The notes beneath the pieces were generated by a model. It was given only the letters and a program-made list of their open reading frames with translations. It was not told the origin of the DNA and searched no databases. A DNA stretch of 64,000 bases from assembly GCF_006443095.1 (NCBI RefSeq), contig NZ_VFWZ01000002.1, forward strand, positions 806,001 to 870,000, given 5' to 3'. How positions within the stretch are numbered: the first letter of the stretch is position 1; the number at the start of each line of letters is the position of its first letter. Positions 1-64,000 of this stretch are shown piece after piece. The position numbers and the translations under genes are program-made. Origin of the DNA: Aquimarina algicola. GTDB lineage: Bacteria; Bacteroidota; Bacteroidia; Flavobacteriales; Flavobacteriaceae.

Positions 1-299
1 ATCTGAGAATGTAGGATGGTTGTAAAAAACAATCCTATGGCACTGACCATAAAATGTGGTTTCTTACTAGGTATAGTCAAATTATTTGATGGCTCATACC
101 TAAGTTGTTTATCATCATAAATCCCACAAACTTTGGTGTTACTCTGGTTATGTATAGATACGATCTGAAAACTTGACATACCTCTGAAATCATGAATTGT
201 ATTTTGACATTGTTGACAAAGTCTTCCCTTGTCAGTTTTAGGCATATCATTCCAAACCTGATTGCATTTTTTTATTTTAGAAAGGTTTACGCTATTCAT
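1..299 (-). CDS. Partial CDS: Cys-rich N-terminal domain protein, C-terminus off the left edge
   Basis: An open frame runs on the minus strand from an ATG at 299 to the window edge, about 99 codons with no stop. The translation starts MNSVNLSKIKKCNQVWNDM and carries cysteines at about residues 12, 28, 31 and 58, including a CQQC pair followed by an IHDF motif. This layout (one Cys, then CxxC, then a V/IHDF segment) is the familiar N-terminus of Flavobacteriaceae proteins that continue into a membrane segment and carboxypeptidase-like regulatory domains. A hydrophobic stretch (SAIGLFFTTIL) begins just before the edge, which fits. The CxxC may bind metal; that is inference. Only the N-terminal part is visible, so the full product is not known. 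Confidence 0.6.
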   Translation of the reverse strand, partial: MNSVNLSKIKKCNQVWNDMPKTDKGRLCQQCQNTIHDFRGMSSFQIVSIHNQSNTKVCGIYDDKQLRYEPSNNLTIPSKKPHFMVSAIGLFFTTILHSQ

Positions 300-336
300 T
301 TGCAATAATTATTCAGGTTTTTTTCACTATTTTCAT

Positions 337-1014
337 TTACCTATGAACAGTAATTACTTTTAGTTTATCTATTAATTTACCATTTGATGCGTTAATACGA
401 TAAATCCAAGGCTTATCTTCTTTGTTTTCAGAGATTTCTCGAACAAAGACATCCCAATAATACAGGGTGTCTTTTTCTTTGATTACTTTTTTTTCTCTAT
501 TGATCGCTACTATAGAATCTTTTCCTTTTAATTTATTTTCTACGATATCTATGGCCTCTTTAAAACAGATAGGGTAATTGTAATAGTCATTATCATTTTC
601 GGTTTTAATAACTTCTCCCGATTTATTATAAAATTTAGCTGTTCCAATTGGAAGATCTCCATAATTATAAGTAAAATCTACAATGCTTAATTTACCGTCA
701 TTTACATTATAGAACAATGATTTTATTATATTGGTTTTCTTGTTTAGTACCATTTTGGTTATAAGACTGTCCTGGTTACTAAATCTAAATAGTTTAATTG
801 AATAATCTTTTGAGTTGACAATTTCAACTTGTTTATATTTATTTAAAGTATTTATCTCAGATTGAGTTAAATCTTTTAAAAAAAATGTTTTCTCATTTTT
901 TAATATAGTTTGGTCAAATTCACAAAGTTCATCATTTTCGATGAATTGCTTTTGTGCAGTGCAACCTATAACAAAGATGAAACAATGAAGTAAGAAGTAT
1001 TTATATTTTTTCAT
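337..1014 (-). CDS. Lipoprotein with PepSY-like C-terminus, putative immunity protein of the adjacent protease effector
   Basis: The 225-residue product has a lipoprotein signal peptide with a VIGC lipobox (Cys about residue 18), so it should be anchored to a membrane facing the periplasm or surface. The last ~80 residues look like a PepSY-type domain: helix FKEAIDIVENKL, then strands ending WIYRINASNGKLIDK. PepSY domains are known in propeptides and inhibitors of secreted proteases. The gene lies 6 bp downstream of the metzincin-like effector gene and completes a vgrG-effector-third gene order. From position and domain I infer that it is the cognate immunity protein acting in the periplasm. 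The lipobox and the gene order are seen directly; inhibition is not shown. Confidence 0.6.
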   Translation of the reverse strand: MKKYKYFLLHCFIFVIGCTAQKQFIENDELCEFDQTILKNEKTFFLKDLTQSEINTLNKYKQVEIVNSKDYSIKLFRFSNQDSLITKMVLNKKTNIIKSLFYNVNDGKLSIVDFTYNYGDLPIGTAKFYNKSGEVIKTENDNDYYNYPICFKEAIDIVENKLKGKDSIVAINREKKVIKEKDTLYYWDVFVREISENKEDKPWIYRINASNGKLIDKLKVITVHR

Positions 1015-1020
1015 ATGGCT

Positions 1021-2472
1021 CTATCTTGAATAATTTGAGTTATACAGTTTCTTCCATTGCCAATGCCATAATTGTTTTCTACTGGATTCATTATTATAGT
1101 CCATATAATTATCAGTACTACCTGGTTTAAAATAATGAGTTTTTCTAGCATCTTTTGTCGGATTTTCTTTAAATGGATGTGGTAATCCAGCTCCATGCAT
1201 GATCTCATGAGGAATTTCTTGATTAGGTTTTATATCTCTATTTTTCATTAACATCAGTGATTTACCATCTAAAGTAATACCGTTTACGTATTTAGGAGGA
1301 TTTCCTCCATCAGTACATTCCATGTTGGTAAAAAATAATAATAATTCATTGTTATTATTATTATGCTGAGGGTTATAGTGCTCAAAAGTGTTAGTAATAT
1401 TGCCTAAAAAACTTGTTTCTTCTGTAGTTGAAAATTTAACTTTATGTGTTGTACCTGATACCATATTGTTTTTAATCCGTCTTAGAAATGCTTGTCCCAT
1501 TCTATCATTAGCTGGAATAGATGTTAAATCTAATATATCTGGAGTTGCATTAACTAAGTTGACATCTACTAAAGCGGGACCAAGTACTGCATTAAAATAA
1601 GTATTTAATAATGCATTGTTAACTTTTTGCACTATAACTCTTTCGTCAATTCTTCTGATACCATCTTTAGCCTCTACAATCACTGTTCTAACATCTATAG
1701 TTTTAGGTACTGGATGCCATACATCAATTGCACCAGAAACCACACCATCTGCTAAAATTTCTATGACAGTAGGGGAATTAAGGGATGCCGATCCATGCGT
1801 ACTACAAGTGATCTCTACTTTACGTGCATCTACAACATCAACAGTATTACCTCTCCTGTCAATTGGGTTAATAGTAAATCCGGGAGGAGCATTAAATGCA
1901 ATAGTACCATATTCATCCTCTCTATTTAGATCTTTATCTAGTTTAAGCGTTATAGTACGATTAATCCTCAAACTCATCTTTGGCACTCGATAATCTTGAC
2001 CTTCTACTGTTATACTTCTATACGAGTCCTTATAGGTAACTGTTCTTCCTGCAACTAAATCAGATTCACAATCTTGTTCTAGGGAGCTTTTGAATTTATC
2101 AAAACCAAAAAGTCCATTTTTTAGGTCGTTACTATCTGCTTTAAATTCTATCCTACATTTCTTTGGTCGTTCTTCCTCCTCCGCTTCAGATTCAGGATTA
2201 ATAAAACTGGGTGTGGGTTCATTGCTATTTGTCGTTTGACTATTATTTTGAAATACATCATTTTCAAAAACCACAAATTCAAAATCTTCTAACTGTGTTT
2301 CAATAGGAGGAGCGGGTTCTGGAGTTCCAAAAAAGACTCCTTCTTTTCCTGTTTCATTAACATTGATCGCTGCATAGGTATTTATGTTTCTACCAAAGTA
2401 ATTGATATCGCCTTCTGCAATATCAGTCATCGTGCCTTTGGCTATTTTTATGATCTGTCCTTTTTTACCCAT
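1021..2472 (-). CDS. Type VI secretion effector with metzincin-like metallopeptidase domain
   Basis: The 483-residue protein is encoded 3 bp after vgrG on the same strand, with no signal peptide. It has three recognisable parts. An N-terminal segment of about 60 residues (GKKGQIIKIAKG ... EGVFFGTPEP) resembles the beta-rich N-termini of other Bacteroidota VgrG-linked proteins. A long central region (about 100-400) matches nothing I recognise. The C-terminal peptidase domain has the zinc motif HEIMHGAGLPH from residue 422 and a downstream NYMDY Met-turn at about residue 457. HExxHxxGxxH plus a Met-turn defines metzincins, in which the three His bind zinc and the Glu is catalytic. The likely role is a toxin loaded on the VgrG spike that cuts periplasmic or surface proteins of rivals. 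Catalytic residues are intact. Delivery by VgrG is inferred from gene order. Confidence 0.75.
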   Translation of the reverse strand: MGKKGQIIKIAKGTMTDIAEGDINYFGRNINTYAAINVNETGKEGVFFGTPEPAPPIETQLEDFEFVVFENDVFQNNSQTTNSNEPTPSFINPESEAEEEERPKKCRIEFKADSNDLKNGLFGFDKFKSSLEQDCESDLVAGRTVTYKDSYRSITVEGQDYRVPKMSLRINRTITLKLDKDLNREDEYGTIAFNAPPGFTINPIDRRGNTVDVVDARKVEITCSTHGSASLNSPTVIEILADGVVSGAIDVWHPVPKTIDVRTVIVEAKDGIRRIDERVIVQKVNNALLNTYFNAVLGPALVDVNLVNATPDILDLTSIPANDRMGQAFLRRIKNNMVSGTTHKVKFSTTEETSFLGNITNTFEHYNPQHNNNNNELLLFFTNMECTDGGNPPKYVNGITLDGKSLMLMKNRDIKPNQEIPHEIMHGAGLPHPFKENPTKDARKTHYFKPGSTDNYMDYNNESSRKQLWHWQWKKLYNSNYSR

Positions 2473-2475
2473 ATC

Positions 2476-4248
2476 TTAAAAAACATTACCCTGTTCACCA
2501 CTATTGTTATTTACTTTTTGATCGGCTTGTTTATTTACATTGCCTCCTGTACTAGAAACGTTCATATCTGCTACAGATTGTCGGGTGATCTTTTCTCCTT
2601 GGCTCTTCATGTCTTTGGATGCTGCTTCATAAATATTTGAAGCCGTTAACTTATAATCCCCTGTAATCTGTTCTACTTTATTTTTGCCTGTGGCTATTTT
2701 TAGATTTTCTGTAGCACGAATCTCCATATTTTTGGATTGTAAAATCAGGTTTTCAGGCGCAGAAATCATAATAGAACTGGTAACAGTATCAAATTGAATC
2801 AGATTACTGTTCTTATCACTGATCACAATCATTTCTCCTCCTTGAGTGTCATTAAGAGTTACCGTATGTCCTGATCTTGAGCGTATTGCTTTGATATCAT
2901 TGCTATTACTTTGCCATTGGCTTGCCTGTGCAGCACCATGGTATAGTGTACCTGCTACAAAAGGTCGTTCTGCATTGCCACCTTCAAAATTTACAACGAC
3001 TTCCTCCCCAAGCTCAGGGATAAAATGAAATCCCTTGTCTGCTCCTGCATGCGGGGTCATCATACGTAACCAAGGGGTCGTTTGACCGCTCATTCTCTGC
3101 CAAGGGAACTGTACTTTAATTCTACTTAACCCATCAGGATCATTATTCTCTACTACCGTAGCAATTTGTATCTCACTCTTTGGAAATTTATTGATATCCA
3201 TGTTTGGATATACCGTAAAGTCTGCTGCTACAGCTTCAAAGGTGTTTTTATAAATTCCTCCTTCTGTATTGGTATGACTAACTTTGGTTACTCGATATCT
3301 ACCATACCCTTGTATAGTAATTACTTCACCAAGATTCACTCCTGGATTGTCGCTCTCTCCTTTAGCAACGACCTGTTTTAAGGCTTTGGCTTTGGTATAC
3401 GCTTCTGCTTGTTGATCTAATCTAGCTTGTACATTTTCATCAGTATACAGATTATGATATACTTGTGTTTGTTTGGTAAATACCTCTTGAGATTTTTGAT
3501 TGGTAAATCCATGATACCCTTCAGATGGAATGGTGACTTCATTACTACTTTTTTGATGTAGCTCATCAGTAAGGTAATCGTTGGTAAAATATTTGAACGT
3601 ATTAGGCACAGAACTAAGCTCTACAGAAAAGTTTTGTAAATCAGTTCCATAACTCAATTCAGTTTCCTCTTCACTAGGTGCTCCAAAAACTAGTTTGCTC
3701 CCATCATAGTAAAACCATTGGTTATAATACGCTGCTAATCGACTGGCAAAATCAAAAGCACTTTGGTTATGCTGTACTGCATAATGTATGGTATCTGAGG
3801 ATGTGGGTGAGAATCGAGTTTCCAGCTTTCCTCTATCATACTCACTAAAGGTATCTTCTAAGATCTCTGCAAGTCCAACATCAGTAAATGAAGCATAGTG
3901 TGCCCCATCATCAGCAAGGATAGAAGTACTTTTAGCATGAAAAATAACCATATCGCTTTTGCCATACTCTGATCCTTTTGCTCCTTCAACTTTAATGATA
4001 ATACCTTTAAACTCCAATTCTCGATAACTTCCTACCTCTAGTGTCGGGGCAATACGAATAGTAATGGTTTCTCCTAAGTGGTCTTTGCTGTCTCCAATCA
4101 ATTGATCAGATAGCCCTTCAACAACATCTGCACGACAGACCAATGTAAGGTCATGGTGCGAAGAAATTTCCTGATTCAGCTTGATACTCTTATAAGAACT
4201 AATGGGTGTACCTGAGATAAATATTTGTGTAGTAGTTTCTAATGCCAT
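2476..4248 (-). CDS. vgrG: Type VI secretion system tip protein VgrG
   Basis: The 590-residue product has the VgrG architecture. An N-terminal gp27-like region spans about 1-350. An OB-fold (gp5/baseplate) core begins near residue 365 (VENNDPDGLSRIKVQFPW) and contains TPWLRMMTPHAG and GEEVVVNFEGG. A repetitive, strand-rich C-terminal tail spans about 470-590 and would form the spike needle. VgrG trimers cap the Hcp tube and carry effectors across the target envelope. No hcp, sheath or baseplate genes lie in the window, so this is an orphan VgrG that would depend on a T6SS encoded elsewhere. The stop is 3 bp from the effector start, which indicates co-transcription and probably translational coupling. 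Confidence 0.9.
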   Translation of the reverse strand: MALETTTQIFISGTPISSYKSIKLNQEISSHHDLTLVCRADVVEGLSDQLIGDSKDHLGETITIRIAPTLEVGSYRELEFKGIIIKVEGAKGSEYGKSDMVIFHAKSTSILADDGAHYASFTDVGLAEILEDTFSEYDRGKLETRFSPTSSDTIHYAVQHNQSAFDFASRLAAYYNQWFYYDGSKLVFGAPSEEETELSYGTDLQNFSVELSSVPNTFKYFTNDYLTDELHQKSSNEVTIPSEGYHGFTNQKSQEVFTKQTQVYHNLYTDENVQARLDQQAEAYTKAKALKQVVAKGESDNPGVNLGEVITIQGYGRYRVTKVSHTNTEGGIYKNTFEAVAADFTVYPNMDINKFPKSEIQIATVVENNDPDGLSRIKVQFPWQRMSGQTTPWLRMMTPHAGADKGFHFIPELGEEVVVNFEGGNAERPFVAGTLYHGAAQASQWQSNSNDIKAIRSRSGHTVTLNDTQGGEMIVISDKNSNLIQFDTVTSSIMISAPENLILQSKNMEIRATENLKIATGKNKVEQITGDYKLTASNIYEAASKDMKSQGEKITRQSVADMNVSSTGGNVNKQADQKVNNNSGEQGNVF

Positions 4249-4410
4249 AGAGAGCGGGTTTTTGAGGTTACTTTTTTGTTTTCTAACATGTTATGCTAAA
4301 AGGGTTTCAAATGTACTATTATATATTGATACATAAAATGGGTACTAGGGGGGTAAAATCCCCTGTAAAACGTTAAATATAAGTTAACGCTTTTAAATAT
4401 AACGATTAAT

Positions 4411-4899
4411 TCATGGTGTCCAGATGTTGACCGGATCAAACTGTTCTAAATATTCCAATAGCAACAGCCTCTTTGTATTAGTGTTTCTTCTTGTCACTTT
4501 GTTACCCTGAATAAAGGAATTTATTTCTTTTTCAAGGGTAGTAGCTGTAAAAGCTTTAATGATATTGTCATTGGTTAGCTCGTAAGCCTCTATATCATTT
4601 GCCATTGTAAAACATAAGGTTTCAAAGTTTACAATAGGGGTAAAAGTGACCAATCTGTATATGCTTATAAAGTGGCAATGATCTTCTAGTTGGTAATATC
4701 CTTTATTAGAGATAGGAAAAACGCTTCGTTTGATTGTATCAGCGGTTAAGCGTTTTTTAAAATTTGCTGCCTGAAATGGAGAGTTTCCACCTACCAAAAG
4801 TGTCTCTATCTTTTGTAGTATGTCAAGGATTTCGATATTGTGCAAGCCTTCAAAGTGTTTGACGACTTTTTGTATGATTTTATCTTGATAGGTTAGCAT
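4411..4899 (-). CDS. Hypothetical protein upstream of vgrG
   Basis: This is a 162-residue soluble protein with no signal peptide or membrane segment. I do not recognise a family. It is rich in helices and aromatic residues (FPISNKGYYQLEDHCHFISIYR) and ends in a basic stretch followed by LLLLEYLEQFD. It lies 162 bp upstream of vgrG on the same strand, so it could be read in the same transcript. A role as an effector-loading adaptor is conceivable but rests only on position. ATG at 4899 is preceded by an A/T-rich leader, as is usual for this phylum. Confidence 0.5.
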   Translation of the reverse strand: MLTYQDKIIQKVVKHFEGLHNIEILDILQKIETLLVGGNSPFQAANFKKRLTADTIKRSVFPISNKGYYQLEDHCHFISIYRLVTFTPIVNFETLCFTMANDIEAYELTNDNIIKAFTATTLEKEINSFIQGNKVTRRNTNTKRLLLLEYLEQFDPVNIWTP

Positions 4900-5116
4900 A
4901 TTATTTTGTACTTTTATTATGATTATTAGTTTGGAAGACCACCAGATACTTTCTAAAGGTTGGGGATTATATCTTGAAACAACAGGAAAAATGCAACTCT
5001 ATTAGAGGACAGTTTGGCGAGCCGAAATAGAGAGTTCAAGAGTACAATGCTTTAGTATAAGTACCTGGTATCTTCACAGGGGGTCAACCCTTCAATTAAC
5101 CACACAAACTCAAAAC
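4900..5116. other. Intergenic stretch without a recognised gene
   Basis: The 217 bp between two minus-strand genes of unknown function show no reading frame with good coding character. The stretch is more GC-rich than its neighbours. It must hold the promoter of the 4411-4899 gene. I see no clear hairpin followed by a T-run. Confidence 0.3.
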
Positions 5117-5674
5117 CTAAACAATGTGGTTGTTCAACAGATAGGTATTAGGGGTAATTAGGTTATGCAATACCATATTGTTATTTGTATTCTTTTTTCT
5201 TTCATATTTAGGTTTTAAATTCTTTGTAATGGTTGGTTTCTGATCATTTCCAAGTTTTCTACAGATCTTAAAAATGATTTTGATAACATCACTGCAAGAA
5301 TGAAGATTAGGTTTGATTAAACTTTCAATTCTCGAATGTATGTATTCTTTATTTCTATGATTTAGGTTATTATACAAAGAAGTCTTCTGTAATCGATCAA
5401 AAATTCTTTTACGAATCTTTGAAATTTCTGCTTCAGGAGTTTTCACTTCTGCATTATGAAATAACACTTGTAATCGTTTTTGATGCACAATAGTAACAGC
5501 TTCTTCTACGTTGACTTTTTCTTCATAGAGATTAGTGATCCATTGATAAATCATAAGTTCGTAAGATTCTCCTTTATTCAGATTATCCTGGAAATCTAAG
5601 ATGTTCATTTGTATTGAATCAATTATCAATTCAAGGTACTTGCTTTCTTCTTTGTTGTCAATATTTCTTTTCAT
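5117..5674 (-). CDS. Hypothetical helical protein
   Basis: This 185-residue protein is highly charged and mostly helical (KEESKYLELIIDSIQMNIL; EISKIRKRIFDRLQKTS), with no signal peptide. I do not recognise the family. The C-terminal 40 residues are Asn- and Lys-rich and low in complexity. It is encoded 35 bp downstream of the small HTH gene at 5710-5922 on the same strand, so the two are probably co-transcribed. The gene is more AT-rich than the T6SS genes to its left. Together with the XRE regulator next door this suggests an acquired accessory segment, though no integrase is visible. Confidence 0.45.
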   Translation of the reverse strand: MKRNIDNKEESKYLELIIDSIQMNILDFQDNLNKGESYELMIYQWITNLYEEKVNVEEAVTIVHQKRLQVLFHNAEVKTPEAEISKIRKRIFDRLQKTSLYNNLNHRNKEYIHSRIESLIKPNLHSCSDVIKIIFKICRKLGNDQKPTITKNLKPKYERKKNTNNNMVLHNLITPNTYLLNNHIV

Positions 5675-5709
5675 CGTTTTTATTTTGGGGTTACGAATGT
5701 TATTTACAA

Positions 5710-5922
5710 TTAGTCGATTTCGTATGAATCAATAAGTTTTTTAATCCATTTATCCAATAATTCTACTTCTTCCTTTTTCAATATTCTTTTATTTTCTTCT
5801 TTATAGAACTTTGCTAAAATACCTCTTGAAAACCCTAGCTGTCTCTCAATTGAAGCTATTCGAAGGCTGTCTTTATGTAAAATCAGCCATCTCTCTACTC
5901 TTTCTCTCTTAACTTTTGACAT
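5710..5922 (-). CDS. Small helix-turn-helix protein
   Basis: This 70-residue protein has a probable helix-turn-helix in its centre (SIERQLGFSRGILAKFYKEE, about residues 24-43). A helix of Lys, Glu and Leu follows. Short proteins of this shape are common in Bacteroidota mobile or accessory DNA and act as DNA-binding regulators. The start ATG at 5922 faces the 350-bp region that separates it from the divergent XRE repressor, so both probably share a control region. The DNA-binding role comes from the pattern of the helix pair only. Confidence 0.5.
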   Translation of the reverse strand: MSKVKRERVERWLILHKDSLRIASIERQLGFSRGILAKFYKEENKRILKKEEVELLDKWIKKLIDSYEID

Positions 5923-6273
5923 AAGTTAGAATCGTATATTAAATGTCTCTGAATATGATATTCAGTGTTAATGAAAAGGAAAATTGAGGTAGTTTTTCCT
6001 TTAACAAAATCTGTTATATATTGACGATTGTTAAGTTTTATATATGTAGTTCTAATATGTTAATGTCAACTAATAGTTTACATTTAGTTCTATTTTATTT
6101 TTGAAATAACAATTTATATTCAAAAAAAAGTTAATGTCTACCTTATGTTTACTATTTTAACATCTCGTATCATATTAATTACGTATTTTTGTAAATAATT
6201 TGTTGCTAAATTAGCAATTAATAGTTTACAAAGCAAATTATAGTTTACATAATTTAATAAATTAACATTTAGA
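5923..6273. promoter_or_regulatory. Divergent control region with repeated TAGTTTACA operators and a 15-bp palindrome
   Basis: This 351-bp, very AT-rich region separates divergent regulator genes. TAGTTTACA occurs at 6074-6082, 6222-6230 and 6241-6249, and TATGTTTAC at 6144-6152. The last two TAGTTTACA copies are 19 bp apart, about two helical turns. A perfect palindrome, TTGCTAA-A-TTAGCAA, lies at 6203-6217. A Bacteroidota -7 element TATTTTTG lies at 6184-6191, just upstream of these sites and pointing at the XRE gene. The arrangement fits autorepression by the XRE protein; the assignment of the operators to it is inference. Confidence 0.55.
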
Positions 6274-6750
6274 ATGTTCAAACAAATTGGGGAGAATATC
6301 AAAATCCTTAGAGGTAAGAGAAATATATCTCAAACTGACCTTGGGGAAAAGTTAAATGTAAGCAGACAACAAGTTGCAAACTATGAAAAAGGAGATACTA
6401 CAATTCCATTAAATAGTGTAATGCAAATTGCCGATATTTTTGGTCTGTCTATTGATACCTTAGTTAAGTCTAGGTTAGCTGAACTTAGCGATTCCAAACT
6501 AACCGATTTATTAAATAATAATCTTGAACACCAAAATCACTTAGGGCATTTAGGTATAAATAAAGAAAATTCATCAATTGGGAAGCTACATGATTATCTA
6601 GATAGTATCGTAAAAGAAAAACTAGAACCGGTTGAAGATTTACTTCGTAAAGTTTTATTGAAAATAGAACTAACAGATCTCAAATATGATTTGAGTGAAG
6701 AGATCAAAAAAGCAAATACATTTATTGAGGAAAAACAAAGAGATAGTTAA
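6274..6750 (+). CDS. XRE-family transcriptional regulator
   Basis: The 158-residue protein has an N-terminal Cro/C1-type HTH (about residues 5-60). The recognition region SQTDLGEKLNVSRQQVANYE is followed by the typical KGDTTIPLNSVMQIADIF. The C-terminal ~90 residues are helical and charged, likely for oligomerisation. Such proteins repress their own promoter and neighbouring genes, often in mobile elements or stress modules. The upstream region holds four similar heptamer repeats and a palindrome that could be its operators. It is convergent with the 6756-6989 gene, with only 5 bp between stops. Confidence 0.8.
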   Translation: MFKQIGENIKILRGKRNISQTDLGEKLNVSRQQVANYEKGDTTIPLNSVMQIADIFGLSIDTLVKSRLAELSDSKLTDLLNNNLEHQNHLGHLGINKENSSIGKLHDYLDSIVKEKLEPVEDLLRKVLLKIELTDLKYDLSEEIKKANTFIEEKQRDS

Positions 6751-6755
6751 TTAGG

Positions 6756-6989
6756 TTAGTCTTTTATGGTTTTGTCTCTTTCTGTTCTATCTATAAAAGA
6801 GTTTAACATTTCCCTTATGTCTTCATTATTGTATTTTGTATCCATCATTTTTACTTCATTTAATAAATCATTACAAAGAGTTCGGTATTGAAACATATCT
6901 ATCTTTCCACTTTCAAGTAAAACCTTAGCTTCATCAAACGCTGCTCTTATTGCTCTATGCTCATTATTAAAATTATAGTTGCCAGACAC
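6756..6989 (-). CDS. Small hypothetical protein
   Basis: This is a 77-residue, acidic and helical soluble protein (EHRAIRAAFDEAKVLLESGKID), with no signal peptide and no family that I recognise. It is the last gene of a small minus-strand unit: lipoprotein (7471-7674), membrane protein (6999-7565), then this gene after 9 bp. The tight spacing supports a shared transcript and a possible shared function with the membrane protein. The stop almost abuts the stop of the XRE gene. Confidence 0.5.
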   Translation of the reverse strand: MSGNYNFNNEHRAIRAAFDEAKVLLESGKIDMFQYRTLCNDLLNEVKMMDTKYNNEDIREMLNSFIDRTERDKTIKD

Positions 6990-6998
6990 GTTTATTTT

Positions 6999-7565
6999 CT
7001 ATTTTTCTTCTTCTTTTTCCTTATTGTTATCTTCTCTATCACTAAAAATGTGATTATCAGCTTTTATGATTTCTTCCATCAACTCAATCTCAAGCTTTTT
7101 CATTTTTCCAACCCTTGCTAAACTCCATCGAACAACAGAAAAGACAATCATTATACCTAAAGAAGTACCGGTGACATATAACCAAGTACTCCCTTTATCA
7201 ACAGTTTTAGAAGAATCAATTACGAAAAAAAATTGAAGTACATAACAAAATAAAGGAACTATCAGAGCAAAAGAATAAGCGCGAAGATACATCCCATACA
7301 TAATTAATATTGGAGAAATAGTTTGACATAAATGCCAAACATAGTTTTCGGTATCTTTCCAGCCATGAGTATTTTCTAACGTAATATCAAATAACAAAAA
7401 AATCTTATCTAAATACAAAATGCATCCAGATAAGATAATCATTATAGTTCCAGTAATCCTTGTTATTCCATTAGTTTCCTCCTTGGTTTCCTGGTCTATC
7501 AGAAGTTTCTTTATCGATAAGATAGGTTTTAAGATCATTGGTATTTTCCAATTGTTCATTATCAA
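6999..7565 (-). CDS. Membrane protein of unknown function, start uncertain
   Basis: The longest frame gives 188 residues with about three to four hydrophobic segments (GTIMIILSGCILYLDKIFLL; ISPILIMYGMYLRAYSF; LIVPLFCYVLQFFFVI; GTSLGIMIVFSVVRWSL) and a charged C-terminus (ELMEEIIKADNHIF ... KEKEEEK). The frame overlaps the upstream lipoprotein gene by 95 bp. An internal Met 42 (start at 7442) would lie just after the lipoprotein stop and directly before the first membrane segment. That start is the more natural one, and an AAGGAGG stretch lies upstream of it. I cannot name a family. It is probably in an operon with the lipoprotein and the 77-residue protein. Confidence 0.5.
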   Translation of the reverse strand: MIMNNWKIPMILKPILSIKKLLIDQETKEETNGITRITGTIMIILSGCILYLDKIFLLFDITLENTHGWKDTENYVWHLCQTISPILIMYGMYLRAYSFALIVPLFCYVLQFFFVIDSSKTVDKGSTWLYVTGTSLGIMIVFSVVRWSLARVGKMKKLEIELMEEIIKADNHIFSDREDNNKEKEEEK

Positions 7566-7674
7566 TTTTTTCCATGGAAATTTCTTCGTCTATTTCAGTT
7601 GAAGAACAACTCCATAAAATTAAAGTGACTAAAAATAAATAAAGTAAGTTCAAAATTGAAAAATTGGCTTTCAT
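7471..7674 (-). CDS. Small lipoprotein
   Basis: This is a 67-residue protein with a hydrophobic signal segment and a LWSC lipobox (Cys about residue 23) followed by SSTEIDEEISMEKIDNEQ. Short acidic lipoproteins with a C(S/T)ST...DEEIS start are common in Flavobacteriaceae, often beside TPR sensors. A second one of the same type lies at 14314-14472 beside the TPR histidine kinase. The function is unknown. It is the first gene of the unit that continues into the membrane protein. Its 3' end overlaps the longest possible frame of that gene. Confidence 0.55.
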   Translation of the reverse strand: MKANFSILNLLYLFLVTLILWSCSSTEIDEEISMEKIDNEQLENTNDLKTYLIDKETSDRPGNQGGN

Positions 7675-8639
7675 AAGTAGAAAATTTTAGTTTTTAAAAA
7701 AATTAAAAAAGTACTCACACACGTCTGTAAGTCTTTGATTTACAAATCAAAACTATGTATTTCTTTTAGAAAAATTAATAGGAAAAATCTTGTTTTTTCG
7801 GAGTAAATTTGCACTCCAAAAAACGAAAAATAAGGCGTTTTCAGAGGTCTATGAGAGAAGTTTAGCACCAAAATTAGATCAAAAACGTTAGCTAACGATA
7901 ATCATGAAGAAAAAAAGCAAAGCAAATCATTTAAACAACTCTAAATCAAATACTTATTAACCGTAATCAAATTACGTATAAACCATATTTTAATTAATTT
8001 TTCAAGAATATCATATGGTTCAAAATTTAGTAGGTCTTCTGATTTTTGGCAAAATCTTAATGACTTAAATATATGTGTGTTTTTATGAATCAATAATATT
8101 TCTCAAGTTCAAAATATTCATTTTCATAAGATTTTTTGTTCGAAAGATTTTTGTTATTCAATTCACAAATATTCTTCTTTTTATGTTGCAAACAACCAAG
8201 GTTTGCTTTACCAGTAAAAAGCAAACAGTTTGAAAACTATAGCGTTATCAATATTAGTACTTTATGTGGGTATTTTGTTTTAGAATTTGTTTAAATGTAT
8301 TAGTTGAATTGTTTTTTAGTAAGGTATCCAAGGATAAGATTAAGTATAGATTTTAGAGAATATATTTAATCTATGTTTAACCTTAAAAATTTGTAATATT
8401 TTTAAGTATTTAATAATCAGTTTATTATGATTAAAAATAAATGATTTGGATTAGCCTGTCGAAGACTTTTTTTATACAAAACCTATAAACAACGGATAAT
8501 ACAGGCCATCACCCTGAACTTGATTCAGGGTCTCAAATTGGTAAGGGAGTCACTTGTGAGATGCTGAGTCAAGCTCAGCATGACGAAGCACACTCACATA
8601 CTCAACACTCAAAGCGAAGTGCACTCACAAACTCACAAA
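7675..8639. other. Long AT-rich intergenic region with hairpins and one possible 18-codon ORF
   Basis: This 965-bp stretch has no conventional gene. What is visible: a T-rich/A-rich hairpin (GGAGT...ACTCC flanked by T6 and A6) at 7793-7822; a TAAATTTG -7-like element at 7804-7811; the 12-bp palindrome CGTTAGCTAACG at 7886-7897; an ORF of 18 codons starting MKKKSKAN at 7904-7960; and a 9-bp stem (GTTTGCTTT/AAAGCAAAC) at 8201-8226. The last 190 bp hold REP-like palindromes (8512-8530, 8562-8580). A small RNA or short peptide gene is possible but not demonstrated. Confidence 0.35.
8512..8580. repeat. REP-like pair of palindromes
   Basis: CCCTGAACTTGATTCAGGG at 8512-8530 and TGCTGAGTCAAGCTCAGCA at 8562-8580 are two 19-bp interrupted palindromes. 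A partial CTGTCGAAGAC element lies just upstream at about 8458-8468. The same trio recurs many times at 15470-16110 and 17470-17800. Such intergenic palindromes are dispersed in flavobacterial genomes. They can form stem-loops in RNA read from either strand. Confidence 0.75.
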
Positions 8640-10406
8640 CTACGACTGATCTAGATTTTTAACAAAATACGAAGGATAGATGCCTGTTCGTTTATAGAAC
8701 TTTTTGGCAAACGCCTCCGGAGTATTAAACCCTATTTCTTTAGCAATGGCCTTGATCGTGTATTTTCTAAAGGTAGCATCGGTTTGTAGGGTTGTGATTG
8801 CATAATCGATCCGCAAATCATTGATATATTGACTCATACTCTTTTGCTTGTAGGTATTGACCACTTTGGACAAATAACTACTATTTGACCCAAAACTTTT
8901 GGCTAGGTCTTTTACATTGATATTGGGTTGTAAATAGAGGTGTTGCTCCTCAAATTGCTGTAGCTGTACCAGTAATTGCTGCAACGTCTCGGGATTGATC
9001 CCGCTTATCCCGACTTGATGTGTTTTGGTTGTTTTTTGTGTAGTTGTTGTGCTGTCACGAGTGCTGACCAATTGTAGAAATCGTCTTTTGTATACACGCT
9101 GGGTATAGTAATAATACCCAATGCCCAGGTTTGGGTTTTCGCTTTGGCAGTTTGCAATACCGTATTTTGTTGGATAAGCTTGTCATTTTCATACTGGGTT
9201 ACGGCATAAATCTCCCGATTGCTATGGTTGATCTCTTGTAGCTCTAGATATATTCGATGAAACACTTGTGCTTCTTGTTGTACATCTTTTTTTAACTGAA
9301 ATACAAAGCCTAGTGCCTCTAATATAGCTTTTTGACTGTTCCTTTTTTTGGCATTATGATATGCCGCTTCTGCATGCTGTAAGGCTTTGGTTGTATCCTT
9401 ATCCAAATAATATTTGGTTAAATAGATATTATTGGCAATTAGACCACGAAAATCTTCTATACCTTGTCTTATCTTTAAGGCTTTAAAAAGTGATTTTTCA
9501 GCATCCATATTATTTTTATTTTGTAACCATTGCGCATAGCCTAAGTTTCCTAACACTCGAGCATATTCCATCTCATTCTGCAGTAATGTAGGGTTAGCCA
9601 ATAAACTTTTAAATAATAAAATAGACTGATCATAATACCCATGACCTGCTAAAATAAGTCCTCTCGTATTTTTAAAAATCAAAATATTTATTGCTTCTAT
9701 TTGCTGTATCGACACGCTATCTGTTCCTAAGTTTATAGCTTTTTCATTATACGTAAGGGCTTCTTTATATTTTTTTTGTTCAAGATTTGAAACAGATATG
9801 ATATAAACCGGCAATACATCTTAGATCAGAAGTTTTTTCCACAAACTGTAACCCTTCTGTTGCCGTTACTTTGCACCCAGAATAATCCCCTAGTGAATTT
9901 TGAATATTTGCCATATAGAGTAAGTTATTACCAGCCCATATACTATCATTGTTCAGTCTAGCAATTTTAAAACTTTCATTATAATATTGAAATGCTTCTT
10001 TTAATTGATTCTTTCTTTTATAATAAAGACCTAATTTTTTTAATGCTTTTTTAAGGTATAGCGTATCTCGATTTGCTTTAGCAAGATCATATAGCTGTTG
10101 GGTATACGCAATCGCACTATCGTATTGTTTTTGTTTCCCAAATAAAAATGTTTTTTGCATTAAACTATTGTACCATATAGAATCGTGCTTCCACTTTTTG
10201 GCTAATGCTAGTGATTGTGTTACATAAGACAATCTTTTAGGCAAGGTAAGGGAATCTGCTTTACTAAGATCATAATAATGATATAGACTATCAAGTTGTT
10301 CTGGTGTAGGTGATGTCGTCTTTTGGCTATATAGTGTTGTAAAAGGGTTGAGCAGTACCATCCCTAAAAAAAGCCAGATCCGTATGTATGTACCCCCGCT
10401 ATTCAT
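8640..10406 (-). pseudogene. Frameshifted TPR-AraC type regulator
   Basis: Three overlapping frames together spell one protein: a signal peptide and TPR region (10406 to about 9800), more TPRs (about 9814 to 9115), then a basic linker and a C-terminal AraC-type HTH (8640-9071; IKAIAKEIGFNTPEAFAKKFYKRTGIYP). The intact paralog at 12276-14237 aligns throughout the TPR part and shows where the frame breaks. Near 9800-9815 DLRCIAGLYHI should continue into ISVSNLEQKKYKEAL, but the phase is lost. Near 9115-9135 the expected membrane segment is mostly missing and the frame shifts before YYYYTQRVYKRRFLQ. The intact form would be a membrane-spanning sensor with a cytoplasmic HTH output. Two independent lesions argue for a pseudogene over a single sequencing error. 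Confidence 0.7.
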
Positions 10407-10977
10407 GCCCTCTAAAGTACTAAAATAAACGAGATCTGTGTTGCTTGTACTGGTATCCTTTTGGTATATGTAGAATCTATCGCTATGGGCGATAGCACTG
10501 GGCGTTGACTAAAATATTATGGGAAACCATAAATATATAAAAGCTTCTTATTATATTGTACCCTTGGAATATGATACTATCTTGTCTATGTATATATAAT
10601 TACTTTCATCTTTATTAGAAGTAAAGCGTTCTGGTTGTGTTTGTTTACCGTATCCCTTACTTCGTACAATACCATGGTTATAATGGTTGATTTAATAGTA
10701 GATCAATCGTTATTCAGACCCTGCTTTTGTTGGCTCGCCAAAGTTTTGCAATTGCAGGGTTGTTTGTATAGCGATCTCACTATATGTACTGATCCGATCG
10801 ACCTACTATTTTTCTAATACCCCAAAGATATTGGTTATCGGCATTGCTTTTTTATGGGTTTCCGTAAGGGTGGGATTTTTTAACCCTCCGGCTTTGCTTT
10901 TGCAAAGCCACCTCCCTTTGTATAAGGGAGGAGCTCTTTATAGATATATTTCTTATATGTTGTATGTAGCAGTGTTA
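10407..10977. other. Intergenic region with a REP-like element upstream of the DUF559 gene end
   Basis: No coding frame with a recognisable product lies in these 571 bp. The left part must contain the promoter of the 8640-10406 gene. The right part holds the first of two direct repeats that flank the DUF559 gene (10881-10970). The middle is mixed sequence with short ORFs of no coding character. Confidence 0.35.
10881..10970. repeat. Direct repeat, left copy, flanking the DUF559 gene
   Basis: The ~90-bp element starts TAACCCTC, contains GCAAAGCCACCTC and then the stem-loop CTCCCTTTGTATAAGGGAG, and ends near TTGTATGTAG. A diverged copy in the same orientation lies at 11398-11484 on the other side of the DUF559 gene. 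The order of all sub-blocks is kept. Confidence 0.6.
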
Positions 10978-11349
10978 TTATACACCTGTTTTAAAATGAT
11001 CTTGTATCGTGGCGAGAACTAACGGGAGTTGATCAAAAACCATTTTATTTTCAAAACGGATTACGGTAAAACCTAATACTTGTAACCTTTCGGTTCTAAT
11101 GGCATCTTTTTTCATCCCCTGTGGAGTATAGTGTCCCTGACCATCCAATTCTATAATCAACTTTTCTGAAGCACAGTAAAAGTCGACTATATAGCGTTCG
11201 ATACTGTGTTGTCTTTGAAAACGCCTTCCTTGTAATTGTTTAGATTTAAGATGTTTCCACAAAGTTGCTTCTGCAGGTGTCAATCGGTTACGTAGTTCCT
11301 TGCGTAGTGCTTGAAGTTCTTTTCTAGAGTGGATTTTTCTTTTTTTCAT
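10978..11349 (-). CDS. DUF559 family endonuclease-like protein
   Basis: The 123-residue protein matches DUF559, a group related to very-short-patch repair and restriction-type nucleases. Visible features are the N-terminal LRNRLTPAEATLWKHLKSKQLQGRRFQRQHSI core (seen at about residues 18-48), VDFYCASEKLIIELDGQGH, and the C-terminal LQVLGFTVIRFENKMV. The acidic residues in VDF and in IELDG are those expected of a PD-(D/E)xK-like site. DNA cleavage has not generally been shown for this family. The gene stands alone, transcribed toward the pseudogene, and is bracketed by two direct copies of a REP-like repeat. That pattern suggests it moves or spreads with the repeat. Confidence 0.8.
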   Translation of the reverse strand: MKKRKIHSRKELQALRKELRNRLTPAEATLWKHLKSKQLQGRRFQRQHSIERYIVDFYCASEKLIIELDGQGHYTPQGMKKDAIRTERLQVLGFTVIRFENKMVFDQLPLVLATIQDHFKTGV

Positions 11350-11397
11350 TAGGACCTGAGCCTATATTATGTTTTTCTTCTGTGTTTTCTAGGGATT

Positions 11398-11484
11398 TAA
11401 CCCTCAGTCTTTACAAATGTAAAGCCACCTCACTTTCTATAAGGGAGGAATCTCTTGTATGTAGTTCTTATATTTTGTATGTAC
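11398..11484. repeat. Direct repeat, right copy, flanking the DUF559 gene
   Basis: This is the second copy of the element at 10881-10970, in the same orientation. It contains TAACCCTC, GTAAAGCCACCTC, the stem-loop around CACTTTCTATAAGGGAGG, and a TTTTGTATGTA end. Divergence is moderate, so the duplication is not recent. A related GGAG-rich motif (CTCCCTTTTAGTAAAAAGGGGAG) follows at about 11510-11532. Confidence 0.6.
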
Positions 11485-11591
11485 TGCTTGTATCTTCTTC
11501 TCAAGAAGCTCTCCCTTTTAGTAAAAAGGGGAGAATGAATTACAGATTGCGATAAGCAACCTGTAAGAAAGAGGGGTTTATTAACCCAATA

Positions 11592-12260
11592 CTACAACAA
11601 CCCCAAATCTTTGGTCATGGCGACAAGGTGAATCGCATTTTTGGCTTTAAAATTATATTTTAACTTATTCAGGCGTTTTTCTATGGAGCTAATGCTACAG
11701 GGCGAAATTTGATGTTGCTTAAAATAATCTCGGATTTGTTCTTGTGTAAGCCCTTTGGATAGATGTGTCAACAGCATGATATCATAATCCTTGAGCTCAA
11801 ATACATTATTTTTATCCATAGCATCCTGCATGCGTGGCGATACGTAGGTAAAGTCGTTATAAACCTCTGTGATCGATTGCATCAATTCGCTAAGCCCATA
11901 TCTCCCTTTGCACACATAACCACTCACCCCATATTCTTCTAACAAGGTTTTGACTTTGCCGGGGCGGTCCTCCATCGAATATACGATGACTTTGATATCG
12001 GGTTGTATCTCTTGTATGGCTTTTATTAACTCCATGCCCGAGGTGAGTTTACGCTCCCTATGGCTCTCTTTGAACGAAAGATCGGTGATCAACAGATCAA
12101 AAGGTTCATGATCCTTAATCGCACGTCTAAATCTTAAAAACGCTTCGTCACAATAGTGCGCCTGCTGTATCTCGTCTATCCCTGTTCTCTCATATAGCAT
12201 CTGTGCAATGCCATGGCTTATGCTACCCAGGTCTTCTGTAACTAAAACTTTTTTGAACAT
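11592..12260 (-). CDS. Response regulator, NarL-like with C-terminal HTH
   Basis: The 222-residue protein has an N-terminal receiver domain with acidic pocket Glu9/Asp10, phospho-acceptor Asp60 (LLITDLSF) and Lys in the GYVCKGRYG region. The C-terminal HTH (LTQEQIRDYFKQHQISPCSISSIEKRL is the visible helical region) is LuxR-like but divergent. It is encoded 15 bp downstream of the TPR histidine kinase and is certainly its partner. Phosphorylation by the kinase would control DNA binding. The targets are not visible from sequence. Confidence 0.85.
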   Translation of the reverse strand: MFKKVLVTEDLGSISHGIAQMLYERTGIDEIQQAHYCDEAFLRFRRAIKDHEPFDLLITDLSFKESHRERKLTSGMELIKAIQEIQPDIKVIVYSMEDRPGKVKTLLEEYGVSGYVCKGRYGLSELMQSITEVYNDFTYVSPRMQDAMDKNNVFELKDYDIMLLTHLSKGLTQEQIRDYFKQHQISPCSISSIEKRLNKLKYNFKAKNAIHLVAMTKDLGLL

Positions 12261-12275
12261 AGAGGTTGTCTTTTA

Positions 12276-14237
12276 TTAATTTGGAAACTGTATTTTGGCT
12301 TTAAAGCCTTTGTCTTTGTCAGAGTCAAAGATAAATGTTCCTTTAATAGATTTTATACGGTTTTCCGCATTCCTAAGTCCGCTGTTGTGTATTTTCCTGT
12401 TTTTTGCGATGCCCACGCCGTTATCGGCATAGGTAATTTTTATATTTTTTTTGTTTTTGGCAAAGGTAATCACCACAATATTGGCATGGCTGTGTTTTTT
12501 CATATTGATCATAAGCTCTTGCAAAATACGATGTACCACCACCTTTTTTTCGGGGGCTATCGCTGCCCAATTGACCTGATCTATATCTTTGCTCATGATA
12601 CGGGTCTGGGCAGAGCCATAGCTGTTCAACATATTTTCCAGCTCTTGCTGATAGGCATTCCCAGTAGTAAAACCACTATTTTCTCTAGAGATATCACGGG
12701 TTCTGCTATAGATGTCCTCTAGTTTGTCTAGCACATCTTCGTCTACATCCTGTACGTCGTGCTGAATCCGGGTCATCACGTGATACACATCGTTTGCTAG
12801 TTCATCGTGTATTTTCTTTGAAATCCGGGTCTCGGCATTATAGACCTCTCGTATTTTTTCGCGTTTGTATTGTTGTCGAAAACGATAGATCACAAATCCC
12901 CCTGCGATAAACAACAGTACTGCCCCAAAAATATACAACACCTGTTGGCGCTCTTTGCGTGCGGTTTCGGCTTTTAGGATCAGGTTCTCGTTGGTGAGTT
13001 TATCATTTTCGTAGCGGGTTACCGCATAAATCTCTCGGTTGCTTTGGTTAAGCTCTTGTAATTCTTGATGTACTTGGTTAAATACTTTTGCTTCGGCATT
13101 AGTATTTTCTTTTACCTCAAAAATAAAACCTAGTGCTTCTAATATAGACGTTAGACTCTTGATTTTTTGTGCATTTTGATAGGCAGCTTCGGCATAGGTT
13201 AGAGCTTTTTCTTTATCGATATCCAAATAATATTTGGTAAGATAGATATTACTGGCGATTAAACCTTCAACATCTTTAATTTTCTTTCGAACTCGTAATG
13301 CTTTTAAAAGTAATGCTTCTGTGTTTTGATTGTCTTCATTTGCTAACCATTCTACATATCCAAGATTCCCTATAATTCTGGCATACTCTCTTTGATCTTG
13401 CTGTACAATAGAATCAGAAGAAAGTTTTCTCAAAATAGACACAGCTTCTTTATAGTTCTGTTGCTTCGCTAAAATTATAGCTTTGGTATTTTTAAAAATT
13501 AAAATATTCTTTACTCCTATAGTATTGATTGCGGTACTGTCTTTTCCTAAGGCTATCGCTAGGGTATTATATTTAAGTGCTTCCTTATAATTTTTTTGCT
13601 CACGATTAGCAACAGAAATAATATGATAGAGCCCGGATAGGCAACGTAAATCTAAAGTATTGGTCATATATTTGACGCCATCTATAGCCGTTGTTTTACT
13701 TCCTGAATAATCTCCCAAAGCTGTTTGAATATTAGCCATATATAAAAGATTTTTCCCTGCCTCCACACTATCTTTATGAAGCCTTGCCATTTTAAATACT
13801 TTGTTATAATATGAGAAAGCTGTAGCAAGTTGATCATTTCTACTATTGTAAAATGCCAGTTTTTTAATAGCCTTTATCATAAACAAAGTATCACCATTCC
13901 TTTTAGCAAAATCATACAATTGATTACTATAGAATATTGCACTGTCATATTCCTGTATTTTCCCGAACAGCCAGGTTTTATTCATTAACCCTTTATAGAT
14001 CAAAGAATCTTGTTGCAATATTTCTGCTTTGTTTATTGAGATAGAAACATATTGTAACCGTTTAGGAATCGATAACGAATCCTCTCTACTTAACTGATAA
14101 TGATACAAAACACTATCTAATTGTTGTTGATAAGATATTTCCTGTGCTTTTCCTTGAGGAAAAGCCATGAGTAGAGACCATAAAAATGAGACCCTCAATA
14201 GATCAAAAAAAGAGGGATTGCCACGCCAAAGTTTCAT
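12276..14237 (-). CDS. TPR-containing sensor histidine kinase, NarX/DesK type
   Basis: The 653-residue protein has a signal peptide, about 380 residues of TPR-like helical repeats predicted to lie outside the cytoplasm, and one membrane segment near residues 430-450 (VLYIFGAVLLFIAGGFVIY). A coiled stretch and a kinase core follow. The phospho-acceptor is His477 in KKIHDELANDVY (HisKA_3-like). The ATPase has QELMINMKKHSHA at about 573-585 and DNGVGI at about 605. It should autophosphorylate and pass phosphate to the 11592-12260 regulator. The TPR region probably binds a ligand or a partner protein. A small lipoprotein gene lies 76 bp upstream. The pseudogene at 8640-10406 is a paralog with a different output domain. 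Confidence 0.9.
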   Translation of the reverse strand: MKLWRGNPSFFDLLRVSFLWSLLMAFPQGKAQEISYQQQLDSVLYHYQLSREDSLSIPKRLQYVSISINKAEILQQDSLIYKGLMNKTWLFGKIQEYDSAIFYSNQLYDFAKRNGDTLFMIKAIKKLAFYNSRNDQLATAFSYYNKVFKMARLHKDSVEAGKNLLYMANIQTALGDYSGSKTTAIDGVKYMTNTLDLRCLSGLYHIISVANREQKNYKEALKYNTLAIALGKDSTAINTIGVKNILIFKNTKAIILAKQQNYKEAVSILRKLSSDSIVQQDQREYARIIGNLGYVEWLANEDNQNTEALLLKALRVRKKIKDVEGLIASNIYLTKYYLDIDKEKALTYAEAAYQNAQKIKSLTSILEALGFIFEVKENTNAEAKVFNQVHQELQELNQSNREIYAVTRYENDKLTNENLILKAETARKERQQVLYIFGAVLLFIAGGFVIYRFRQQYKREKIREVYNAETRISKKIHDELANDVYHVMTRIQHDVQDVDEDVLDKLEDIYSRTRDISRENSGFTTGNAYQQELENMLNSYGSAQTRIMSKDIDQVNWAAIAPEKKVVVHRILQELMINMKKHSHANIVVITFAKNKKNIKITYADNGVGIAKNRKIHNSGLRNAENRIKSIKGTFIFDSDKDKGFKAKIQFPN

Positions 14238-14313
14238 CCCTCTAAAATACTAATTTATATTTGGTGTCTATAAAACTACTTATATTATTGTATTCAATTA
14301 CTATTAACAATAA

Positions 14314-14472
14314 CTATCCATTCGAATCTTCATCACTTACACTTCCATCCATTCCTGTTGTAGCCACTTCTTCAATCGAGATGTCTTCTTCATCAGTAAT
14401 GCTATCTGTGGTACATGCGGTAAGTGATAAGGTTATAATGATTACGGGTAGTATTAGCTTTTGGATTTTCAT
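14314..14472 (-). CDS. Small lipoprotein upstream of the TPR kinase
   Basis: An ATG at 14472 opens a 52-codon frame: MKIQKLILPVIIITLSLTAC, then TTDSITDEEDISIEEV, ending GSVSDEDSNG. The LTAC lipobox (Cys about residue 20) and short acidic tail match the small lipoprotein class also seen at 7471-7674. It is the first gene of a probable lipoprotein-kinase-response regulator unit. In this phylum such peptides commonly accompany TPR sensors, but their role is unknown. A nested hairpin region lies upstream. Confidence 0.6.
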   Translation of the reverse strand: MKIQKLILPVIIITLSLTACTTDSITDEEDISIEEVATTGMDGSVSDEDSNG

Positions 14473-14503
14473 AATTTTTTGCTGTTTTAAGATTATACAT
14501 TAG

Positions 14504-14590
14504 GGGATTGCCACCCGAATCTGCATACGGGTATTTTTTTTGGCCATTGGCAATCCCAAATACTAGTGGGAGTACTCCACATTTTTTTTT
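14504..14590. promoter_or_regulatory. Nested inverted repeat and T-run hairpin
   Basis: A 10-bp perfect inverted repeat GGGATTGCCA / TGGCAATCCC spans 14504-14557 and encloses an inner CCCG...CGGG stem. It is followed by GTGGGAGTACTCCAC (14566-14580) and a run of nine T (14582-14590). On the plus strand the second hairpin plus T-run looks like an intrinsic terminator. On the minus strand the structure would sit in the leader of the lipoprotein-kinase transcript. No plus-strand gene lies directly upstream, so its function is unclear. Confidence 0.45.
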
Positions 14591-14770
14591 GGAAAGTGAA
14601 AATCTGTAACCGCAGGCGCCACTACTTTCCGCTTGGTTTTGCCTACCGGTTTACGGATTTCCGTAAAAACTGGGTGTATACATTTACTATGTTAGCAATG
14701 TGTAACCGGAACTAATTGTTAATGTGAATTTATAAAGAGTCTAGACCTTTATAAGTAAGGGAGTCTAAGG

Positions 14771-14820
14771 ATTCCAGAAATTCCTGAAAAGTCCTGAAGA
14801 TTCCTGAAAAATCTGAGAAA
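14771..14820 (+). repeat. Five tandem 10-bp repeats directly upstream of a gene
   Basis: Five consecutive 10-bp units follow the consensus TTCCTGAAAA with an exact 10-bp period: ATTCCAGAAA, TTCCTGAAAA, GTCCTGAAGA, TTCCTGAAAA, ATCTGAGAAA. The array stops 3 bp before the ATG of the 14824 gene. Sites on one face of the helix at every turn suggest an operator for a multimeric protein. The array could also control translation, since it would be in the 5' leader. Confidence 0.65.
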
Positions 14821-14823
14821 ACT

Positions 14824-15372
14824 ATGAGCAGAAAAACAAGTATGACGTACAAGAATGAAATTCTTGAACAGTATCAAAGGGAAAGAGGTGGAGAGATGAG
14901 TAACTATCTTTTTGAACCTACTCGTAGACAAATTAAAGAGGCTTGCCTCTGGCTGTTGCCACGAAGAAAAGAAAAGTATGACGAGGGTATTTTGAATCGA
15001 TTCTTTAAATTTAAAGAGGGCGAAAACAAATCGTATGCTATCGAACGTATGAAAGGGGACAAATTTAAACCTATCATTAATTTCCTAAAAGGGGAAACCA
15101 AATCTACAACCCCTGCTAATCTAGAGCTGATCAGCTGGCTTATCGATTTTAAACCCAGGCCGCTATCTGTGTACCTAAACACAGAAAAATATACCAAAAC
15201 AGAAACCACACGTCAAAAATCCATGCCCATGAAACAAACATACCAGATCCCAACAGAAACCGAGATGGTAGAGATTCCTGATACCAAAGTGATCCAAAAA
15301 GATGATCGGAGCATTACGATTATATCACAGATCAATCCTTCGCTTAAGATTACAACGATTGTGTCATTGTAG
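14824..15372 (+). CDS. Hypothetical protein
   Basis: The 182-residue, basic soluble protein has no signal peptide and no family that I recognise. The N-terminal half is helical and Lys/Arg-rich (CLWLLPRRKEKYDEGILNRF; FKPIINFLKGET). The C-terminal 60 residues are Thr-rich and strand-like (DTKVIQKDDRSITIISQINP). It resembles a nucleic-acid-binding protein only in charge. The start at 14824 is chosen because it directly follows the 10-bp repeat array and no in-frame ATG lies further upstream before a stop. It stands alone. REP-like repeats begin right after the stop. Confidence 0.5.
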   Translation: MSRKTSMTYKNEILEQYQRERGGEMSNYLFEPTRRQIKEACLWLLPRRKEKYDEGILNRFFKFKEGENKSYAIERMKGDKFKPIINFLKGETKSTTPANLELISWLIDFKPRPLSVYLNTEKYTKTETTRQKSMPMKQTYQIPTETEMVEIPDTKVIQKDDRSITIISQINPSLKITTIVSL

Positions 15373-16228
15373 ATTTTAGGGCGCTGCGCTTTGAGTTTTT
15401 GAGTGAATGAGTAGGTGAGTTGTGAGTGTGGAGTATTGAGTAAGAAGTACGAAGTCTAAGTGCTGCTAATTCGTCTCCCTGAACTCGATTCAGGGTCTCA
15501 TTTGATTCTATCGCTACCCGTGAGATGCTGAATCAAGTTCAACACGACGTATCGATAAACGTGCTGTCAGTCTGAGCTTGTCGAAGACTTTATGAGTATG
15601 TGAGTTTTTGAGTAGATGAGTATTGAGTATTGAGTATTGAGTAAAAAGTACGAAGTTTGGGGTAAAACCGCTACGTCACCCTGAACTCGATTCAGGGTCT
15701 TATTTGATTCTATCGTTACCAGTGAGATGCTGAATCAAGTCCAACACGACGTATCGATAAACGTGTTGTCAGTCTGAGCTTGTCGAAGACTTTATGAGTA
15801 TGTGAGTTTTTGAGTAGATGAGTACTGAGTATGGAGTAAAAAGTACGAAAGTAGAAGTACGAAGTATGGAGCAGGAATTTAAGTATAAAACGCAATGTCA
15901 GTCAGAGCCTGTCGAAGACGTATTGGTAAACGTGCTGTCAGTCTGAGCTTGTCGAAGACGTTTTGAATAGAGTGGAACTAAAAACTTCGACAAGCTCAGT
16001 TTGACAAAAAATAGTTACTTTGTTTAATATGTCGTGTGTTGTCTTTTTATGTTGAAGTTTCAACTTCAAACTCCGTACACTATACATCATGCTGAATCAA
16101 GTTCAGCATGATGTTACTTGGGTCGTCTGTTTTTTAGTAGTATCTTTATTTGATGTTTTAAAAACTACCTATTGGCATATCTGTCGGTAGAAAATTATAA
16201 CACCATACTACTTAAATACGCTAAAAAA
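15373..16228. repeat. Dense REP-like repeat region, including a 202-bp tandem period
   Basis: No gene is visible here. Copies of three interspersed palindromic elements occur. CCCTGAACTCGATTCAGGG lies at 15477-15495 and 15679-15697. TGCTGAATCAAGTYCARCA lies at 15526-15544, 15728-15746 and 16090-16108. GTCAGTCTGAGCTTGTCGAAGAC and variants lie near 15566, 15768, 15897 and 15935, with an inverse copy near 15980. The blocks 15471-15620 and 15673-15822 are near-identical, offset by 202 bp. Low-complexity GAGTATTGAGTA runs separate them. The region separates the 14824 gene from moeA, and the moeA promoter must lie near its right end. Confidence 0.75.
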
Positions 16229-17404
16229 ATGATCCATGTAGAAAAGGCTTTACAGCTTGTTGACAATCATCTTACCAAAACTGAAACCTATACTACCATT
16301 CCGCTCGCGCAAGCATTGGGCTGTGCACTGGCAGAGGATGTAATATCACCTATACATATGCCACCCTTTAGGCAATCGGCTATGGATGGGTACGCACTGG
16401 GGTCTGTTGCAGAAACAAATTTTACGCTCATTGGCGAGGTAAAAGCGGGTGATAATGCCAATCCCGAACTACATGCCGGTGAGGCGATACGTATTTTTAC
16501 CGGTGCTCCCGTGCCTACAGGTGCCAAAGCAGTAATGATGCAAGAAAAAACCGAAAAAAAGGAGAACATGCTGCTTTTGCATGAGCAAGCAAAACCAGAT
16601 GCCAATATACGCCCCATGGGGGAGCAGATCAAAAAAGGTGAGGTCGCTCTGCCAAAAGGTACTGTGATCACTGCCGCCGCAGTGGGATATCTTGCTACCC
16701 TGGGAGTTATAGAGGTAACCGTGTATCAGAAACCTTCTATCGCTATTATCGCAACCGGTAATGAGCTGATTGCTCCCGGACAGCCCTTGCAACACGGGCA
16801 AATCTACGAGAGCAATTCTATTATGCTTTCTACAGCACTTGCCAAGACAGGGTTTACGCATGTTGATTTTTTTAAAATCGAAGATGAATATGAGACTACC
16901 CTCTCCGTTCTGGATCAAGCCATTACTCATTATGATGTGGTAGTCATCTCTGGTGGAATATCAGTAGGGGATTATGATTTTGTAGGCAAGGCCTTGCGAA
17001 ATCTAGAGGTGGAAGAGGTTTTTTATAAAGTAAAACAAAAACCCGGCAAACCTTTGTATTTTGCTAAAAAACAAAACACGACCATATTTGCATTACCGGG
17101 TAATCCTGCGTCTTCTTTAAGTTGTTTTTATGTATATGTATTACCTGCTTTACATAAAATCTCTGGATATAGTCAACCTCAACTACAAAGAAGTACGGTT
17201 GCTACCAATAGCGCTTATACCAAAAAAGGAGAACGGGCTGAGTTTTTAAAAGCATTGGTCACAGGGGATACGGTTACCTTATTAGATGGGCAGGCTTCTT
17301 CTATGCTTAGTTCTTTTGCATTGGCAAATGCATTGATATATCTACCAAATGATGTAAAAGAGATACATATTGGCGATCCCGTACAGGTTATCTATTTACC
17401 GTAA
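16229..17404 (+). CDS. moeA: Molybdopterin molybdotransferase MoeA
   Basis: MoeA inserts molybdate into adenylylated molybdopterin, the last step of basic molybdenum cofactor synthesis in the cytoplasm. The protein shows the family's MPPFRQSAMDGYAL motif, a central MoCF-binding domain with ATGNEL and SGGISVGDYDFV, LPGNPASSLSCF, and a C-terminal beta domain. A frame extends upstream to a TTG at 16172, but I chose ATG 16229 (MIHVEKALQLV). The extra 19 residues are not typical, while MI-VE-AL is the usual flavobacterial MoeA start. The result is 391 residues, near the usual ~400. The other cofactor genes begin 11.5 kb away on the same strand, separated by the giant adhesin. Confidence 0.95.
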   Translation: MIHVEKALQLVDNHLTKTETYTTIPLAQALGCALAEDVISPIHMPPFRQSAMDGYALGSVAETNFTLIGEVKAGDNANPELHAGEAIRIFTGAPVPTGAKAVMMQEKTEKKENMLLLHEQAKPDANIRPMGEQIKKGEVALPKGTVITAAAVGYLATLGVIEVTVYQKPSIAIIATGNELIAPGQPLQHGQIYESNSIMLSTALAKTGFTHVDFFKIEDEYETTLSVLDQAITHYDVVVISGGISVGDYDFVGKALRNLEVEEVFYKVKQKPGKPLYFAKKQNTTIFALPGNPASSLSCFYVYVLPALHKISGYSQPQLQRSTVATNSAYTKKGERAEFLKALVTGDTVTLLDGQASSMLSSFALANALIYLPNDVKEIHIGDPVQVIYLP

Positions 17405-17903
17405 GTGTGAGTATTAAGTACAAAGTACGAAGTAGGAAGTAAGAAGTAAGAAGTGTAAAGTAAAACCACCTCGTCTCCCTGAACTTGATTCAGGGTCTCA
17501 CAAGTGAAGCTTTCAATGTTATGAACTTCAATGTAACATTTCTAACTCACTACTCACGACTATCTAACCAAACCCATATAAATGCCAATCTGGTGAGGTG
17601 CTGAGTCAAGCTCAGCATGACGTATCTGTAAACGCAATGTCAGTCTGAGCCTGTCGAAGACCTTTTAAGCATGTGAGAATGTTAGTATGGAAATTAAGTA
17701 CGAATTTCTATGTAAAACCATTTCGTCACCCTGAACTTGATTCAGGGTCTTAAATTTTTAGTATTAGTATTAACAATGAGATGCTAAATCAAATTTAGCA
17801 TGATGCCTAGTATGAATACGCTTTACCTATTTTATAAAAATGATATATCCAGCGCAAAACACTGGATACATCATTTTGTAAAGATGAAAAATAAAGGGTG
17901 ATT
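17405..17903. repeat. REP-like repeat region between moeA and the adhesin
   Basis: CCCTGAACTTGATTCAGGG lies at 17477-17495 and 17729-17747. TGCTGAGTCAAGCTCAGCA lies at 17599-17617, and a diverged TGCTAAATCAAATTTAGCA at 17782-17800. GTCAGTCTGAGCCTGTCGAAGAC lies at about 17638-17660. No gene is visible. The region ends in the terminator hairpin of the adhesin. Confidence 0.75.
17837..17877. terminator. Bidirectional intrinsic terminator between moeA and the adhesin gene
   Basis: AAAATGATATATCCAG (17837-17852) pairs with CTGGATACATCATTTT (17862-17877) with one mismatch and a 9-nt loop. A/T runs on both outer sides make it usable from either strand. It lies 27 bp past the stop of the minus-strand adhesin gene and would also stop transcription coming from moeA. 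Confidence 0.75.
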
Positions 17904-20900
17904 TTATTTTCTAAACAGGGTAAAGTGACCTGTAAACTCTCTTTGATCCCTATCATTTAACACAATCATATACCAATAGTCTCCGGAGGGTAGGCTTCTC
18001 CCCTGATGGAACCCTTTCCAGCCATTATTACGCTGATCTCCTTTGTAATTTGCTAATAGTCTACCGTAACGATCGAAGATTTGTACTTCAATTTTTTCTA
18101 GTAAGGATGGTGTGCCCTCATTATAACCTGTTTGATCAGGATACCAACCTCTTCCGCCATTAGAGTCTAATGTAAAATAGTTTGGAATGATCAAATTAAT
18201 ATATGAGAGTCTATGTGTCTTCTCTACACTACATCCCGTAGCATCTACTACCCGTATGCTGTACTCGCCACTATTACGGATAAAGAAAATATTTGATTCT
18301 AGCTCCTGTTCTACTCCATCACCACTAATAAAGGTTACAAAATAGGTATATTCTCCTGTACCGCCTTCTGTTAAAATCTCATACTCATTTACGTCACTTG
18401 TATTATTAGTTGTTTGTACCGCAGGTTTTGATAATGGGATGTATTCTTCAACAGTAATTGTATCTACAGCTCTCTCGCAACCACTGGCATTCATCATATA
18501 TCCTTGATACTCTCCGTGAGTAACGGTAAAAATGCCATTCATATTCTGATTATTGGCCGGATCCGGAGTACCATTAATTCCCTTTAATGTATAGATAATT
18601 TCTTCTCTGCTTGTTTCTTCACTTACTTCAAAACGCACTGTATAGGTTGCCGGTGCTATAACGTCTCCCGTTTCTTGATCTCTTTCAGGACATTCTACAC
18701 TAGAGGTTAACTCTCCTTCTAGCGCTATTCCCGGTTGGATATTGATCACAAAACGTTTTGGACAGTTATCAGTGTTAGTGGCATCTTTGATCAATAACTC
18801 TGTCTCACCGCCCGGCAAATCAGAAATCACAAGGTTAGTAGGATCTGCAACAGGAATAAATGTAGAACCTTCTCCATTAATACTCCACAAATAAGAAGTT
18901 GCAACACTACCTGATGGGTTCCTACTTGTAATAGATACGGTAGCCGATCCATTGCTATCACCAGCACAAAATTCTGGTTTGGTAGAAATCAACTGTACAT
19001 CTATAATTGCAGGATCTTCTATTTTGATATCATTAAAGAATATAGAACATCCTTTGGCATCTGTAACTTCTATTCTATAGGTATCCGAAGCAAGATTCTT
19101 GAACTCATGTTGACCTACAACTCCGTCTATATTGTCATTGATAAAAGTGAATAAGGCTTCGTCTGCACTATTAACTAATGAGTAAATATACCCTCCTGCT
19201 GTACCTCCTGATACATTTACAGTAATACTACCATCTTCTTCGAAGAAACAAGTAGGATTCTTGGGAGTAACATTTCCTTTGAACTCTGTGGGTTGCTTGA
19301 TGTCAAATACGATATCTTTTGCCGTACAATCTTTGCTCGTTACTTTGTATGTATATGTACCTGCTGCCAGGTTACCAAAGAAACTTCTATTCTGTGGTCC
19401 TCTAGAAATATTGTTTCCTAGATAGTCTGTTCCTTGTAACATATACATATAATCTCCTAACCCACCTGTTACTGTAGCATTAATAGAACCTTCTGTATCA
19501 GCAAAACAAAGTAGTTCTGTATTACCATAATCCGGTGTTACCACAAGATCTGCTACACGACGAACCGGTACTGTATTAGATACTTTTGACACACAACCAT
19601 TATCATCTCTAACATAAAATGCATAATCGCCTTCTGTTAAACCAGTAAATGTATAAGGATTTGATCCGGTTACATAAGTAATACCATCTGTACTAAATTG
19701 ATATGGTGGTGTACCACCTGCTCCGGTTACTTGTATCTTTGCTGTAGGGTTTGTACAAGAAGGTGTTGCTATTGTTCTTACTGTATTGGTTACCTCTGGT
19801 AATGTTGTTATCGTTACCGTTTTTGAGTCTTCGCAATTAAGGTTATCAAATACGGTTACAATATATTCTCCTTTAGGTAGCCCTGTAAAAGAATAGCTAT
19901 CGGTTGCACTGGTTACATCAGTACTTTTTGATCCATCAGGATAAGTAAGGGTAAAAGAATAGTTCCCGGCTCCCTGACCACCAGAAGCTCTTACTGTAAT
20001 CACACCATCGGTACTATCTACGCAAGATAAAGTACTATCGGGAGCAGACAGAATCGTAATCTCTGTGGGAGGTACTATCGTAATTTGCTCTGTAGCTTCA
20101 CAACCGTTTTTGTCTTTAACACGTACTTGATAAGTTGTTCCTGCGGTTGCCGGATTAAGGCTCTCAAAAAGTGGATCGTCTGTATATGTCGCATATGGTG
20201 CTATTGGCGTACCTGAACTATCTTCTAATCGATATTCAAAATCTCCTGCTCCACCAGTTACTACTGTTTCTATAATAGCGTCGTTGTCTGAGCTACAATA
20301 CCCGGCAGTAATTAATTTGATCGACACATCCATAGCGGCAGGTGCGCTTATCGTATAGATATTGGTATCATCATCGCAACCTGTCGTTGGATCCTCTACG
20401 GTAACCTGAAGATTACCGGCTTCTAGTCCTGTTATCAATAGCGGATTATTAACTGTAGTATCGCCTGTACCGTTTGTCATAGTACCTGTTGTAAGGTTTC
20501 TTACTTTATAATTATAATTACCTGTATGCCCACTTACCATAAGCGCTATAGAACCATCCGGTGGTAAAACATTAGCACAACTAACATTGTTTCCGTTTAC
20601 AATAACACCTTCGATTGTATCATAAGCTACTACTGCATATGTATCTGTAATTATCGAACATCCTGTACCCTGATCGTATATCTCAAACACGTAGTTCCCT
20701 ACTTTTGGTAAAGAGAATGGACCGCTTGTCGTCATTGTACCGCCTGATGCAATATTATTTTGCGCTGTTACAGCGCTACTCATTTCTACAAAATTAAAAG
20801 GTCCTTTCCCTCCTGTTACTGATACAGTTACGGTTTCTGTATTGGTATTGCAATTTGCAGGGGTAACCGTAGTTACATTAGTTGCTGTCATATCAGGGTG

Positions 20901-23900
20901 ATCTGGTATTATGATCACAGCATGCGTGAATGTACAGTTGTTTTTATCTTTTACAGTTATTGTATAATTACCTGGTGTACTTGCATCTATGGTATACTGG
21001 CTTCCTGTTACTCCAAGACCTGTACCCGATGCAGCTCCTGTATACGATAATTGATATGGTGCTGTTCCTCCTGTGATGTCTACCACAATATCAGGTAAAA
21101 CTTCGGCATTACTCGCATTACAGTTATAATCTGTTGGGGTTGCTACTGCGTTAAGAATTGCAGGTGCTTTAATTTCTATAGGCCCCAGAGTATTTTTACA
21201 TCCAAAAACAGAAGTTACTGTTACATTATACTCTCCTGCTGCAATATTCTTAAATAACGGATTATCTGTTTGATCGCTACCCACCTGAGTACTCGTAATG
21301 GCATCAAAAAGCTGATATGTAAATGGATGGTCTGTATCGGTCCCACTTTGCAACGCTACCAAGATAGAACCATCGTTTGCAGCAGCACAAGATATATCTT
21401 CTGTATCTGATAGTACAAGTACAGGGTTTGTATAGACTCTTGTTGTTTTTGTTTTAGCTGAACAGCCTGAAGCGTTAACTCCTGTATCGGTTACCTCTAA
21501 CTCGTAATCTCCTGCGAGAACTCCTGTAAAAATATGATTTCCTGTTTGAGTACGATTAACGGTGCTTCCACTAATATCTGTACCAGATAATGTAAATGTA
21601 AAGTTAGTAGGGTTGGTTGTATAATCCGATCCTCCGGCTACAGTTGCTACAATATCATCACCTGTAGTACATGTAGGTTCGTTATCAAAATCTGCATTTA
21701 CAATGAGGTCTTCATAAATCACCATGGTTTCTGTAGTGATACAACCATTAACATCTCTCACAGATATTGTATAATTACCTGGTGCATTCACTGTAAAATC
21801 ATGACTTGCACCATCATCTACAAAGCTAACTCCATCTATACTATATGCCAATTGACCCGCTCCTGTTGCATGTGCCGTAAAAGTATAACTACTACCAAAA
21901 ATACATTGATCATACGAAGCAATTGGGTTTATCACCGGATCTGCAATAGTATTTAATGTTACAGAAACTGTACTCGTTGTACACATTTTTTGATCTTCTA
22001 CTCTAATTGTATATGTGCCTTGTGGTAATGTATTGAAGATGCCATTGGTATTAGAAGCTATATCCATAAGACCATCGTTTGCAGTATAAGTAAAGTTGCC
22101 GTTACCTCCTGTAGCAATTACAATAACTTCTGGGTTTTTGGTACAGAAACCATCTTTCTGACTTACTTTTTGAAGTTTTACTGGTTCTGGCTCTGTGATT
22201 GTAAATTGCATAGCGGTATTACAAGGTGCTGCCAGGCCTGCATCGGTTTCAAATACTCTTAATTGATATGTCCCCGGAGCAAAACTGGTAATCTCTCCGG
22301 TAGCAGCAGCTCCTGTTGGTCCGGATTGTATTGTTCCATTAGAAAAAGTATATCCCGAGGTGATTTCTGTATTCAAATCTACAATACTGTATAGTCTATA
22401 GGTAAGCTCGTTACCACTATACCCGGTAATTTCATAAGAAACCTTACCATTATCTGCAGCATTACAACTAGATGCTGTCTCTATAATCGCGATACTGATC
22501 GAAGATGGGCTTGGTTGTGGTTTTATAGTTCTGATATCTGTACAATTTGTAGTCGTATCCAAAATCTCATAGGTAAACGGAGTATTAAAATCTAAACCAC
22601 TAATCTGATGAGTTCTAATATTCGTATCTCCAGATGAGGGGAGTGTGGTTCCATTTAAGTTTCCAAAAGTTCCGCTAGGGTATTCTCTGATTTGAAAAGG
22701 TCCTGTACCATCTGTTACTGTAATATCTATAGTTACTCCTCCGACACAAGAAATTGTAGGGGCAGATTCTGTAACCGTAAATATTGCTTTGGTAGCGATA
22801 TTGAAGTTTGCTTCAGTTTTACATCCATTACTATCTACAATTCTTAAGATATAATCTCCAAAAGCAAGGTTATCAAAAGTTATTGTACTTGCTGTAGTTG
22901 CCAAAGTAGGGTTACCTGCTACTGGCACAACCTTGTCGTCTAGCGTAACTAGCGTATAATCATAAGTTCCTGTACCACCAGAAACTCCTGTGAGAGTAAC
23001 CTCTCCTTCTTTGGTTACCCCTGTTACTTCATTACAGCTAATATCTTTCTTATCTAATTTTCCTATAGTGATAGGTGCAGGATCCGGAACTGTTACAGAA
23101 AGCACAGTCGTTTTACATTCTTTTGCATCTTGAATAACATAAGTGTATGGTCCGGCAGCTAGCCCTGCATATGAAGTCTGATTACTAAAACCTGCTCCAT
23201 TAAAATTAATCTTATAAGGAGGCGTTCCCAGTGATGGGTCTATCGTGAATTCTATGCTTCCATCTGCATTGCCTACACATGTAGGAGTATTGATCTTGGT
23301 TGCAGATAATGCAGGTATTTCTGTCGGTTCGACTACTACTCTGTTGGTTATCGCTTCGCAATCATTGTTGTCTTTAACTTTAAAAATATACGTTCCCGCG
23401 GTATTTGTTGAAAAAGGTGATCCTCCTGAAACCGAAGTATATGTTGCTCCATTATCAGTACTTACTTCTATCATAAAAGGACCTGTACCGCCTGTATTTG
23501 TAATATCTATAGTTGCGTTAGGGGTGCCTGTACAATCTAAATTTTTTGTCAACTTTGCATTGGCTAAAAGTGTGTTTGCTATTGTTTTATTGAGCGTAAC
23601 ATCACATCCATTAGCATCTGTAATGACGATAGCATAGGTGTCTGGCAAGAGATTAGCAATACTAAATGTAGTTCCTGCTATCAATTGTTGAGCGCCCTTA
23701 TTTACCGAATAATGAAAAGGTGCTTTTCCTCCTGAAACACTAATATCCAATCGTGATTGATCTGTAGTATCATAACATAAGTCTGATGTATTTTCTATGG
23801 TTGCCGATAGTACCGGAGGGGTAGTAATAATAACAGTATCATCAATACTACAGCTCTGATTGTCTTTGGCGATAATGGTATATGTATCTGCTTTATCAAT

Positions 23901-26900
23901 AGTAAATTTGTTACTTTTTTGTGGTCCGGCAACAGTAGTATTACTACCATCCTTAAGCTCGAATTCTATACCGCCATTACCTCCCGATGCTGTAACTGTT
24001 ACTATCGCATCATTGATACATGTAAGAGGTTTAACATCTATCTTATCTATAGCAATAGCGCCTGGCTCTGTAATTGTAATATTGCCTGTTGCAGTGCATT
24101 TTGTTGTAGTATCGGTTACCGTAATTGTATACATCCCGGCTCCTAGCCCATTCACAGGAGTTGTTCTGGCTGTAACTGCGTTACCTGTTATTGTTCCTGA
24201 AATTGTACCTCCGGAAACCTCATAATCATAGGATGTTGTAGCAAAATCAATATCTGTTACTGTAAAAGATATTATTCCATCTGTATCTGTATTACAGGTT
24301 GGTCGCTTAGTAACGGTAGGTTTTACAGCAATAATGTCTATATTTTGTAAGGCAACATTTTCTGTATAGATACATCCATCTGTTGTTGTTCTTGCTTCAA
24401 AAGTATAAGTGGTTCCTGCCGGTAGGTTCTTGAACATATTGGATGTTTGCCATGGCTTTACTTGTAACGCCGGTGCTGTGATCCTATACTCAAAAGCTGT
24501 AGCTGCATTGGTAGCCGTAGGTGTAATCGTAACATCAGAGGTCAATGCAGGACATTCTACCTGAGAAAAGTTGAAATCCAGATCAATCACTTGCTGTAAA
24601 GGATTCACCGTTAAAGAACCAAGATTTACCGGACAAATATGAGTATCTGTATCTCTTATATATACGGCATATACGCCATCCTTAAGCCCTGTGAAAACTC
24701 CACTTGTATTAGAGAAATCCACCCCATCAATACTATACTCATAAGAGCCATTACCATTTTTGGGGTTTGTAACACTAATCGTTGCAGTTTGCTCAGGTTT
24801 ACCGGTCGCATCACAACGGTATTCTTGTGTAATCGCTATATCTGCTTCAATGGCTTTGGGAGCTTCAAGAGTAGTACTGGCTGCATTTGATTGACATCCA
24901 AAACGATCAATCACCAAAACATTGTGGCTTCCTGGTTTTACATTATTAAAGGTATGTGTTGTTTCATTTAATGCTGCTGTAAATGTAGAACTATCCAGAA
25001 TATAGATAAATGGCCCCTTACCAGAAGTTACGTTTACTACAAGTGATCCATCATTGCCCGGGCATTTGGCTGTAACTGGTGTCATGCTTACGCTTACGGG
25101 ATCATAAGTACTTACGGTTACTGATCCTGCCGGAATAATACATTTTGTTGTAAGGTCTTCTACAAAAATGGTATATACTCCTGCACTAGTAAAGCGAAAC
25201 TCATCTGTTGTTGAAACCTCCGGAGACAGTACTGGTGTCATCGTATTACTTGTACTGAAACGATAAGAACCGCTTCCTCCTGTTATGTTTACTTTTACTA
25301 AGGCTGTAAATTGATCTGGATCAAAAGCCGGAGAAGTCACAAGAGGGTCCGGCTGATAATTTACATTACAGCTTAAATCTTTTTTCAGACTTGCAACTGC
25401 AGAAAAAGCAGGTGACTCTTTTACTATTACATTTTGAGTATCTACACAACTTCCATCATAAGATAATACCTCTACAGTATAAGTATCAGGATTTAATCCT
25501 GTAAACGTATGGTTGGTTTCTGTTGTTGGCCCTTCGGTTGCTGTAAAGGTATTGGTTGTACTACTAACCGTGTAAGTATAATTAAGCACACCATTTTCTA
25601 CGTTGATTAGTACCTCTCCCGTATCACTTGGACATTCTGGAGCTGTTGCTGTAATGACAGCAGTTGGATCCGGAGTGTTTACCAAACGGGTTGCAGTAAA
25701 TACACAAGCCGTTGGTAATCCATTCTTTTGCCTAACATTTACTTTATAATTCCCTTTTTCTGTTAACCCGGAAAACTCTGACAAGTCTTGATATCCATTA
25801 CTATCGGGATCATTTACATCTCCTGTAACAGGAAGTATTTTTCCTGAAGGAGTTTCTAACTGATATTCGTATTGATTTGATGAATTTTGAACACTAAGGA
25901 TCCCTTTTTCTGTACAGACTACATCCTGAATAAGAACAAGATTAGGTTCAAAGCTATTTTTATATACATTAAAATAAAATGGAATCGTACATCCCCCATC
26001 AAAAGAGGCATTTATTCTATATTCTCCTGATTCTTTTATGGTAAAATCAGATCCATTTGCTACTTGTACCCATTCAGAATCACATGCAGAAGCAACTGTA
26101 GGACAATCTTCATCTCTTGGTACAGATGGACATGCTGTTGCATCCAAACGCTCCCATGTTATACTATTTGCTCCTACAAACGGGGGGTTAAGATAGATCT
26201 CATCATCTTTACCACACAAAAATAATTCTGGAAATTTTTCTGCAGTAACCGGACAAGTTCTTACATTGCCATTTACTCCCGCCGACTCTGCGATAGCAAT
26301 CACCGGGTTTTGTATTGTATTAAATGCTTTTACCGTCCAGATTTCTGATAAATTAGTACATCCTGTTGTGCTAACTTTATCTACTTTATATCGACCTCCA
26401 TTGCTAATCGTAATATTTTGTCTACGTCCAATTACGGCTCCGGTATCAAGATTCGTCCAAGTATAAGAATTAAAGCCTGATCCAGCGGCAATATCTACAG
26501 GTCCAGTACAAATAAATGCTTCGTAATTATTGTCACAACGAGACACATCTATTGTAAATACAGAGGCTCCTTCTACATCAAAAAGACATGCATCCTGACT
26601 TAAAATACTTTCTTGATCTCGTATTATAGTCATAGAATCTTTCCCTGTATAGGTAACAAAAGCAGTATTTTTGATTTCATTAGAGCACGCATCTCTAAGA
26701 TCAATACAACTAGAAGGGATATCTATTTTGAAACGTACTTGTATAGGACTGTCATCTTTTTCTATAACAGTATTATCGATTATAATTTCAACTTCTCTCT
26801 TGGTAGCATTGTATGACGGGGTAATCCCACTATCGGCCTCAAAGCTTCCTGATCTAAACGATACATTGTCTGGGATCTCATCCTTTATCACTGCATCTAT

Positions 26901-28118
26901 GATATCTTCTCCTCCTTGATTTTCTATTGTAAGTTCATAATAAACCTGTTCTCCCAAATCAACAACCCCTCCTGTAATATCATTTCCACTACTATTCAGG
27001 ATTCTCTTTTTTACTTTTAGTACCGGATAATCTATAACTACGGGATCTGTGTAAGGAGCTGTAGTTACTAATCCATCAGAAGAAACTGTAGCAGGATCAA
27101 CTCCATAAACTCCGGTATCATTACCATCGGCATCGGGATCATTATAAGCTTCGTCTGCGTCGCTACACCCATCTGAATCGCTATCCAGATTAAGAAAATC
27201 CGGAGTGCCATCATTGCCTATATCTATAGGTGTAATCCCATCTCTTGCAGAGCTAGGTATACCATAAGTCGTGCTATTATCGGTATTATTGTCGGTATCA
27301 TCTGCTTTACCATCATCATTATCATCTCTACCTCCTGCTTCTACCACGTCATATACCCCATCATTATCACTATCAAGATCTTTATCATTTGGAATCCCAT
27401 CTGAATCAAAATCAGGGCATTTTTTTACTAAAAATACCTGAACATTGTCGACAAGGTTACCAATACTTCTATGGTTTCTGTCTGTAGATACCGATTCTAG
27501 TATAAAAAGCGTATTGGTTTGACCTGCAGGAACTGTATATGAACCTACATAATGTTTCCAGTTACTTCTTCCTGTAGTCATGATCTGTTGTACAGGAGCT
27601 GTTGCAAGACTGGTTCCTATTCGTACAGAAGCTTTGTCAACACCTCGTCTACCTTTGTGATAGACCGACCAGATAATACGATCTCCAGGCTGGATATTTA
27701 ATCTTTGATAAACTGCTGATGGGTTGGTTGAATTTAATTCTATTATAATATCTTGATCAGGAGCAACAATTCTTTGAAAATCTTTTCCCCAAAATTCGAT
27801 TAACCTACTAGATAGAGAACTTTGCCATCCTACTACTTTAGAATCCCTGACAAGACCCCAACGTCTGGGAGCAACTAATTTATCTACCTCAAAACTTCCG
27901 TTTAATATTGTTTTCTCAAACCCACATTCTACATCATCAAGAATACCATCATTATCATCATCCAGATCATACAGGTCACAGATCATGTCATTATCATGAT
28001 CTCCTTTTCCTATATTATCAACAGTAAGGCAATCTTGTGCATATAAATTAAATGAGGTGATCAGTAATATTAATATTACTGTCCCTAGAGACGGTTTTTT
28101 ACAATGTGTTACTTTCAT
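17904..28118 (-). CDS. Giant SprB-repeat surface adhesin with T9SS type B sorting domain
   Basis: This is a 3404-residue secreted protein. In order: a signal peptide ending NLYAQ (about 1-28); Asp-rich thrombospondin type 3/calcium motifs (DNDMICDLYDLDDDNDGI); a jelly-roll-like segment (about 65-230, LNGSFEVD...WQS, resembling DUF642/carbohydrate-binding folds); and a second Asp-rich block (DSDGIPNDKDLDSDNDG). A DUF11-like domain (about 370-480, YELTIENQGGEDI) follows, then roughly thirty SprB repeats of 70-80 residues (NVSGG-PFxYxxD and YTIxVxDxNGC patterns). The C-terminal type B sorting domain has IPNYFTLDSNG, IFDRYGRLL, GWKG and LPSGDYWY. Such proteins are exported by the type IX system, attached to the surface and linked to gliding or adhesion. 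The gene stands alone, antisense to and between moeA and the other cofactor genes. Confidence 0.93.
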   Translation of the reverse strand: MKVTHCKKPSLGTVILILLITSFNLYAQDCLTVDNIGKGDHDNDMICDLYDLDDDNDGILDDVECGFEKTILNGSFEVDKLVAPRRWGLVRDSKVVGWQSSLSSRLIEFWGKDFQRIVAPDQDIIIELNSTNPSAVYQRLNIQPGDRIIWSVYHKGRRGVDKASVRIGTSLATAPVQQIMTTGRSNWKHYVGSYTVPAGQTNTLFILESVSTDRNHRSIGNLVDNVQVFLVKKCPDFDSDGIPNDKDLDSDNDGVYDVVEAGGRDDNDDGKADDTDNNTDNSTTYGIPSSARDGITPIDIGNDGTPDFLNLDSDSDGCSDADEAYNDPDADGNDTGVYGVDPATVSSDGLVTTAPYTDPVVIDYPVLKVKKRILNSSGNDITGGVVDLGEQVYYELTIENQGGEDIIDAVIKDEIPDNVSFRSGSFEADSGITPSYNATKREVEIIIDNTVIEKDDSPIQVRFKIDIPSSCIDLRDACSNEIKNTAFVTYTGKDSMTIIRDQESILSQDACLFDVEGASVFTIDVSRCDNNYEAFICTGPVDIAAGSGFNSYTWTNLDTGAVIGRRQNITISNGGRYKVDKVSTTGCTNLSEIWTVKAFNTIQNPVIAIAESAGVNGNVRTCPVTAEKFPELFLCGKDDEIYLNPPFVGANSITWERLDATACPSVPRDEDCPTVASACDSEWVQVANGSDFTIKESGEYRINASFDGGCTIPFYFNVYKNSFEPNLVLIQDVVCTEKGILSVQNSSNQYEYQLETPSGKILPVTGDVNDPDSNGYQDLSEFSGLTEKGNYKVNVRQKNGLPTACVFTATRLVNTPDPTAVITATAPECPSDTGEVLINVENGVLNYTYTVSSTTNTFTATEGPTTETNHTFTGLNPDTYTVEVLSYDGSCVDTQNVIVKESPAFSAVASLKKDLSCNVNYQPDPLVTSPAFDPDQFTALVKVNITGGSGSYRFSTSNTMTPVLSPEVSTTDEFRFTSAGVYTIFVEDLTTKCIIPAGSVTVSTYDPVSVSMTPVTAKCPGNDGSLVVNVTSGKGPFIYILDSSTFTAALNETTHTFNNVKPGSHNVLVIDRFGCQSNAASTTLEAPKAIEADIAITQEYRCDATGKPEQTATISVTNPKNGNGSYEYSIDGVDFSNTSGVFTGLKDGVYAVYIRDTDTHICPVNLGSLTVNPLQQVIDLDFNFSQVECPALTSDVTITPTATNAATAFEYRITAPALQVKPWQTSNMFKNLPAGTTYTFEARTTTDGCIYTENVALQNIDIIAVKPTVTKRPTCNTDTDGIISFTVTDIDFATTSYDYEVSGGTISGTITGNAVTARTTPVNGLGAGMYTITVTDTTTKCTATGNITITEPGAIAIDKIDVKPLTCINDAIVTVTASGGNGGIEFELKDGSNTTVAGPQKSNKFTIDKADTYTIIAKDNQSCSIDDTVIITTPPVLSATIENTSDLCYDTTDQSRLDISVSGGKAPFHYSVNKGAQQLIAGTTFSIANLLPDTYAIVITDANGCDVTLNKTIANTLLANAKLTKNLDCTGTPNATIDITNTGGTGPFMIEVSTDNGATYTSVSGGSPFSTNTAGTYIFKVKDNNDCEAITNRVVVEPTEIPALSATKINTPTCVGNADGSIEFTIDPSLGTPPYKINFNGAGFSNQTSYAGLAAGPYTYVIQDAKECKTTVLSVTVPDPAPITIGKLDKKDISCNEVTGVTKEGEVTLTGVSGGTGTYDYTLVTLDDKVVPVAGNPTLATTASTITFDNLAFGDYILRIVDSNGCKTEANFNIATKAIFTVTESAPTISCVGGVTIDITVTDGTGPFQIREYPSGTFGNLNGTTLPSSGDTNIRTHQISGLDFNTPFTYEILDTTTNCTDIRTIKPQPSPSSISIAIIETASSCNAADNGKVSYEITGYSGNELTYRLYSIVDLNTEITSGYTFSNGTIQSGPTGAAATGEITSFAPGTYQLRVFETDAGLAAPCNTAMQFTITEPEPVKLQKVSQKDGFCTKNPEVIVIATGGNGNFTYTANDGLMDIASNTNGIFNTLPQGTYTIRVEDQKMCTTSTVSVTLNTIADPVINPIASYDQCIFGSSYTFTAHATGAGQLAYSIDGVSFVDDGASHDFTVNAPGNYTISVRDVNGCITTETMVIYEDLIVNADFDNEPTCTTGDDIVATVAGGSDYTTNPTNFTFTLSGTDISGSTVNRTQTGNHIFTGVLAGDYELEVTDTGVNASGCSAKTKTTRVYTNPVLVLSDTEDISCAAANDGSILVALQSGTDTDHPFTYQLFDAITSTQVGSDQTDNPLFKNIAAGEYNVTVTSVFGCKNTLGPIEIKAPAILNAVATPTDYNCNASNAEVLPDIVVDITGGTAPYQLSYTGAASGTGLGVTGSQYTIDASTPGNYTITVKDKNNCTFTHAVIIIPDHPDMTATNVTTVTPANCNTNTETVTVSVTGGKGPFNFVEMSSAVTAQNNIASGGTMTTSGPFSLPKVGNYVFEIYDQGTGCSIITDTYAVVAYDTIEGVIVNGNNVSCANVLPPDGSIALMVSGHTGNYNYKVRNLTTGTMTNGTGDTTVNNPLLITGLEAGNLQVTVEDPTTGCDDDTNIYTISAPAAMDVSIKLITAGYCSSDNDAIIETVVTGGAGDFEYRLEDSSGTPIAPYATYTDDPLFESLNPATAGTTYQVRVKDKNGCEATEQITIVPPTEITILSAPDSTLSCVDSTDGVITVRASGGQGAGNYSFTLTYPDGSKSTDVTSATDSYSFTGLPKGEYIVTVFDNLNCEDSKTVTITTLPEVTNTVRTIATPSCTNPTAKIQVTGAGGTPPYQFSTDGITYVTGSNPYTFTGLTEGDYAFYVRDDNGCVSKVSNTVPVRRVADLVVTPDYGNTELLCFADTEGSINATVTGGLGDYMYMLQGTDYLGNNISRGPQNRSFFGNLAAGTYTYKVTSKDCTAKDIVFDIKQPTEFKGNVTPKNPTCFFEEDGSITVNVSGGTAGGYIYSLVNSADEALFTFINDNIDGVVGQHEFKNLASDTYRIEVTDAKGCSIFFNDIKIEDPAIIDVQLISTKPEFCAGDSNGSATVSITSRNPSGSVATSYLWSINGEGSTFIPVADPTNLVISDLPGGETELLIKDATNTDNCPKRFVINIQPGIALEGELTSSVECPERDQETGDVIAPATYTVRFEVSEETSREEIIYTLKGINGTPDPANNQNMNGIFTVTHGEYQGYMMNASGCERAVDTITVEEYIPLSKPAVQTTNNTSDVNEYEILTEGGTGEYTYFVTFISGDGVEQELESNIFFIRNSGEYSIRVVDATGCSVEKTHRLSYINLIIPNYFTLDSNGGRGWYPDQTGYNEGTPSLLEKIEVQIFDRYGRLLANYKGDQRNNGWKGFHQGRSLPSGDYWYMIVLNDRDQREFTGHFTLFRK

Positions 28119-28902
28119 TTGTCAGTTAGTGTTTACTTGGGGTCAGAAAAGATGAATATTAGTCATATCGATCTCTCTGGATGATCTATAATCACTGGAT
28201 CTACAGCAATTATAATTTTTGAACTATACAGCACTACTGCAGAATATTACTTTGATAACAATAGTATTCTACTAGGGGAAATAGATCGCCGATAGTCATT
28301 AATCTGATTAGTTTTTGTACACTTTATATAGACATTTACGCTTTTACAAAACAGATGTAAACAATGCTTTTAGCTTTTAAAAAAGCATCTCAAAAGTGTT
28401 AAAGGGCTAAATAGATAAATTGGATATCTACATTTTGACGTATTCTAACTAGTAATTAGCTATAAGTCTCTTTGATAGAGAGATAACTTAATTTGAGTAG
28501 TATTTTGTGGGGTAAAGTAGTTTTTCTTCATATGCTTTATTTTGGGGCTTTTAAACATTTAAATTTCGGTAAATTTACAAAAAAAAATGAATTTTTTGAT
28601 TTTTTAACTCTTTATAATTGCTTTTTATCGTTATAAAATAAATAATTTTATATTTTTTGTAGTATAAAACTTACTTTAAAATTTTACATTTTAACCATAA
28701 CATAAAGCCTTCAAATCCTTAAATCCTCTCTACATCTATACAAGATTGGTTTTTTGATACACATTGGTCTTTTTAATGATGATTCTAATCTTGAAAAAAA
28801 CAGTGATTTTGTTTTGGATGTATTAAAGTTCTGATAAAGAAAAACATTATTACAATAATCGTTGTATCTTTAAATGCTAAACGGTTATTAATTTAGATAT
28901 CG
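28119..28902. other. Divergent intergenic region between adhesin and cofactor operon
   Basis: This 784-bp, AT-rich region must hold the adhesin promoter (minus) and the cofactor operon promoter (plus). A TATCTTTA element, close to the -7 consensus, lies at 28865-28872 upstream of the modE-like gene. An ATGCTTTT/AAAAGCAT stem spans 28364-28388. I see no riboswitch that I can name; the known Moco riboswitch is not evident. No further gene is supported. Confidence 0.4.
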
Positions 28903-29238
28903 ATGAATTACGCTATTAAAAGTAGAATTTGGATAGAATCAGAACAGGGCATGTTTTTAGGAGAAGGAAGAGTAAAGCTACTCAAAGCTATTGCTCAGAC
29001 CGGTTCTTTACGTAAGGCTGCCAGCGCCTTACAAATGTCTTATAAAAAAGCATGGAATCTCCTAGATAGTATGAATAAAACCACCAAAGAACCACTTGTT
29101 ATCACAACGACAGGAGGAAAAGGTGGTGGTGGAGCTCATCTTACTCCATATGGAGAAAAAGTCATCATATCATTTGATCGTATTAATCAAAAATGTTGGG
29201 AGTTTCTCGACAAAGAACTACAAAATCTTTCGCTATAA
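28903..29238 (+). CDS. ModE-like winged-helix regulator lacking the molybdate-binding domain
   Basis: The 111-residue protein equals the N-terminal DNA-binding half of ModE. It shows LGEGRVKLLKAIAQTGSLR, then KAASALQMSYKKAWNLLDSMN, then the wing region ITTTGGKGGGGAHLTPYG. Full ModE has two further MopI/TOBE domains that sense molybdate; these are absent here. Either this short form senses nothing itself or it works with a separate molybdate-binding protein. It heads the cofactor operon, 18 bp before mobA, so it probably regulates that operon. Short LysR-like ModE homologs of this length are common in bacteria. Confidence 0.85.
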   Translation: MNYAIKSRIWIESEQGMFLGEGRVKLLKAIAQTGSLRKAASALQMSYKKAWNLLDSMNKTTKEPLVITTTGGKGGGGAHLTPYGEKVIISFDRINQKCWEFLDKELQNLSL

Positions 29239-29256
29239 TAGATTTGCCGCGATATT

Positions 29257-29841
29257 ATGAATGATAAAAAGAACATAACCGGTATTATTCTAGCAGGAGG
29301 TAAAAGCTCACGAATGGGTACAGACAAAGGTTTGGTTCTATTTAATAAAAAGCCTTTTGTACATCATATAATCAAAGCCATGACCCCTTTGGTAGATTCA
29401 ATACTTATTGTGAGCAATAATATGGCTTATGACACTTTTGGACATACGCGAATAGAAGATCTGGTCAAAAACTCCGGTCCTGTAGCAGGTTTGTATACCG
29501 GCCTTTCATATTCTAAAACAAGTGATAATCTGGTATTAAGTTGTGATGTCCCTTTTATTACAACACATCTTCTAAGACAACTACTATCGCACAAAGAAGA
29601 AGGATACGACATCATTCAATTTAGCGCAAGCAGAAAAACCATTCCCCTTGTTGCTATATATCAAAAACATTGTGCTACGATGTGCGAAAAACTATTACAG
29701 CAAAGAGAACTACGTTTACGTAAACTTGTTTCCTCTGTAAAAACAAAAACTATTGCTTTACAAGAAGAAGAGTACAATATAGTTGCCAATATAAATACTA
29801 TGAAAGATTTTAAAACTATTATTTATGCAACACACGATTAA
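29257..29841 (+). CDS. mobA: Molybdenum cofactor guanylyltransferase MobA
   Basis: MobA joins GMP from GTP to Mo-molybdopterin to give the guanine dinucleotide cofactor. The 194-residue protein has the nucleotidyltransferase signature LAGGKSSRMGTDKG near the N-terminus. The conserved SCDVPFI region, whose Asp binds the metal, is at about residues 92-98, and a VANINT segment lies near the C-terminus (cf. NxNTP in the family). Its presence implies that the cell uses MGD-type molybdoenzymes, none of which lie in the window. The 3' end overlaps moaD by 17 bp, indicating translational coupling. Confidence 0.92.
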   Translation: MNDKKNITGIILAGGKSSRMGTDKGLVLFNKKPFVHHIIKAMTPLVDSILIVSNNMAYDTFGHTRIEDLVKNSGPVAGLYTGLSYSKTSDNLVLSCDVPFITTHLLRQLLSHKEEGYDIIQFSASRKTIPLVAIYQKHCATMCEKLLQQRELRLRKLVSSVKTKTIALQEEEYNIVANINTMKDFKTIIYATHD

Positions 29842-30061
29842 ATACTTTGGAATGCTAGTAGAAGCGACTAGTAAAAATGAGGAGCAGTTACAAACTGAAA
29901 TTTGTTCTGTTGCGCAATTAATACAACAACTTGAACATCGCTATCCAAAGCTCAACGAGAAAAATTTTAAAGTTGCTATTGACCAACAATTAGTAGATAA
30001 CGATTTTATAATAAAAGATAGAGCAGAAATCGCACTGCTCCCTCCTTTTGCAGGAGGATAA
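29825..30061 (+). CDS. moaD: Molybdopterin synthase small subunit MoaD
   Basis: The 78-residue ubiquitin-like protein ends in the required Gly-Gly (LLPPFAGG). The C-terminal glycine is adenylylated by a MoeB-type enzyme and then turned into a thiocarboxylate, the sulfur donor for the dithiolene of molybdopterin. The N-terminal IKYFGMLVEAT matches the family's first strand. It overlaps mobA and is followed by the moeB-like gene, its activating enzyme. Length is typical (~80 residues). Confidence 0.93.
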   Translation: MQHTIKYFGMLVEATSKNEEQLQTEICSVAQLIQQLEHRYPKLNEKNFKVAIDQQLVDNDFIIKDRAEIALLPPFAGG

Positions 30062-30077
30062 ACCAAATTTGTATCAT

Positions 30078-31181
30078 ATGAACACTTTTAATTCTAGATA
30101 CCATAGACAGATCATCCTTGAAGAAATAGGAATTACCGGTCAAAATAAAATTAATAATGCAAAAGTACTTGTCATAGGTGCAGGAGGACTAGGCTGTCCG
30201 ATATTACAATATCTTACTGCAGCAGGTGTAGGCACTTTGGGAATTATAGATTTTGATACTGTAGATATTTCGAATTTACATAGACAAATCTTATATGGTA
30301 CCAGTACTTTGGGGAAAAATAAAGCAGTAGCAGCCAAAGAACGACTAGAAGATCTCAATCCTGATATTACGATTATTGCATACCCCGAACAACTTACGAC
30401 CAAAAATGCAATTTCAATCTTTGAAAATTACGATATTATTGTTGATGGAAGTGATAATTTCTCTACAAGATATCTAGTTAATGATGCAAGCATTATTACA
30501 GGTAAACCTCTGGTATATGGGGCAATTTTTAAATTTGAAGGACAAGTCTCTGTATTCAATTATCAAAACGGTCCATCGTACAGATGTCTTTTCCCCGAAC
30601 CCCCAAAAGCAGGCAGCGTACCAAACTGTTCAGAAATTGGTGTACTTGGTGTTTTACCCGGTATTATCGGAAGCATGCAGGCAAACGAAACACTAAAAAT
30701 TATTCTAGGTTTAGGTAATGTACTTAGCAACCAATTATTTATGTATGATTGCTTAGCAGGTACTTCTTCATCATTCACCACAACTCGAGTAGAGAAAGAA
30801 ATTGAAAACGTAAAAGCCTCTGCTGCATATTTTGAAACTATAGATTATGACTTCTTCTGTGGGGTTTCTCATGTATCAGAAATTACTGCAGAAATGGCTT
30901 TTCAAAAAGAAAATGTTCAATTTATCGATGTCCGCGAAGCTCATGAGCAACCTAAAATTGATATTTTGAACCCTATATATATTCCATTAGGTACATTACA
31001 GGAACAACTTACATCTATTGAGACTAACAGCGCAATAATTGTCTTTTGCCAATCGGGCATCAGGAGCAAAAAGGCAGTAGAAATTTTACAATCAAACGGA
31101 TTTAAAAATGTATCTCATGTAATAGGAGGGGCTAATGCTTTGGCAATAAGCATGACAAACCTTAAGACCAATGAGATATAA
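30078..31181 (+). CDS. moeB: MoeB/ThiF-type adenylyltransferase with C-terminal rhodanese domain
   Basis: The 367-residue protein is likely to activate MoaD and supply its sulfur. The E1-like domain (about 1-245) has RYHRQIILEEIG, the nucleotide loop GAGGLGCPILQYL, DFDTVDISNLHRQ, and the conserved Cys in VPNCSEIGVLG. The rhodanese domain (about 265-365) has its active Cys in FCQSGIRS. The classical zinc-binding CxxC pairs of E. coli MoeB are incomplete: the first reads SYRC, and no second pair is seen. A TTG at 30048 could extend the frame into moaD, but ATG 30078 gives the usual N-terminus. The E1-rhodanese fusion is a known form in which sulfur is passed within one protein. Confidence 0.9.
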   Translation: MNTFNSRYHRQIILEEIGITGQNKINNAKVLVIGAGGLGCPILQYLTAAGVGTLGIIDFDTVDISNLHRQILYGTSTLGKNKAVAAKERLEDLNPDITIIAYPEQLTTKNAISIFENYDIIVDGSDNFSTRYLVNDASIITGKPLVYGAIFKFEGQVSVFNYQNGPSYRCLFPEPPKAGSVPNCSEIGVLGVLPGIIGSMQANETLKIILGLGNVLSNQLFMYDCLAGTSSSFTTTRVEKEIENVKASAAYFETIDYDFFCGVSHVSEITAEMAFQKENVQFIDVREAHEQPKIDILNPIYIPLGTLQEQLTSIETNSAIIVFCQSGIRSKKAVEILQSNGFKNVSHVIGGANALAISMTNLKTNEI

Positions 31182-31191
31182 CATAATATTT

Positions 31192-31635
31192 ATGGAAACA
31201 AAAAAACCAAAAAATGTTTTTAAACAAGGTGCAATTACATCAGAATTTATTGGTAATTCTATAGCAAAGCACCAAAGCAAAACCAATATTGGGGCGCATA
31301 ATATATTCCTCGGGCAAGTACGAGCAGATAATATCGATGATAAAATAGTGACCGCTATAGAGTATACTGCTTATGAAGAAATGGCAAATCAAAAATTTCA
31401 TGAAATACGAGAAGCTACTTTTTCTAAATTTGACCTAACATGCATGCATATATATCATAGTCTGGGAAAAGTAAATGCCGGAGAAATATGTCTATTCGTT
31501 TTTGTCTCTTCTCCTAGAAGAAAAGTAGTTTTTGAAGCGCTGGAATATGTTGTTGAGGCTATAAAAGCTGATGTTCCTGTATTTGGAAAAGAGATTTTTG
31601 AAGATCAAACACATCAATGGAAACAAAACACATAG
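31192..31635 (+). CDS. moaE: Molybdopterin synthase catalytic subunit MoaE
   Basis: MoaE binds MoaD thiocarboxylate and converts precursor Z (cPMP) to molybdopterin. The 147-residue product shows FLGQVRAD, an AIEYTAYEEMA motif, the SPRRKVVFEALEYVVEAIKADVPVFGKE core, and a C-terminal HQWKQN. The Lys in AIKADVP matches catalytic Lys119 of E. coli. The Lys126 position is shifted by one (FGKE in place of WKRE), a variant I believe is common in this family of bacteria. I chose ATG 31192 over an upstream start at 31171 that overlaps the previous gene. It lies 10 bp after the moeB-like gene. Confidence 0.93.
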   Translation: METKKPKNVFKQGAITSEFIGNSIAKHQSKTNIGAHNIFLGQVRADNIDDKIVTAIEYTAYEEMANQKFHEIREATFSKFDLTCMHIYHSLGKVNAGEICLFVFVSSPRRKVVFEALEYVVEAIKADVPVFGKEIFEDQTHQWKQNT

Positions 31636-31651
31636 TCCCAAAATTGACAAT

Positions 31652-32563
31652 ATGGTAGACATAACACACAAAACCAACACATTAAGAACAGCTACAGCGC
31701 AGGCAATTGTAAGAGTAAGTTCGCAGAAAACCATAGAAGCAATACAAAAAGGTACAGTACCCAAAGGAGATGTGTTTGCCATGAGTAAAGCTGCCGGATT
31801 ACTAGGCGTAAAAAAAACTGCTGACCTTTTACCGGATTGCCATCCATTGCCCATAGAATATACCGGTATTGATTATGACATTAATGATTTGGAAATTAAA
31901 ATTACTATTACGGTAAAAACGATTTACAAAACCGGTGTTGAGGTAGAAGCTATGCATGGAGCCAGTATCGTAGCACTCAATATGTATGATATGCTAAAAC
32001 CTATTGATAAAGGTATAGAAATTCATCAAATCAAGTTATTGCATAAAAAGGGAGGAAAATCTGATTATAGAGATAAATTTAGGGATGATCTTAAAGCTGC
32101 TGTGATCGTATGTTCCGATACCATATCTGCAGGTCAAAAAGAAGATAAAGCCGGTAAAGCTATTATAGAAAAGCTTGAAACATGTTCTGTAGAGGTATTA
32201 GATTACATCATTATACCGGACGAAGCAGAAATCATACAAAACAAAGCAAAACATTATCAGGAACAAGGTGCTGATCTTATTATTTATACTGGAGGCACAG
32301 GCTTATCTAAACGAGATGTTACCCCAGAAGCACTGCGACCAATCATAGATAGGTCTATCCCCGGTATAGAAGAAGCAATACGTAAATATGGACAAGATAG
32401 AATGCCCTACGCCATGCTATCCAGAAGTATCGCAGGAACATTGAAAAATACCTTGGTATTAGCATTACCAGGATCTACCAATGGAGCAAAAGAATCTATG
32501 GATGCCATCTTTCCTGAAGTATTACATGTTTTTAGAATTCTAAAAGGAGCAAGACATGACTAA
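31652..32563 (+). CDS. moaCB: Bifunctional cPMP synthase / molybdopterin adenylyltransferase MoaC-MoaB fusion
   Basis: The 303-residue fusion starts MVDITHK. The MoaC domain (about 1-155) has the conserved LLPDCHPLPI and MHGASIVALNMYDM motifs and acts with MoaA to form cyclic pyranopterin monophosphate. The MoaB/MogA-type domain (about 160-303) has YTGGTGLSKRDVTPEA and ALPGSTNGAKESM and adenylylates molybdopterin for MoeA. Fused moaCB is known in Bacteroidota and some other groups. A longer frame begins at 31571 inside moaE, but the N-terminus at ATG 31652 matches free-standing MoaC. Its last 8 bp overlap moaA. Confidence 0.93.
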   Translation: MVDITHKTNTLRTATAQAIVRVSSQKTIEAIQKGTVPKGDVFAMSKAAGLLGVKKTADLLPDCHPLPIEYTGIDYDINDLEIKITITVKTIYKTGVEVEAMHGASIVALNMYDMLKPIDKGIEIHQIKLLHKKGGKSDYRDKFRDDLKAAVIVCSDTISAGQKEDKAGKAIIEKLETCSVEVLDYIIIPDEAEIIQNKAKHYQEQGADLIIYTGGTGLSKRDVTPEALRPIIDRSIPGIEEAIRKYGQDRMPYAMLSRSIAGTLKNTLVLALPGSTNGAKESMDAIFPEVLHVFRILKGARHD

Positions 32564-33608
32564 AAAAAGTACAAACACAGATGAAACAAAGCAAACGCAT
32601 ATCGATGGTAATCAAAATGTTATTACAGATACCTTTGGAAGAAAACATAATTACCTCAGAATCTCGTTGACCGAAAGGTGTAATCTAAGGTGTACCTATT
32701 GCATGCCAGAAGATGGTGTACAATTATCGCCAAAGTCTCATATCATGACCTATGAAGAAATCTATACGATTGCTAAAGCTTTTGTTGAGCTAGGTGTTGA
32801 CAAAATACGATTGACAGGAGGAGAACCCTTAGTACGTAAAGATGTAGGCCTGATTATGGAAAAATTAGCCTCTCTACCCATAACATTAACAATGACTACA
32901 AATGGTGTAATCGTAGACAGGTTTATCGATCAATTCAAAAAATGCGGTATTACAAGCCTCAATGTAAGTCTTGACTCTTTGGATGCTACAAAAAACAAAG
33001 GTATAACCCGAAGATCTTATTTTGAAAAAGTATATCAAAACATTCTTTTATTAGTAAAAGAAGGCTTTCATGTAAAAGTAAACTGCGTTTTGATGAAGGG
33101 GTTTAATGACGATGAAATTATTGATTTTATTAAACTTAGTAAAGACAATCCTATTCATGTACGATTTATAGAATTTATGCCTTTTGATGGAAATCGCTGG
33201 AATATAGATCAAATGGTTTCCTTACAGGAAATTCTAGCCGAGGTACACTCTAATTATAGCAACGAAGAAATCATTAAATGTGCAGATGCGCCAAACGACA
33301 CTACCAAAACATATCAAATTAAAGGGTATCAAGGTACTTTTGCAATCATAAGCTCTGTGACCAATCCGTTTTGTGATGGTTGTAACAGAATACGGTTGAC
33401 TGCTAACGGACATATAAAAAACTGTCTTTTTTCAACTAAAGAATCCGATCTATTAAACCCACTTCGAAAAGGTGAATCCATTATCCCGGTTGTTCAAAAT
33501 GCTATAAAGACGAAATTGAAAATACGAAATGGTATGGACACTCTAGAAAAATTTAATCAAACAGATAAACATACAAATAATAGAAGCATGATCACCATAG
33601 GGGGATAA
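32556..33608 (+). CDS. moaA: GTP 3',8-cyclase MoaA (radical SAM)
   Basis: MoaA starts the cofactor pathway by rearranging GTP. The 350-residue protein has the radical SAM cluster motif CNLRCTYCM at about residues 46-54, the GGEPLVRKD SAM-binding loop, and LTMTTNG. The C-terminal second [4Fe-4S] motif is CDGCNRIRLTANGHIKNCLF. It ends in Gly-Gly (TIGG), which the family needs for activity. A hydrophilic 25-residue extension precedes FGRKHNYLRISLTERC. It is the last gene of the cofactor operon and converges with the 33614 gene, 5 bp apart. Confidence 0.95.
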   Translation: MTKKSTNTDETKQTHIDGNQNVITDTFGRKHNYLRISLTERCNLRCTYCMPEDGVQLSPKSHIMTYEEIYTIAKAFVELGVDKIRLTGGEPLVRKDVGLIMEKLASLPITLTMTTNGVIVDRFIDQFKKCGITSLNVSLDSLDATKNKGITRRSYFEKVYQNILLLVKEGFHVKVNCVLMKGFNDDEIIDFIKLSKDNPIHVRFIEFMPFDGNRWNIDQMVSLQEILAEVHSNYSNEEIIKCADAPNDTTKTYQIKGYQGTFAIISSVTNPFCDGCNRIRLTANGHIKNCLFSTKESDLLNPLRKGESIIPVVQNAIKTKLKIRNGMDTLEKFNQTDKHTNNRSMITIGG

Positions 33609-33613
33609 TCGAA

Positions 33614-34579
33614 TCATTTAATCATGCATACAGAGTTGATATTACCCTGAAAGTCATATTCTTTGACAGGGTTATCAGGATCAACGATCCAATTGCCATC
33701 TACAATAAATTTATAATGGTGCTTACCTCCTGAAAGCGTAGTTGTATAACGCCATCCTGTTTTAGTTTTGGTCATTCTATACTGGTCTTCTGACCAATGA
33801 TTAAATGATCCTGAAAGAATTACTTTTCTAGCCTCTAAATAGCCGTTTAATATAAATTCTTTGGATGCCCTTATATCAATTACAGAATTGTGCCCAAAAA
33901 ATTCATTGTCTACCTTCCTGGGATTGTCAGGATCTATAATCCATTTTCCATCTACAATAAATTTATATTCGTACTCCCCGGGTTTGATACGTAACTTCAA
34001 TTCCCAGCAATCATTTGTTTTATTCATTTTAAATGAATGCTCGTCCCATTTATTAAAGCTTCCGCTAAGTATTACTTTTTTTGCATTTTTATATCCATTG
34101 AGTGTGAAGGTCACATTACCATTACCATCGGGATAAGCCGTATACATTTTTAAGTTATATGTTTCTAACCTAAAACCATTTTTTTTAGCTCTTGTAATAT
34201 TTTCATCATTCCATGAAGGTTCTGCCCAATAGGAATTGTTAATTACAAACTTAAACTCCCAGGAAAACGCATCGGTAAAATCACTTAATTTTTTTCTCAA
34301 CTCGAATCGATTTTCATCAATTCTTCTCATTTTCCACTTTTTCTTAGACCAATTATTAAATTCTCCTGCAACTACCACATTTTCTATATCAAGGTCTTCA
34401 AAATCAAAGGTTCTACCCCTTCCATCAGAGGTAGCTTTCTGATATTCTCTTTTATCAAAAACAAATACTAAATCTTCTCCTTCTATTTTATATCCTTTAA
34501 AAGGAATGGTTTGGGCATAAGAGGAAAACCCGGCAATAGCCAGAATAAAATAAATATGGTATACTATAATTTGCTTCAC
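33614..34579 (-). CDS. Secreted protein with three AMPK/CBM48-like glycogen-binding domains
   Basis: The 321-residue protein has a signal peptide (FAGFSSYAQ-like end, residues about 1-22). Three tandem domains of the CBM48/AMPK-beta glycogen-binding type carry VVAGEFNNWSKK, VILSGSFNKWDEH and VILSGSFNHWSED, each followed by YEYKFIVDG(K/N)WI(I/V)DPDNP in repeats two and three. These domains bind alpha-glucans; no catalytic domain is present. The start codon is GTG at 34577-34579, overlapping by one base the TAG stop of the upstream aspartyl-protease gene. The two are therefore translationally coupled. Export to periplasm or surface is inferred from the signal peptide. Confidence 0.8.
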   Translation of the reverse strand: MKQIIVYHIYFILAIAGFSSYAQTIPFKGYKIEGEDLVFVFDKREYQKATSDGRGRTFDFEDLDIENVVVAGEFNNWSKKKWKMRRIDENRFELRKKLSDFTDAFSWEFKFVINNSYWAEPSWNDENITRAKKNGFRLETYNLKMYTAYPDGNGNVTFTLNGYKNAKKVILSGSFNKWDEHSFKMNKTNDCWELKLRIKPGEYEYKFIVDGKWIIDPDNPRKVDNEFFGHNSVIDIRASKEFILNGYLEARKVILSGSFNHWSEDQYRMTKTKTGWRYTTTLSGGKHHYKFIVDGNWIVDPDNPVKEYDFQGNINSVCMIK

Positions 34580-35565
34580 TATCGTATTATAGGAGAACTT
34601 ACAAAGTAAAGCTTTTCTTTTTGATAATTGATAATTGTTCTTTTTTGTTGAAAAAATTCATATCCCAAAACACCATCAAGATCAGTCCCAAAAGCTTCAT
34701 TCATTTTGTTCAAATTAGTAAGTACTGTATTCATTGGTCCAAAATAAACCGTTTTACTTAACTTAACTTTAAACAATTTTCCTGCCATAACTTCAATCTT
34801 GTTGTCACTGGCTCCTGATAATAGTAATCTTCTTTTAGGATAAAAATGTTTTAATGCTTTTTTTCCTATTCTTTTATTGATTTGATTAAACTCTGCCGCA
34901 CTATCTAAACCAAATCTCACTTTTTGATCTCCGACAAAACCATCAAGAACGATAGTATGGTTTTTTAGATTAAAATGTATACTATCTGTAATGGTTTCTG
35001 CATATACATTAGGATTCAGTTTATCTCCTTTTCGGTTGACTTTGCTAAGTGTTATTTGATTAAGGTGCATATCAACAAAAACCTCATAATCCTTCAATAT
35101 ATTATATCCAATAATACCTAGTAAATGTATTTTTTTTGCTTTTTCGATATGTGATAGATTAACGACATCAGAAGTTTTATTCTTCAAATTAAAATTCTGT
35201 AATACAAAATCTTGTATTTTTTGCTCAAAAGTGTCATCAATGACTTCTAGAACGCCTGAAGATTTCTTTTTTCTGGAGATAAAAGGATTTTTTACGGGAA
35301 AATGCATTTCGTTCAGTAATAGCGTCTCAGAACCTGTGTCTATAATAAAATTTCCTTTTTTATTAAGTAGTTCTGCCTCTACTACAATAAGCCTATCAAC
35401 AAGCTTAAAAGGGATTCTTGCTGTATATTCATTTAATATTTCTGCCTTAGAAAATACAAGTTCTCCTCTTGGAGAAAAAAACTTAGGCACGTTTTCATCC
35501 GCTATAGCATATTGACTACAGATCAAATAAAAAACCATGCCTAATAGAATCTTGCGCATACCCAT
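34579..35565 (-). CDS. Secreted retropepsin-like aspartyl protease
   Basis: The 328-residue protein begins with a signal peptide (ILLGMVFYLICSQYAIA). It contains two aspartyl-protease half motifs: IIDTGSETLLLN at about residues 115-126 and FGLDSAAEFNQI about 100 residues later. The first has the full DTGS. The second has DSA in place of DTG, a weakened site. An HLLGIIGYNILKD flap-like segment and GVLGYEFFQQKR near the end are typical of flavobacterial retropepsin-like proteins. Substrates are unknown. It is coupled by a 1-bp overlap to the glucan-binding protein gene, which suggests joint action in the envelope. Confidence 0.75.
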   Translation of the reverse strand: MGMRKILLGMVFYLICSQYAIADENVPKFFSPRGELVFSKAEILNEYTARIPFKLVDRLIVVEAELLNKKGNFIIDTGSETLLLNEMHFPVKNPFISRKKKSSGVLEVIDDTFEQKIQDFVLQNFNLKNKTSDVVNLSHIEKAKKIHLLGIIGYNILKDYEVFVDMHLNQITLSKVNRKGDKLNPNVYAETITDSIHFNLKNHTIVLDGFVGDQKVRFGLDSAAEFNQINKRIGKKALKHFYPKRRLLLSGASDNKIEVMAGKLFKVKLSKTVYFGPMNTVLTNLNKMNEAFGTDLDGVLGYEFFQQKRTIINYQKEKLYFVSSPIIR

Positions 35566-35679
35566 AAGACAAAAACACTATTGATTTGTTACACTTTTTT
35601 AAAACTTTATTTTATCAATAAAATCACCAAGCAAAACTCGTAACCTATTTCTAGTCAAAACAATACTGATATAGTAATC

Positions 35680-35723
35680 ATGACAAATATCATAGTTTTA
35701 CTATCATAACTCCTCTACTTTTA
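35680..35723 (+). promoter_or_regulatory. Crp/Fnr-like box and promoter for usp-cls-patatin
   Basis: Palindrome ATGACAAATATCAT at 35680-35693, then 22 bp, then -7 element TACTTTTA at 35716-35723. The palindrome centre would sit near -41.5 from the start of transcription, a class II activator position. The same arrangement recurs at six other promoters in the window. Confidence 0.7.
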
Positions 35724-35747
35724 TTTGATATAAAACGCGATCAAAAA

Positions 35748-36584
35748 ATGAAAAATATTCTACTTCCAACAGATTTTTCTGATAATGCTCAAAACGCAAT
35801 TGACTATGCGATGCAATTTTATAAAAATGAGAGCTGTACCTTTTATATTCTAAATGTACAAAAAGTATCTAATTATACTACCGATGATTTGATGGTTGCT
35901 CCTGCAAATCAATCTATTCACGAGGCTGTAATTAGCGATGTAAAGAAAAAACTTGACCATATTGCCCAAAAACTAAAGGATACTTATAAAGATGAAGAAT
36001 ATTATTTTCAAACCATCACTGATTATGATGTGTTTACAGATGCAATCAAACAAGCAATAAAAACGTACCATATCGATCTGATCATCATGGGGACCAACGG
36101 TGCTACAAATGCTATCGAAGTTGTTTTTGGGAGTAATACCCTTAATGTAATCAGAAAAATTGATTGTCCCCTAATCGCTATTCCACAAGGGTATAAATAT
36201 ACTTCCCCAAAAAGTATTCTATATGTAATTGATTACGGAGATCATTTTAATGACCATAATATCGAACCTCTTGTAGACACAATAACAAAGCATAAATCTT
36301 CTCTACGTATTCTCAAAATAAGAGAAGATGACACTGTTACGGTAGCAGATTTTGATGATAAAAAAGAAATGAAGAATTTTTTTAAAGACATCAATCATAC
36401 ATTTCACTCTATTGTTAATGTTCCTACTGCTCTTGCCATCAATAGTTTTGTGCAAATTATGGATATAGATATGACGGCTCTATTTATACAAAGAGAAACA
36501 TTCTTGGAGCGTTTTTTTAAAGGGTCTGAGACTTCCAAAATAAGCTATGGCACAAAGGTGCCTCTTTTAATTATGCATAATTAA
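35748..36584 (+). CDS. Universal stress protein, two-domain
   Basis: The 278-residue protein has tandem Usp folds. The first (1-145) begins KNILLPTDFSDNAQNAIDYAM and contains the ATP-binding motif MGTNGATNAIEVVFGSNTLNVI with a C-terminal CPLIAIPQ. The second (about 150-278) is divergent and lacks the glycine motif. Usp proteins bind ATP and aid survival in starvation, low oxygen or redox stress. It is the first gene of a probable operon with cardiolipin synthase (23 bp) and patatin (11 bp). It has the Crp/Fnr-like promoter described at 35680. Five two-domain relatives and one short one lie at 45334-50509. Confidence 0.88.
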   Translation: MKNILLPTDFSDNAQNAIDYAMQFYKNESCTFYILNVQKVSNYTTDDLMVAPANQSIHEAVISDVKKKLDHIAQKLKDTYKDEEYYFQTITDYDVFTDAIKQAIKTYHIDLIIMGTNGATNAIEVVFGSNTLNVIRKIDCPLIAIPQGYKYTSPKSILYVIDYGDHFNDHNIEPLVDTITKHKSSLRILKIREDDTVTVADFDDKKEMKNFFKDINHTFHSIVNVPTALAINSFVQIMDIDMTALFIQRETFLERFFKGSETSKISYGTKVPLLIMHN

Positions 36585-36607
36585 TTGAACTAAATATAAA
36601 GTAATAG

Positions 36608-38029
36608 ATGGTGTATTCTATTGTTCTTACGCTATATATTGCATTAGGAATTTTTATCATTATCAGGTTGCTTCTTAATGGAATGCGGCCTACCAAAACC
36701 CTTGCATGGTTGCTTGCCATTTTTACAATTCCTGTTGGTGGTATTTTTTTGTATTTAATGCTTGGTAGAAATAGAAGAAAAAACAAACTTTTTAAACTTC
36801 ATTACACTCCAAAGGTTACGGCTTATATAAAAAAAGCAATCGAGAACTATACTCCCATTTCAAAAGAAAAATATCATACACACTATAAGCTCATTTCTCT
36901 TATTGCAAATACATCTTATTTTTCTCCACATCCAGGAAATGATGTACAACTGCTCAAAAATGGAAAAGCAACTTTTAATGCCATTTTCGATGCCTTAAAA
37001 AATGCTAAAGAATTTATTTATCTCGAATATTATATTTTTGAAGAAGGGGAACTTACTAATGGATTGTTTGATTTATTTAAACAAAAAATTAAAAACGGAG
37101 TTAGAATTAAGATCATTTATGATGGTATCGGCAGTCTACACCTCAGCAAGAAATATATTAGAAAACTTGAGCAAATAGGGGTAGAAATTCATAAGTTTTT
37201 ACCAATACGTTTTGGTAAATTTTTGTCTTCTATTAACTACCGAAATCACCGTAAAATTATTATCATTGATAATAAAATTGCTTTTACCGGAGGGATCAAT
37301 GTATCGGATAAGTACCTAAAAGGCGATCCAAATCTGGGAATATGGCACGATATGCATCTACAACTACAAGGCCCGATTGTGCATGATCTTTTTGCTGTTT
37401 TTGCTTTGGATTGGTATTTAATATCTAAAAAAGATGATTTATTAAATACATCTTACTTTATAAAAAACCCTTCTGTTGGCAATGCTACTGTACAAATTGT
37501 ACATAGTGGACCTGACTCTGATTTCTCATCAATCCAACAAAGTTATTTTTCTATCATTAATGAAGCTAAAAAATATGTATATATTGCAAATCCCTATATC
37601 ATTCCTGGTGAATCAATTTTGGATGCATTAAAAGTTGCTGCACTAAGTGGTATAGATGTACGATTGTTGCTTTCTAATAATTCTGATAGTAGAGTAGTAA
37701 AATGGTGTGTCCGCTCCTATTTTGAAAGACTATTACAGGCAGGGGTAAAAATTTATTTACTATCAGATGGTTTTTTGCATAGCAAAACTGTAGTTGCAGA
37801 CGATATGGTTTCATCTGTAGGAACAGCAAATCTTGATATTCGTAGTTTTGAACAAAATTATGAGGTCAATGCTATAATTTATGACAATAACTTTGCAATT
37901 GATCTCAAGAATGATTTTTTAAAAGACTGCAACAAAAGTATTTTATTAAACTATAGTACCTTTGTAAAAAGACCTTGGCAAAATAAACTTCTAGAAGGGG
38001 TCGCAAAGATTTTTAGTCCGATTTTATAA
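36608..38029 (+). CDS. cls: Cardiolipin synthase
   Basis: Bacterial cardiolipin synthase joins two phosphatidylglycerols at the inner membrane. The 473-residue protein has two N-terminal membrane segments (VLTLYIALGIFIIIRLLL; TLAWLLAIFTIPVGGIFLYLML) ending in an RNRRKN stretch. Two phospholipase D motifs follow: HRKIIIIDNKIAFTGG at about residue 215, and HSKTVVADDMVSSVGTAN at about residue 392. Both carry the HxKx4D residues. Length matches the family (~480). Location in a stress-protein operon suggests membrane remodelling under the same signal. Confidence 0.93.
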   Translation: MVYSIVLTLYIALGIFIIIRLLLNGMRPTKTLAWLLAIFTIPVGGIFLYLMLGRNRRKNKLFKLHYTPKVTAYIKKAIENYTPISKEKYHTHYKLISLIANTSYFSPHPGNDVQLLKNGKATFNAIFDALKNAKEFIYLEYYIFEEGELTNGLFDLFKQKIKNGVRIKIIYDGIGSLHLSKKYIRKLEQIGVEIHKFLPIRFGKFLSSINYRNHRKIIIIDNKIAFTGGINVSDKYLKGDPNLGIWHDMHLQLQGPIVHDLFAVFALDWYLISKKDDLLNTSYFIKNPSVGNATVQIVHSGPDSDFSSIQQSYFSIINEAKKYVYIANPYIIPGESILDALKVAALSGIDVRLLLSNNSDSRVVKWCVRSYFERLLQAGVKIYLLSDGFLHSKTVVADDMVSSVGTANLDIRSFEQNYEVNAIIYDNNFAIDLKNDFLKDCNKSILLNYSTFVKRPWQNKLLEGVAKIFSPIL

Positions 38030-38040
38030 ATTATGTTTGT

Positions 38041-38814
38041 ATGTTAACAACAGCTAAAAATGTAGGGTTAGTCTTATCAGGCGGTGGATTCAAAGGTGTT
38101 GCCCATATCGGTGCGATACAAGCTATAAATGAAGCAAAAATACCTGTTAATTTTGTTTCAGGTACAAGTGCAGGCGCTATTGTTGGATCTCTATATGCAA
38201 AAGGATATACTCCAGAGGAAATCAAAGACTTTTTCAAAAAAACTTCTTTGTTCAATTTTAATCGATTTACTCGAAAAAAAGCAGGTTTCTTAGACTCAGA
38301 AAAATTTTATGATGATCTAAAAAAAATGTTCCCAAATAATTCTTTTGAAGCATTACAGAGACAATTATTTATCACTGCTACAAATCTTGTAGAAGGAATA
38401 AAAACTGTTTTCAATAAAGGAGAACTTATCAAACCACTACTAGCTTCTGCTGCTTTTCCGGGAGTTTTTACACCGGTTTTGATCAATGAAAACCTTTATG
38501 CTGACGGTGGTATTCTTGATAATTTTCCTATTACTCCATTACAAGAACATTGCGATTTTATAATTGGTGTAGACGTATCTCCTATTACCAAACCTAAGAT
38601 TTCAGACTTCAAACACTCATACAATGTGATGCAAAGAGCATATTATCTTAGGGCAATGCCTAATTCTCAAGCTAAATTCACATTGTGTAATATTGTGATA
38701 CAACCGCAAGAGCTTGTAAACTTTGGTATTTTTAGCAATAGTAATCTTGATAAGATCTATGAGCTAGGATATAATGAAGCAAAAAAACAAATAGAACTAT
38801 TTCAAAAAAAATAA
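38041..38814 (+). CDS. Patatin-like phospholipase
   Basis: The 257-residue protein is of the RssA/patatin type. It shows an oxyanion-hole GGGFKGVAHIGAI, a nucleophile serine in GTSAGAIVGS (about residues 43-52), and a DGG motif for the catalytic Asp (ADGGILDNFPI at about 158). It lacks a signal peptide, so it probably acts as a cytoplasmic or inner-membrane lipase or esterase. It lies 11 bp after the cardiolipin synthase gene, which suggests coordinated phospholipid turnover. All catalytic residues are present. Confidence 0.9.
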   Translation: MLTTAKNVGLVLSGGGFKGVAHIGAIQAINEAKIPVNFVSGTSAGAIVGSLYAKGYTPEEIKDFFKKTSLFNFNRFTRKKAGFLDSEKFYDDLKKMFPNNSFEALQRQLFITATNLVEGIKTVFNKGELIKPLLASAAFPGVFTPVLINENLYADGGILDNFPITPLQEHCDFIIGVDVSPITKPKISDFKHSYNVMQRAYYLRAMPNSQAKFTLCNIVIQPQELVNFGIFSNSNLDKIYELGYNEAKKQIELFQKK

Positions 38815-38850
38815 AATCAATACAATAATTAAAGTCTGTAAAATAGCTTT

Positions 38851-38894
38851 GTAACAATTGTTACTGTATCCAATTGATTATTACCCTATTTTTG
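38851..38894 (+). promoter_or_regulatory. Palindromic activator box and promoter for the MBL-rhodanese gene
   Basis: GTAACAATTGTTAC at 38851-38864, then 22 bp, then TATTTTTG at 38887-38894, a full match to the -7 consensus. A second, related box (GTAACTAAGGTTAC) precedes the next sulfur gene. Both are followed by TGTAT. Confidence 0.7.
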
Positions 38895-38958
38895 AAATAT
38901 CAAAAAGTATAATGGCTTTTTCTTTTTTTAGAGTGAGAAAAAGTATAAAATAATAAGA

Positions 38959-40371
38959 ATGAAAATTGAACAAATATATACAGGATGCCTTGCACAAGGT
39001 GCTTATTATATCGAAAGTAACGGTGAGGTTGCAATAATTGACCCATTACGCGAAGTAAAACCTTATATTGATAAAGCAAACGAAGATCAGGCAAAAATCA
39101 AATATATTTTTGAAACTCATTTTCATGCAGATTTCGTTAGTGGTCATCTCACACTAGCAAAAGAAACAGGGGCACAAATCATCTATGGACCAAATGCAAA
39201 TCCATCTTTTGATGCTACTATTGCCAAAGACCAACAAGAATTCAAACTCGGGCATATTACTATTATAGCATTACATACGCCGGGACATACTATGGAAAGT
39301 ACCACATTTTTACTTCGGGATAAAGATGGAAAAGATCATGCTATCTTTAGTGGAGATACCTTATTTTTAGGAGATGTTGGTCGCCCGGATCTTGCTCAAA
39401 AAGCAGCACATATGACTCAAGAGGAGTTAGCATCAACACTATATGATAGTTTACGAACCAAAATTATGCCTCTAGCAGATGATGTCACTGTTTATCCAGC
39501 ACATGGTGCAGGATCTGCTTGTGGTAAAAATATGATGAAAGAGACTGTCGATACTCTCGGAAACCAAAAAAGAGTAAATTATGCCCTGCGTGCAGATATG
39601 AGCAAAGAAGAGTTTGTCAAAGAAGTTACAGAGGGATTATTGCCTCCTCCTTCTTATTTCCCTCTCAATGTAAAAATGAATAAAGAAGGGTATGATGATA
39701 TTGATGATATTATTGATCGTGGTGCCAAACCATTATCTCCAGAAGAATTTGAGGCAACTGCAAATGAATTTGGAGCTATCGTTTTAGATGTTAGACATCA
39801 AAGTGATTATGTAAAAGGGCATATCCCAAGATCTATTTTTATTGGTATTGATGGTGGGTTTGCTCCTTGGGTAGGTGCCTTGATTCAAGATGTAAAACAA
39901 CCCATTTTATTAATTACACCAGAAGGAAGAGTAGAAGAAACCATTACTCGACTATCTAGAGTTGGTTTTGATAACACTCTTGGGTATCTTGAAGGGGGAT
40001 TTGATGCTTGGAAAAAAGCTAGTAAAGAATATGATACTATAACTTCTATCCCTGCCAAAGAAACCAAAGAAAGTATCGAAACAAATGAAATCCCTGTATT
40101 TGATGTTCGTAAAGAAAGTGAATTTACAGCAGAACATGTAGCAGATGCTTATAATACACCTCTGGATTTCATTAATGATTATCTTATTCAATTTCCGGGA
40201 GACAAAACCTTTTACATTCATTGTGCAGGAGGGTATCGTTCTGTAATTGCTGCTTCTATTCTCAAAAGTCGTGGTATTCATAATTTTATTGATATCGCCG
40301 GAGGGTTTGGTGCAATCAAAGAAGCTGATATTATAACTACAGATTTTATATGTCCCAGTACTATAAAATAA
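38959..40371 (+). CDS. MBL-fold metallohydrolase with two rhodanese domains (persulfide dioxygenase-like)
   Basis: The 470-residue protein has a beta-lactamase-fold domain (about 1-235) with metal ligands in THFHADFVSGH, HTPGHTMES, FSGDTLFLGDVGRPDL and PAHGAGSACG, the pattern of ETHE1/persulfide dioxygenases and their fusions. The first rhodanese domain (about 255-355) has TPEGR where the active Cys would be, so it is probably inactive. The second (about 375-465) has HCAGGYRS with the Cys intact. The likely role is oxidation of glutathione- or other low-molecular-weight persulfides, or sulfur transfer. It is followed by two YeeE/YedE transport genes. An activator-type palindrome sits at its promoter. 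Confidence 0.88.
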   Translation: MKIEQIYTGCLAQGAYYIESNGEVAIIDPLREVKPYIDKANEDQAKIKYIFETHFHADFVSGHLTLAKETGAQIIYGPNANPSFDATIAKDQQEFKLGHITIIALHTPGHTMESTTFLLRDKDGKDHAIFSGDTLFLGDVGRPDLAQKAAHMTQEELASTLYDSLRTKIMPLADDVTVYPAHGAGSACGKNMMKETVDTLGNQKRVNYALRADMSKEEFVKEVTEGLLPPPSYFPLNVKMNKEGYDDIDDIIDRGAKPLSPEEFEATANEFGAIVLDVRHQSDYVKGHIPRSIFIGIDGGFAPWVGALIQDVKQPILLITPEGRVEETITRLSRVGFDNTLGYLEGGFDAWKKASKEYDTITSIPAKETKESIETNEIPVFDVRKESEFTAEHVADAYNTPLDFINDYLIQFPGDKTFYIHCAGGYRSVIAASILKSRGIHNFIDIAGGFGAIKEADIITTDFICPSTIK

Positions 40372-40381
40372 AACGTAATGT

Positions 40382-40425
40382 GTAACTAAGGTTACTGTAT
40401 AGCATAACGTTTTTTCATTTCTTTA
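40382..40425 (+). promoter_or_regulatory. Palindromic activator box and weak promoter for the YeeE/YedE genes
   Basis: GTAACTAAGGTTAC at 40382-40395, then 22 bp, then TTTCTTTA at 40418-40425, one mismatch from TAnnTTTR. Box type and spacing match the site at 38851. It begins 10 bp after the stop of the MBL-rhodanese gene. Confidence 0.55.
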
Positions 40426-40443
40426 TCCCAAAATACAACACTC

Positions 40444-41001
40444 ATGAATTGGATATATAATCCATGGCCTTGGTATATATCAGGGCCTCTAATTGCTATA
40501 ATTCTATTTTTATTGCTAAAGAGTGGAAAAACATTTGGTATGTCATCAAACCTAAGAACGATGTGTACGATATGTGGTGCCGGCAAAGCTTCTGATTTTT
40601 TTAAATTCGATTGGAAATCACAGCGATGGAATTTGATTGTCGTATTAGGTGCTATATTAGGGGGTATCATCGCTTCTACTGTTTTGTCTAATGATTCTAG
40701 TGTTGCAATTGCTCCGGAAACAATTAGTGATCTAAAGGCTAAAGGATTTGTAAACCCTGGTAAAAACTACATGCCAGATCTTTTATTTGCTAATGAAGCG
40801 CTATCTCAACCAAAAAGTTTACTGTTATTAATAATAGGAGGGTTACTGGTAGGGTTTGGTGCCCGATATGCAGGAGGATGCACTTCAGGCCATGCTATTT
40901 CTGGGTTAAGCAACTTACAGTTACCATCACTTGTAGCTGTTATCGGCTTTTTTATAGGTGGTTTAACTATGGTACATATTATTTTTCCTCTAATATTTTA
41001 A
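40444..41001 (+). CDS. YeeE/YedE family transporter, first half
   Basis: This is a 185-residue inner-membrane protein with hydrophobic segments at about 12-28, 62-82, 120-142 and 155-178, and the family motif RYAGGCTSGHAISGLSNL containing a conserved Cys. YeeE/YedE proteins take up thiosulfate or related sulfur compounds; the conserved Cys are thought to relay the substrate. The second half lies 4 bp downstream as a separate gene. Split pairs of this kind (this gene plus a DUF6691-type partner) are usual beside MBL-rhodanese genes. The pair probably moves sulfur species for the enzyme upstream. Confidence 0.9.
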   Translation: MNWIYNPWPWYISGPLIAIILFLLLKSGKTFGMSSNLRTMCTICGAGKASDFFKFDWKSQRWNLIVVLGAILGGIIASTVLSNDSSVAIAPETISDLKAKGFVNPGKNYMPDLLFANEALSQPKSLLLLIIGGLLVGFGARYAGGCTSGHAISGLSNLQLPSLVAVIGFFIGGLTMVHIIFPLIF

Positions 41002-41005
41002 CCAA

Positions 41006-41419
41006 ATGCGTTCAATTATATTTCTTGGTATTGGTATTCTTTTCGGAATTACGTTATTCAAATCTGAAGCTGCTTCATGGTTTAGAATCTATGAAATGTT
41101 TCAATTTCATTCTTTTCATATGTATGGGATTATTGGATCTGCAGTTACACTAGGCCTCATTAGTACACAACTCATTAAAAAATATAAGATCAAATCTTTT
41201 TATGGAGATCCTATTCATATAAGTCCCAAAGACAAAAATCTACGCCGTTATATTTTTGGTGGTATTATATTTGGATTGGGTTGGGCACTTGCAGGGGCTT
41301 GTCCCGGTCCAATGTTTGTACTGTTGGGAGCAGGATATTTACCAATCATTGTAGTGATCGCCAGTGCAATAATAGGAACCTTTTTATATGGAATCTTAAA
41401 GCATAAATTACCTCACTAG
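41006..41419 (+). CDS. YeeE/YedE family transporter, second half (DUF6691 type)
   Basis: This 137-residue membrane protein completes the split transporter. The conserved motif GLGWALAGACPGPMFVLLGAG carries the partner Cys, and segments at the start (SIIFLGIGILFGITLF), middle (IIGSAVTLGLIST) and end are hydrophobic. It starts 4 bp after the first half. Its 3' end overlaps by 12 bp the stop region of the convergent dehydrogenase gene. Confidence 0.88.
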   Translation: MRSIIFLGIGILFGITLFKSEAASWFRIYEMFQFHSFHMYGIIGSAVTLGLISTQLIKKYKIKSFYGDPIHISPKDKNLRRYIFGGIIFGLGWALAGACPGPMFVLLGAGYLPIIVVIASAIIGTFLYGILKHKLPH

Positions 41420-42412
41420 TTCTGCGGTAAGATCATGCTTACATAACTTATCTTCTTGCCAGCAATTGATATTATAAAAAGTTGTTTCTGCAATACTTGT
41501 TAGCGCTTCTTTTGTCGCAAATGCCTGATGGGGAGTAAGTAGCACATTGGGATGATCAATTAATCTTTTTAAAACTATATCATTAGGCTTATTATCAGAG
41601 AGGTCATAGAAGAAAACTCCGCTTTCGTGCTCATACACATCCGAAGCATAGCCAGCAATGTGACCAAAATCTAATGCACTTAATATATCTTCTGTATTTA
41701 CAACACCTCCTCTGGCTATATTGATCAATATTATGTTATTCTTCATCATTTTTATCACCTCTTTGTCTATAAAATGATGTGTTTTTGTTGTAAGAGGAAC
41801 ATTTAAAAATATAATATCAGATTGAGCGCACAACTCTTCTATATTTAGATAAGTAACATTATACTCTTGTTGTAACGTACTGTCTTCAACCAAATCATTT
41901 GCTACAATAGTGCAACCAAATCCATGCATGATTTGTACAATGGCTTTACCTATATTACCGGTTCCAAGTACTCCTATTGTTTTATTATGGATATCAAAAC
42001 CTACAAGGTTACTAAGTGAAAAATTATATTTGCTAACCTGTCGATCAGCCAGAACAAGTTTACGATTCATTGCCAACAAAAGAGCTACTGCATGCTCCGC
42101 TATTGATTTTGGAGAATATCCTGGTGCGTATGCAACTTTTATCCCCAATTTTTTAGCCATAGACAGGTTTACATTATCGTAGCCTGTTGAGCGTAAAGCA
42201 ATATGTCGAATCCCAAAGCTTTTTAATCTTTCTAATACTTTTGATGATCCATCATCTGCAGAAAATATGGATACAACATCAAATCCAAGAGCAAGATGTG
42301 CTGTCTCTGCCGTAAGACGTTCAGAAATATACTTAAGTTGATGCGAATCATTATTGGCCTTTTCCAAAAAAGGGATTTCAAAATCTTTTGCACTATATAT
42401 CAATACCTTCAT
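41408..42412 (-). CDS. ldhA: D-lactate dehydrogenase / 2-hydroxyacid dehydrogenase
   Basis: The 334-residue protein reduces pyruvate to D-lactate with NADH, or acts on a related 2-oxoacid. Visible features are RSTGYDNVNL, the NAD-binding GVLGTGNIGKAI, NVPLTTKTHHFI, catalytic Arg in NIARGGVVN, Glu in YEHESGVFF, and His in LTPHQAFAT. Length and motifs match bacterial D-LDH. The frame is open to 42427, but Met at 42412 (MKVLIYSAKDFE) is the usual N-terminus. Either start overlaps the upstream lipoprotein gene. A fermentative enzyme fits the low-oxygen theme of the block. Confidence 0.87.
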   Translation of the reverse strand: MKVLIYSAKDFEIPFLEKANNDSHQLKYISERLTAETAHLALGFDVVSIFSADDGSSKVLERLKSFGIRHIALRSTGYDNVNLSMAKKLGIKVAYAPGYSPKSIAEHAVALLLAMNRKLVLADRQVSKYNFSLSNLVGFDIHNKTIGVLGTGNIGKAIVQIMHGFGCTIVANDLVEDSTLQQEYNVTYLNIEELCAQSDIIFLNVPLTTKTHHFIDKEVIKMMKNNIILINIARGGVVNTEDILSALDFGHIAGYASDVYEHESGVFFYDLSDNKPNDIVLKRLIDHPNVLLTPHQAFATKEALTSIAETTFYNINCWQEDKLCKHDLTAELVR

Positions 42413-43058
42413 CAGTAAGTTCTTCAATAATTAGTAATTGTTGTCCTTTTAATGCCCATACCAATACCTTTACATAATCTCCAACAGCTTTTCTAATATT
42501 TTCTGGTTCGGTAATGTCTATTGAACCTTTCCAGATTAACTCTCTTTCTTTTTCGGGACATATACAATATAACGAGGATTCTGCATGAAAAATCTGATAT
42601 TCTTCGTAATAATCCTTATCTCTAAAAATATCCTGATTTTTGTAGTAATCGTCTTTAAAACTACTAAAGGTTTTATCTAGATTTCTATAGGCCTTAACAA
42701 CTGTAACACGATCTTGTACCCCTACTACTTTAGACAACAAAATAGCTTCAAATCCTTTTTCTAATAATTGAGATTCAAGGGCAAGTACTTCTTCTTCTGT
42801 TTTTGGGGTTTTTGTAAATGATTTCTCAAAATAATCAATACTTCTTACTGCTTCTACTCCATTTTTTTTAAGTTCTGAAGCTAGTTTTCTTTCAAATATT
42901 TTTCTATTATCCATATTAGGAGAAATTCCGATAACCAATACTTTTTGAGCTTCGAATGTATCGATATCCGGATTTTTCCAGTTTTCTACCAGTTCACTTG
43001 ATGAACAATTACAAAATAATAGTAATATGATGACAAGATAGGCGTATAGTGATTTCAT
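42393..43058 (-). CDS. Lipoprotein of unknown function
   Basis: The 221-residue product has a lipoprotein signal with an LFCNC lipobox (either Cys at about 16 or 18). The mature part has a KVLVIGISPNMDNRKIFERKLASELKKNGVEA-like alpha/beta start, seen over residues 39-70. DUF4136-like lipoproteins and LpoB-like folds share this type of layout, but I do not assign a family. The 3' end overlaps the dehydrogenase start by 20 bp. It lies 10 bp downstream of the membrane-anchored protein at 43069, so the three form one unit. Confidence 0.6.
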   Translation of the reverse strand: MKSLYAYLVIILLLFCNCSSSELVENWKNPDIDTFEAQKVLVIGISPNMDNRKIFERKLASELKKNGVEAVRSIDYFEKSFTKTPKTEEEVLALESQLLEKGFEAILLSKVVGVQDRVTVVKAYRNLDKTFSSFKDDYYKNQDIFRDKDYYEEYQIFHAESSLYCICPEKERELIWKGSIDITEPENIRKAVGDYVKVLVWALKGQQLLIIEELTDEGIDI

Positions 43059-43068
43059 ATTTGTTGAT

Positions 43069-43569
43069 TTATTTGATTAATTTATCTAACCGTTCTACTA
43101 TGATATTAGTGTATTCTGATGTTTTTTCGATAATAGATTCTCCTGATATCACATCTATATCTTTTAATGCCATATTACTACTACCAACTGTTGATAGAAT
43201 AATAAGTTTATCTAATTGATCCGGGTGATTTTGTATAAATTTTTTGAGGTTGGATGGTGGATTTCTATACTCCCATGAATTGATTATAACAAGTGCATCC
43301 CACTTATCTATATTCACTGTAAACATTGTGTATGCATCTATGATTTTAAAGTATATCGAATCATTTTGATAATGCCTCATAATACCTTGTACCAAAGAGT
43401 CTTTTAAACTACTTCCTTGAGAGGCAATCAACACTTTAGTTTTTAACTCGGCTTTATTCACTTCAAAAGGAATCACAGTATCCATAGCATAGGTATACTC
43501 ATGCCAAACCCAAAATCCTGCAAAAAGTATAAGAACAGTACTAAATATAATCTTTAGAATACGCTTCAT
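43069..43569 (-). CDS. Membrane-anchored flavodoxin-like protein
   Basis: This 166-residue protein has an N-terminal anchor (ILKIIFSTVLILFAGFWVW) and a globular domain of alternating strands and helices. KVLIASQGSSLKDSL resembles a flavodoxin phosphate loop, and WDALVIINSWEYRNPP and LDKLIILSTVGSS resemble later strands. The loop is not a strict flavodoxin signature, so FMN binding is uncertain. I chose the Met at 43569 over one three codons upstream. It leads a lipoprotein-dehydrogenase unit. Confidence 0.5.
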   Translation of the reverse strand: MKRILKIIFSTVLILFAGFWVWHEYTYAMDTVIPFEVNKAELKTKVLIASQGSSLKDSLVQGIMRHYQNDSIYFKIIDAYTMFTVNIDKWDALVIINSWEYRNPPSNLKKFIQNHPDQLDKLIILSTVGSSNMALKDIDVISGESIIEKTSEYTNIIVERLDKLIK

Positions 43570-43661
43570 TATATTCAAATATCGGTTAGGTTGTTAGGGG
43601 TTCTCGTATATCTAGAATGTAAAATTTGGTATTCTAAAGATTATTATATTTTGATGAATAC

Positions 43662-43705
43662 AAAAAAAGGCAGAGACATTAATACACCAAACTGTTCTCT
43701 GCCTT
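43662..43705 (-). terminator. Intrinsic terminator after hsp20
   Basis: On the minus strand, AAGGCAGAGA (43696-43705 read in reverse) pairs with TCTCTGCCTT (43667-43676) over a 19-nt loop and is followed by a run of seven T. The stem is perfect over 10 bp. It stands 11 bp past the hsp20 stop. Confidence 0.85.
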
Positions 43706-43715
43706 CAAACAGAGA

Positions 43716-44159
43716 TTATGTAATCTCAATGATTTTTTTGGGTTGTTCTTTTGCTTCATCTTTTTTTGATAACGAAAGCAGTAACACTCCACTTTTGTAC
43801 GTAGCTTTTACGCCTTCTTTTTGATCTACACTTACGGGTAACTGTAGTTTTCTTTCGAATTTGTTATAGCTAAATTCTTTGCGCGTATAGTTCTCATTTT
43901 CTTCAACATCTTCATTACTACTTTGTGCAGAAATATGTAAGATATCATCCTCTATACTGATCTCGATGTTATCTTTTGAAAAACCGGGAACTGCAAGTTC
44001 AATTTCAAAATTATCTTTATTCTCTTTGACATTCATTGCAGATAGATTTCTATCTTTTATAAAAAAATCATCTGCAAAAAAATCATTTGCTTCTAACCAG
44101 TTTGAAACCTGGTCGTTAATCCAAGGAAATCTGTTTCTGTTATATTTAATCAATGACAT
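43716..44159 (-). CDS. Hsp20 / alpha-crystallin small heat-shock protein
   Basis: The 147-residue chaperone has an alpha-crystallin domain (about 40-135) with NFEIELAVPGFSKDNIEISI, ILHISAQ, the RKEFSYNKFERKLQLP segment, and the A-x-x-x-G-V-L motif as ATYKSGVLLLSL. It ends in a PKKIIEIT tail with the IxI-type anchor. Small Hsps bind unfolding proteins without ATP. It is monocistronic, with its own terminator and a Crp/Fnr-like promoter at 44202-44245. Control by a redox or oxygen regulator would be unlike the usual heat-shock control. Confidence 0.92.
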   Translation of the reverse strand: MSLIKYNRNRFPWINDQVSNWLEANDFFADDFFIKDRNLSAMNVKENKDNFEIELAVPGFSKDNIEISIEDDILHISAQSSNEDVEENENYTRKEFSYNKFERKLQLPVSVDQKEGVKATYKSGVLLLSLSKKDEAKEQPKKIIEIT

Positions 44160-44201
44160 AACGTGAAGGTTTAGTTAGACTTATCTTTAATAATACTATG
44201 C

Positions 44202-44245
44202 TAAAGTTAGCGTAGTTGCTACGATAAAAAAATGACAATTATCAA
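44202..44245 (-). promoter_or_regulatory. Crp/Fnr-like box and promoter for hsp20
   Basis: Plus-strand sequence ATGACAATTATCAA at 44232-44245 is the palindrome. On the minus strand, 22 bp downstream, lies TAACTTTA (44202-44209). Spacing is identical to the other boxes in the window. Confidence 0.7.
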
Positions 44246-44246
44246 T

Positions 44247-44681
44247 TTAAAAATTCAAATCATTATCTTTTTTGTTTCTTTTGAGGATATCACTTGCATA
44301 TAGAAATACTCTCGATTTAAGATCTCTAAAATCTTTATGAAAGCTATTGAATCGTTGTTCTAATTTTTCGTGTTCCTGATAATAAACATGATCACTTGAA
44401 ATCAGATCATCACACTCTAGCATGCCTCCCATATTATTTTCATGTTTTTGTATACTTTCTTTCAACATGTCAATCTTTTTTCTGACATCTGCAAACTCGT
44501 CTTTAAATACCTGTAGTCTTTCAAAAAGGTTTGGAGTATCAGGCTCGAATACATAAGAATTGAGTAATTGCTTAGAAAATTGAATCTCGTCTTCTATAAA
44601 ATGTTGTATAGATTTCCAATTCAATGTTTCTATATGAAGGTCTTTGAGTGTTTTACTTAGTTTTAAGTTTTCTTGCTTCAT
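44247..44681 (-). CDS. Hypothetical helical protein
   Basis: The 144-residue soluble protein is almost entirely helical and charged, with coiled-coil character (FERLQVFKDEFADVRKKIDML). No signal peptide and no named family. It is found inside the stress block, and a possible Crp/Fnr-like palindrome (ATGATATTTATCAG, 44736-44749) lies upstream, though its -7 element is poor. A structural or protective role in stress is only a guess from context. Confidence 0.5.
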   Translation of the reverse strand: MKQENLKLSKTLKDLHIETLNWKSIQHFIEDEIQFSKQLLNSYVFEPDTPNLFERLQVFKDEFADVRKKIDMLKESIQKHENNMGGMLECDDLISSDHVYYQEHEKLEQRFNSFHKDFRDLKSRVFLYASDILKRNKKDNDLNF

Positions 44682-44764
44682 TTTTCTCTCTTTTAAGGTT
44701 AAACTATAATTTACTTATAATCAAAGATTTAAAAAATGATATTTATCAGGGTTTACAAACATTA

Positions 44765-45184
44765 CTAAATTTTGCTTGTAGTTTTGGTAAAATAATCTCT
44801 TATCAAGGCTTTGGTTTGATTATCAGTCATACTATCGGCTTTGATAACATCTTTTACTTTTTCACTGATTCCTTTATAATTTTCTTGCAATTCTTTATTG
44901 AATTTTTCTCCTGCTTCTGCGGGGCCAAAAATCACAAGTCTATCTGCTGTTTCCACATAAGAAACCAACTTCTTAAAATAAGCTTTGAATTGTTGTTTCT
45001 CTCTATGCAAGTATTTACTATCCTGCACTACATCTTGCGGTCCTCCTTTAAAACGAGTACCAGAACCTCCTTTGATATTAAATGTTTCTACATCAGACAT
45101 TATTGTTGTCATATCTTCTTGGTCTTCTTTGATGGTTATGATATGAGCTTTTTCTTTATCCATCCAAATTCCTATATTCTTCAT
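44765..45184 (-). CDS. Hypothetical protein, possible eRF1/host-attachment-like fold
   Basis: The 139-residue protein starts MKNIGIWMDKEKAHIITI. A central basic segment (YLHREKQQFKAYFKKLVSY) is followed by DRLVIFGPAEAGEKFNKELQ, and it ends with a helical tail. The strand D-x-A-x-I-x-x-I followed later by LVIFGPAEA resembles the first domain of the bacterial release-factor-like (baeRF/host attachment) group. I hold that assignment at low confidence. It lies within the stress block, 83 bp upstream of the 44247 gene on the same strand. Confidence 0.45.
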   Translation of the reverse strand: MKNIGIWMDKEKAHIITIKEDQEDMTTIMSDVETFNIKGGSGTRFKGGPQDVVQDSKYLHREKQQFKAYFKKLVSYVETADRLVIFGPAEAGEKFNKELQENYKGISEKVKDVIKADSMTDNQTKALIRDYFTKTTSKI

Positions 45185-45333
45185 CTTTTTGGGATTTAAT
45201 TTTAAATTATTCTATTGTTAAGTACCCTCTACTTTTATTACCATACGGTAAAAGCAAATCATTTTGTAAACTTTATAAATTGAGGATACTTTTTAAATTG
45301 GGAATTCTAAACTAATTTTAATTATGTTCGATT

Positions 45334-46185
45334 CTAACTTCTTAGATCGTGTAATGCCAGCACAGGCACTTTTGCGTATCTACCTAAACTTTTTACCATT
45401 GGTCTGGAAAAAATACTACCAAAAAAACTATGTTTTCTGTTGAAAAAAGCAATCATATCACTATCTCTACTTTCTACAAAACAACGTACTGCAGATTGCG
45501 GTTCGATATTGTACAAAGCATGATAAGTATGTGTCAATCCTCCAAAATATTCATCCAGCAGATTTTTATTACTTTGTTGCTCTTCGTCTAGAGGGTCACC
45601 ATCGGATGCATAAAGCACCCTTACCTCTGCTTTGGTAATTTTTGCTACATCAAGCAGTGTTTGTAATTCTCTACGTTTAAAATTCATTTTATAATCTGTG
45701 GGAAATACGATCTCGTTTAATGTCTTGTACGTGGCATCTTCGGGGATTGCCAATACCGGACAATTTCTGGATTTTTCCATAACCATTACCGTATTGCTTC
45801 CAAAGATCACATCTCTTGCATCTGTAGTACCTTTTGTACCCATAATGATCATTTCTATATCTTGTTTGTCTACAATATCTTTGATTGCGTCTAGCAAACC
45901 ATTAAACTGGGATATCATAAAAAACTGATGATTAGGGCTTTCATCTCTAAAAGTGAGTCTCTCCATAATTTTACCCAGTCCATTTTCTGATTTTTCTCTA
46001 GCTTCTTCGTATAATTTCTCTCCAGGTTCGGGTACCATCATACTTTCTAGGGCATATCCTGTAGCGTTAAAAGCATTAAGTACATAAAAATCACAAGCTT
46101 CGTTTTTATATAATTCTACAGCATAGGATATGGCATTCCATGCGTTTCTTGAAAAATCTGTAGGCAATAAAATCTTCTTTTTCAT
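45334..46185 (-). CDS. Universal stress protein, two-domain
   Basis: The 283-residue tandem Usp starts KKILLPTDFSRNAWNAISYAV. The first domain ends with the nucleotide motif MGTKGTTDARDVIFGSNTVMVM and CPVLAIPED. The second starts NEIVFPTDYKMNFKRRELQ, an intact first strand, but lacks the glycine loop, so only the N-terminal domain should bind ATP. It has its own Crp/Fnr-like promoter (46337-46380) with a leader of about 150 nt, and is the last member of the tandem array. Confidence 0.88.
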   Translation of the reverse strand: MKKKILLPTDFSRNAWNAISYAVELYKNEACDFYVLNAFNATGYALESMMVPEPGEKLYEEAREKSENGLGKIMERLTFRDESPNHQFFMISQFNGLLDAIKDIVDKQDIEMIIMGTKGTTDARDVIFGSNTVMVMEKSRNCPVLAIPEDATYKTLNEIVFPTDYKMNFKRRELQTLLDVAKITKAEVRVLYASDGDPLDEEQQSNKNLLDEYFGGLTHTYHALYNIEPQSAVRCFVESRDSDMIAFFNRKHSFFGSIFSRPMVKSLGRYAKVPVLALHDLRS

Positions 46186-46336
46186 GTCTATAAAATTTTA
46201 AGATTAAGCAATAAATCGGCTAGTGCAAATTGAAATTACCTCAATTCACAATTACTTATTTTCATCACTATACTTTAGAGATTAATTCTCTTAATGTGTG
46301 TTTTTAATTAAGATAATGTGTTTGTATTATTTGATA

Positions 46337-46380
46337 TAAATGTATATCATCAATACAATTGAAACTATGACAATTATCAA
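46337..46380 (-). promoter_or_regulatory. Crp/Fnr-like box and promoter for the 45334 usp gene
   Basis: ATGACAATTATCAA (plus strand) at 46367-46380 overlaps the stop codon of the next usp gene. The minus-strand -7 element TACATTTA lies at 46337-46344, 22 bp away. Confidence 0.7.
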
Positions 46381-47225
46381 TTCATCTCAGGAATTACCAT
46401 AAAAGGGATAGAGGCTTTGAAACCTATTTTTTTTACAACCGGTTCTCTTGTAATATTTTCTATAAAGCCATGCTTATGATACAACATTGTCAAAATATTG
46501 ATATCCATTTTTTCTATAAATTCTTTGATCACCTGAGCTTTTTGATCAAATTTTGAAACCCAGTGCGTTGTGTATTCAACTGCTGCAAGATGCTCTTTTA
46601 ATCGCTTAAAATTTTCTTCTTGTTCTTTACTCAAGGTTTCTGCATCATGAATATGCATTACTCTTATTTTTGCATTAAATAATGCTGCTATATTCAAAAT
46701 GGGTTGGATTTCTTTTTTGCTGTAAGAGTGTTTGAAATCTGTTGCAAAAGCAACCTCTTTGGGAGGAATAAAATCAAACTCATCGGGCACAGTGATGATA
46801 GGGCATCCCTTTATCTTTTGGATCATCTTTACCGTATTACTACCCATAAAAACTTCTTTGACTCCACTAGCTCCTTTTGTACCCATGACAACAAGATCAA
46901 TATTTTTACTTTTTATCGTCTTATTGATGGTTTCTGTGAGTTTTTTAGAAATCGAAATGGTTTCAAAAGTATGATCAAAGTTTTCTGCATCTTCTTTGAT
47001 TGAATTAAGCGTATTTGCTAACCCTTCTTTAGAGGCTTTACTGCGTTGTTGATATAACAGATCACCTTTGCTCGTATCTAGCCTACTGGTTAAAATAGGG
47101 GTATCTACATCAAAAGTATTCAGAATATAAAATTCACATGCTTTCTCTTTAAACAGATGTGTAGCATAATAAAGTGCTCTATAAGCATTATCTGAAAAAT
47201 CTGAAGGAACAAGTATCCTTTTCAT
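46377..47225 (-). CDS. Universal stress protein, two-domain
   Basis: The 282-residue protein starts KRILVPSDFSDNAYRALYYAT. The first-domain ATP motif is MGTKGASGVKEVFMGSNTVKMI, then CPIITVPDEF. The second domain begins KEVAFATDFKHSYSKKEIQ and lacks the Gly motif. It is closest in sequence to the single-domain member just upstream (47382-47861), with which it shares VPDEFxFxxPxx. I see no good Crp/Fnr-type box in its 156-bp upstream gap, so read-through from the upstream gene is likely. Confidence 0.88.
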   Translation of the reverse strand: MKRILVPSDFSDNAYRALYYATHLFKEKACEFYILNTFDVDTPILTSRLDTSKGDLLYQQRSKASKEGLANTLNSIKEDAENFDHTFETISISKKLTETINKTIKSKNIDLVVMGTKGASGVKEVFMGSNTVKMIQKIKGCPIITVPDEFDFIPPKEVAFATDFKHSYSKKEIQPILNIAALFNAKIRVMHIHDAETLSKEQEENFKRLKEHLAAVEYTTHWVSKFDQKAQVIKEFIEKMDINILTMLYHKHGFIENITREPVVKKIGFKASIPFMVIPEMN

Positions 47226-47381
47226 ACATTTGGTCTTTTTAATTTATACTAAATGGTTTAAAAACAGAGCGCATACTTATCGTTGTAAACGATCATAATG
47301 GGTATATTCTTTTTTTCTTCATCAACATCAATAGCCTATAGCAGTTGATGTTACTAAAAATTACTTTGATATTCGATTTGA

Positions 47382-47861
47382 TTATTTAGAGTACGGAACA
47401 TCTTCTGGGTCTTCAAAATAAAACTCGTCTGGTACGGCTAAAACAGGACAACATTTTATTTTTTGAATAATATTAGATGTATTGCTGCCCATCAAAAACC
47501 CTTTGGCTCCTGTAGCACCTTTGGTCCCCATAACAATGAGTTCTATTTTCTTTTCTTTTACTGTTTGTTCTATGGTATCGATGAGCCTTTCTGAAGAAGA
47601 AATACACTCAAAACGATGTTCAAAATCCTCTGTATCCCTGATTATAGTATGATAAGTTTCTTCTAGTTTTTCTTCAGATTCTTTGCGTAGTTCTTGATCG
47701 CCTTGCTTCATTTCTATAATTCCTGCCAGAACCGCTACTTCAACATCATACGTATTCAAAATATAAAACTGGCACTTTTCATTCTTAAACAAACGTGTCG
47801 CATAGTACAGTGCATTATATGCATTGTTTGAAAAATCAGTCGGAACAAGTATTTTTTTCAT
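47382..47861 (-). CDS. Universal stress protein, single-domain member
   Basis: The 159-residue Usp is half the length of its neighbours. It starts KKILVPTDFSNNAYNALYYATRLF and has the full ATP motif MGTKGATGAKGFLMGSNTSNII. It stops after VPDEFYFEDPEDVPYSK, exactly where the second domain begins in the paralogs. No remnant of a second domain is evident in the 156 bp downstream. It is either an old truncation or a native single-domain form. Its promoter (47888-47931) carries the Crp/Fnr-like box. Confidence 0.85.
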   Translation of the reverse strand: MKKILVPTDFSNNAYNALYYATRLFKNEKCQFYILNTYDVEVAVLAGIIEMKQGDQELRKESEEKLEETYHTIIRDTEDFEHRFECISSSERLIDTIEQTVKEKKIELIVMGTKGATGAKGFLMGSNTSNIIQKIKCCPVLAVPDEFYFEDPEDVPYSK

Positions 47862-47887
47862 GATCTTGATTTTTAATGATTATGATA

Positions 47888-47931
47888 TAAAAATATCCTG
47901 TTCTGACTAGAAATAGAATGATAATTGTCAG
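47888..47931 (-). promoter_or_regulatory. Crp/Fnr-like box and promoter for the single-domain usp
   Basis: ATGATAATTGTCAG (plus strand) at 47918-47931 overlaps the stop of the 47928 gene. The minus-strand -7 element TATTTTTA lies at 47888-47895, with 22 bp between. Confidence 0.68.
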
Positions 47932-48776
47932 TTATCAGAAGGAATAACTAAAAACGGAATTTCGGTATGAAAGGTCATCTTCTTGATTACGGCCTCTCTA
48001 GTAAGTCTTTCTATAAAACTATGTTCGTAATTGATCATAATCAACAGATCAGCAGCTACTTTTTCTACCAGTTTTTGAATTTCATTTTTTATACTGGTAC
48101 TGTCATTTGCTGTATGAATATCGTAATCCAAATTTTTAAAAAACTCTTCGAGTACATTTGCATTATAATGCTGAACTTCATTAAAAACCGAATCTTCTTT
48201 GACATGGATCATTTTGACAGATGCATCAAAATGTTTAGCAAAATATATAATAGGTTCGATTTCTGAAGTATAGTATACTCTTTCAAAATCTGTGGCAAAA
48301 GCCAAAGTTGTTATTTTCTGAAACCTGGCCTCTTCCGGTATGATCAAAACAGGACAGTTTTTGATCGTGCTAATTACTTTTTGCGTAGTGCTTCCTATAA
48401 AAACTTCTTTGGCACCATTTGCTCCTTTGGTACCAATAATGATCATATCAAAAAAAACACTTTTCATCAATTGGTCAATATTAGACAATAATGATCCTGA
48501 TTTGGTAACTGTTTTAAAAGTATGATGCACTTGTGGCATTGTAGCTTTGATGTCATCAAGAGTACGCTTTAATCCCTTTTCAGAATCTATTCTAATAGTA
48601 TCATAAAAATGCCCTACTCGTTGTGAACTCACCGTGTTTAAAAGTTGAATCGGCTTGAGTTCATAGGTGTTTAATAAATAAAACTCACAAGGGATATTCT
48701 TATACAATTGCATTGCATACATAATCGTATTCCATGCATTATCAGAAAAATCTGTAGGGATTAAAACTCGTTTCAT
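47928..48776 (-). CDS. Universal stress protein, two-domain
   Basis: This 282-residue tandem Usp starts KRVLIPTDFSDNAWNTIMYAM. The ATP motif is IGTKGANGAKEVFIGSTTQKVI, with Thr in place of the Asn seen in other members, then CPVLIIPEE. The second domain begins TTLAFATDFERVYYTSEIE. It lies 27 bp downstream of the 48804 gene and is the third gene of a unit driven from 50507-50550. Confidence 0.88.
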   Translation of the reverse strand: MKRVLIPTDFSDNAWNTIMYAMQLYKNIPCEFYLLNTYELKPIQLLNTVSSQRVGHFYDTIRIDSEKGLKRTLDDIKATMPQVHHTFKTVTKSGSLLSNIDQLMKSVFFDMIIIGTKGANGAKEVFIGSTTQKVISTIKNCPVLIIPEEARFQKITTLAFATDFERVYYTSEIEPIIYFAKHFDASVKMIHVKEDSVFNEVQHYNANVLEEFFKNLDYDIHTANDSTSIKNEIQKLVEKVAADLLIMINYEHSFIERLTREAVIKKMTFHTEIPFLVIPSDN

Positions 48777-48803
48777 CTTGCAAAATAGTTACATCATTAC
48801 ATG

Positions 48804-49652
48804 TTACATTCTTTCTTCAGAAGGGATTACCAGAAAGGGAATATTGGTATGATATGCAATCTGATTGATCACAGGTTTAAACAATAAATTTTCAAAAAAA
48901 GAATGTTTGTTATGGATCATGATCAATAAGTTGATCTTATATTTTTTCTGAAAACCCTCTACGGCTTCTATTACATCTACATTTTCTGCAAGATGAAAGA
49001 CGTGTGCATTTTCTTCAAAATATACATCAAGAAAATCTTTCACTTTTTTCTGGTTTTTATCTAATGGCACGCCATAATATGCATTGAGTATGTTGAGTCT
49101 GGATATGTGTTTATCACATATTTCTTTGATCAAACTTAGATATCTATTATTCACATCAAGTTTATAATCTGTTGGGAGTAAGATATCTTTGGGAGTTTCG
49201 AACTCAAAATCAGAAGGTACAACAATAACCGGGCATTTTACCTTTTTGATAGTATACATAGTATGAGTTCCTATAAAAATTTCTTTAGCTCCGGTAGCGC
49301 CTTTGGTTCCCATCACAATAAGATCAATTTCATACTCTTTTACCACTTCTTGGATCTCGCTGATCAGGGTATTGAATGCAGATAATCGCTCAAAACTATG
49401 ATTAGTATTATTAAATTCTTTTTTAAGTCTATTTTCTACTTTCTCTATCTCATTTTTAGAATGCATTAGACTTACATCTTCTAATCCATATATTGTAGGG
49501 TTTTCTACAAGGTATCCTGCATGATAAGAAACAGGGGTAAAGGTATTGAGTAAGTAAAAGGTAACTTTTTCTTCTGCAAAAAAATGCATAGCATATTTCA
49601 TTGCATTATAAGCATTTTCAGAAAAATCTGTGGGTAGCAATATACGTTTCAT
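48804..49652 (-). CDS. Universal stress protein, two-domain
   Basis: The 282-residue tandem Usp starts KRILLPTDFSENAYNAMKYAM. The ATP motif is MGTKGATGAKEIFIGTHTMYTI, where the usual GSN is GTH, so nucleotide binding may differ. The second domain begins KDILLPTDYKLDVNNRYLS and is better kept than in its neighbours but still lacks the Gly loop. It lies 17 bp after the 49670 gene and is the middle gene of the three-gene unit. Confidence 0.88.
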   Translation of the reverse strand: MKRILLPTDFSENAYNAMKYAMHFFAEEKVTFYLLNTFTPVSYHAGYLVENPTIYGLEDVSLMHSKNEIEKVENRLKKEFNNTNHSFERLSAFNTLISEIQEVVKEYEIDLIVMGTKGATGAKEIFIGTHTMYTIKKVKCPVIVVPSDFEFETPKDILLPTDYKLDVNNRYLSLIKEICDKHISRLNILNAYYGVPLDKNQKKVKDFLDVYFEENAHVFHLAENVDVIEAVEGFQKKYKINLLIMIHNKHSFFENLLFKPVINQIAYHTNIPFLVIPSEERM

Positions 49653-49669
49653 AAGAGATTATAATTTGT

Positions 49670-50479
49670 TTAGTTTCTATCTAGGTTTTGCATTGCCAAA
49701 AAAGGAATTTTGATATGTAACCCAATTTTGTCTATAGTAGATTGATACAGTATGCTTTCGAGATAAGAATTTCTAGAATTCACCATTACCAAAAAATCAA
49801 TTTCATTTTTTTCTATAAATTGATTTATAGCTTCAGTAAGGTCATCTGCCTGAGTAGTACAAAATTTTAATTCTGCTTCTGGCAAAGAGGTAGATATAAA
49901 TTTCTTGTGGTCTTCTTGCCTTGTCGAAAGTTTTTCGTAATCAGAAACATATAAAAAGTTTACAATAGATCTAAAACTCTTTGTCAAAGTACTTAGAAGT
50001 TTCAGTTCCCTTCTTCTGAAAGGCATCAAATAATCGGTAGGAAATAAAATATTTTTTGGTTGTGTATACTTACATCCATTGGGGATAGCCAAGACAGGGC
50101 ATTTTACATATCTTACGACTTGTAAAGTGTTGCTGCCAAAAGTCATTTTGCGATCATCTGTTTTTCCTCGTGTTCCCATGATCAGAATATCAATATTCTC
50201 TTGATCAACCAAATCATTGGTATTGTCTACCAGATTCCCCAAAATAGCCATCGTTTTATATTGATGCCTGGGGTTGGGTGATATCTTGCGTATATCTGAC
50301 AAAACTTTTACCAATTCTTCATCAATACAAGCTGTATCTATTGCCTTATCACTATTGCTATCATCATATGCATGAATGATAAAAAACTCACAGTATTCAT
50401 ATTTATTAAGCTCAACAGCATACCGTAAAGCATTCATTGCATTTTCTGAAAAATCTGTTGGAATCAATATCTTTCTCAT
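49670..50479 (-). CDS. Universal stress protein, two-domain
   Basis: The 269-residue tandem Usp starts MRKILIPTDFSENAMNALRYAV. I chose the Met at 50479 because the ten residues encoded upstream (from 50509) would overlap the -7 element. The ATP motif MGTRGKTDDRKMTFGSNTLQVV is followed by CPVLAIPNG. The second domain begins KNILFPTDYLMPFRRRELK. It leads the three-gene unit 49670-48804-47928 and has the strongest Crp/Fnr-like promoter of the array. Confidence 0.88.
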   Translation of the reverse strand: MRKILIPTDFSENAMNALRYAVELNKYEYCEFFIIHAYDDSNSDKAIDTACIDEELVKVLSDIRKISPNPRHQYKTMAILGNLVDNTNDLVDQENIDILIMGTRGKTDDRKMTFGSNTLQVVRYVKCPVLAIPNGCKYTQPKNILFPTDYLMPFRRRELKLLSTLTKSFRSIVNFLYVSDYEKLSTRQEDHKKFISTSLPEAELKFCTTQADDLTEAINQFIEKNEIDFLVMVNSRNSYLESILYQSTIDKIGLHIKIPFLAMQNLDRN

Positions 50480-50506
50480 AGGTTTACCTTTTTGATATGT
50501 TGTATT

Positions 50507-50550
50507 CAAAACTAGATAAATGCAGAGGCAGAAACTATGATTTTTGTCAG
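50507..50550 (-). promoter_or_regulatory. Crp/Fnr-like box and promoter for the three-gene usp unit
   Basis: ATGATTTTTGTCAG (plus strand) at 50537-50550. The minus-strand -7 element TAGTTTTG at 50507-50514 is a perfect TAnnTTTG match. Spacing is 22 bp. Confidence 0.72.
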
Positions 50551-50627
50551 CAAAACTGTTCGTTTTTTGAGGAAACCTTAAGAGGTTTATTGACTAAAAA
50601 CCGTTATCTTGTAGAAAAAAGAAAAAG

Positions 50628-50858
50628 ATGAAGTTCTCTGCAATGTTTACGGTAACCCTTACTACTATAATCCTAATTATGGTTACGATTATGGCTACAA
50701 TGAATTTTACTTTTGGTTGGGTGTTTTACTTAACCTGTATCGGTCAACTCATGGTAATTATTATGGTCTATAAAGTACTTAGAGACAAGTACTCAACAAA
50801 CAAAACTTTTGAAGATTTTTACGAAGACCGTCCTATATCCAATGAAAATTATAGATGA
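50628..50858 (+). CDS. Small inner-membrane protein
   Basis: This 76-residue protein has two membrane segments (about 5-27 and 31-49, MFTVTLTTIILIMVTIMAT and WVFYLTCIGQLMVIIMVY) and a polar tail ending FYEDRPISNENYR. I do not recognise a named family. Proteins of this size and layout are found near cco genes in flavobacteria. It is divergent from the usp unit and lies 364 bp upstream of ccoI on the same strand. Confidence 0.55.
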   Translation: MKFSAMFTVTLTTIILIMVTIMATMNFTFGWVFYLTCIGQLMVIIMVYKVLRDKYSTNKTFEDFYEDRPISNENYR

Positions 50859-51222
50859 TTCACAACATCTATAATATCTGTTTTCTGTAAAATCTCTCTC
50901 TTTTTAATCGGTATCCCTTTTACAAAAATACCTTATAACCGCTTGTCTACAAGTAGAAGGTGTTATAATCAAAACAAATCGCTTGACAAAGGTTGTTTAC
51001 AAGCATATAGTATAATACTACATCAGTAGTATATCATAGTAGATGTAATCTGGTAAGCTCTGGTGATCAATTGTATTTTGTTGGGTATTTCAAAATCTGA
51101 TAATTTTTAAATATCAAGCAAAATATAGGGCTCAAAAAAAGCGCCTCTATTTTAGCTACATGACAAAAGTCATAGAATGTATAGTTATCGTTTTTAAACT
51201 TTGTAAGAAATGAATAAAAGTT
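50859..51222. other. Intergenic region upstream of ccoI
   Basis: No gene is seen in these 364 bp. A TTATAAC...GTTATAA stem with an inner CTTGT/ACAAG stem spans 50933-50968, with no T-run. A short ACTAC-ATCA-GTAGT hairpin lies near 51021. The right end holds the ccoI promoter. Confidence 0.35.
51160..51203 (+). promoter_or_regulatory. Crp/Fnr-like box and promoter for ccoI
   Basis: The perfect palindrome ATGACAAAAGTCAT at 51160-51173 is identical to the box upstream of ccoS. After 22 bp comes AAACTTTG (51196-51203), one base from the -7 consensus. Confidence 0.7.
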
Positions 51223-53619
51223 ATGACGGAATCTACATGCTTCCATTGTGGAAACGATTGCGGTACAACGACTATCAATTTTGATAACAAAACATTCTGT
51301 TGCAATGGGTGCAAAACTGTATATGAGATTTTTTCGACTAATGATCTATCCTGTTATTATGATCTTCAATCATCTCCTGGAGCCGTTCCTGAAGAAATTA
51401 AAGGAAAGTACGATTATCTCGATACTCCTTCTATTGCTGAAAAACTGATTGAGTTTGATGATGGGAATACACAAATAACCACCTTGTATATTCCTCATAT
51501 TCATTGTAGTTCTTGCATTTGGGTTTTAGAAAACCTCAACAAGCTCCAATCTGCGATCACGGTATCACAAGTTAATTTTCCTAAAAAGAATGTACGTATT
51601 ACATATCACTCTGATCGAATCTCTCTTAAAGAAATAGTGCTTTTACTGGGAACAATTGGATACGAACCTTATATCAGCTTAAATGACTATTCTTCTAGTC
51701 AGAAACAAATAAACAGAAGCTTGATTTACAAATTAGGCATTGCAGGATTCGCATTCGGAAATGTCATGTTTTTATCATTCCCCGAGTATTTTGAAGTTTC
51801 AGAGTATTGGTTAGAAAAATATAAGCATGTCTTTAGATGGTTAATGTTTGCTTTTTCTCTCCCTGTAGTATTTTATGCTGCACAAGATTACTTTATTTCT
51901 GCTTACAAAGGGTTACGTTCTAAAATCTTAAACATAGATGTACCTATAGCTTTAGGAATTTTAGTATTATTTTTACGAAGCACTGCAGAAATCATTTTTG
52001 ACTGGGGTACCGGCTTTTTTGATAGTCTTACAGGTCTGGTCTTTTTTCTACTTTTAGGAAAATTCTTTCAACAAAAAACATATTCTTTCCTATCCTTTGA
52101 GCGAGATTACAAATCTTATTTTCCTATTGCAGTAACAAGGATTAACAATGCCGATGAATCAAATGAACAAAAAGAAGAAACCGTACAAATCTATGACATA
52201 AAAAAGGGAGATCGTATTCTGATCAGAAACAAAGAGCTTATTCCTGTAGATTGCATTTTGATCAATGGTAATGCAGAGATCGATTATAGTTTTGTTACGG
52301 GAGAGAGTGAATCTGTTACCAAACAATCTGGAGATAAACTTTTTGCCGGAGGAAGACAATTGCACAATGCAATAGAGGTAGAAGTCATAAAATCCGTAGA
52401 GCAAAGTTATCTCACACAATTATGGAGTAATGATGTGTTCAAAAGAGATAAATCCGCTTCATTTACTAATCTCACAGATACAATCAGTAAATACTTTACG
52501 ATAGCCATTCTATGCGTTGCAGTAATCGCTACTACATATTGGTTATTTGCAGATATCTCGAAAGCCATGCAAGTATTTACCGCAGTACTCATTATAGCCT
52601 GCCCATGTGCACTCGCATTGGCAAGACCCTTTGCATTAGGTAATATGCTACGCATTTTTGGGAAAAATAAATTTTATATCAAAAATGCCGATGTGATAGA
52701 GAGGCTTGCTTCTATAGATACTATGATTTTTGACAAAACCGGTACCATCACTACTAATACTGGAAGCGAAATAAAGTATGAAGGAATGGTCCTCACAACA
52801 GAAGAAGAATCTTTATTAAAAAATACTTTGAGAGCCTCTAGTCATCCCCTTAGCCGAGCATTATATGATGTATTGGCAGAACATGATATTCTAACACTAG
52901 ATGAGTACCAAGAGTCTATTGGTAAAGGGATCGAAGCAAAATCAATGGATAATAGTATAAAAATAGGATCTTCTATTTTTGTCGGAAATACAGATCCATT
53001 ACAAACACAAAATACCGCTGTACATATCAGCACCAATAATCAATATAAAGGGCATTACATTTTCTGTAATAAATATAGAAATGGAATACAAAAAGTATTT
53101 GATCAACTATCAAGAAACTACCAACTTGCTATACTATCAGGTGATAATGAAGGAGAGAAGAAAAATCTTGAATCCTTATTACCAAAAGGAACAGCTTTAT
53201 CATTTCATCAAAAACCTGATGATAAGCTAAAATATATTCAATCCATACAAGAGCAACAAAAAAAGGTGATCATGCTGGGTGATGGCCTTAATGATGCCGG
53301 AGCATTAGCGCAGAGTGACGTAGGGATTGCTATTTCAGAAAACGTAAATGTTTTTTCTCCTGCTTGTGATGCAATTCTAGACGCTTCGCAGTTTGAAATG
53401 ATTCCTGACTTTTTAAAAATTTCTAAAAGGACTATCAAAATTATAAAATCTAGTTTTATCCTTTCCTTTTTATATAACATTATAGGACTATACTTTGCCG
53501 TAACCGGTCAGCTTTCTCCAATCGTAGCTGCCATATTAATGCCGTTAAGTTCTATTTCTATCGTTGCATTTGTGACCATTTTGACGAACTGGCATGGTAA
53601 TAAAATTAGAGAGAAATAA
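51223..53619 (+). CDS. ccoI: Copper-translocating P-type ATPase CcoI/FixI
   Basis: This 798-residue inner-membrane P1B ATPase is needed for copper supply to cbb3 oxidase. Features in order: an N-terminal metal-binding Cys cluster (CFHCGNDC, then CCNGC); a heavy-metal-associated domain with HCSSCIW; about eight membrane segments; the TGES phosphatase motif (VTGESESV); the ion-site Cys460-Pro-Cys462; phosphorylated Asp504 in DKTGT; an HP motif (SSHPLSRA); and GDGLNDAGAL. All catalytic residues are present. It is separated from the cco operon by pdxH-like, DUF2892 and micropeptide genes but shares the same palindrome with ccoS. Confidence 0.95.
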   Translation: MTESTCFHCGNDCGTTTINFDNKTFCCNGCKTVYEIFSTNDLSCYYDLQSSPGAVPEEIKGKYDYLDTPSIAEKLIEFDDGNTQITTLYIPHIHCSSCIWVLENLNKLQSAITVSQVNFPKKNVRITYHSDRISLKEIVLLLGTIGYEPYISLNDYSSSQKQINRSLIYKLGIAGFAFGNVMFLSFPEYFEVSEYWLEKYKHVFRWLMFAFSLPVVFYAAQDYFISAYKGLRSKILNIDVPIALGILVLFLRSTAEIIFDWGTGFFDSLTGLVFFLLLGKFFQQKTYSFLSFERDYKSYFPIAVTRINNADESNEQKEETVQIYDIKKGDRILIRNKELIPVDCILINGNAEIDYSFVTGESESVTKQSGDKLFAGGRQLHNAIEVEVIKSVEQSYLTQLWSNDVFKRDKSASFTNLTDTISKYFTIAILCVAVIATTYWLFADISKAMQVFTAVLIIACPCALALARPFALGNMLRIFGKNKFYIKNADVIERLASIDTMIFDKTGTITTNTGSEIKYEGMVLTTEEESLLKNTLRASSHPLSRALYDVLAEHDILTLDEYQESIGKGIEAKSMDNSIKIGSSIFVGNTDPLQTQNTAVHISTNNQYKGHYIFCNKYRNGIQKVFDQLSRNYQLAILSGDNEGEKKNLESLLPKGTALSFHQKPDDKLKYIQSIQEQQKKVIMLGDGLNDAGALAQSDVGIAISENVNVFSPACDAILDASQFEMIPDFLKISKRTIKIIKSSFILSFLYNIIGLYFAVTGQLSPIVAAILMPLSSISIVAFVTILTNWHGNKIREK

Positions 53620-53622
53620 ATA

Positions 53623-54228
53623 ATGAGTCTTGCAGAAGAACATAATCCGATACAGCATTTTCAAAAATGGTTTTTCGAAGTAGAAAAGTCTTATCCCGAA
53701 GATGAAGTAAACATCATGTTATTATCTACAATAGGTACAGATGGATTTCCCAAAAGTCGAATTGTTTTGTTAAAGCGTTTTACCTGGGAGGGCTTCACGT
53801 TTTTTACTAATTACAATAGTGAAAAAGGAATAGCAATCACGAATAACAATAAAGTATCACTCTCTTTTAACTGGTCAAAAGCCAAAAAAAGAGTACACAT
53901 AAGTGGTTATGCAGAAAAAATATCTAAAAACCTGTCTGAAGGATATTTTGATTCTCGCCCCAGAGGAAGTAAATTGAGTGCTTGGGCATCTAACCAAAGT
54001 AAAGTTGTTACTTCGAGGAAAAAGCTTGAAGAACAATTGTTGTTTTACCAAGAAAAATTCAGTAATAAAATTATAATTCCTAAACCTCAGTATTGGGGAG
54101 GATATATTGTAAAGCCTATTGAAATAGAGTTTATCGAGGCTCAAAACCACAATCGTAATCAATCTATAACATACAAGTTATTATCTAATTACGAATGGTC
54201 GAAAGACATCAGACATTTTGCCGTCTAA
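53623..54228 (+). CDS. Pyridoxamine 5'-phosphate oxidase family protein (PdxH-like), divergent C-terminus
   Basis: The 201-residue protein has the PdxH fold and FMN-binding features: SKSRIVLLKRFTWEGFTFFTNYNSEKG (seen over 47-75, with PKSR in place of PSxR), SLSFNWSKAKKRVHISG, FDSRPRGSKLSAWASNQS and PQYWGGYIVKP. True PdxH ends with an FWQ-x-R-x-RLHDR segment and a terminal RLxP. Here the matching parts read FIEAQNHNRNQS and DIRHFAV, so the PLP-contacting residues are lost or changed. It may be a weak or altered oxidase, or a flavoprotein with another role. It starts 3 bp after ccoI and should share its transcript. Confidence 0.8.
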   Translation: MSLAEEHNPIQHFQKWFFEVEKSYPEDEVNIMLLSTIGTDGFPKSRIVLLKRFTWEGFTFFTNYNSEKGIAITNNNKVSLSFNWSKAKKRVHISGYAEKISKNLSEGYFDSRPRGSKLSAWASNQSKVVTSRKKLEEQLLFYQEKFSNKIIIPKPQYWGGYIVKPIEIEFIEAQNHNRNQSITYKLLSNYEWSKDIRHFAV

Positions 54229-54434
54229 TTTTTGAGTTTACAAGTACTTAGTCCCAAAATTTGATATAATGGACACCAACCTACAAACCCAGTGATAATC
54301 AAAATACCTGATACAGTTAGCAAAGCTACTCCCAAAGTATCAGAGATGTAGTGGTTATAAAATAAATATGCTAATATAAATCCTATACATATCCTGATTA
54401 CGACATCAATTCTTCCTAAGTTTTTTCTCATCAC
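54225..54434 (-). CDS. DUF2892/YgaP-type membrane protein
   Basis: This 69-residue protein has the DUF2892 pattern: MRKNLGRIDVVIRICIGFILA, two membrane segments, then FVGWCPLYQILGLSTC with two conserved Cys. In YgaP the same segment follows a rhodanese domain. The stand-alone form occurs near sulfur-handling genes. The role is unknown, possibly linked to sulfide or cyanide stress. It is convergent with the PdxH-like gene, overlapping by 4 bp. A perfect palindrome ATGATATATATCAT lies upstream at 54557-54570. Confidence 0.8.
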   Translation of the reverse strand: MMRKNLGRIDVVIRICIGFILAYLFYNHYISDTLGVALLTVSGILIITGFVGWCPLYQILGLSTCKLKN

Positions 54435-54526
54435 AAAATGATTTTAAGGATTTCACAATTAATTTTACTCAATCATCGAGATGTAAACGCCTCATGAACA
54501 TTATCTATCTGAGGTATTTCACTTTA

Positions 54527-54570
54527 TAAAAGTCATAATGAATTACAAGATTTCATATGATATATATCAT
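54527..54570 (-). promoter_or_regulatory. Crp/Fnr-like box and weak promoter for the DUF2892 gene
   Basis: The perfect palindrome ATGATATATATCAT at 54557-54570 fits ATGAY-N4-RTCAT. The matching minus-strand -7 position (54527-54534) reads GACTTTTA, which differs from TAnnTTTR at one base. Spacing is 22 bp. Confidence 0.5.
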
Positions 54571-54600
54571 ATTTGATCAGCTTAGGATATAAATTCAATA

Positions 54601-54637
54601 TAAAAATTAAGGCCAAACTTTGTACAAAATTTGGCCT
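54601..54637 (-). terminator. Intrinsic terminator closing the micropeptide array
   Basis: AGGCCAAA (54610-54617) pairs perfectly with TTTGGCCT (54630-54637). Read on the minus strand, the hairpin is followed by TAATTTTTA. It lies 23 bp past the stop of the last micropeptide (54661) and so defines the end of a minus-strand transcript. Confidence 0.85.
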
Positions 54638-54660
54638 CTTAGGTTATTATTAAAATTGCT

Positions 54661-54795
54661 CTAATATGCGTAGCGTTTGATTCTTGCAAACAAAATATCT
54701 TCATAATTGTAAAGACTTGGTGCGCAATTCAAAAACATGTTTTGTTTTTGTGCCGCAGTTTTTAATCGTTTTCTTGTATTTCTTAGCGTTTTCAT
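54661..54795 (-). CDS. 44-residue micropeptide, divergent member of the array
   Basis: ATG at 54795 opens 44 codons ending in TAG. The peptide starts MKTLRNTRKRLKTAAQ and ends ILFARIKRYAY. The MxTLxN start and a basic KR-aromatic end echo the four 28-residue peptides that precede it on the same strand. The middle, with one Cys (FLNCAPSLYNYED), is unique. It lies 32 bp after the previous stop and just before the terminator. Net charge is strongly positive. No known family comes to mind. Confidence 0.5.
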   Translation of the reverse strand: MKTLRNTRKRLKTAAQKQNMFLNCAPSLYNYEDILFARIKRYAY

Positions 54796-54827
54796 GGTGA
54801 TTAGTATTTTTAGGTTATAAATTAAAG

Positions 54828-54914
54828 TTATCTAAAACGTCTTTTTCCGTTCCATATATGACTTTTGGTTCCTTGTGCTCTGTTTGTAATTTGATTGTTG
54901 TCTAATGTTCTCAT
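54828..54914 (-). CDS. 28-residue micropeptide A of a tandem family
   Basis: Fourth of four homologous 28-codon frames in transcription order. It begins MRTLDNNQIT and ends IWNGKRRFR. Positions shared by all four copies are T3, N7, Q8, I9, T16, K17, W21, N22, K24, R25, R26 and R28, with Tyr/Phe at 27. Compared with copy D it uses CGT for an AGA arginine and AAC for AAT, both synonymous, which supports translation. An A-rich leader precedes the ATG. No signal peptide or membrane segment is present. Function unknown. Confidence 0.6.
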   Translation of the reverse strand: MRTLDNNQITNRAQGTKSHIWNGKRRFR

Positions 54915-54965
54915 GATTTTTTGTTTTTTAAAATGAATGATATAATTTTAATACTTAATTTTTTA

Positions 54966-55052
54966 CTATCTGTAACGTCTTTTAGCGTTCCATGTATACC
55001 CTTTTGTTCCAGTTAATTTTTGAGTAATTTGATTGTTGTCTAACGTTCTCAT
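54966..55052 (-). CDS. 28-residue micropeptide B of a tandem family
   Basis: Third copy in transcription order. It begins MRTLDNNQIT, as in A, has GTKGY in the middle, and ends TWNAKRRYR. It differs from D by synonymous ACG/ACA, ATT/ATC, GGG/GGA and TAT/TAC changes as well as amino acid changes at variable positions. It stops with TAG, while the other three use TAA. The gap to copy A is 51 bp and to copy C 47 bp. Confidence 0.62.
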   Translation of the reverse strand: MRTLDNNQITQKLTGTKGYTWNAKRRYR

Positions 55053-55099
55053 ACTATTTGTTTTTTAATTGATAAATGATTATAATTTTTTTGTGATTC

Positions 55100-55186
55100 T
55101 TATCTATATCTTCTTTTAGAATTCCATAGATGTGTTTTGGTATTTGTTAATTTGTTCGCTATTTGATTGTGAATTGATGTGTTCAT
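55100..55186 (-). CDS. 28-residue micropeptide C of a tandem family
   Basis: Second copy, the most divergent of the four. It begins MNTSIHNQIA, keeps NKLTNTK, and ends LWNSKRRYR. Despite the changed N-terminus, all columns in the list given for A hold (T3, NQI, TK, WN, KRR-Y-R), which argues for selection on the peptide. It uses ACC/ACA and TAT/TAC synonymous variants. Confidence 0.6.
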   Translation of the reverse strand: MNTSIHNQIANKLTNTKTHLWNSKRRYR

Positions 55187-55228
55187 GATTGTTACTTTTT
55201 GATTAATGAATATTTGATTATTGAATTG

Positions 55229-55315
55229 TTATCTGTATCTTCTTTTAGAATTCCAAACGTATCCTTTTGTAGCTTCTAATTTGTTTGTGATTTGATTGCT
55301 GTCTAATGTTCTCAT
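55229..55315 (-). CDS. 28-residue micropeptide D, first of the tandem family
   Basis: First in transcription order. It begins MRTLDSNQIT, then NKLEATKGY, and ends VWNSKRRYR. Net charge is about +5. A possible promoter lies upstream on the minus strand, with TTG at 55361-55363, a 19-bp spacer and TATAAATC at 55334-55341. That -7 is a poor match to TAnnTTTG. The start-to-start distances D-C-B-A are 129, 134 and 138 bp. Confidence 0.62.
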   Translation of the reverse strand: MRTLDSNQITNKLEATKGYVWNSKRRYR

Positions 55316-55493
55316 AATACTTATTTTTAATTTGATTTATACCTACTAGACATCAGAAATCAAATTTTGTTACAGTACTATGCATAAAAAGGTACTACTT
55401 TAACATTTAATTCACATTTTAAGCCCTAAAATGCTCTCAAAACAGTATTGTTTTAGAAATTACCCAACTATATCAGTAAAGAATCGACAAAAC

Positions 55494-55537
55494 ATGACAA
55501 AAGTCATTTTCTAAGATAACATTCACACATAATTTTG
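55494..55537 (+). promoter_or_regulatory. Crp/Fnr-like box and promoter for the cbb3 oxidase operon
   Basis: The perfect palindrome ATGACAAAAGTCAT at 55494-55507 is followed after 22 bp by the perfect -7 element TAATTTTG at 55530-55537. Transcription would start a few bases downstream, leaving a leader of under 25 nt before the ccoS ATG at 55559, with AAGGAAAG as a purine-rich ribosome site. Confidence 0.75.
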
Positions 55538-55558
55538 GGGCATAAACGTAAGGAAAGT

Positions 55559-55753
55559 ATGGGTGCTATCTATGTATTATTAACTATAAGCATTATTGTC
55601 GCTATTGTCTTTTTTGTGGCCTTTATTATTTCTGTCAAAAATGGTCAGTATGACGATGTGTACACTCCTTCTGTTCGAATGCTTTTTGATGATGAACTTA
55701 TAACAGAGAGCGAAGAACAATCACCATTATCAAATAAAACTAAAGAATCTTAA
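55559..55753 (+). CDS. ccoS: cbb3 oxidase maturation protein CcoS
   Basis: The 64-residue protein has one membrane segment ([20 protein letters not shown]) and a short acidic tail with [15 protein letters not shown]. This matches CcoS, which is needed for cofactor insertion into cbb3 oxidase. A frame extends upstream to 55535, but that would start inside the -7 element, so ATG 55559 is chosen. It is the first gene of the operon, 1 bp before ccoNO. Confidence 0.9.
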
Positions 55754-55754
55754 T

Positions 55755-57962
55755 ATGGAAATGGAACAATTTTATTATGACAACAAAATTGTAAAAAAAT
55801 TCTTGTACGCTACTATATTTTGGGGCGTTATAGGGATGTCAGTAGGTTTGCTACTGGCATTTATGTTTTTGTTCCCTAATCTTACAGATGGTATCTCCTG
55901 GTTAAGTTTTGGTCGATTAAGACCATTGCATACCAATGCTGTTATTTTTGCCTTTGTGGGTAATGCCATTTTTGCAGGGGTTTACTATTCTACACAACGT
56001 CTGCTCAAAACCCGTATGTTTAGTGATGCGCTAAGTAACATCAACTTTTGGGGTTGGCAATTAATCATTTTGGGAGCAGCAATCACATTACCTTTAGGAT
56101 ATACAACATCAAAAGAATATGCAGAATTAGAATGGCCTATTGATATTGCAATTGCGGTAATCTGGGTAACTTTTGGGTGGAACTTAATAGGTACTATGCT
56201 TAGAAGAAGGCAACGTCACCTATATGTTGCCATTTGGTTCTACATTGCCACAGTAGTTACAGTAGCTGTTTTACATATTTTTAATAGTTTAGAATTACCT
56301 GTTAGTGCTTTAAAAAGTTATTCTGTATATGCAGGAGTTCAAGATGCACTAGTACAATGGTGGTATGGTCATAATGCCGTTGCATTCTTTTTGACAACTC
56401 CGTTTCTAGGATTAATGTATTATTTTATTCCGAAAGCAGCAAATAGGCCTGTGTACTCATATAGATTGTCTATTGTGCATTTCTGGTCTTTGATATTTAT
56501 ATATATATGGGCAGGACCTCACCATTTATTATATTCAGCTTTACCAGACTGGGCACAGAATCTTGGTGTAGCTTTTTCTGTAATGCTAATTGCTCCATCA
56601 TGGGGTGGTATGATCAACGGTTTGTTAACATTGCGAGGGGCTTGGGATAAAGTACGTACTGACCCTGTATTAAAATTCATGGTAGTAGCCATTACAGGAT
56701 ATGGTATGGCAACTTTTGAAGGCCCTATGTTATCTCTTAAAAATGTAAATGCAATTGCACACTTTAGTGATTGGGTTATTGCCCATGTTCATGTAGGAGC
56801 ATTAGCATGGAATGGATTCTTGACCTTTGGGATGGCATACTGGTTAATTCCTAAACTCGCCAAAACAAAATTATGGTCTACAGCATTGGCAAATGTTCAC
56901 TTTTGGGTAGGTACACTGGGTATCGTTATGTATGCATTACCAATGTATGTTGCCGGTTTTGTACAAGCTTCTATGTGGAAGCAATTTAATCCTGATGGAA
57001 GCCTGGTTTATGGTAACTTCTTAGAAACCGTAAACGAGATCATACCCATGTATTGGATGAGAGCTATTGGAGGAAGTTTATATATCCTCGGTATTTTTAT
57101 TATGGTTTACAATGTCGTAAAAACTGTAAGACAAGGAAGTACAATTACAGACGAATTAGCAGAAGCGGCTCCATTGACAAAGGTAACCAGATTCAGAACT
57201 GCAAAAGAGACTTATCATACTTGGTTAGAAAGAAGACCTGTTAGATTAACCATATTTTCTACCATTGCAATTCTCATTGGAGGAGCGGTACAAATTATAC
57301 CTACTATAATGGTAGAATCAAATATCCCTACCATCTCTAGTGTAAAACCTTATACTCCCCTAGAGCTTGAAGGTAGAGACATCTATATCCGAGAAAGCTG
57401 TGTATCATGTCACTCACAGATGATTCGACCATTTAGAAGTGAGGTAGAACGTTATGGCGAGTATTCTAAAGCAGGAGAATATGTTTATGACCATCCATTC
57501 TTATGGGGTAGTAAACGTACTGGACCTGATCTGTTTCGTGTTGGTGGTAAATACTCTGACAACTGGCACTTAAACCATTTCTATGATCCACAAACCACAT
57601 CTTCGGGCTCTATAATGCCAAGTTATAAATGGCTAATTAAAAATGAGCTTGACAGATCAGATACTGAAAAGAAAATGGAAGCGATGGTATCTCTAGGAGT
57701 ACCCTATACAACAGAAGAAATCGCAAAAGCCCAGCAGTGGATGGATGAACAAGCAACACAAATAGAAAAAAACTTGTATAGCGATCCTGATTTTGCAAAA
57801 ACCTATGAAGCTGACAAAAAATATGCAAAAGAAAATGGGTTGGAGTTTGTAGAAATGAGAAATCGAGAAGTTGTAGCACTCATCGCGTACATACAACGAT
57901 TAGGAACCGACATAAAAGTGACTAATAAAGATGGTGAAGTTGTTCAAACCGAAAGCAAATAA
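55755..57962 (+). CDS. ccoNO: cbb3-type cytochrome c oxidase, fused subunits CcoN-CcoO
   Basis: The 735-residue fusion holds the catalytic subunit and the monohaem cytochrome c subunit. The CcoN part (about 1-470) has some twelve membrane helices and haem/copper ligands in [30 protein letters not shown] and [11 protein letters not shown]. After a linker and one further helix (about 495-515), the CcoO part carries the haem c site [12 protein letters not shown] and a Met-containing [10 protein letters not shown] ligand region. The enzyme reduces oxygen with high affinity and pumps protons. The N-O fusion is usual in Bacteroidota. Confidence 0.96.
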
Positions 57963-58049
57963 CATTTCATCAAACTAGTAAGAAATCATATTACATGATT
58001 TAAAAACATAATAAAAACAGTTTCACTAACTATATAAATAATTATCATC

Positions 58050-58241
58050 ATGCTAAAATTCATCAAAGGCCATATGGAAAGTATCGAAGGCATAGAAATT
58101 TATCCTATGATATCATTGCTCATATTTTTCGTCTTTTTTGCGCTATTATTTTGGTGGGTAATCACATCAAAAAAAGAGCATATACAAGAAGTTAGTCGAA
58201 TTCCATTAGAAACCGAAAACGAAAAAGAATATAACCTATGA
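58050..58241 (+). CDS. ccoQ: cbb3 oxidase small subunit CcoQ
   Basis: This 63-residue protein has one membrane segment (MISLLIFFVFFALLFWWVI) and a polar tail (SKKEHIQEVSRIPLE), the shape of CcoQ, which stabilises the oxidase. The short N-terminal FIKGHMESIEGIEIYP stretch is normal for the phylum. It lies between ccoNO and ccoP and overlaps ccoP by 4 bp (ATGA-type junction). Confidence 0.85.
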   Translation: MLKFIKGHMESIEGIEIYPMISLLIFFVFFALLFWWVITSKKEHIQEVSRIPLETENEKEYNL

Positions 58242-59203
58242 GAAGCATCGCATCCTACATAAGAATTATTGCCTTTTTAGCACTAGCTTATATTTTAATA
58301 GAAGTAACCGTAGAAACCGGTGACGAATCTGCCTTTATCGCTGAGCCACTATCATGGTTAGGTCTAGGAATTGTATTCTTATTTGCTGTTGCAATCGAAA
58401 TCAGTCTGGCAGCATTAAAAAATATTTTATTCCACTCTCTTAATGAAGAAGGGCAGGAACGTTTTCTTGTAGCAGAAAAGGCAAGAAAAGAAAAACAATT
58501 TAGATGGATCAAAACACTATATCTAAAACTACTTGATAGTAAGCCGGTAGAAGAAGAGCACGATATTATACTTGATCACAATTATGATGGTATCAAAGAG
58601 CTTGACAATAATCTTCCGCCTTGGTGGGTATATGGTTTTTATGTAACTATTATATTCGGTGTTGTATATCTTATCCGTTTTCATGTCTATAACGACTACA
58701 ATCAGATCGAAGAATATGAAACAGAAGTGGCAGAAGCTAGAATAGCTATAGAAGAATATAAGAAAAATGCCAAAGATCTTGTAGATGTTAATACCGTTAC
58801 ATTGCTTACTGATGCAGCCGACCTCAAAGCGGGTGAAGCTATATTTACAGCGAATTGTGTAGCTTGTCACAAAGCAGATGGAGGTGGCGGTATCGGACCA
58901 AACCTTACTGATAAATACTGGATTTTGGGAGGTGGTATCAAAAATGTTTTTAATACAATTTCTGAAGGTGGTCGAGATGGAAAAGGAATGGTCGCCTGGA
59001 AACAAACATTAAAGCCGGCAGAAATGGCTCAGGTAGCCAGTTATGTACTCTCATTCGAGGGTACTACCCCAGCAGATCCAAAAGAACCACAAGGTGATAT
59101 CTGGGTTGATCCTGATGCTCCAAAAGGAGAAGAAAAGACACAACCTGAAACAGAAACAAAAGAGACCGTATCAGACTCTACGTCTGTCGCTGTTAATGAA
59201 TAA
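58238..59203 (+). CDS. ccoP: cbb3 oxidase subunit CcoP with a single haem c site
   Basis: This 321-residue membrane cytochrome has two N-terminal membrane segments (about 8-22 and 38-62) and a third (VYGFYVTIIFGVVYLIRF, about 130-147) after the CcoP-type motif DNNLPPWWVY. One cytochrome c domain follows, with CVACHKADGGGGIGPNL and a Met ligand in GKGMVAWKQ. Only one CxxCH exists, whereas proteobacterial CcoP has two. The C-terminal 35 residues are Pro/Glu/Thr-rich. Electrons would pass from a soluble donor through this haem to CcoO. Confidence 0.92.
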   Translation: MRSIASYIRIIAFLALAYILIEVTVETGDESAFIAEPLSWLGLGIVFLFAVAIEISLAALKNILFHSLNEEGQERFLVAEKARKEKQFRWIKTLYLKLLDSKPVEEEHDIILDHNYDGIKELDNNLPPWWVYGFYVTIIFGVVYLIRFHVYNDYNQIEEYETEVAEARIAIEEYKKNAKDLVDVNTVTLLTDAADLKAGEAIFTANCVACHKADGGGGIGPNLTDKYWILGGGIKNVFNTISEGGRDGKGMVAWKQTLKPAEMAQVASYVLSFEGTTPADPKEPQGDIWVDPDAPKGEEKTQPETETKETVSDSTSVAVNE

Positions 59204-59243
59204 AAGTTAAATATGAAATTCCCCCTTTTTTAATGTCCCTAAT

Positions 59244-59288
59244 AGCATAGTCGAAACGTATCGCAATGGCAAGCGTTTCGACTATGCT
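59244..59288. repeat. 15-bp perfect inverted repeat between ccoP and ccoG
   Basis: AGCATAGTCGAAACG (59244-59258) pairs perfectly with CGTTTCGACTATGCT (59274-59288) across a 15-nt loop. No T-run follows on either strand, so it is not a classic terminator. It may set relative levels of the oxidase and the assembly genes by stabilising or blocking the mRNA. The arms share TCGAAA/TTTCGA with the REP-like GTCGAAGAC element. Confidence 0.65.
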
Positions 59289-59323
59289 TACATTGGCATT
59301 TTAACATCAAAAAACAAATCACA

Positions 59324-60745
59324 TTGGAAACACCAGCCGACGAAAAATTTAGAGATTCGATCAGTACGATAAATGAAGAAGGAAAACGCGCTTGGGTACA
59401 TCCAAAAAAACCAAGTGGTAAATTTTATAACTACCGTATCTGGGTTAGTTATGGATTATTACTATTCTTTTTTGCTGCTCCTTTTATAAAAATAAATGGC
59501 AACCAGTTCTTAATGTTTAATGTTCTGGAACGCCGCTTTAATATTTTTGGAGCGCCGTTTTGGCCACAAGACTTTCATCTATTCGTTATCTCGATGATCA
59601 TTGGGGTTATATTTGTTACATTATTTACAGTAGCTTTTGGTAGATTATTTTGTGGATGGGTTTGCCCGCAAACTATATTTATGGAAATGGTGTTTCGTAG
59701 AATTGAATATTGGATAGAAGGAGATCGAGGAAAACAAAAACGACTTGACAAACAACCCTGGAATAGTGAAAAAATAAGAAAACGAGGACTCAAATGGTCT
59801 ATCTTTTTTATCATCTCATTTTTGATCGCAAATACTTTTCTATCGTATCTTATAGGAAGCGATCAAGTAATACAATATGTTACCGATGGTCCTCTAAAAC
59901 ATTTTAGTGTTCTTATTCCACTATTAATATTTACTACTGTATTCTATTTTGTATTTGCATGGTTTAGAGAACAGGTTTGTATCATTGCTTGCCCTTATGG
60001 CAGACTACAAGGTGTATTATTAGATTCAAAATCTATTGTTGTTGCATACGATTATAAAAGAGGTGAAAGAGAATCCGGTAGATCAAAATTTAGAAAAAAT
60101 GAAGATCGTACTGCATTGGGCAAAGGAGATTGTATAGATTGTTTTCAATGCGTACATGTATGCCCAACGGGAATCGATATTCGTAATGGTACGCAGCTTG
60201 AATGTGTAAATTGTACTGCTTGTATTGATGAGTGTGATAAAATCATGGAAAGTATTAATCTACCAAAAGGATTAATTCGCTACGCAAGTGAGGATAATAT
60301 TGCAAAAAAAGCAAAATTTAAATTCACTCCAAGACTTATAGGATATAGTGCTGTTTTATTTATTCTTATGAGTGTTTTCATGGGGATGGCTTTATTAAGA
60401 AACGATATAGAAGCCAATGTATTGAGGCTTCCCGGGCAGCTTTATGAACGTAAAGAAAATAATATGATTAGCAATGTATATACCTATAAACTGGTCAATA
60501 AAACATCTGATCCTATAGAAGATATACATTTTGAACTATTATCTCACAAAGGTAAAATAGAGGTAGTCACACATAAAAACTTTACTGTTCCCAGACAGGG
60601 ACTTGCAGAAGGAACTTTATTTATAGAAATCAACGCTTCTGCCTTAAGTGGCGATAAGGATAAAGTAAAAATAGGGGTTTTTAGTAATGACAAATTAATA
60701 GAAACAACCAAAGCTGCCTTTTTAGGCCCTAGAAGTTATAAATAA
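59324..60745 (+). CDS. ccoG: cbb3 oxidase assembly ferredoxin-like protein CcoG
   Basis: The 473-residue membrane protein of the CcoG/FixG type helps copper delivery to the oxidase by Cu(II) reduction. It shows FRDSISTINEEGKRAWVHPKK near the N-terminus (over residues 8-28), five membrane segments, CGWVCPQTIFMEMVFRRIEYW, and IIACPYGRLQGVL. The two [4Fe-4S] motifs are CIDCFQCVHVCP and CVNCTACIDECD, and a C-terminal Ig-like domain is present. The start appears to be TTG (59324), since no ATG lies near the conserved N-terminus. It follows ccoP by 120 bp with a hairpin between. Confidence 0.95.
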   Translation: METPADEKFRDSISTINEEGKRAWVHPKKPSGKFYNYRIWVSYGLLLFFFAAPFIKINGNQFLMFNVLERRFNIFGAPFWPQDFHLFVISMIIGVIFVTLFTVAFGRLFCGWVCPQTIFMEMVFRRIEYWIEGDRGKQKRLDKQPWNSEKIRKRGLKWSIFFIISFLIANTFLSYLIGSDQVIQYVTDGPLKHFSVLIPLLIFTTVFYFVFAWFREQVCIIACPYGRLQGVLLDSKSIVVAYDYKRGERESGRSKFRKNEDRTALGKGDCIDCFQCVHVCPTGIDIRNGTQLECVNCTACIDECDKIMESINLPKGLIRYASEDNIAKKAKFKFTPRLIGYSAVLFILMSVFMGMALLRNDIEANVLRLPGQLYERKENNMISNVYTYKLVNKTSDPIEDIHFELLSHKGKIEVVTHKNFTVPRQGLAEGTLFIEINASALSGDKDKVKIGVFSNDKLIETTKAAFLGPRSYK

Positions 60746-60811
60746 ATTAGTGTTGAATCTGATGAGCAAATGACAACTGTTTACCGCTTATCTCCATTAA
60801 AAAGTAAAAAG

Positions 60812-61264
60812 ATGAAAATTAAAATAAATTGGGGCGCAGCAATTGTATTAGCTTTTATTGGTTTTATATCCTTTATATTATTTTTTGTGATTAAAATGAA
60901 TACTAACAAAAAATATAAACACGATCTTGTTACAGAAGAATATTATAAACAAGAACTTCATTTTCAAAAAGAGATCGATGCCGAAAAGAATGCCATAGCC
61001 TTAACAAAAAATATAACTATACAAAAAACAGACTCAGGATTATTACTTTCTTTTCCACAAGATAAAAACTACAATGATATTTCTGGAACAGTTTCTTTAT
61101 ATAGGCCATCAAATAAAAACCTGGATTTCGAAATCCCGATAGCATTATCTAATCCTGAACTTTTAATCAATGATGAAAATATGATAGAAGGAAGGTGGAA
61201 TATTAAAGTGAACTGGAAATATGATAATAAAGACTATTTATTTAAAACCTCTTTGGTATATTAA
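60812..61264 (+). CDS. ccoH: FixH/CcoH family protein
   Basis: The 150-residue product has an N-terminal membrane segment (WGAAIVLAFIGFISFILFFVI) and KHDLVTEEYYKQELHFQKEI, then a beta-rich extracytoplasmic domain ending WNIKVNWKYDNKDY. This matches FixH, required for cbb3 assembly alongside CcoG. An upstream ATG at 60770 would add 14 polar residues, but ATG 60812 (MKIKINWG) gives the usual FixH start. It lies between ccoG and the SafE-type gene. Confidence 0.88.
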   Translation: MKIKINWGAAIVLAFIGFISFILFFVIKMNTNKKYKHDLVTEEYYKQELHFQKEIDAEKNAIALTKNITIQKTDSGLLLSFPQDKNYNDISGTVSLYRPSNKNLDFEIPIALSNPELLINDENMIEGRWNIKVNWKYDNKDYLFKTSLVY

Positions 61265-61276
61265 ATCAATATACAC

Positions 61277-61978
61277 ATGCTTATCTCTGCATTCATACTT
61301 GGTATTTTAGGTAGTTTCCACTGTGTAGGCATGTGTGGACCTATTGCTTTTATGCTTCCGGTAAGCAGAACTCATAATGTTTCAAAATTCTTTCAGATAG
61401 GGTTGTATCATATCGGTAGATTGTTGACGTATGCCATCATAGGAATACTCTTTGGTATTATTGGCAAAAGCCTTAATCTTTTTGGGTTTCAGCAAAAATT
61501 ATCAATCTTCATAGGGTTAGCTATGATCCTTGTCATTCTATTACCTCATCGTATTTTTGCCAAATACAATTTTTCTAAACCTGTTTATAAGGTTATTTCT
61601 AAAGTAAAAAATGCACTTGGCAAAGAATTAAAAAAGAAAACACCTGATACTTTTTTAACTATTGGTTTTTTAAATGGTTTTTTACCTTGCGGACTGGTAT
61701 ATATTGCCGTTTTTGGCGCTATTGCATCTGGTAATATATTAGAAGGAGGCCTATATATGATCTTTTTTGGATTAGGAACCATCCCTTTAATGACAGCGGT
61801 CGTTTATACTGGTAGTTTTTTGTCTGTTAATATTAGAAACCGTATTCAGAAAGCAATCCCTGTATTTGTGGTGATTATTGGTCTGATTTTTATTATTCGT
61901 GGACTTGGACTTGGTATTCCTTATCTTTCTCCAAAACCTGCTACCGAAATGGTATCTTCTGGTTTTGAATGTCATTAA
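61277..61978 (+). CDS. Sulfite exporter TauE/SafE family-like membrane protein
   Basis: This 233-residue protein has about six membrane segments and the N-terminal motif GILGSFHCVGMCGPIAFMLP, with a CxxxC pair, typical of the urease-accessory/DsbD-like TauE/SafE branch encoded at the end of cco operons. A second half-repeat holds GFLNGFLPCGLVYIAVFGA. It is thought to handle metal or thiol transport for oxidase assembly; the substrate is not settled. It starts 12 bp after ccoH and ends the operon. Confidence 0.88.
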   Translation: MLISAFILGILGSFHCVGMCGPIAFMLPVSRTHNVSKFFQIGLYHIGRLLTYAIIGILFGIIGKSLNLFGFQQKLSIFIGLAMILVILLPHRIFAKYNFSKPVYKVISKVKNALGKELKKKTPDTFLTIGFLNGFLPCGLVYIAVFGAIASGNILEGGLYMIFFGLGTIPLMTAVVYTGSFLSVNIRNRIQKAIPVFVVIIGLIFIIRGLGLGIPYLSPKPATEMVSSGFECH

Positions 61979-62105
61979 GCAGCTCTAAAATATTCCTTTT
62001 CTCAAAAAAAGATTTAATTCTTCATAAAAACCCCTGAAAAAAGGGATTATATCGACCACAATAAAAACTAATTTTACAGCAAGCTAATCTATAAATTACA
62101 TTACA

Positions 62106-62873
62106 ATGAAAAATTGCATCGTATTAGTATTAATGATCATCAGTTTTACAACCCAAGCACAATTTGGGAAACTCCTAAATAAAAAAAACATTGGTGCCGG
62201 AGAGAAACTGCTTAAGGCAGCTACTTTATCAAACGAACAGATGAAAACGTTATCATTACAATCTGTACAATGGATGGATGAAAATAATCCGGTAGCAGAA
62301 CAAGGAGATCCTTATGCTGATAGATTGGCAAAACTAGTATCCGGTCTTGAGAGTGAAGATGGTTTGGATTTAAATTTTAAAGTTTACAAGGTTGTAGATA
62401 TCAATGCTTTTGCTACTCCGGATGGTAGTGTTCGTGTAATGGCAGGATTAATGGATCTTATGACTGATGATGAGCTTTTGAGTGTTATTGGTCATGAGAT
62501 AGGGCATGTAAAGCTAGGACACTCAAAAAAAAGATATAAATCTGCCTATGCTGTTTCTGCTGCAAAAGACCTTGCTGTAAACAATACAGGAGCCGGTCAA
62601 ATCCTTGCAGATCAAGAAATTGGTGGTTTTGTTGAAAATGTTTTGAACGCACAATTTTCTCAATCTAATGAATCTGCTTCTGATGAATATGGATTTAAAT
62701 TTCTGGTAAAACATAATCATAATTATCACGCTATGTCATCAGCTTTTCAAAAATTAGCAGATCTAAGTGGAGATGGAGGTAAGGGTTCATTAACCTCATC
62801 CCATCCCGGAGCACAAAAACGTGCAAAAAAAGCTAAAGAAAGAGCCAAAAAACAAGATACTAAGAAGAAATAA
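62106..62873 (+). CDS. Secreted M48-family metallopeptidase
   Basis: The 255-residue protein has a signal peptide (VLVLMIISFTTQAQF). A peptidase domain has zinc motif HEIGHVKLGH at about residues 129-138 and a downstream NESASDEYGFKFLVKH Glu ligand at about 193. VMAGLMDLMTDDELLSVI precedes the site as in other M48 proteins. The C-terminus is Lys-rich. It lacks the membrane segments of HtpX, so it is closer to the BepA/LoiP type that acts on envelope proteins in the periplasm. It is monocistronic, with two hairpin terminators after it. Confidence 0.9.
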   Translation: MKNCIVLVLMIISFTTQAQFGKLLNKKNIGAGEKLLKAATLSNEQMKTLSLQSVQWMDENNPVAEQGDPYADRLAKLVSGLESEDGLDLNFKVYKVVDINAFATPDGSVRVMAGLMDLMTDDELLSVIGHEIGHVKLGHSKKRYKSAYAVSAAKDLAVNNTGAGQILADQEIGGFVENVLNAQFSQSNESASDEYGFKFLVKHNHNYHAMSSAFQKLADLSGDGGKGSLTSSHPGAQKRAKKAKERAKKQDTKKK

Positions 62874-63270
62874 GGTTAAACATGATATTGATTTTATAAA
62901 AACTGCATAATAGGTCATGGTTATTGCAATAGCAGTTTTTATTTGAAACCCTCATAAGCGTGCATTATTATGAGGGTTTTGTTTTGTGTGAAAAAATGTA
63001 TCAAAATTAATTTTAGCATCAATATATTTTTATTAAAACAGTGTCATGGCAAAATAAAAAACACTAATCTCTTCATATTTATTTCTTTACAATTAATTTC
63101 ACTTCAAAATGTAACCCTATATAATAATAATCTTAAAAGGTTTACATTTAGTATACAAATAGTAAAATCGTCCTTTTAGAGGGAATTCTTACATAATTTT
63201 TTGTAATCGGTACCGTTTACCATCGACAAATTCAACATAGTAAAATTATTAACCACTTAATCACACACAA
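62874..63270. other. Intergenic region between peptidase and polyketide synthase
   Basis: These 397 bp hold two terminator hairpins in the first 106 bp and then AT-rich sequence. A 69-codon frame (62970-63179) is present but has no recognisable features and overlaps the second hairpin, so I do not call it. The right end must contain the polyketide synthase promoter. Confidence 0.4.
62898..62979 (+). terminator. Double intrinsic terminator after the M48 peptidase gene
   Basis: AAAAACTGC (62898-62906) pairs with GCAGTTTTT (62932-62940). AAACCCTCATAA (62946-62957) pairs with TTATGAGGGTTT (62968-62979), followed by a TGTTTTG T-rich tract. The second has the more compact loop (10 nt). Either could act from both strands. 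Confidence 0.75.
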
Positions 63271-64000
63271 ATGTCTTTAGTAACAAAGCCTACCGTAATT
63301 TTTCCTGAACATGAAGTTAGTCAAGATCAAATGGTCAATGTCTTAAAAGAGTTATTTCCTTATCATCCAAAATGGGATACTGTTGAGCGTATGATACGAA
63401 ATACTCAGGTGGACCATAGAAACCTACTTTCACCTATTGATCAAGTAATTACGCACCCCGGATTTGAATACAGAAATAAATTGTATAAAGATCATGGATT
63501 AAAAATGGCATCAAGAGTAGCCAAACAAGTATTAGATGATAACAAAATGACACCAAATGATATAGATATGCTTATGGTGGTATCTTGTACTGGTTTTTTA
63601 ATGCCTTCACTTACTTCTTATATAATAAGTGATTTAGGATTTAGACCTAATACAAAACAGCTTCCGGTGGCGCAATTAGGATGTGCAGCAGGCGCATGGG
63701 CGCTTAATAGAGCGTATGAATATATCAAAGCTTATCCTGATCATAATGTTTTATTATTATCAGTAGAGTTTTCTTCATTATTATTTCAACCAGAAGACAG
63801 CAAGATTTCCTCTTTGATTTCAAATTGCTTATTTGGAGATGCCGTATCCGGGTGTATTATTAAAGGAGCGTATGAAGATGGTGATGAAGGATACCTAATA
63901 GAAGGTATCGATTCTTTTGTGAAGAAAGATTCTGATCATTATATAAAATATGATGTAAAATCAACTGGATTTCACTTTGGATTAGATAAAGAAGTAATGC
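63271..64000 (+). CDS. Partial CDS: type III polyketide synthase (chalcone synthase-like), C-terminus off the right edge
   Basis: An ATG at 63271 opens a frame that runs off the window after 243 codons. It shows the thiolase-fold pattern of type III synthases: VEHRNLL-like VDHRNLLSPID, MLMVVSCTGFLMPSL, and the nucleophile Cys138 in QLGCAAGAWALNRAYEYI (the CHS motif is QLGC-GG). Cys138 is followed by LLLSVEFSSLLFQPED and LFGDAVSGCII. The catalytic His and Asn lie beyond the edge. Bacterial enzymes of this type extend acyl-CoA starters with malonyl-CoA to make alkylresorcinols or related phenolics. Its product is not deducible here. Confidence 0.9.
   Translation, partial: MSLVTKPTVIFPEHEVSQDQMVNVLKELFPYHPKWDTVERMIRNTQVDHRNLLSPIDQVITHPGFEYRNKLYKDHGLKMASRVAKQVLDDNKMTPNDIDMLMVVSCTGFLMPSLTSYIISDLGFRPNTKQLPVAQLGCAAGAWALNRAYEYIKAYPDHNVLLLSVEFSSLLFQPEDSKISSLISNCLFGDAVSGCIIKGAYEDGDEGYLIEGIDSFVKKDSDHYIKYDVKSTGFHFGLDKEVM

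What the first reader, a model, noticed from the sequence alone, without database searches (positions are those of the whole stretch)
54661..55315. Tandem array of four homologous 28-residue micropeptides plus a 44-residue relative beside the cbb3 operon
Seen directly: four minus-strand frames of exactly 29 codons (55229-55315, 55100-55186, 54966-55052, 54828-54914), spaced 129-138 bp start to start. Invariant residues are T3, N7, Q8, I9, T16, K17, W21, N22, K24, R25, R26 and R28, with Tyr/Phe at 27. Several codons differ only synonymously (ACA/ACG, ATC/ATT, AAT/AAC, TAC/TAT, AGA/CGT), as expected for translated, selected genes. A 44-codon frame with a similar start (MxTLxN) and basic aromatic end follows. 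The unit ends at a perfect hairpin terminator. Inference: a co-transcribed family of cationic small proteins, made in several variants, not signal-bearing. They could bind nucleic acid or ribosomes, act as regulators, or be secreted bacteriocin-like peptides. I do not know any described family with the WN-x-KRR-Y-R end.
Basis: partly seen in the sequence, partly recalled or inferred. Interest (0 to 1): 0.92.

Follow-up and report, generated by a model that had tools for sequence, protein, structure and literature searches.

The report
Stress-linked micropeptide arrays in marine bacteria
Marine flavobacteria carry rows of nearly identical 28-residue positively charged proteins, unknown to the databases searched, whose shared control region also carries the DNA mark found at a membrane-stress regulator, so they look like a new class of stress proteins.

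Summary
In detail: four 28-codon minus-strand ORFs and a 44-codon ORF at the stated coordinates, ending at a hairpin terminator. They are real genes: a profile finds them in 43 of 66 genomes of the genus (Aquimarina, inferred) and 16 of 44 other genomes of the family, but in 0 of 78 outside it; dN/dS is 0.26 over 258 distinct genes. Pfam, NCBIfam, PHROGs, PADLOC and PDB sequences give no credible match.

It is nearly invariant: AGTACCTTTTTATRCATAGTACT abutting TGTAAC-N16-CGTCTA, an ECF-sigma-type promoter. The same palindrome lies ahead of a PadR gene in 31 of 31 loci scanned; in this genome that is a PadR-PspC-Toastrack envelope-stress operon, and the palindrome has exactly two error-free sites, that operon and this array. 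Elsewhere the same promoter precedes 37-mers and 31-mers of other sequence with similar basic-aromatic ends.

Best reading: envelope-stress-induced cationic microproteins in dosage arrays, gated by PadR. PadR binding, the sigma factor and what the peptides bind are inferred, not shown. The cbb3 neighbourhood is incidental.

The parts
55397..55410 (-). conserved A/T-rich GTTAA block upstream of the operator
   Evidence: conserved in the profile of 109 distinct promoter sites; sequence read
55375..55396 (-). palindromic operator AGTACCTTTTTATGCATAGTAC, same type as ahead of the PadR operon
55369..55374 (-). -35 element TGTAAC of an ECF-sigma-type promoter, abutting the operator
55347..55352 (-). 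-10 element TGTCTA (consensus CGTCTA), 16 nt after TGTAAC
   Evidence: spacer of 16 in 104 of 109 sites
55229..55315 (-). micropeptide 1, 28 aa, MRTLDSNQITNKLEATKGYVWNSKRRYR
55100..55186 (-). micropeptide 2, 28 aa (weakest E-value of the four)
54966..55052 (-). micropeptide 3, 28 aa
54828..54914 (-). micropeptide 4, 28 aa
54661..54795 (-). last gene of the unit, 44 aa, a separate conserved basic family ending KRYAY/KRYAH
   Evidence: 29 distinct 44-codon CDS of this profile, dN/dS 0.28
54609..54638 (-). hairpin terminator of the unit

Best explanation
The array is an envelope-stress operon of cationic cytoplasmic microproteins. Shown: translated genes under purifying selection, in tandem, with one near-invariant promoter made of an ECF-sigma-type -35/-10 pair and, abutting the -35, a palindrome shared with the promoter of the PadR operon (PadR-PspC-Toastrack in this genome). 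Inferred: PadR binds this palindrome at both places; when the PspC/Toastrack membrane protein senses envelope stress, PadR changes state and the array is fired by an ECF sigma factor. Inferred with less certainty: several copies give a high dose of a peptide of fixed length whose conserved N-terminus (MRTLxNNQI) and C-terminus (WNxKRR[YF]R) dock on one specific anionic partner, most likely a protein of the same stress pathway (about 0.35), otherwise RNA or the ribosome (0.25) or membrane lipid headgroups (0.2).
For: Gene status: 43 of 66 genus genomes, own one included, and 16 of 44 other family genomes at E<=1e-5; 0 of 78 outside the family; 172 ORFs in 56 stretches; dN/dS 0.21-0.28 for the 28-, 37- and 44-mers; 493 of 516 shifted-frame readings of the 28-mer genes meet a stop. 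Promoter, counted on arrays found by their peptides and not by the promoter: of 56 arrays two are cut by contig ends; 51 of the other 54 have operator end, -35 and -10 together (missing L037, L045, L061). Operator: 31 of 31 PadR loci score 19.4-32.6 with the matrix from 109 promoter sites; 200 mononucleotide shuffles have mean -3.5 and maximum 18.8; all 31 have TAnnTTTG within 38 bp downstream. Own genome: two exact operator sites, array and PadR operon, none with one mismatch (pattern designed from these two classes). In 31 genomes of my choice (25 with arrays, 6 without) 54 exact operator sites against 1 for the backwards control: 22 at PadR operons, 26 at arrays, 6 elsewhere (my classification from positions); 4 of those 6 precede genes that start like OMP_b-brl_3/TonB-receptor proteins (two of the four scanned with Pfam), three of them with an ECF-type promoter too. 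Operon content in the own genome: DUF4870, PadR, a PspC/LiaI-LiaF-TM/Toastrack protein, two DUF2807 proteins, a layout that PMC11237479 (section on HAAS-PadR systems read) proposes as a membrane-stress module.
Against: No binding or expression data. The operator could belong to another factor that acts at both promoters. PadR occurs also in genomes without a strong array match (G041, G066, G067, G072, G075, G076). L061 is an array with -35 and -10 but no operator, and L045, a second array of its genome, has neither in the 250 bp examined. The HAAS domain scores below its Pfam cut-off (22.6 against 27). The PspC/Toastrack content was checked in the own genome only. Of 40 sigma-domain matches 30 loci were fetched; two ECF genes among them (L356, L374) have a similar promoter ahead, four loci could not be read, and the background rate of the pattern was not obtained because the script stopped, so the sigma factor is not identified. 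Structure models of the 44- and 37-mers are low-confidence helices (pTM 0.30 and 0.27); the 28-mer was too short for the tool.
Confidence: 0.6

Rival explanations
1. RNA- or ribosome-binding stress peptides: the array makes a high dose of small basic proteins that bind rRNA or mRNA and tune translation under stress; the control logic is the same.
For: 433 distinct peptides of all types have a mean K+R-D-E count of 6.1; invariant W and R residues over 157 distinct 28-codon genes; several copies per array in 50 of 56 arrays.
Against: No match to any RNA-binding or ribosomal family; charge alone is not evidence of RNA binding.
Confidence: 0.25
2. Membrane-active or exported peptides (bacteriocin-like, modulin-like): the cationic aromatic ends act on own or foreign membranes.
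For: Cationic with W/Y/F; an array of short peptides plus a 44-mer recalls phenol-soluble modulin operons (recalled, no call).
Against: Very hydrophilic (GRAVY -1.37 to -1.55 for the four 28-mers), no signal peptide by eye, one sequence conserved across genera rather than diversifying (dN/dS 0.26). Neighbours were not annotated systematically; an ExbD-like gene recurs in other genera, so a transport link is not excluded.
Confidence: 0.1
3. Regulatory ORFs: ribosome stalling at the conserved basic C-terminus next to the stop codon is the function, either as a leader for downstream genes or as a trap for ribosomes.
For: Position 23 apart, the last eight residues before the stop are the best conserved stretch of the 28-mers; the 37- and 44-mers also end in basic-aromatic residues.
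Against: A terminator closes the window's unit and neighbouring genes vary between genomes, so no attenuated gene is apparent; the N-terminus is conserved too.
Confidence: 0.1
4. The palindrome is bound by some other regulator, and the link to the PadR-PspC envelope response is indirect.
For: No binding shown; PadR autoregulation is assumed from the position of the site ahead of its operon.
Against: 48 of 54 exact sites in 31 genomes are PadR operons or arrays; PadR itself is present in 30 of 30 genomes searched.
Confidence: 0.2

Closest known systems
HAAS-PadR / PspC / Toastrack envelope-stress modules (PMC11237479; section 28 and ten passages read)
   Same: The genome has such an operon and its promoter carries the array's operator.
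   Different: The parts read mention no micropeptide target; here an array of microproteins, elsewhere on the chromosome, is the second exact operator site.
Flavobacterial ECF promoters (motif SM6 of Flavobacterium psychrophilum, PMC9723704, passages read)
   Same: [quoted passage not shown]
   Different: Here a TGTAAC-N16-CGTCTA pair abutting a palindromic operator; the SM6 genes named in the passages are T9SS, Band-7 and other genes, not micropeptides.
DUF1127 small arginine-rich proteins (PMC12501420, abstract and section list seen)
   Same: Short, with several paralogues in one genome; reported to act through protein-protein contact with PhoR.
   Different: No sequence match and no shared motif seen.
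PadR repressors of Listeria (PMC6624303, abstract and section list seen)
   Same: [quoted passage not shown] two of them mainly regulate their own operons.
   Different: The targets named there are an efflux pump gene and trans-membrane proteins, not microprotein arrays.
Phenol-soluble modulin operons (recalled only)
   Same: Tandem short peptides in one operon, also with 44-residue members.
   Different: Modulins are amphipathic exported surfactants; these are hydrophilic and cationic.

Membership tests
ECF-sigma-dependent operon | two conserved blocks at fixed spacing, AAC-type -35 and CGTC-type -10 | tested here: met
   spacer 16 in 104 of 109 sites, 17 in 2, no -10 match in 3; weakly conserved spacer
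ECF-sigma-dependent operon | a cognate ECF factor that recognises it | tested here: inconclusive
   L356 and L374 have similar promoters ahead of ECF genes; no direct link, no background rate
PadR-PspC regulon | same operator as the PadR operon's own promoter | tested here: met
   31 of 31 PadR loci; two exact sites in the own genome; 48 of 54 sites in 31 genomes
PadR-PspC regulon | PadR binds and controls the promoter | not testable with these tools
   needs EMSA, ChIP or a padR mutant
HAAS-PadR module (the regulator's operon) | PadR next to a HAAS-PspC-LiaI-LiaF-TM-Toastrack protein | tested here: inconclusive
   [quoted passage not shown] HAAS 22.6 bits, below the cut-off of 27 (own genome only)
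DUF1127 | match to the Pfam/NCBIfam models | tested here: not met
   no DUF1127 hit for the 28-, 37-, 40- or 44-mers
28-mer family as one homologous family | common profile, fixed length, invariant W21 N22 R25 R26 | tested here: met
   162 of 172 profile hits are exactly 28 codons; W21 N22 R25 R26 in all 157 distinct ones
44-mer as homologue of the 28-mers | profile-profile similarity along the chain | tested here: not met
   hhalign probability 7.9%, only the C-terminal motif aligned; 37-mers 3.3%. An iterated 44-mer profile did pick up 28-mers at E<=1e-3, which I take for drift
phage or plasmid cargo, anti-phage system | presence in phage/plasmid records or defence families | tested here: not met
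   no match of the first 28-mer in phages or plasmids, no PHROGs or PADLOC hit
Structured RNA family | Rfam match over the gathering score | tested here: not met
   window 53500-56000: five matches, all far below gathering scores, E 2.9 or worse

The most novel reading that the evidence does not exclude
A promoter-defined class of stress microproteins: across marine Flavobacteriaceae one near-invariant ECF/PadR-type promoter drives dosage arrays of tiny basic proteins (28-, 31-, 37- and 44-mers) that are barely related in sequence but share a basic-aromatic end, making them the main effector output of the Bacteroidota PadR-PspC envelope-stress response.
Probability: 0.45. Interest if true: 0.85.

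Novelty: categorically new. Interest (0 to 1): 0.76.

Why it matters
The PadR-PspC-Toastrack module is proposed as an envelope-stress system in many bacteria, but PMC11237479 itself says (abstract) that such components are not well characterised outside proteobacteria. Two exact operator sites in a 5.9-Mb genome point straight at an output that can be tested: an array of very short proteins of a kind that gene callers can easily overlook. If right, it opens a new family of very small conserved bacterial proteins, gives a handle on envelope stress in marine Flavobacteriaceae, and offers a case where copy number of a 28-residue protein seems to be under selection.

Tried and rejected
Rfam for a structured RNA: nothing. 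Pfam, NCBIfam, PHROGs, PADLOC and PDB sequence: no credible match (the one Pfam hit for the 44-mer, PutA_1st at 14.9 bits, is under its cut-off of 27; the one PDB hit has E 0.57). Phages and plasmids: no match. A link to cbb3 oxidase: context varies. A wider regulon by the -35/-10 alone: TGTAAC-N16-BGTCTW has 11 places in the own genome against 3 for the backwards control, mixed functions, no clear theme. The 13-mer ATAGTACTGTAAC with up to two mismatches is near background (296 matches against 268 for the control), but its exact form occurs once. A repeat of ATAGTAC 17 bp apart as a direct-repeat site was considered and dropped because the palindrome of the PadR operon explains the block better. 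Structure prediction: uninformative. Literature: ten searches, five of them with no paper; no listing seen describes this array or promoter. Only an open-licence library was searched; the sORFdb paper (PMC11796252) was searched for three terms without a hit, the database itself was not. My first scan of PadR loci used contig orientation and missed the ten loci on the minus strand; one search corrects it. on the sigma genes had orientation and script errors; one gave the usable table.

Full report
What is there. The window lies in a 5.89-Mb genome. The genus is Aquimarina by inference: contigs of same-genus handles have the lengths of named Aquimarina records (G043:C6 and NZ_KE387187.1 of A. 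latercula, both 347,064 bp; G030:C1 and NZ_JACA01000001.1 of A. macrocephali, both 658,289 bp). The 28-mers are hydrophilic and basic (net charge +4.5 to +5.7 at pH 7, pI 10.5-12.0, GRAVY -1.37 to -1.55).

They are genes. A profile of the four (A2) was run over 188 genomes. Counting the listing at E<=1e-5, 43 of 66 genus genomes (own genome included) and 16 of 44 other family genomes match, 55 of these 59 below 1e-9; of 78 genomes outside the family none is below 0.07. Not every matching place was fetched: 55 stretches plus the window gave 172 family ORFs. Copies per array: 1 in 6, 2 in 20, 3 in 8, 4 in 15, 5 in 6 and 6 in 1 (some are cut by contig ends and two arrays are split over contigs), median start-to-start spacing 141 bp. 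Of the 172 ORFs 162 have exactly 28 codons; the ten others were left out of the next count. Over the 157 distinct 28-codon genes W21, N22, R25 and R26 are invariant, K24 is kept in 154 and position 27 is Y or F in all. Pooled pairwise dN/dS is 0.21 for these and 0.34 for the window's four, and 0.26, 0.24 and 0.28 for wider sets of 28-, 37- and 44-mers (258, 103 and 29 distinct genes). In shifted frames 493 of 516 readings of the 28-mer genes meet a stop; the readable rest gives 1.03 (21 sequences, +2) and 0.82 (2 sequences, +1).

The promoter. The DNA ahead of the first gene (output cut in the middle) shows a block of about 65 bp that hardly varies. Of the 56 arrays two are cut by contig ends; of the other 54, 51 have CATAGTACYGTAAC followed by a [CTG]GTC[TA] -10. 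L037 has the box but an altered -10, L061 has -35 and -10 without the box, L045 has neither. Over 109 distinct promoter sites (nearly all ahead of arrays, two ahead of the acidic protein below; three chance sites were left out) the spacer from TGTAAC to the -10 is 16 nt in 104, 17 in 2 and unmatched in 3. That is the shape of an ECF-sigma promoter; a flavobacterial ECF motif with a conserved CGT box is described in PMC9723704 (passages read).

The promoter defines a wider class. CATAGTACYGTAAC occurs in 108 of 299 family genomes, in 90 of 236 genera (126 places against 20 for the backwards control, my count from the listing). After removal of duplicates 174 distinct sites were examined: 130 are followed by ORFs that match the iterated 28-mer profile and 31 more by 37-mers. 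Of the 13 left, three precede other micropeptide arrays (L158, L270, L306), four precede a 187-188-aa protein with acidic repeats and a signal-like start (L169 twice, L253, L304), two are cut by the stored end (L260, L289), one is unclear (L251) and three lack a -10 at the expected place and look like chance (L150, L179, L182). The iterated profiles drift: the 44-mer profile also picked up 28-mers and the 28-mer profile picked up 17 ORFs of the 40-mer type, so these labels are rough. Profile-profile comparison does not show the 28-, 37- and 44-mers to be homologous (7.9% and 3.3%); they share a basic-aromatic end.

The operator. The block upstream of the -35 is a palindrome, AGTAC-N12-AGTACT. 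From memory I suspected a PadR site, and tested it. PF03551 has one match over its cut-off in the own genome and one below; a close homologue of that PadR is in 30 of 30 genomes searched (genomes chosen by me). With the array-derived matrix the best site in the 1.6 kb up to the start of PadR lies ahead of a TAnnTTTG sigma-A element in 31 of 31 loci, scores 19.4-32.6 against a mean of -3.5 and a maximum of 18.8 in 200 mononucleotide shuffles. [quoted passage not shown] The operon content was not checked in the other genomes.

A narrow regulon. In the own genome GTACYWTKNWWTRCATARTAC has two exact matches, the array and the PadR operon, none with one mismatch, and at two mismatches five places (one is the PadR site read backwards) against six for the control (the pattern was designed from these two classes). 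In 31 genomes TACYWTKNWWNRCATARTAC gives 54 exact sites against 1 backwards control: 22 PadR operons, 26 arrays, 6 others by my classification. Four of the six precede genes that start like OMP_b-brl_3/TonB-receptor-type proteins (L425-L428; L427 and L428 scanned with Pfam); L425-L427 have an ECF-type promoter with the palindrome between it and the gene. L424 and L429 have no clear target gene. So the ECF promoter and this operator recur together.

Context. A ccoN homologue was found in 17 of 56 stretches and 3 of 150 other loci; ExbD in 5 and 36; a sterol-desaturase-like gene in 10 and 1; the window's PNPOx neighbour in 8 and 3 (many of the 150 are only about 3 kb, so these are lower bounds). 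The promoter and peptides are conserved while the place is not, so the neighbours do not explain the function.

How it may work. Shown: coding, selection, one unit, the promoter anatomy, the shared operator. Inferred: PadR is the binder, the signal is envelope stress, an ECF factor drives transcription. In its own operon the site sits just upstream of the sigma-A -7 box, where PadR would repress; in three OMP genes it lies between promoter and gene; in the arrays it abuts the -35, where it could block or assist. What the peptide binds is open. Fixed length, conservation of both ends and a variable middle argue for docking on a specific partner rather than loose membrane binding; small DUF1127 proteins are reported to act by binding the kinase PhoR (PMC12501420, abstract). 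A lead only: in Zobellia a PadR-type gene, ZGAL_1768, is strongly up-regulated on all six algal polysaccharides tested (PMC5613140, passages read); whether it is this PadR was not tested.

Limits. No expression or binding data. dN/dS is a pooled pairwise estimate with many synonymous changes per site. Genomes were sampled, and only part of the matching places was fetched (55 stretches; 40; 6). The claim of novelty rests on the libraries and the ten paper searches named in Tried and rejected.

Noticed in passing
L169 (two copies), L253, L304: The same operator plus ECF promoter precedes a 187-188-aa protein with a signal-like N-terminus and acidic repeats (DLDWSTIELIEIEEEVELGFDTSKYLPENFNALKG type); one copy scanned, no Pfam match over cut-off.
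   Followed up: partly
L425, L426, L427, L428: The PadR-type operator also lies ahead of OMP_b-brl_3/TonB-receptor-like genes, in three of them together with an ECF-type promoter.
   Followed up: partly
arrays beside ccoN, e.g. L034, L084, L086, L087: The first copy is one peptide type (MRTLDNNQITKKL...), later copies a second type (MRTIDSNRITRKL...), often identical to each other within a genome, as if by concerted evolution.
   Followed up: no
loci of other genera, e.g. L138, L153, L192, L202: An ExbD/TolR-like gene follows the array on the same strand; ExbD hits in 36 of the 150 loci outside the first set.
   Followed up: no
window 35566-35593 minus: ECF-like TGTAAC-N16-TTGTCTT sequence directly against the start of a gene with a weak aspartyl-protease match (34579-35565); may be chance.
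   Followed up: no
intergenic gaps of the arrays and of the PadR operon (L204): Recurring CATCAATCAAAAA-like sequence ahead of start codons, perhaps a flavobacterial translation signal; not counted.
   Followed up: no
L356 and L374: Two ECF sigma genes of the own genome carry the same promoter type ahead of them, candidates for the array's sigma factor.
   Followed up: partly
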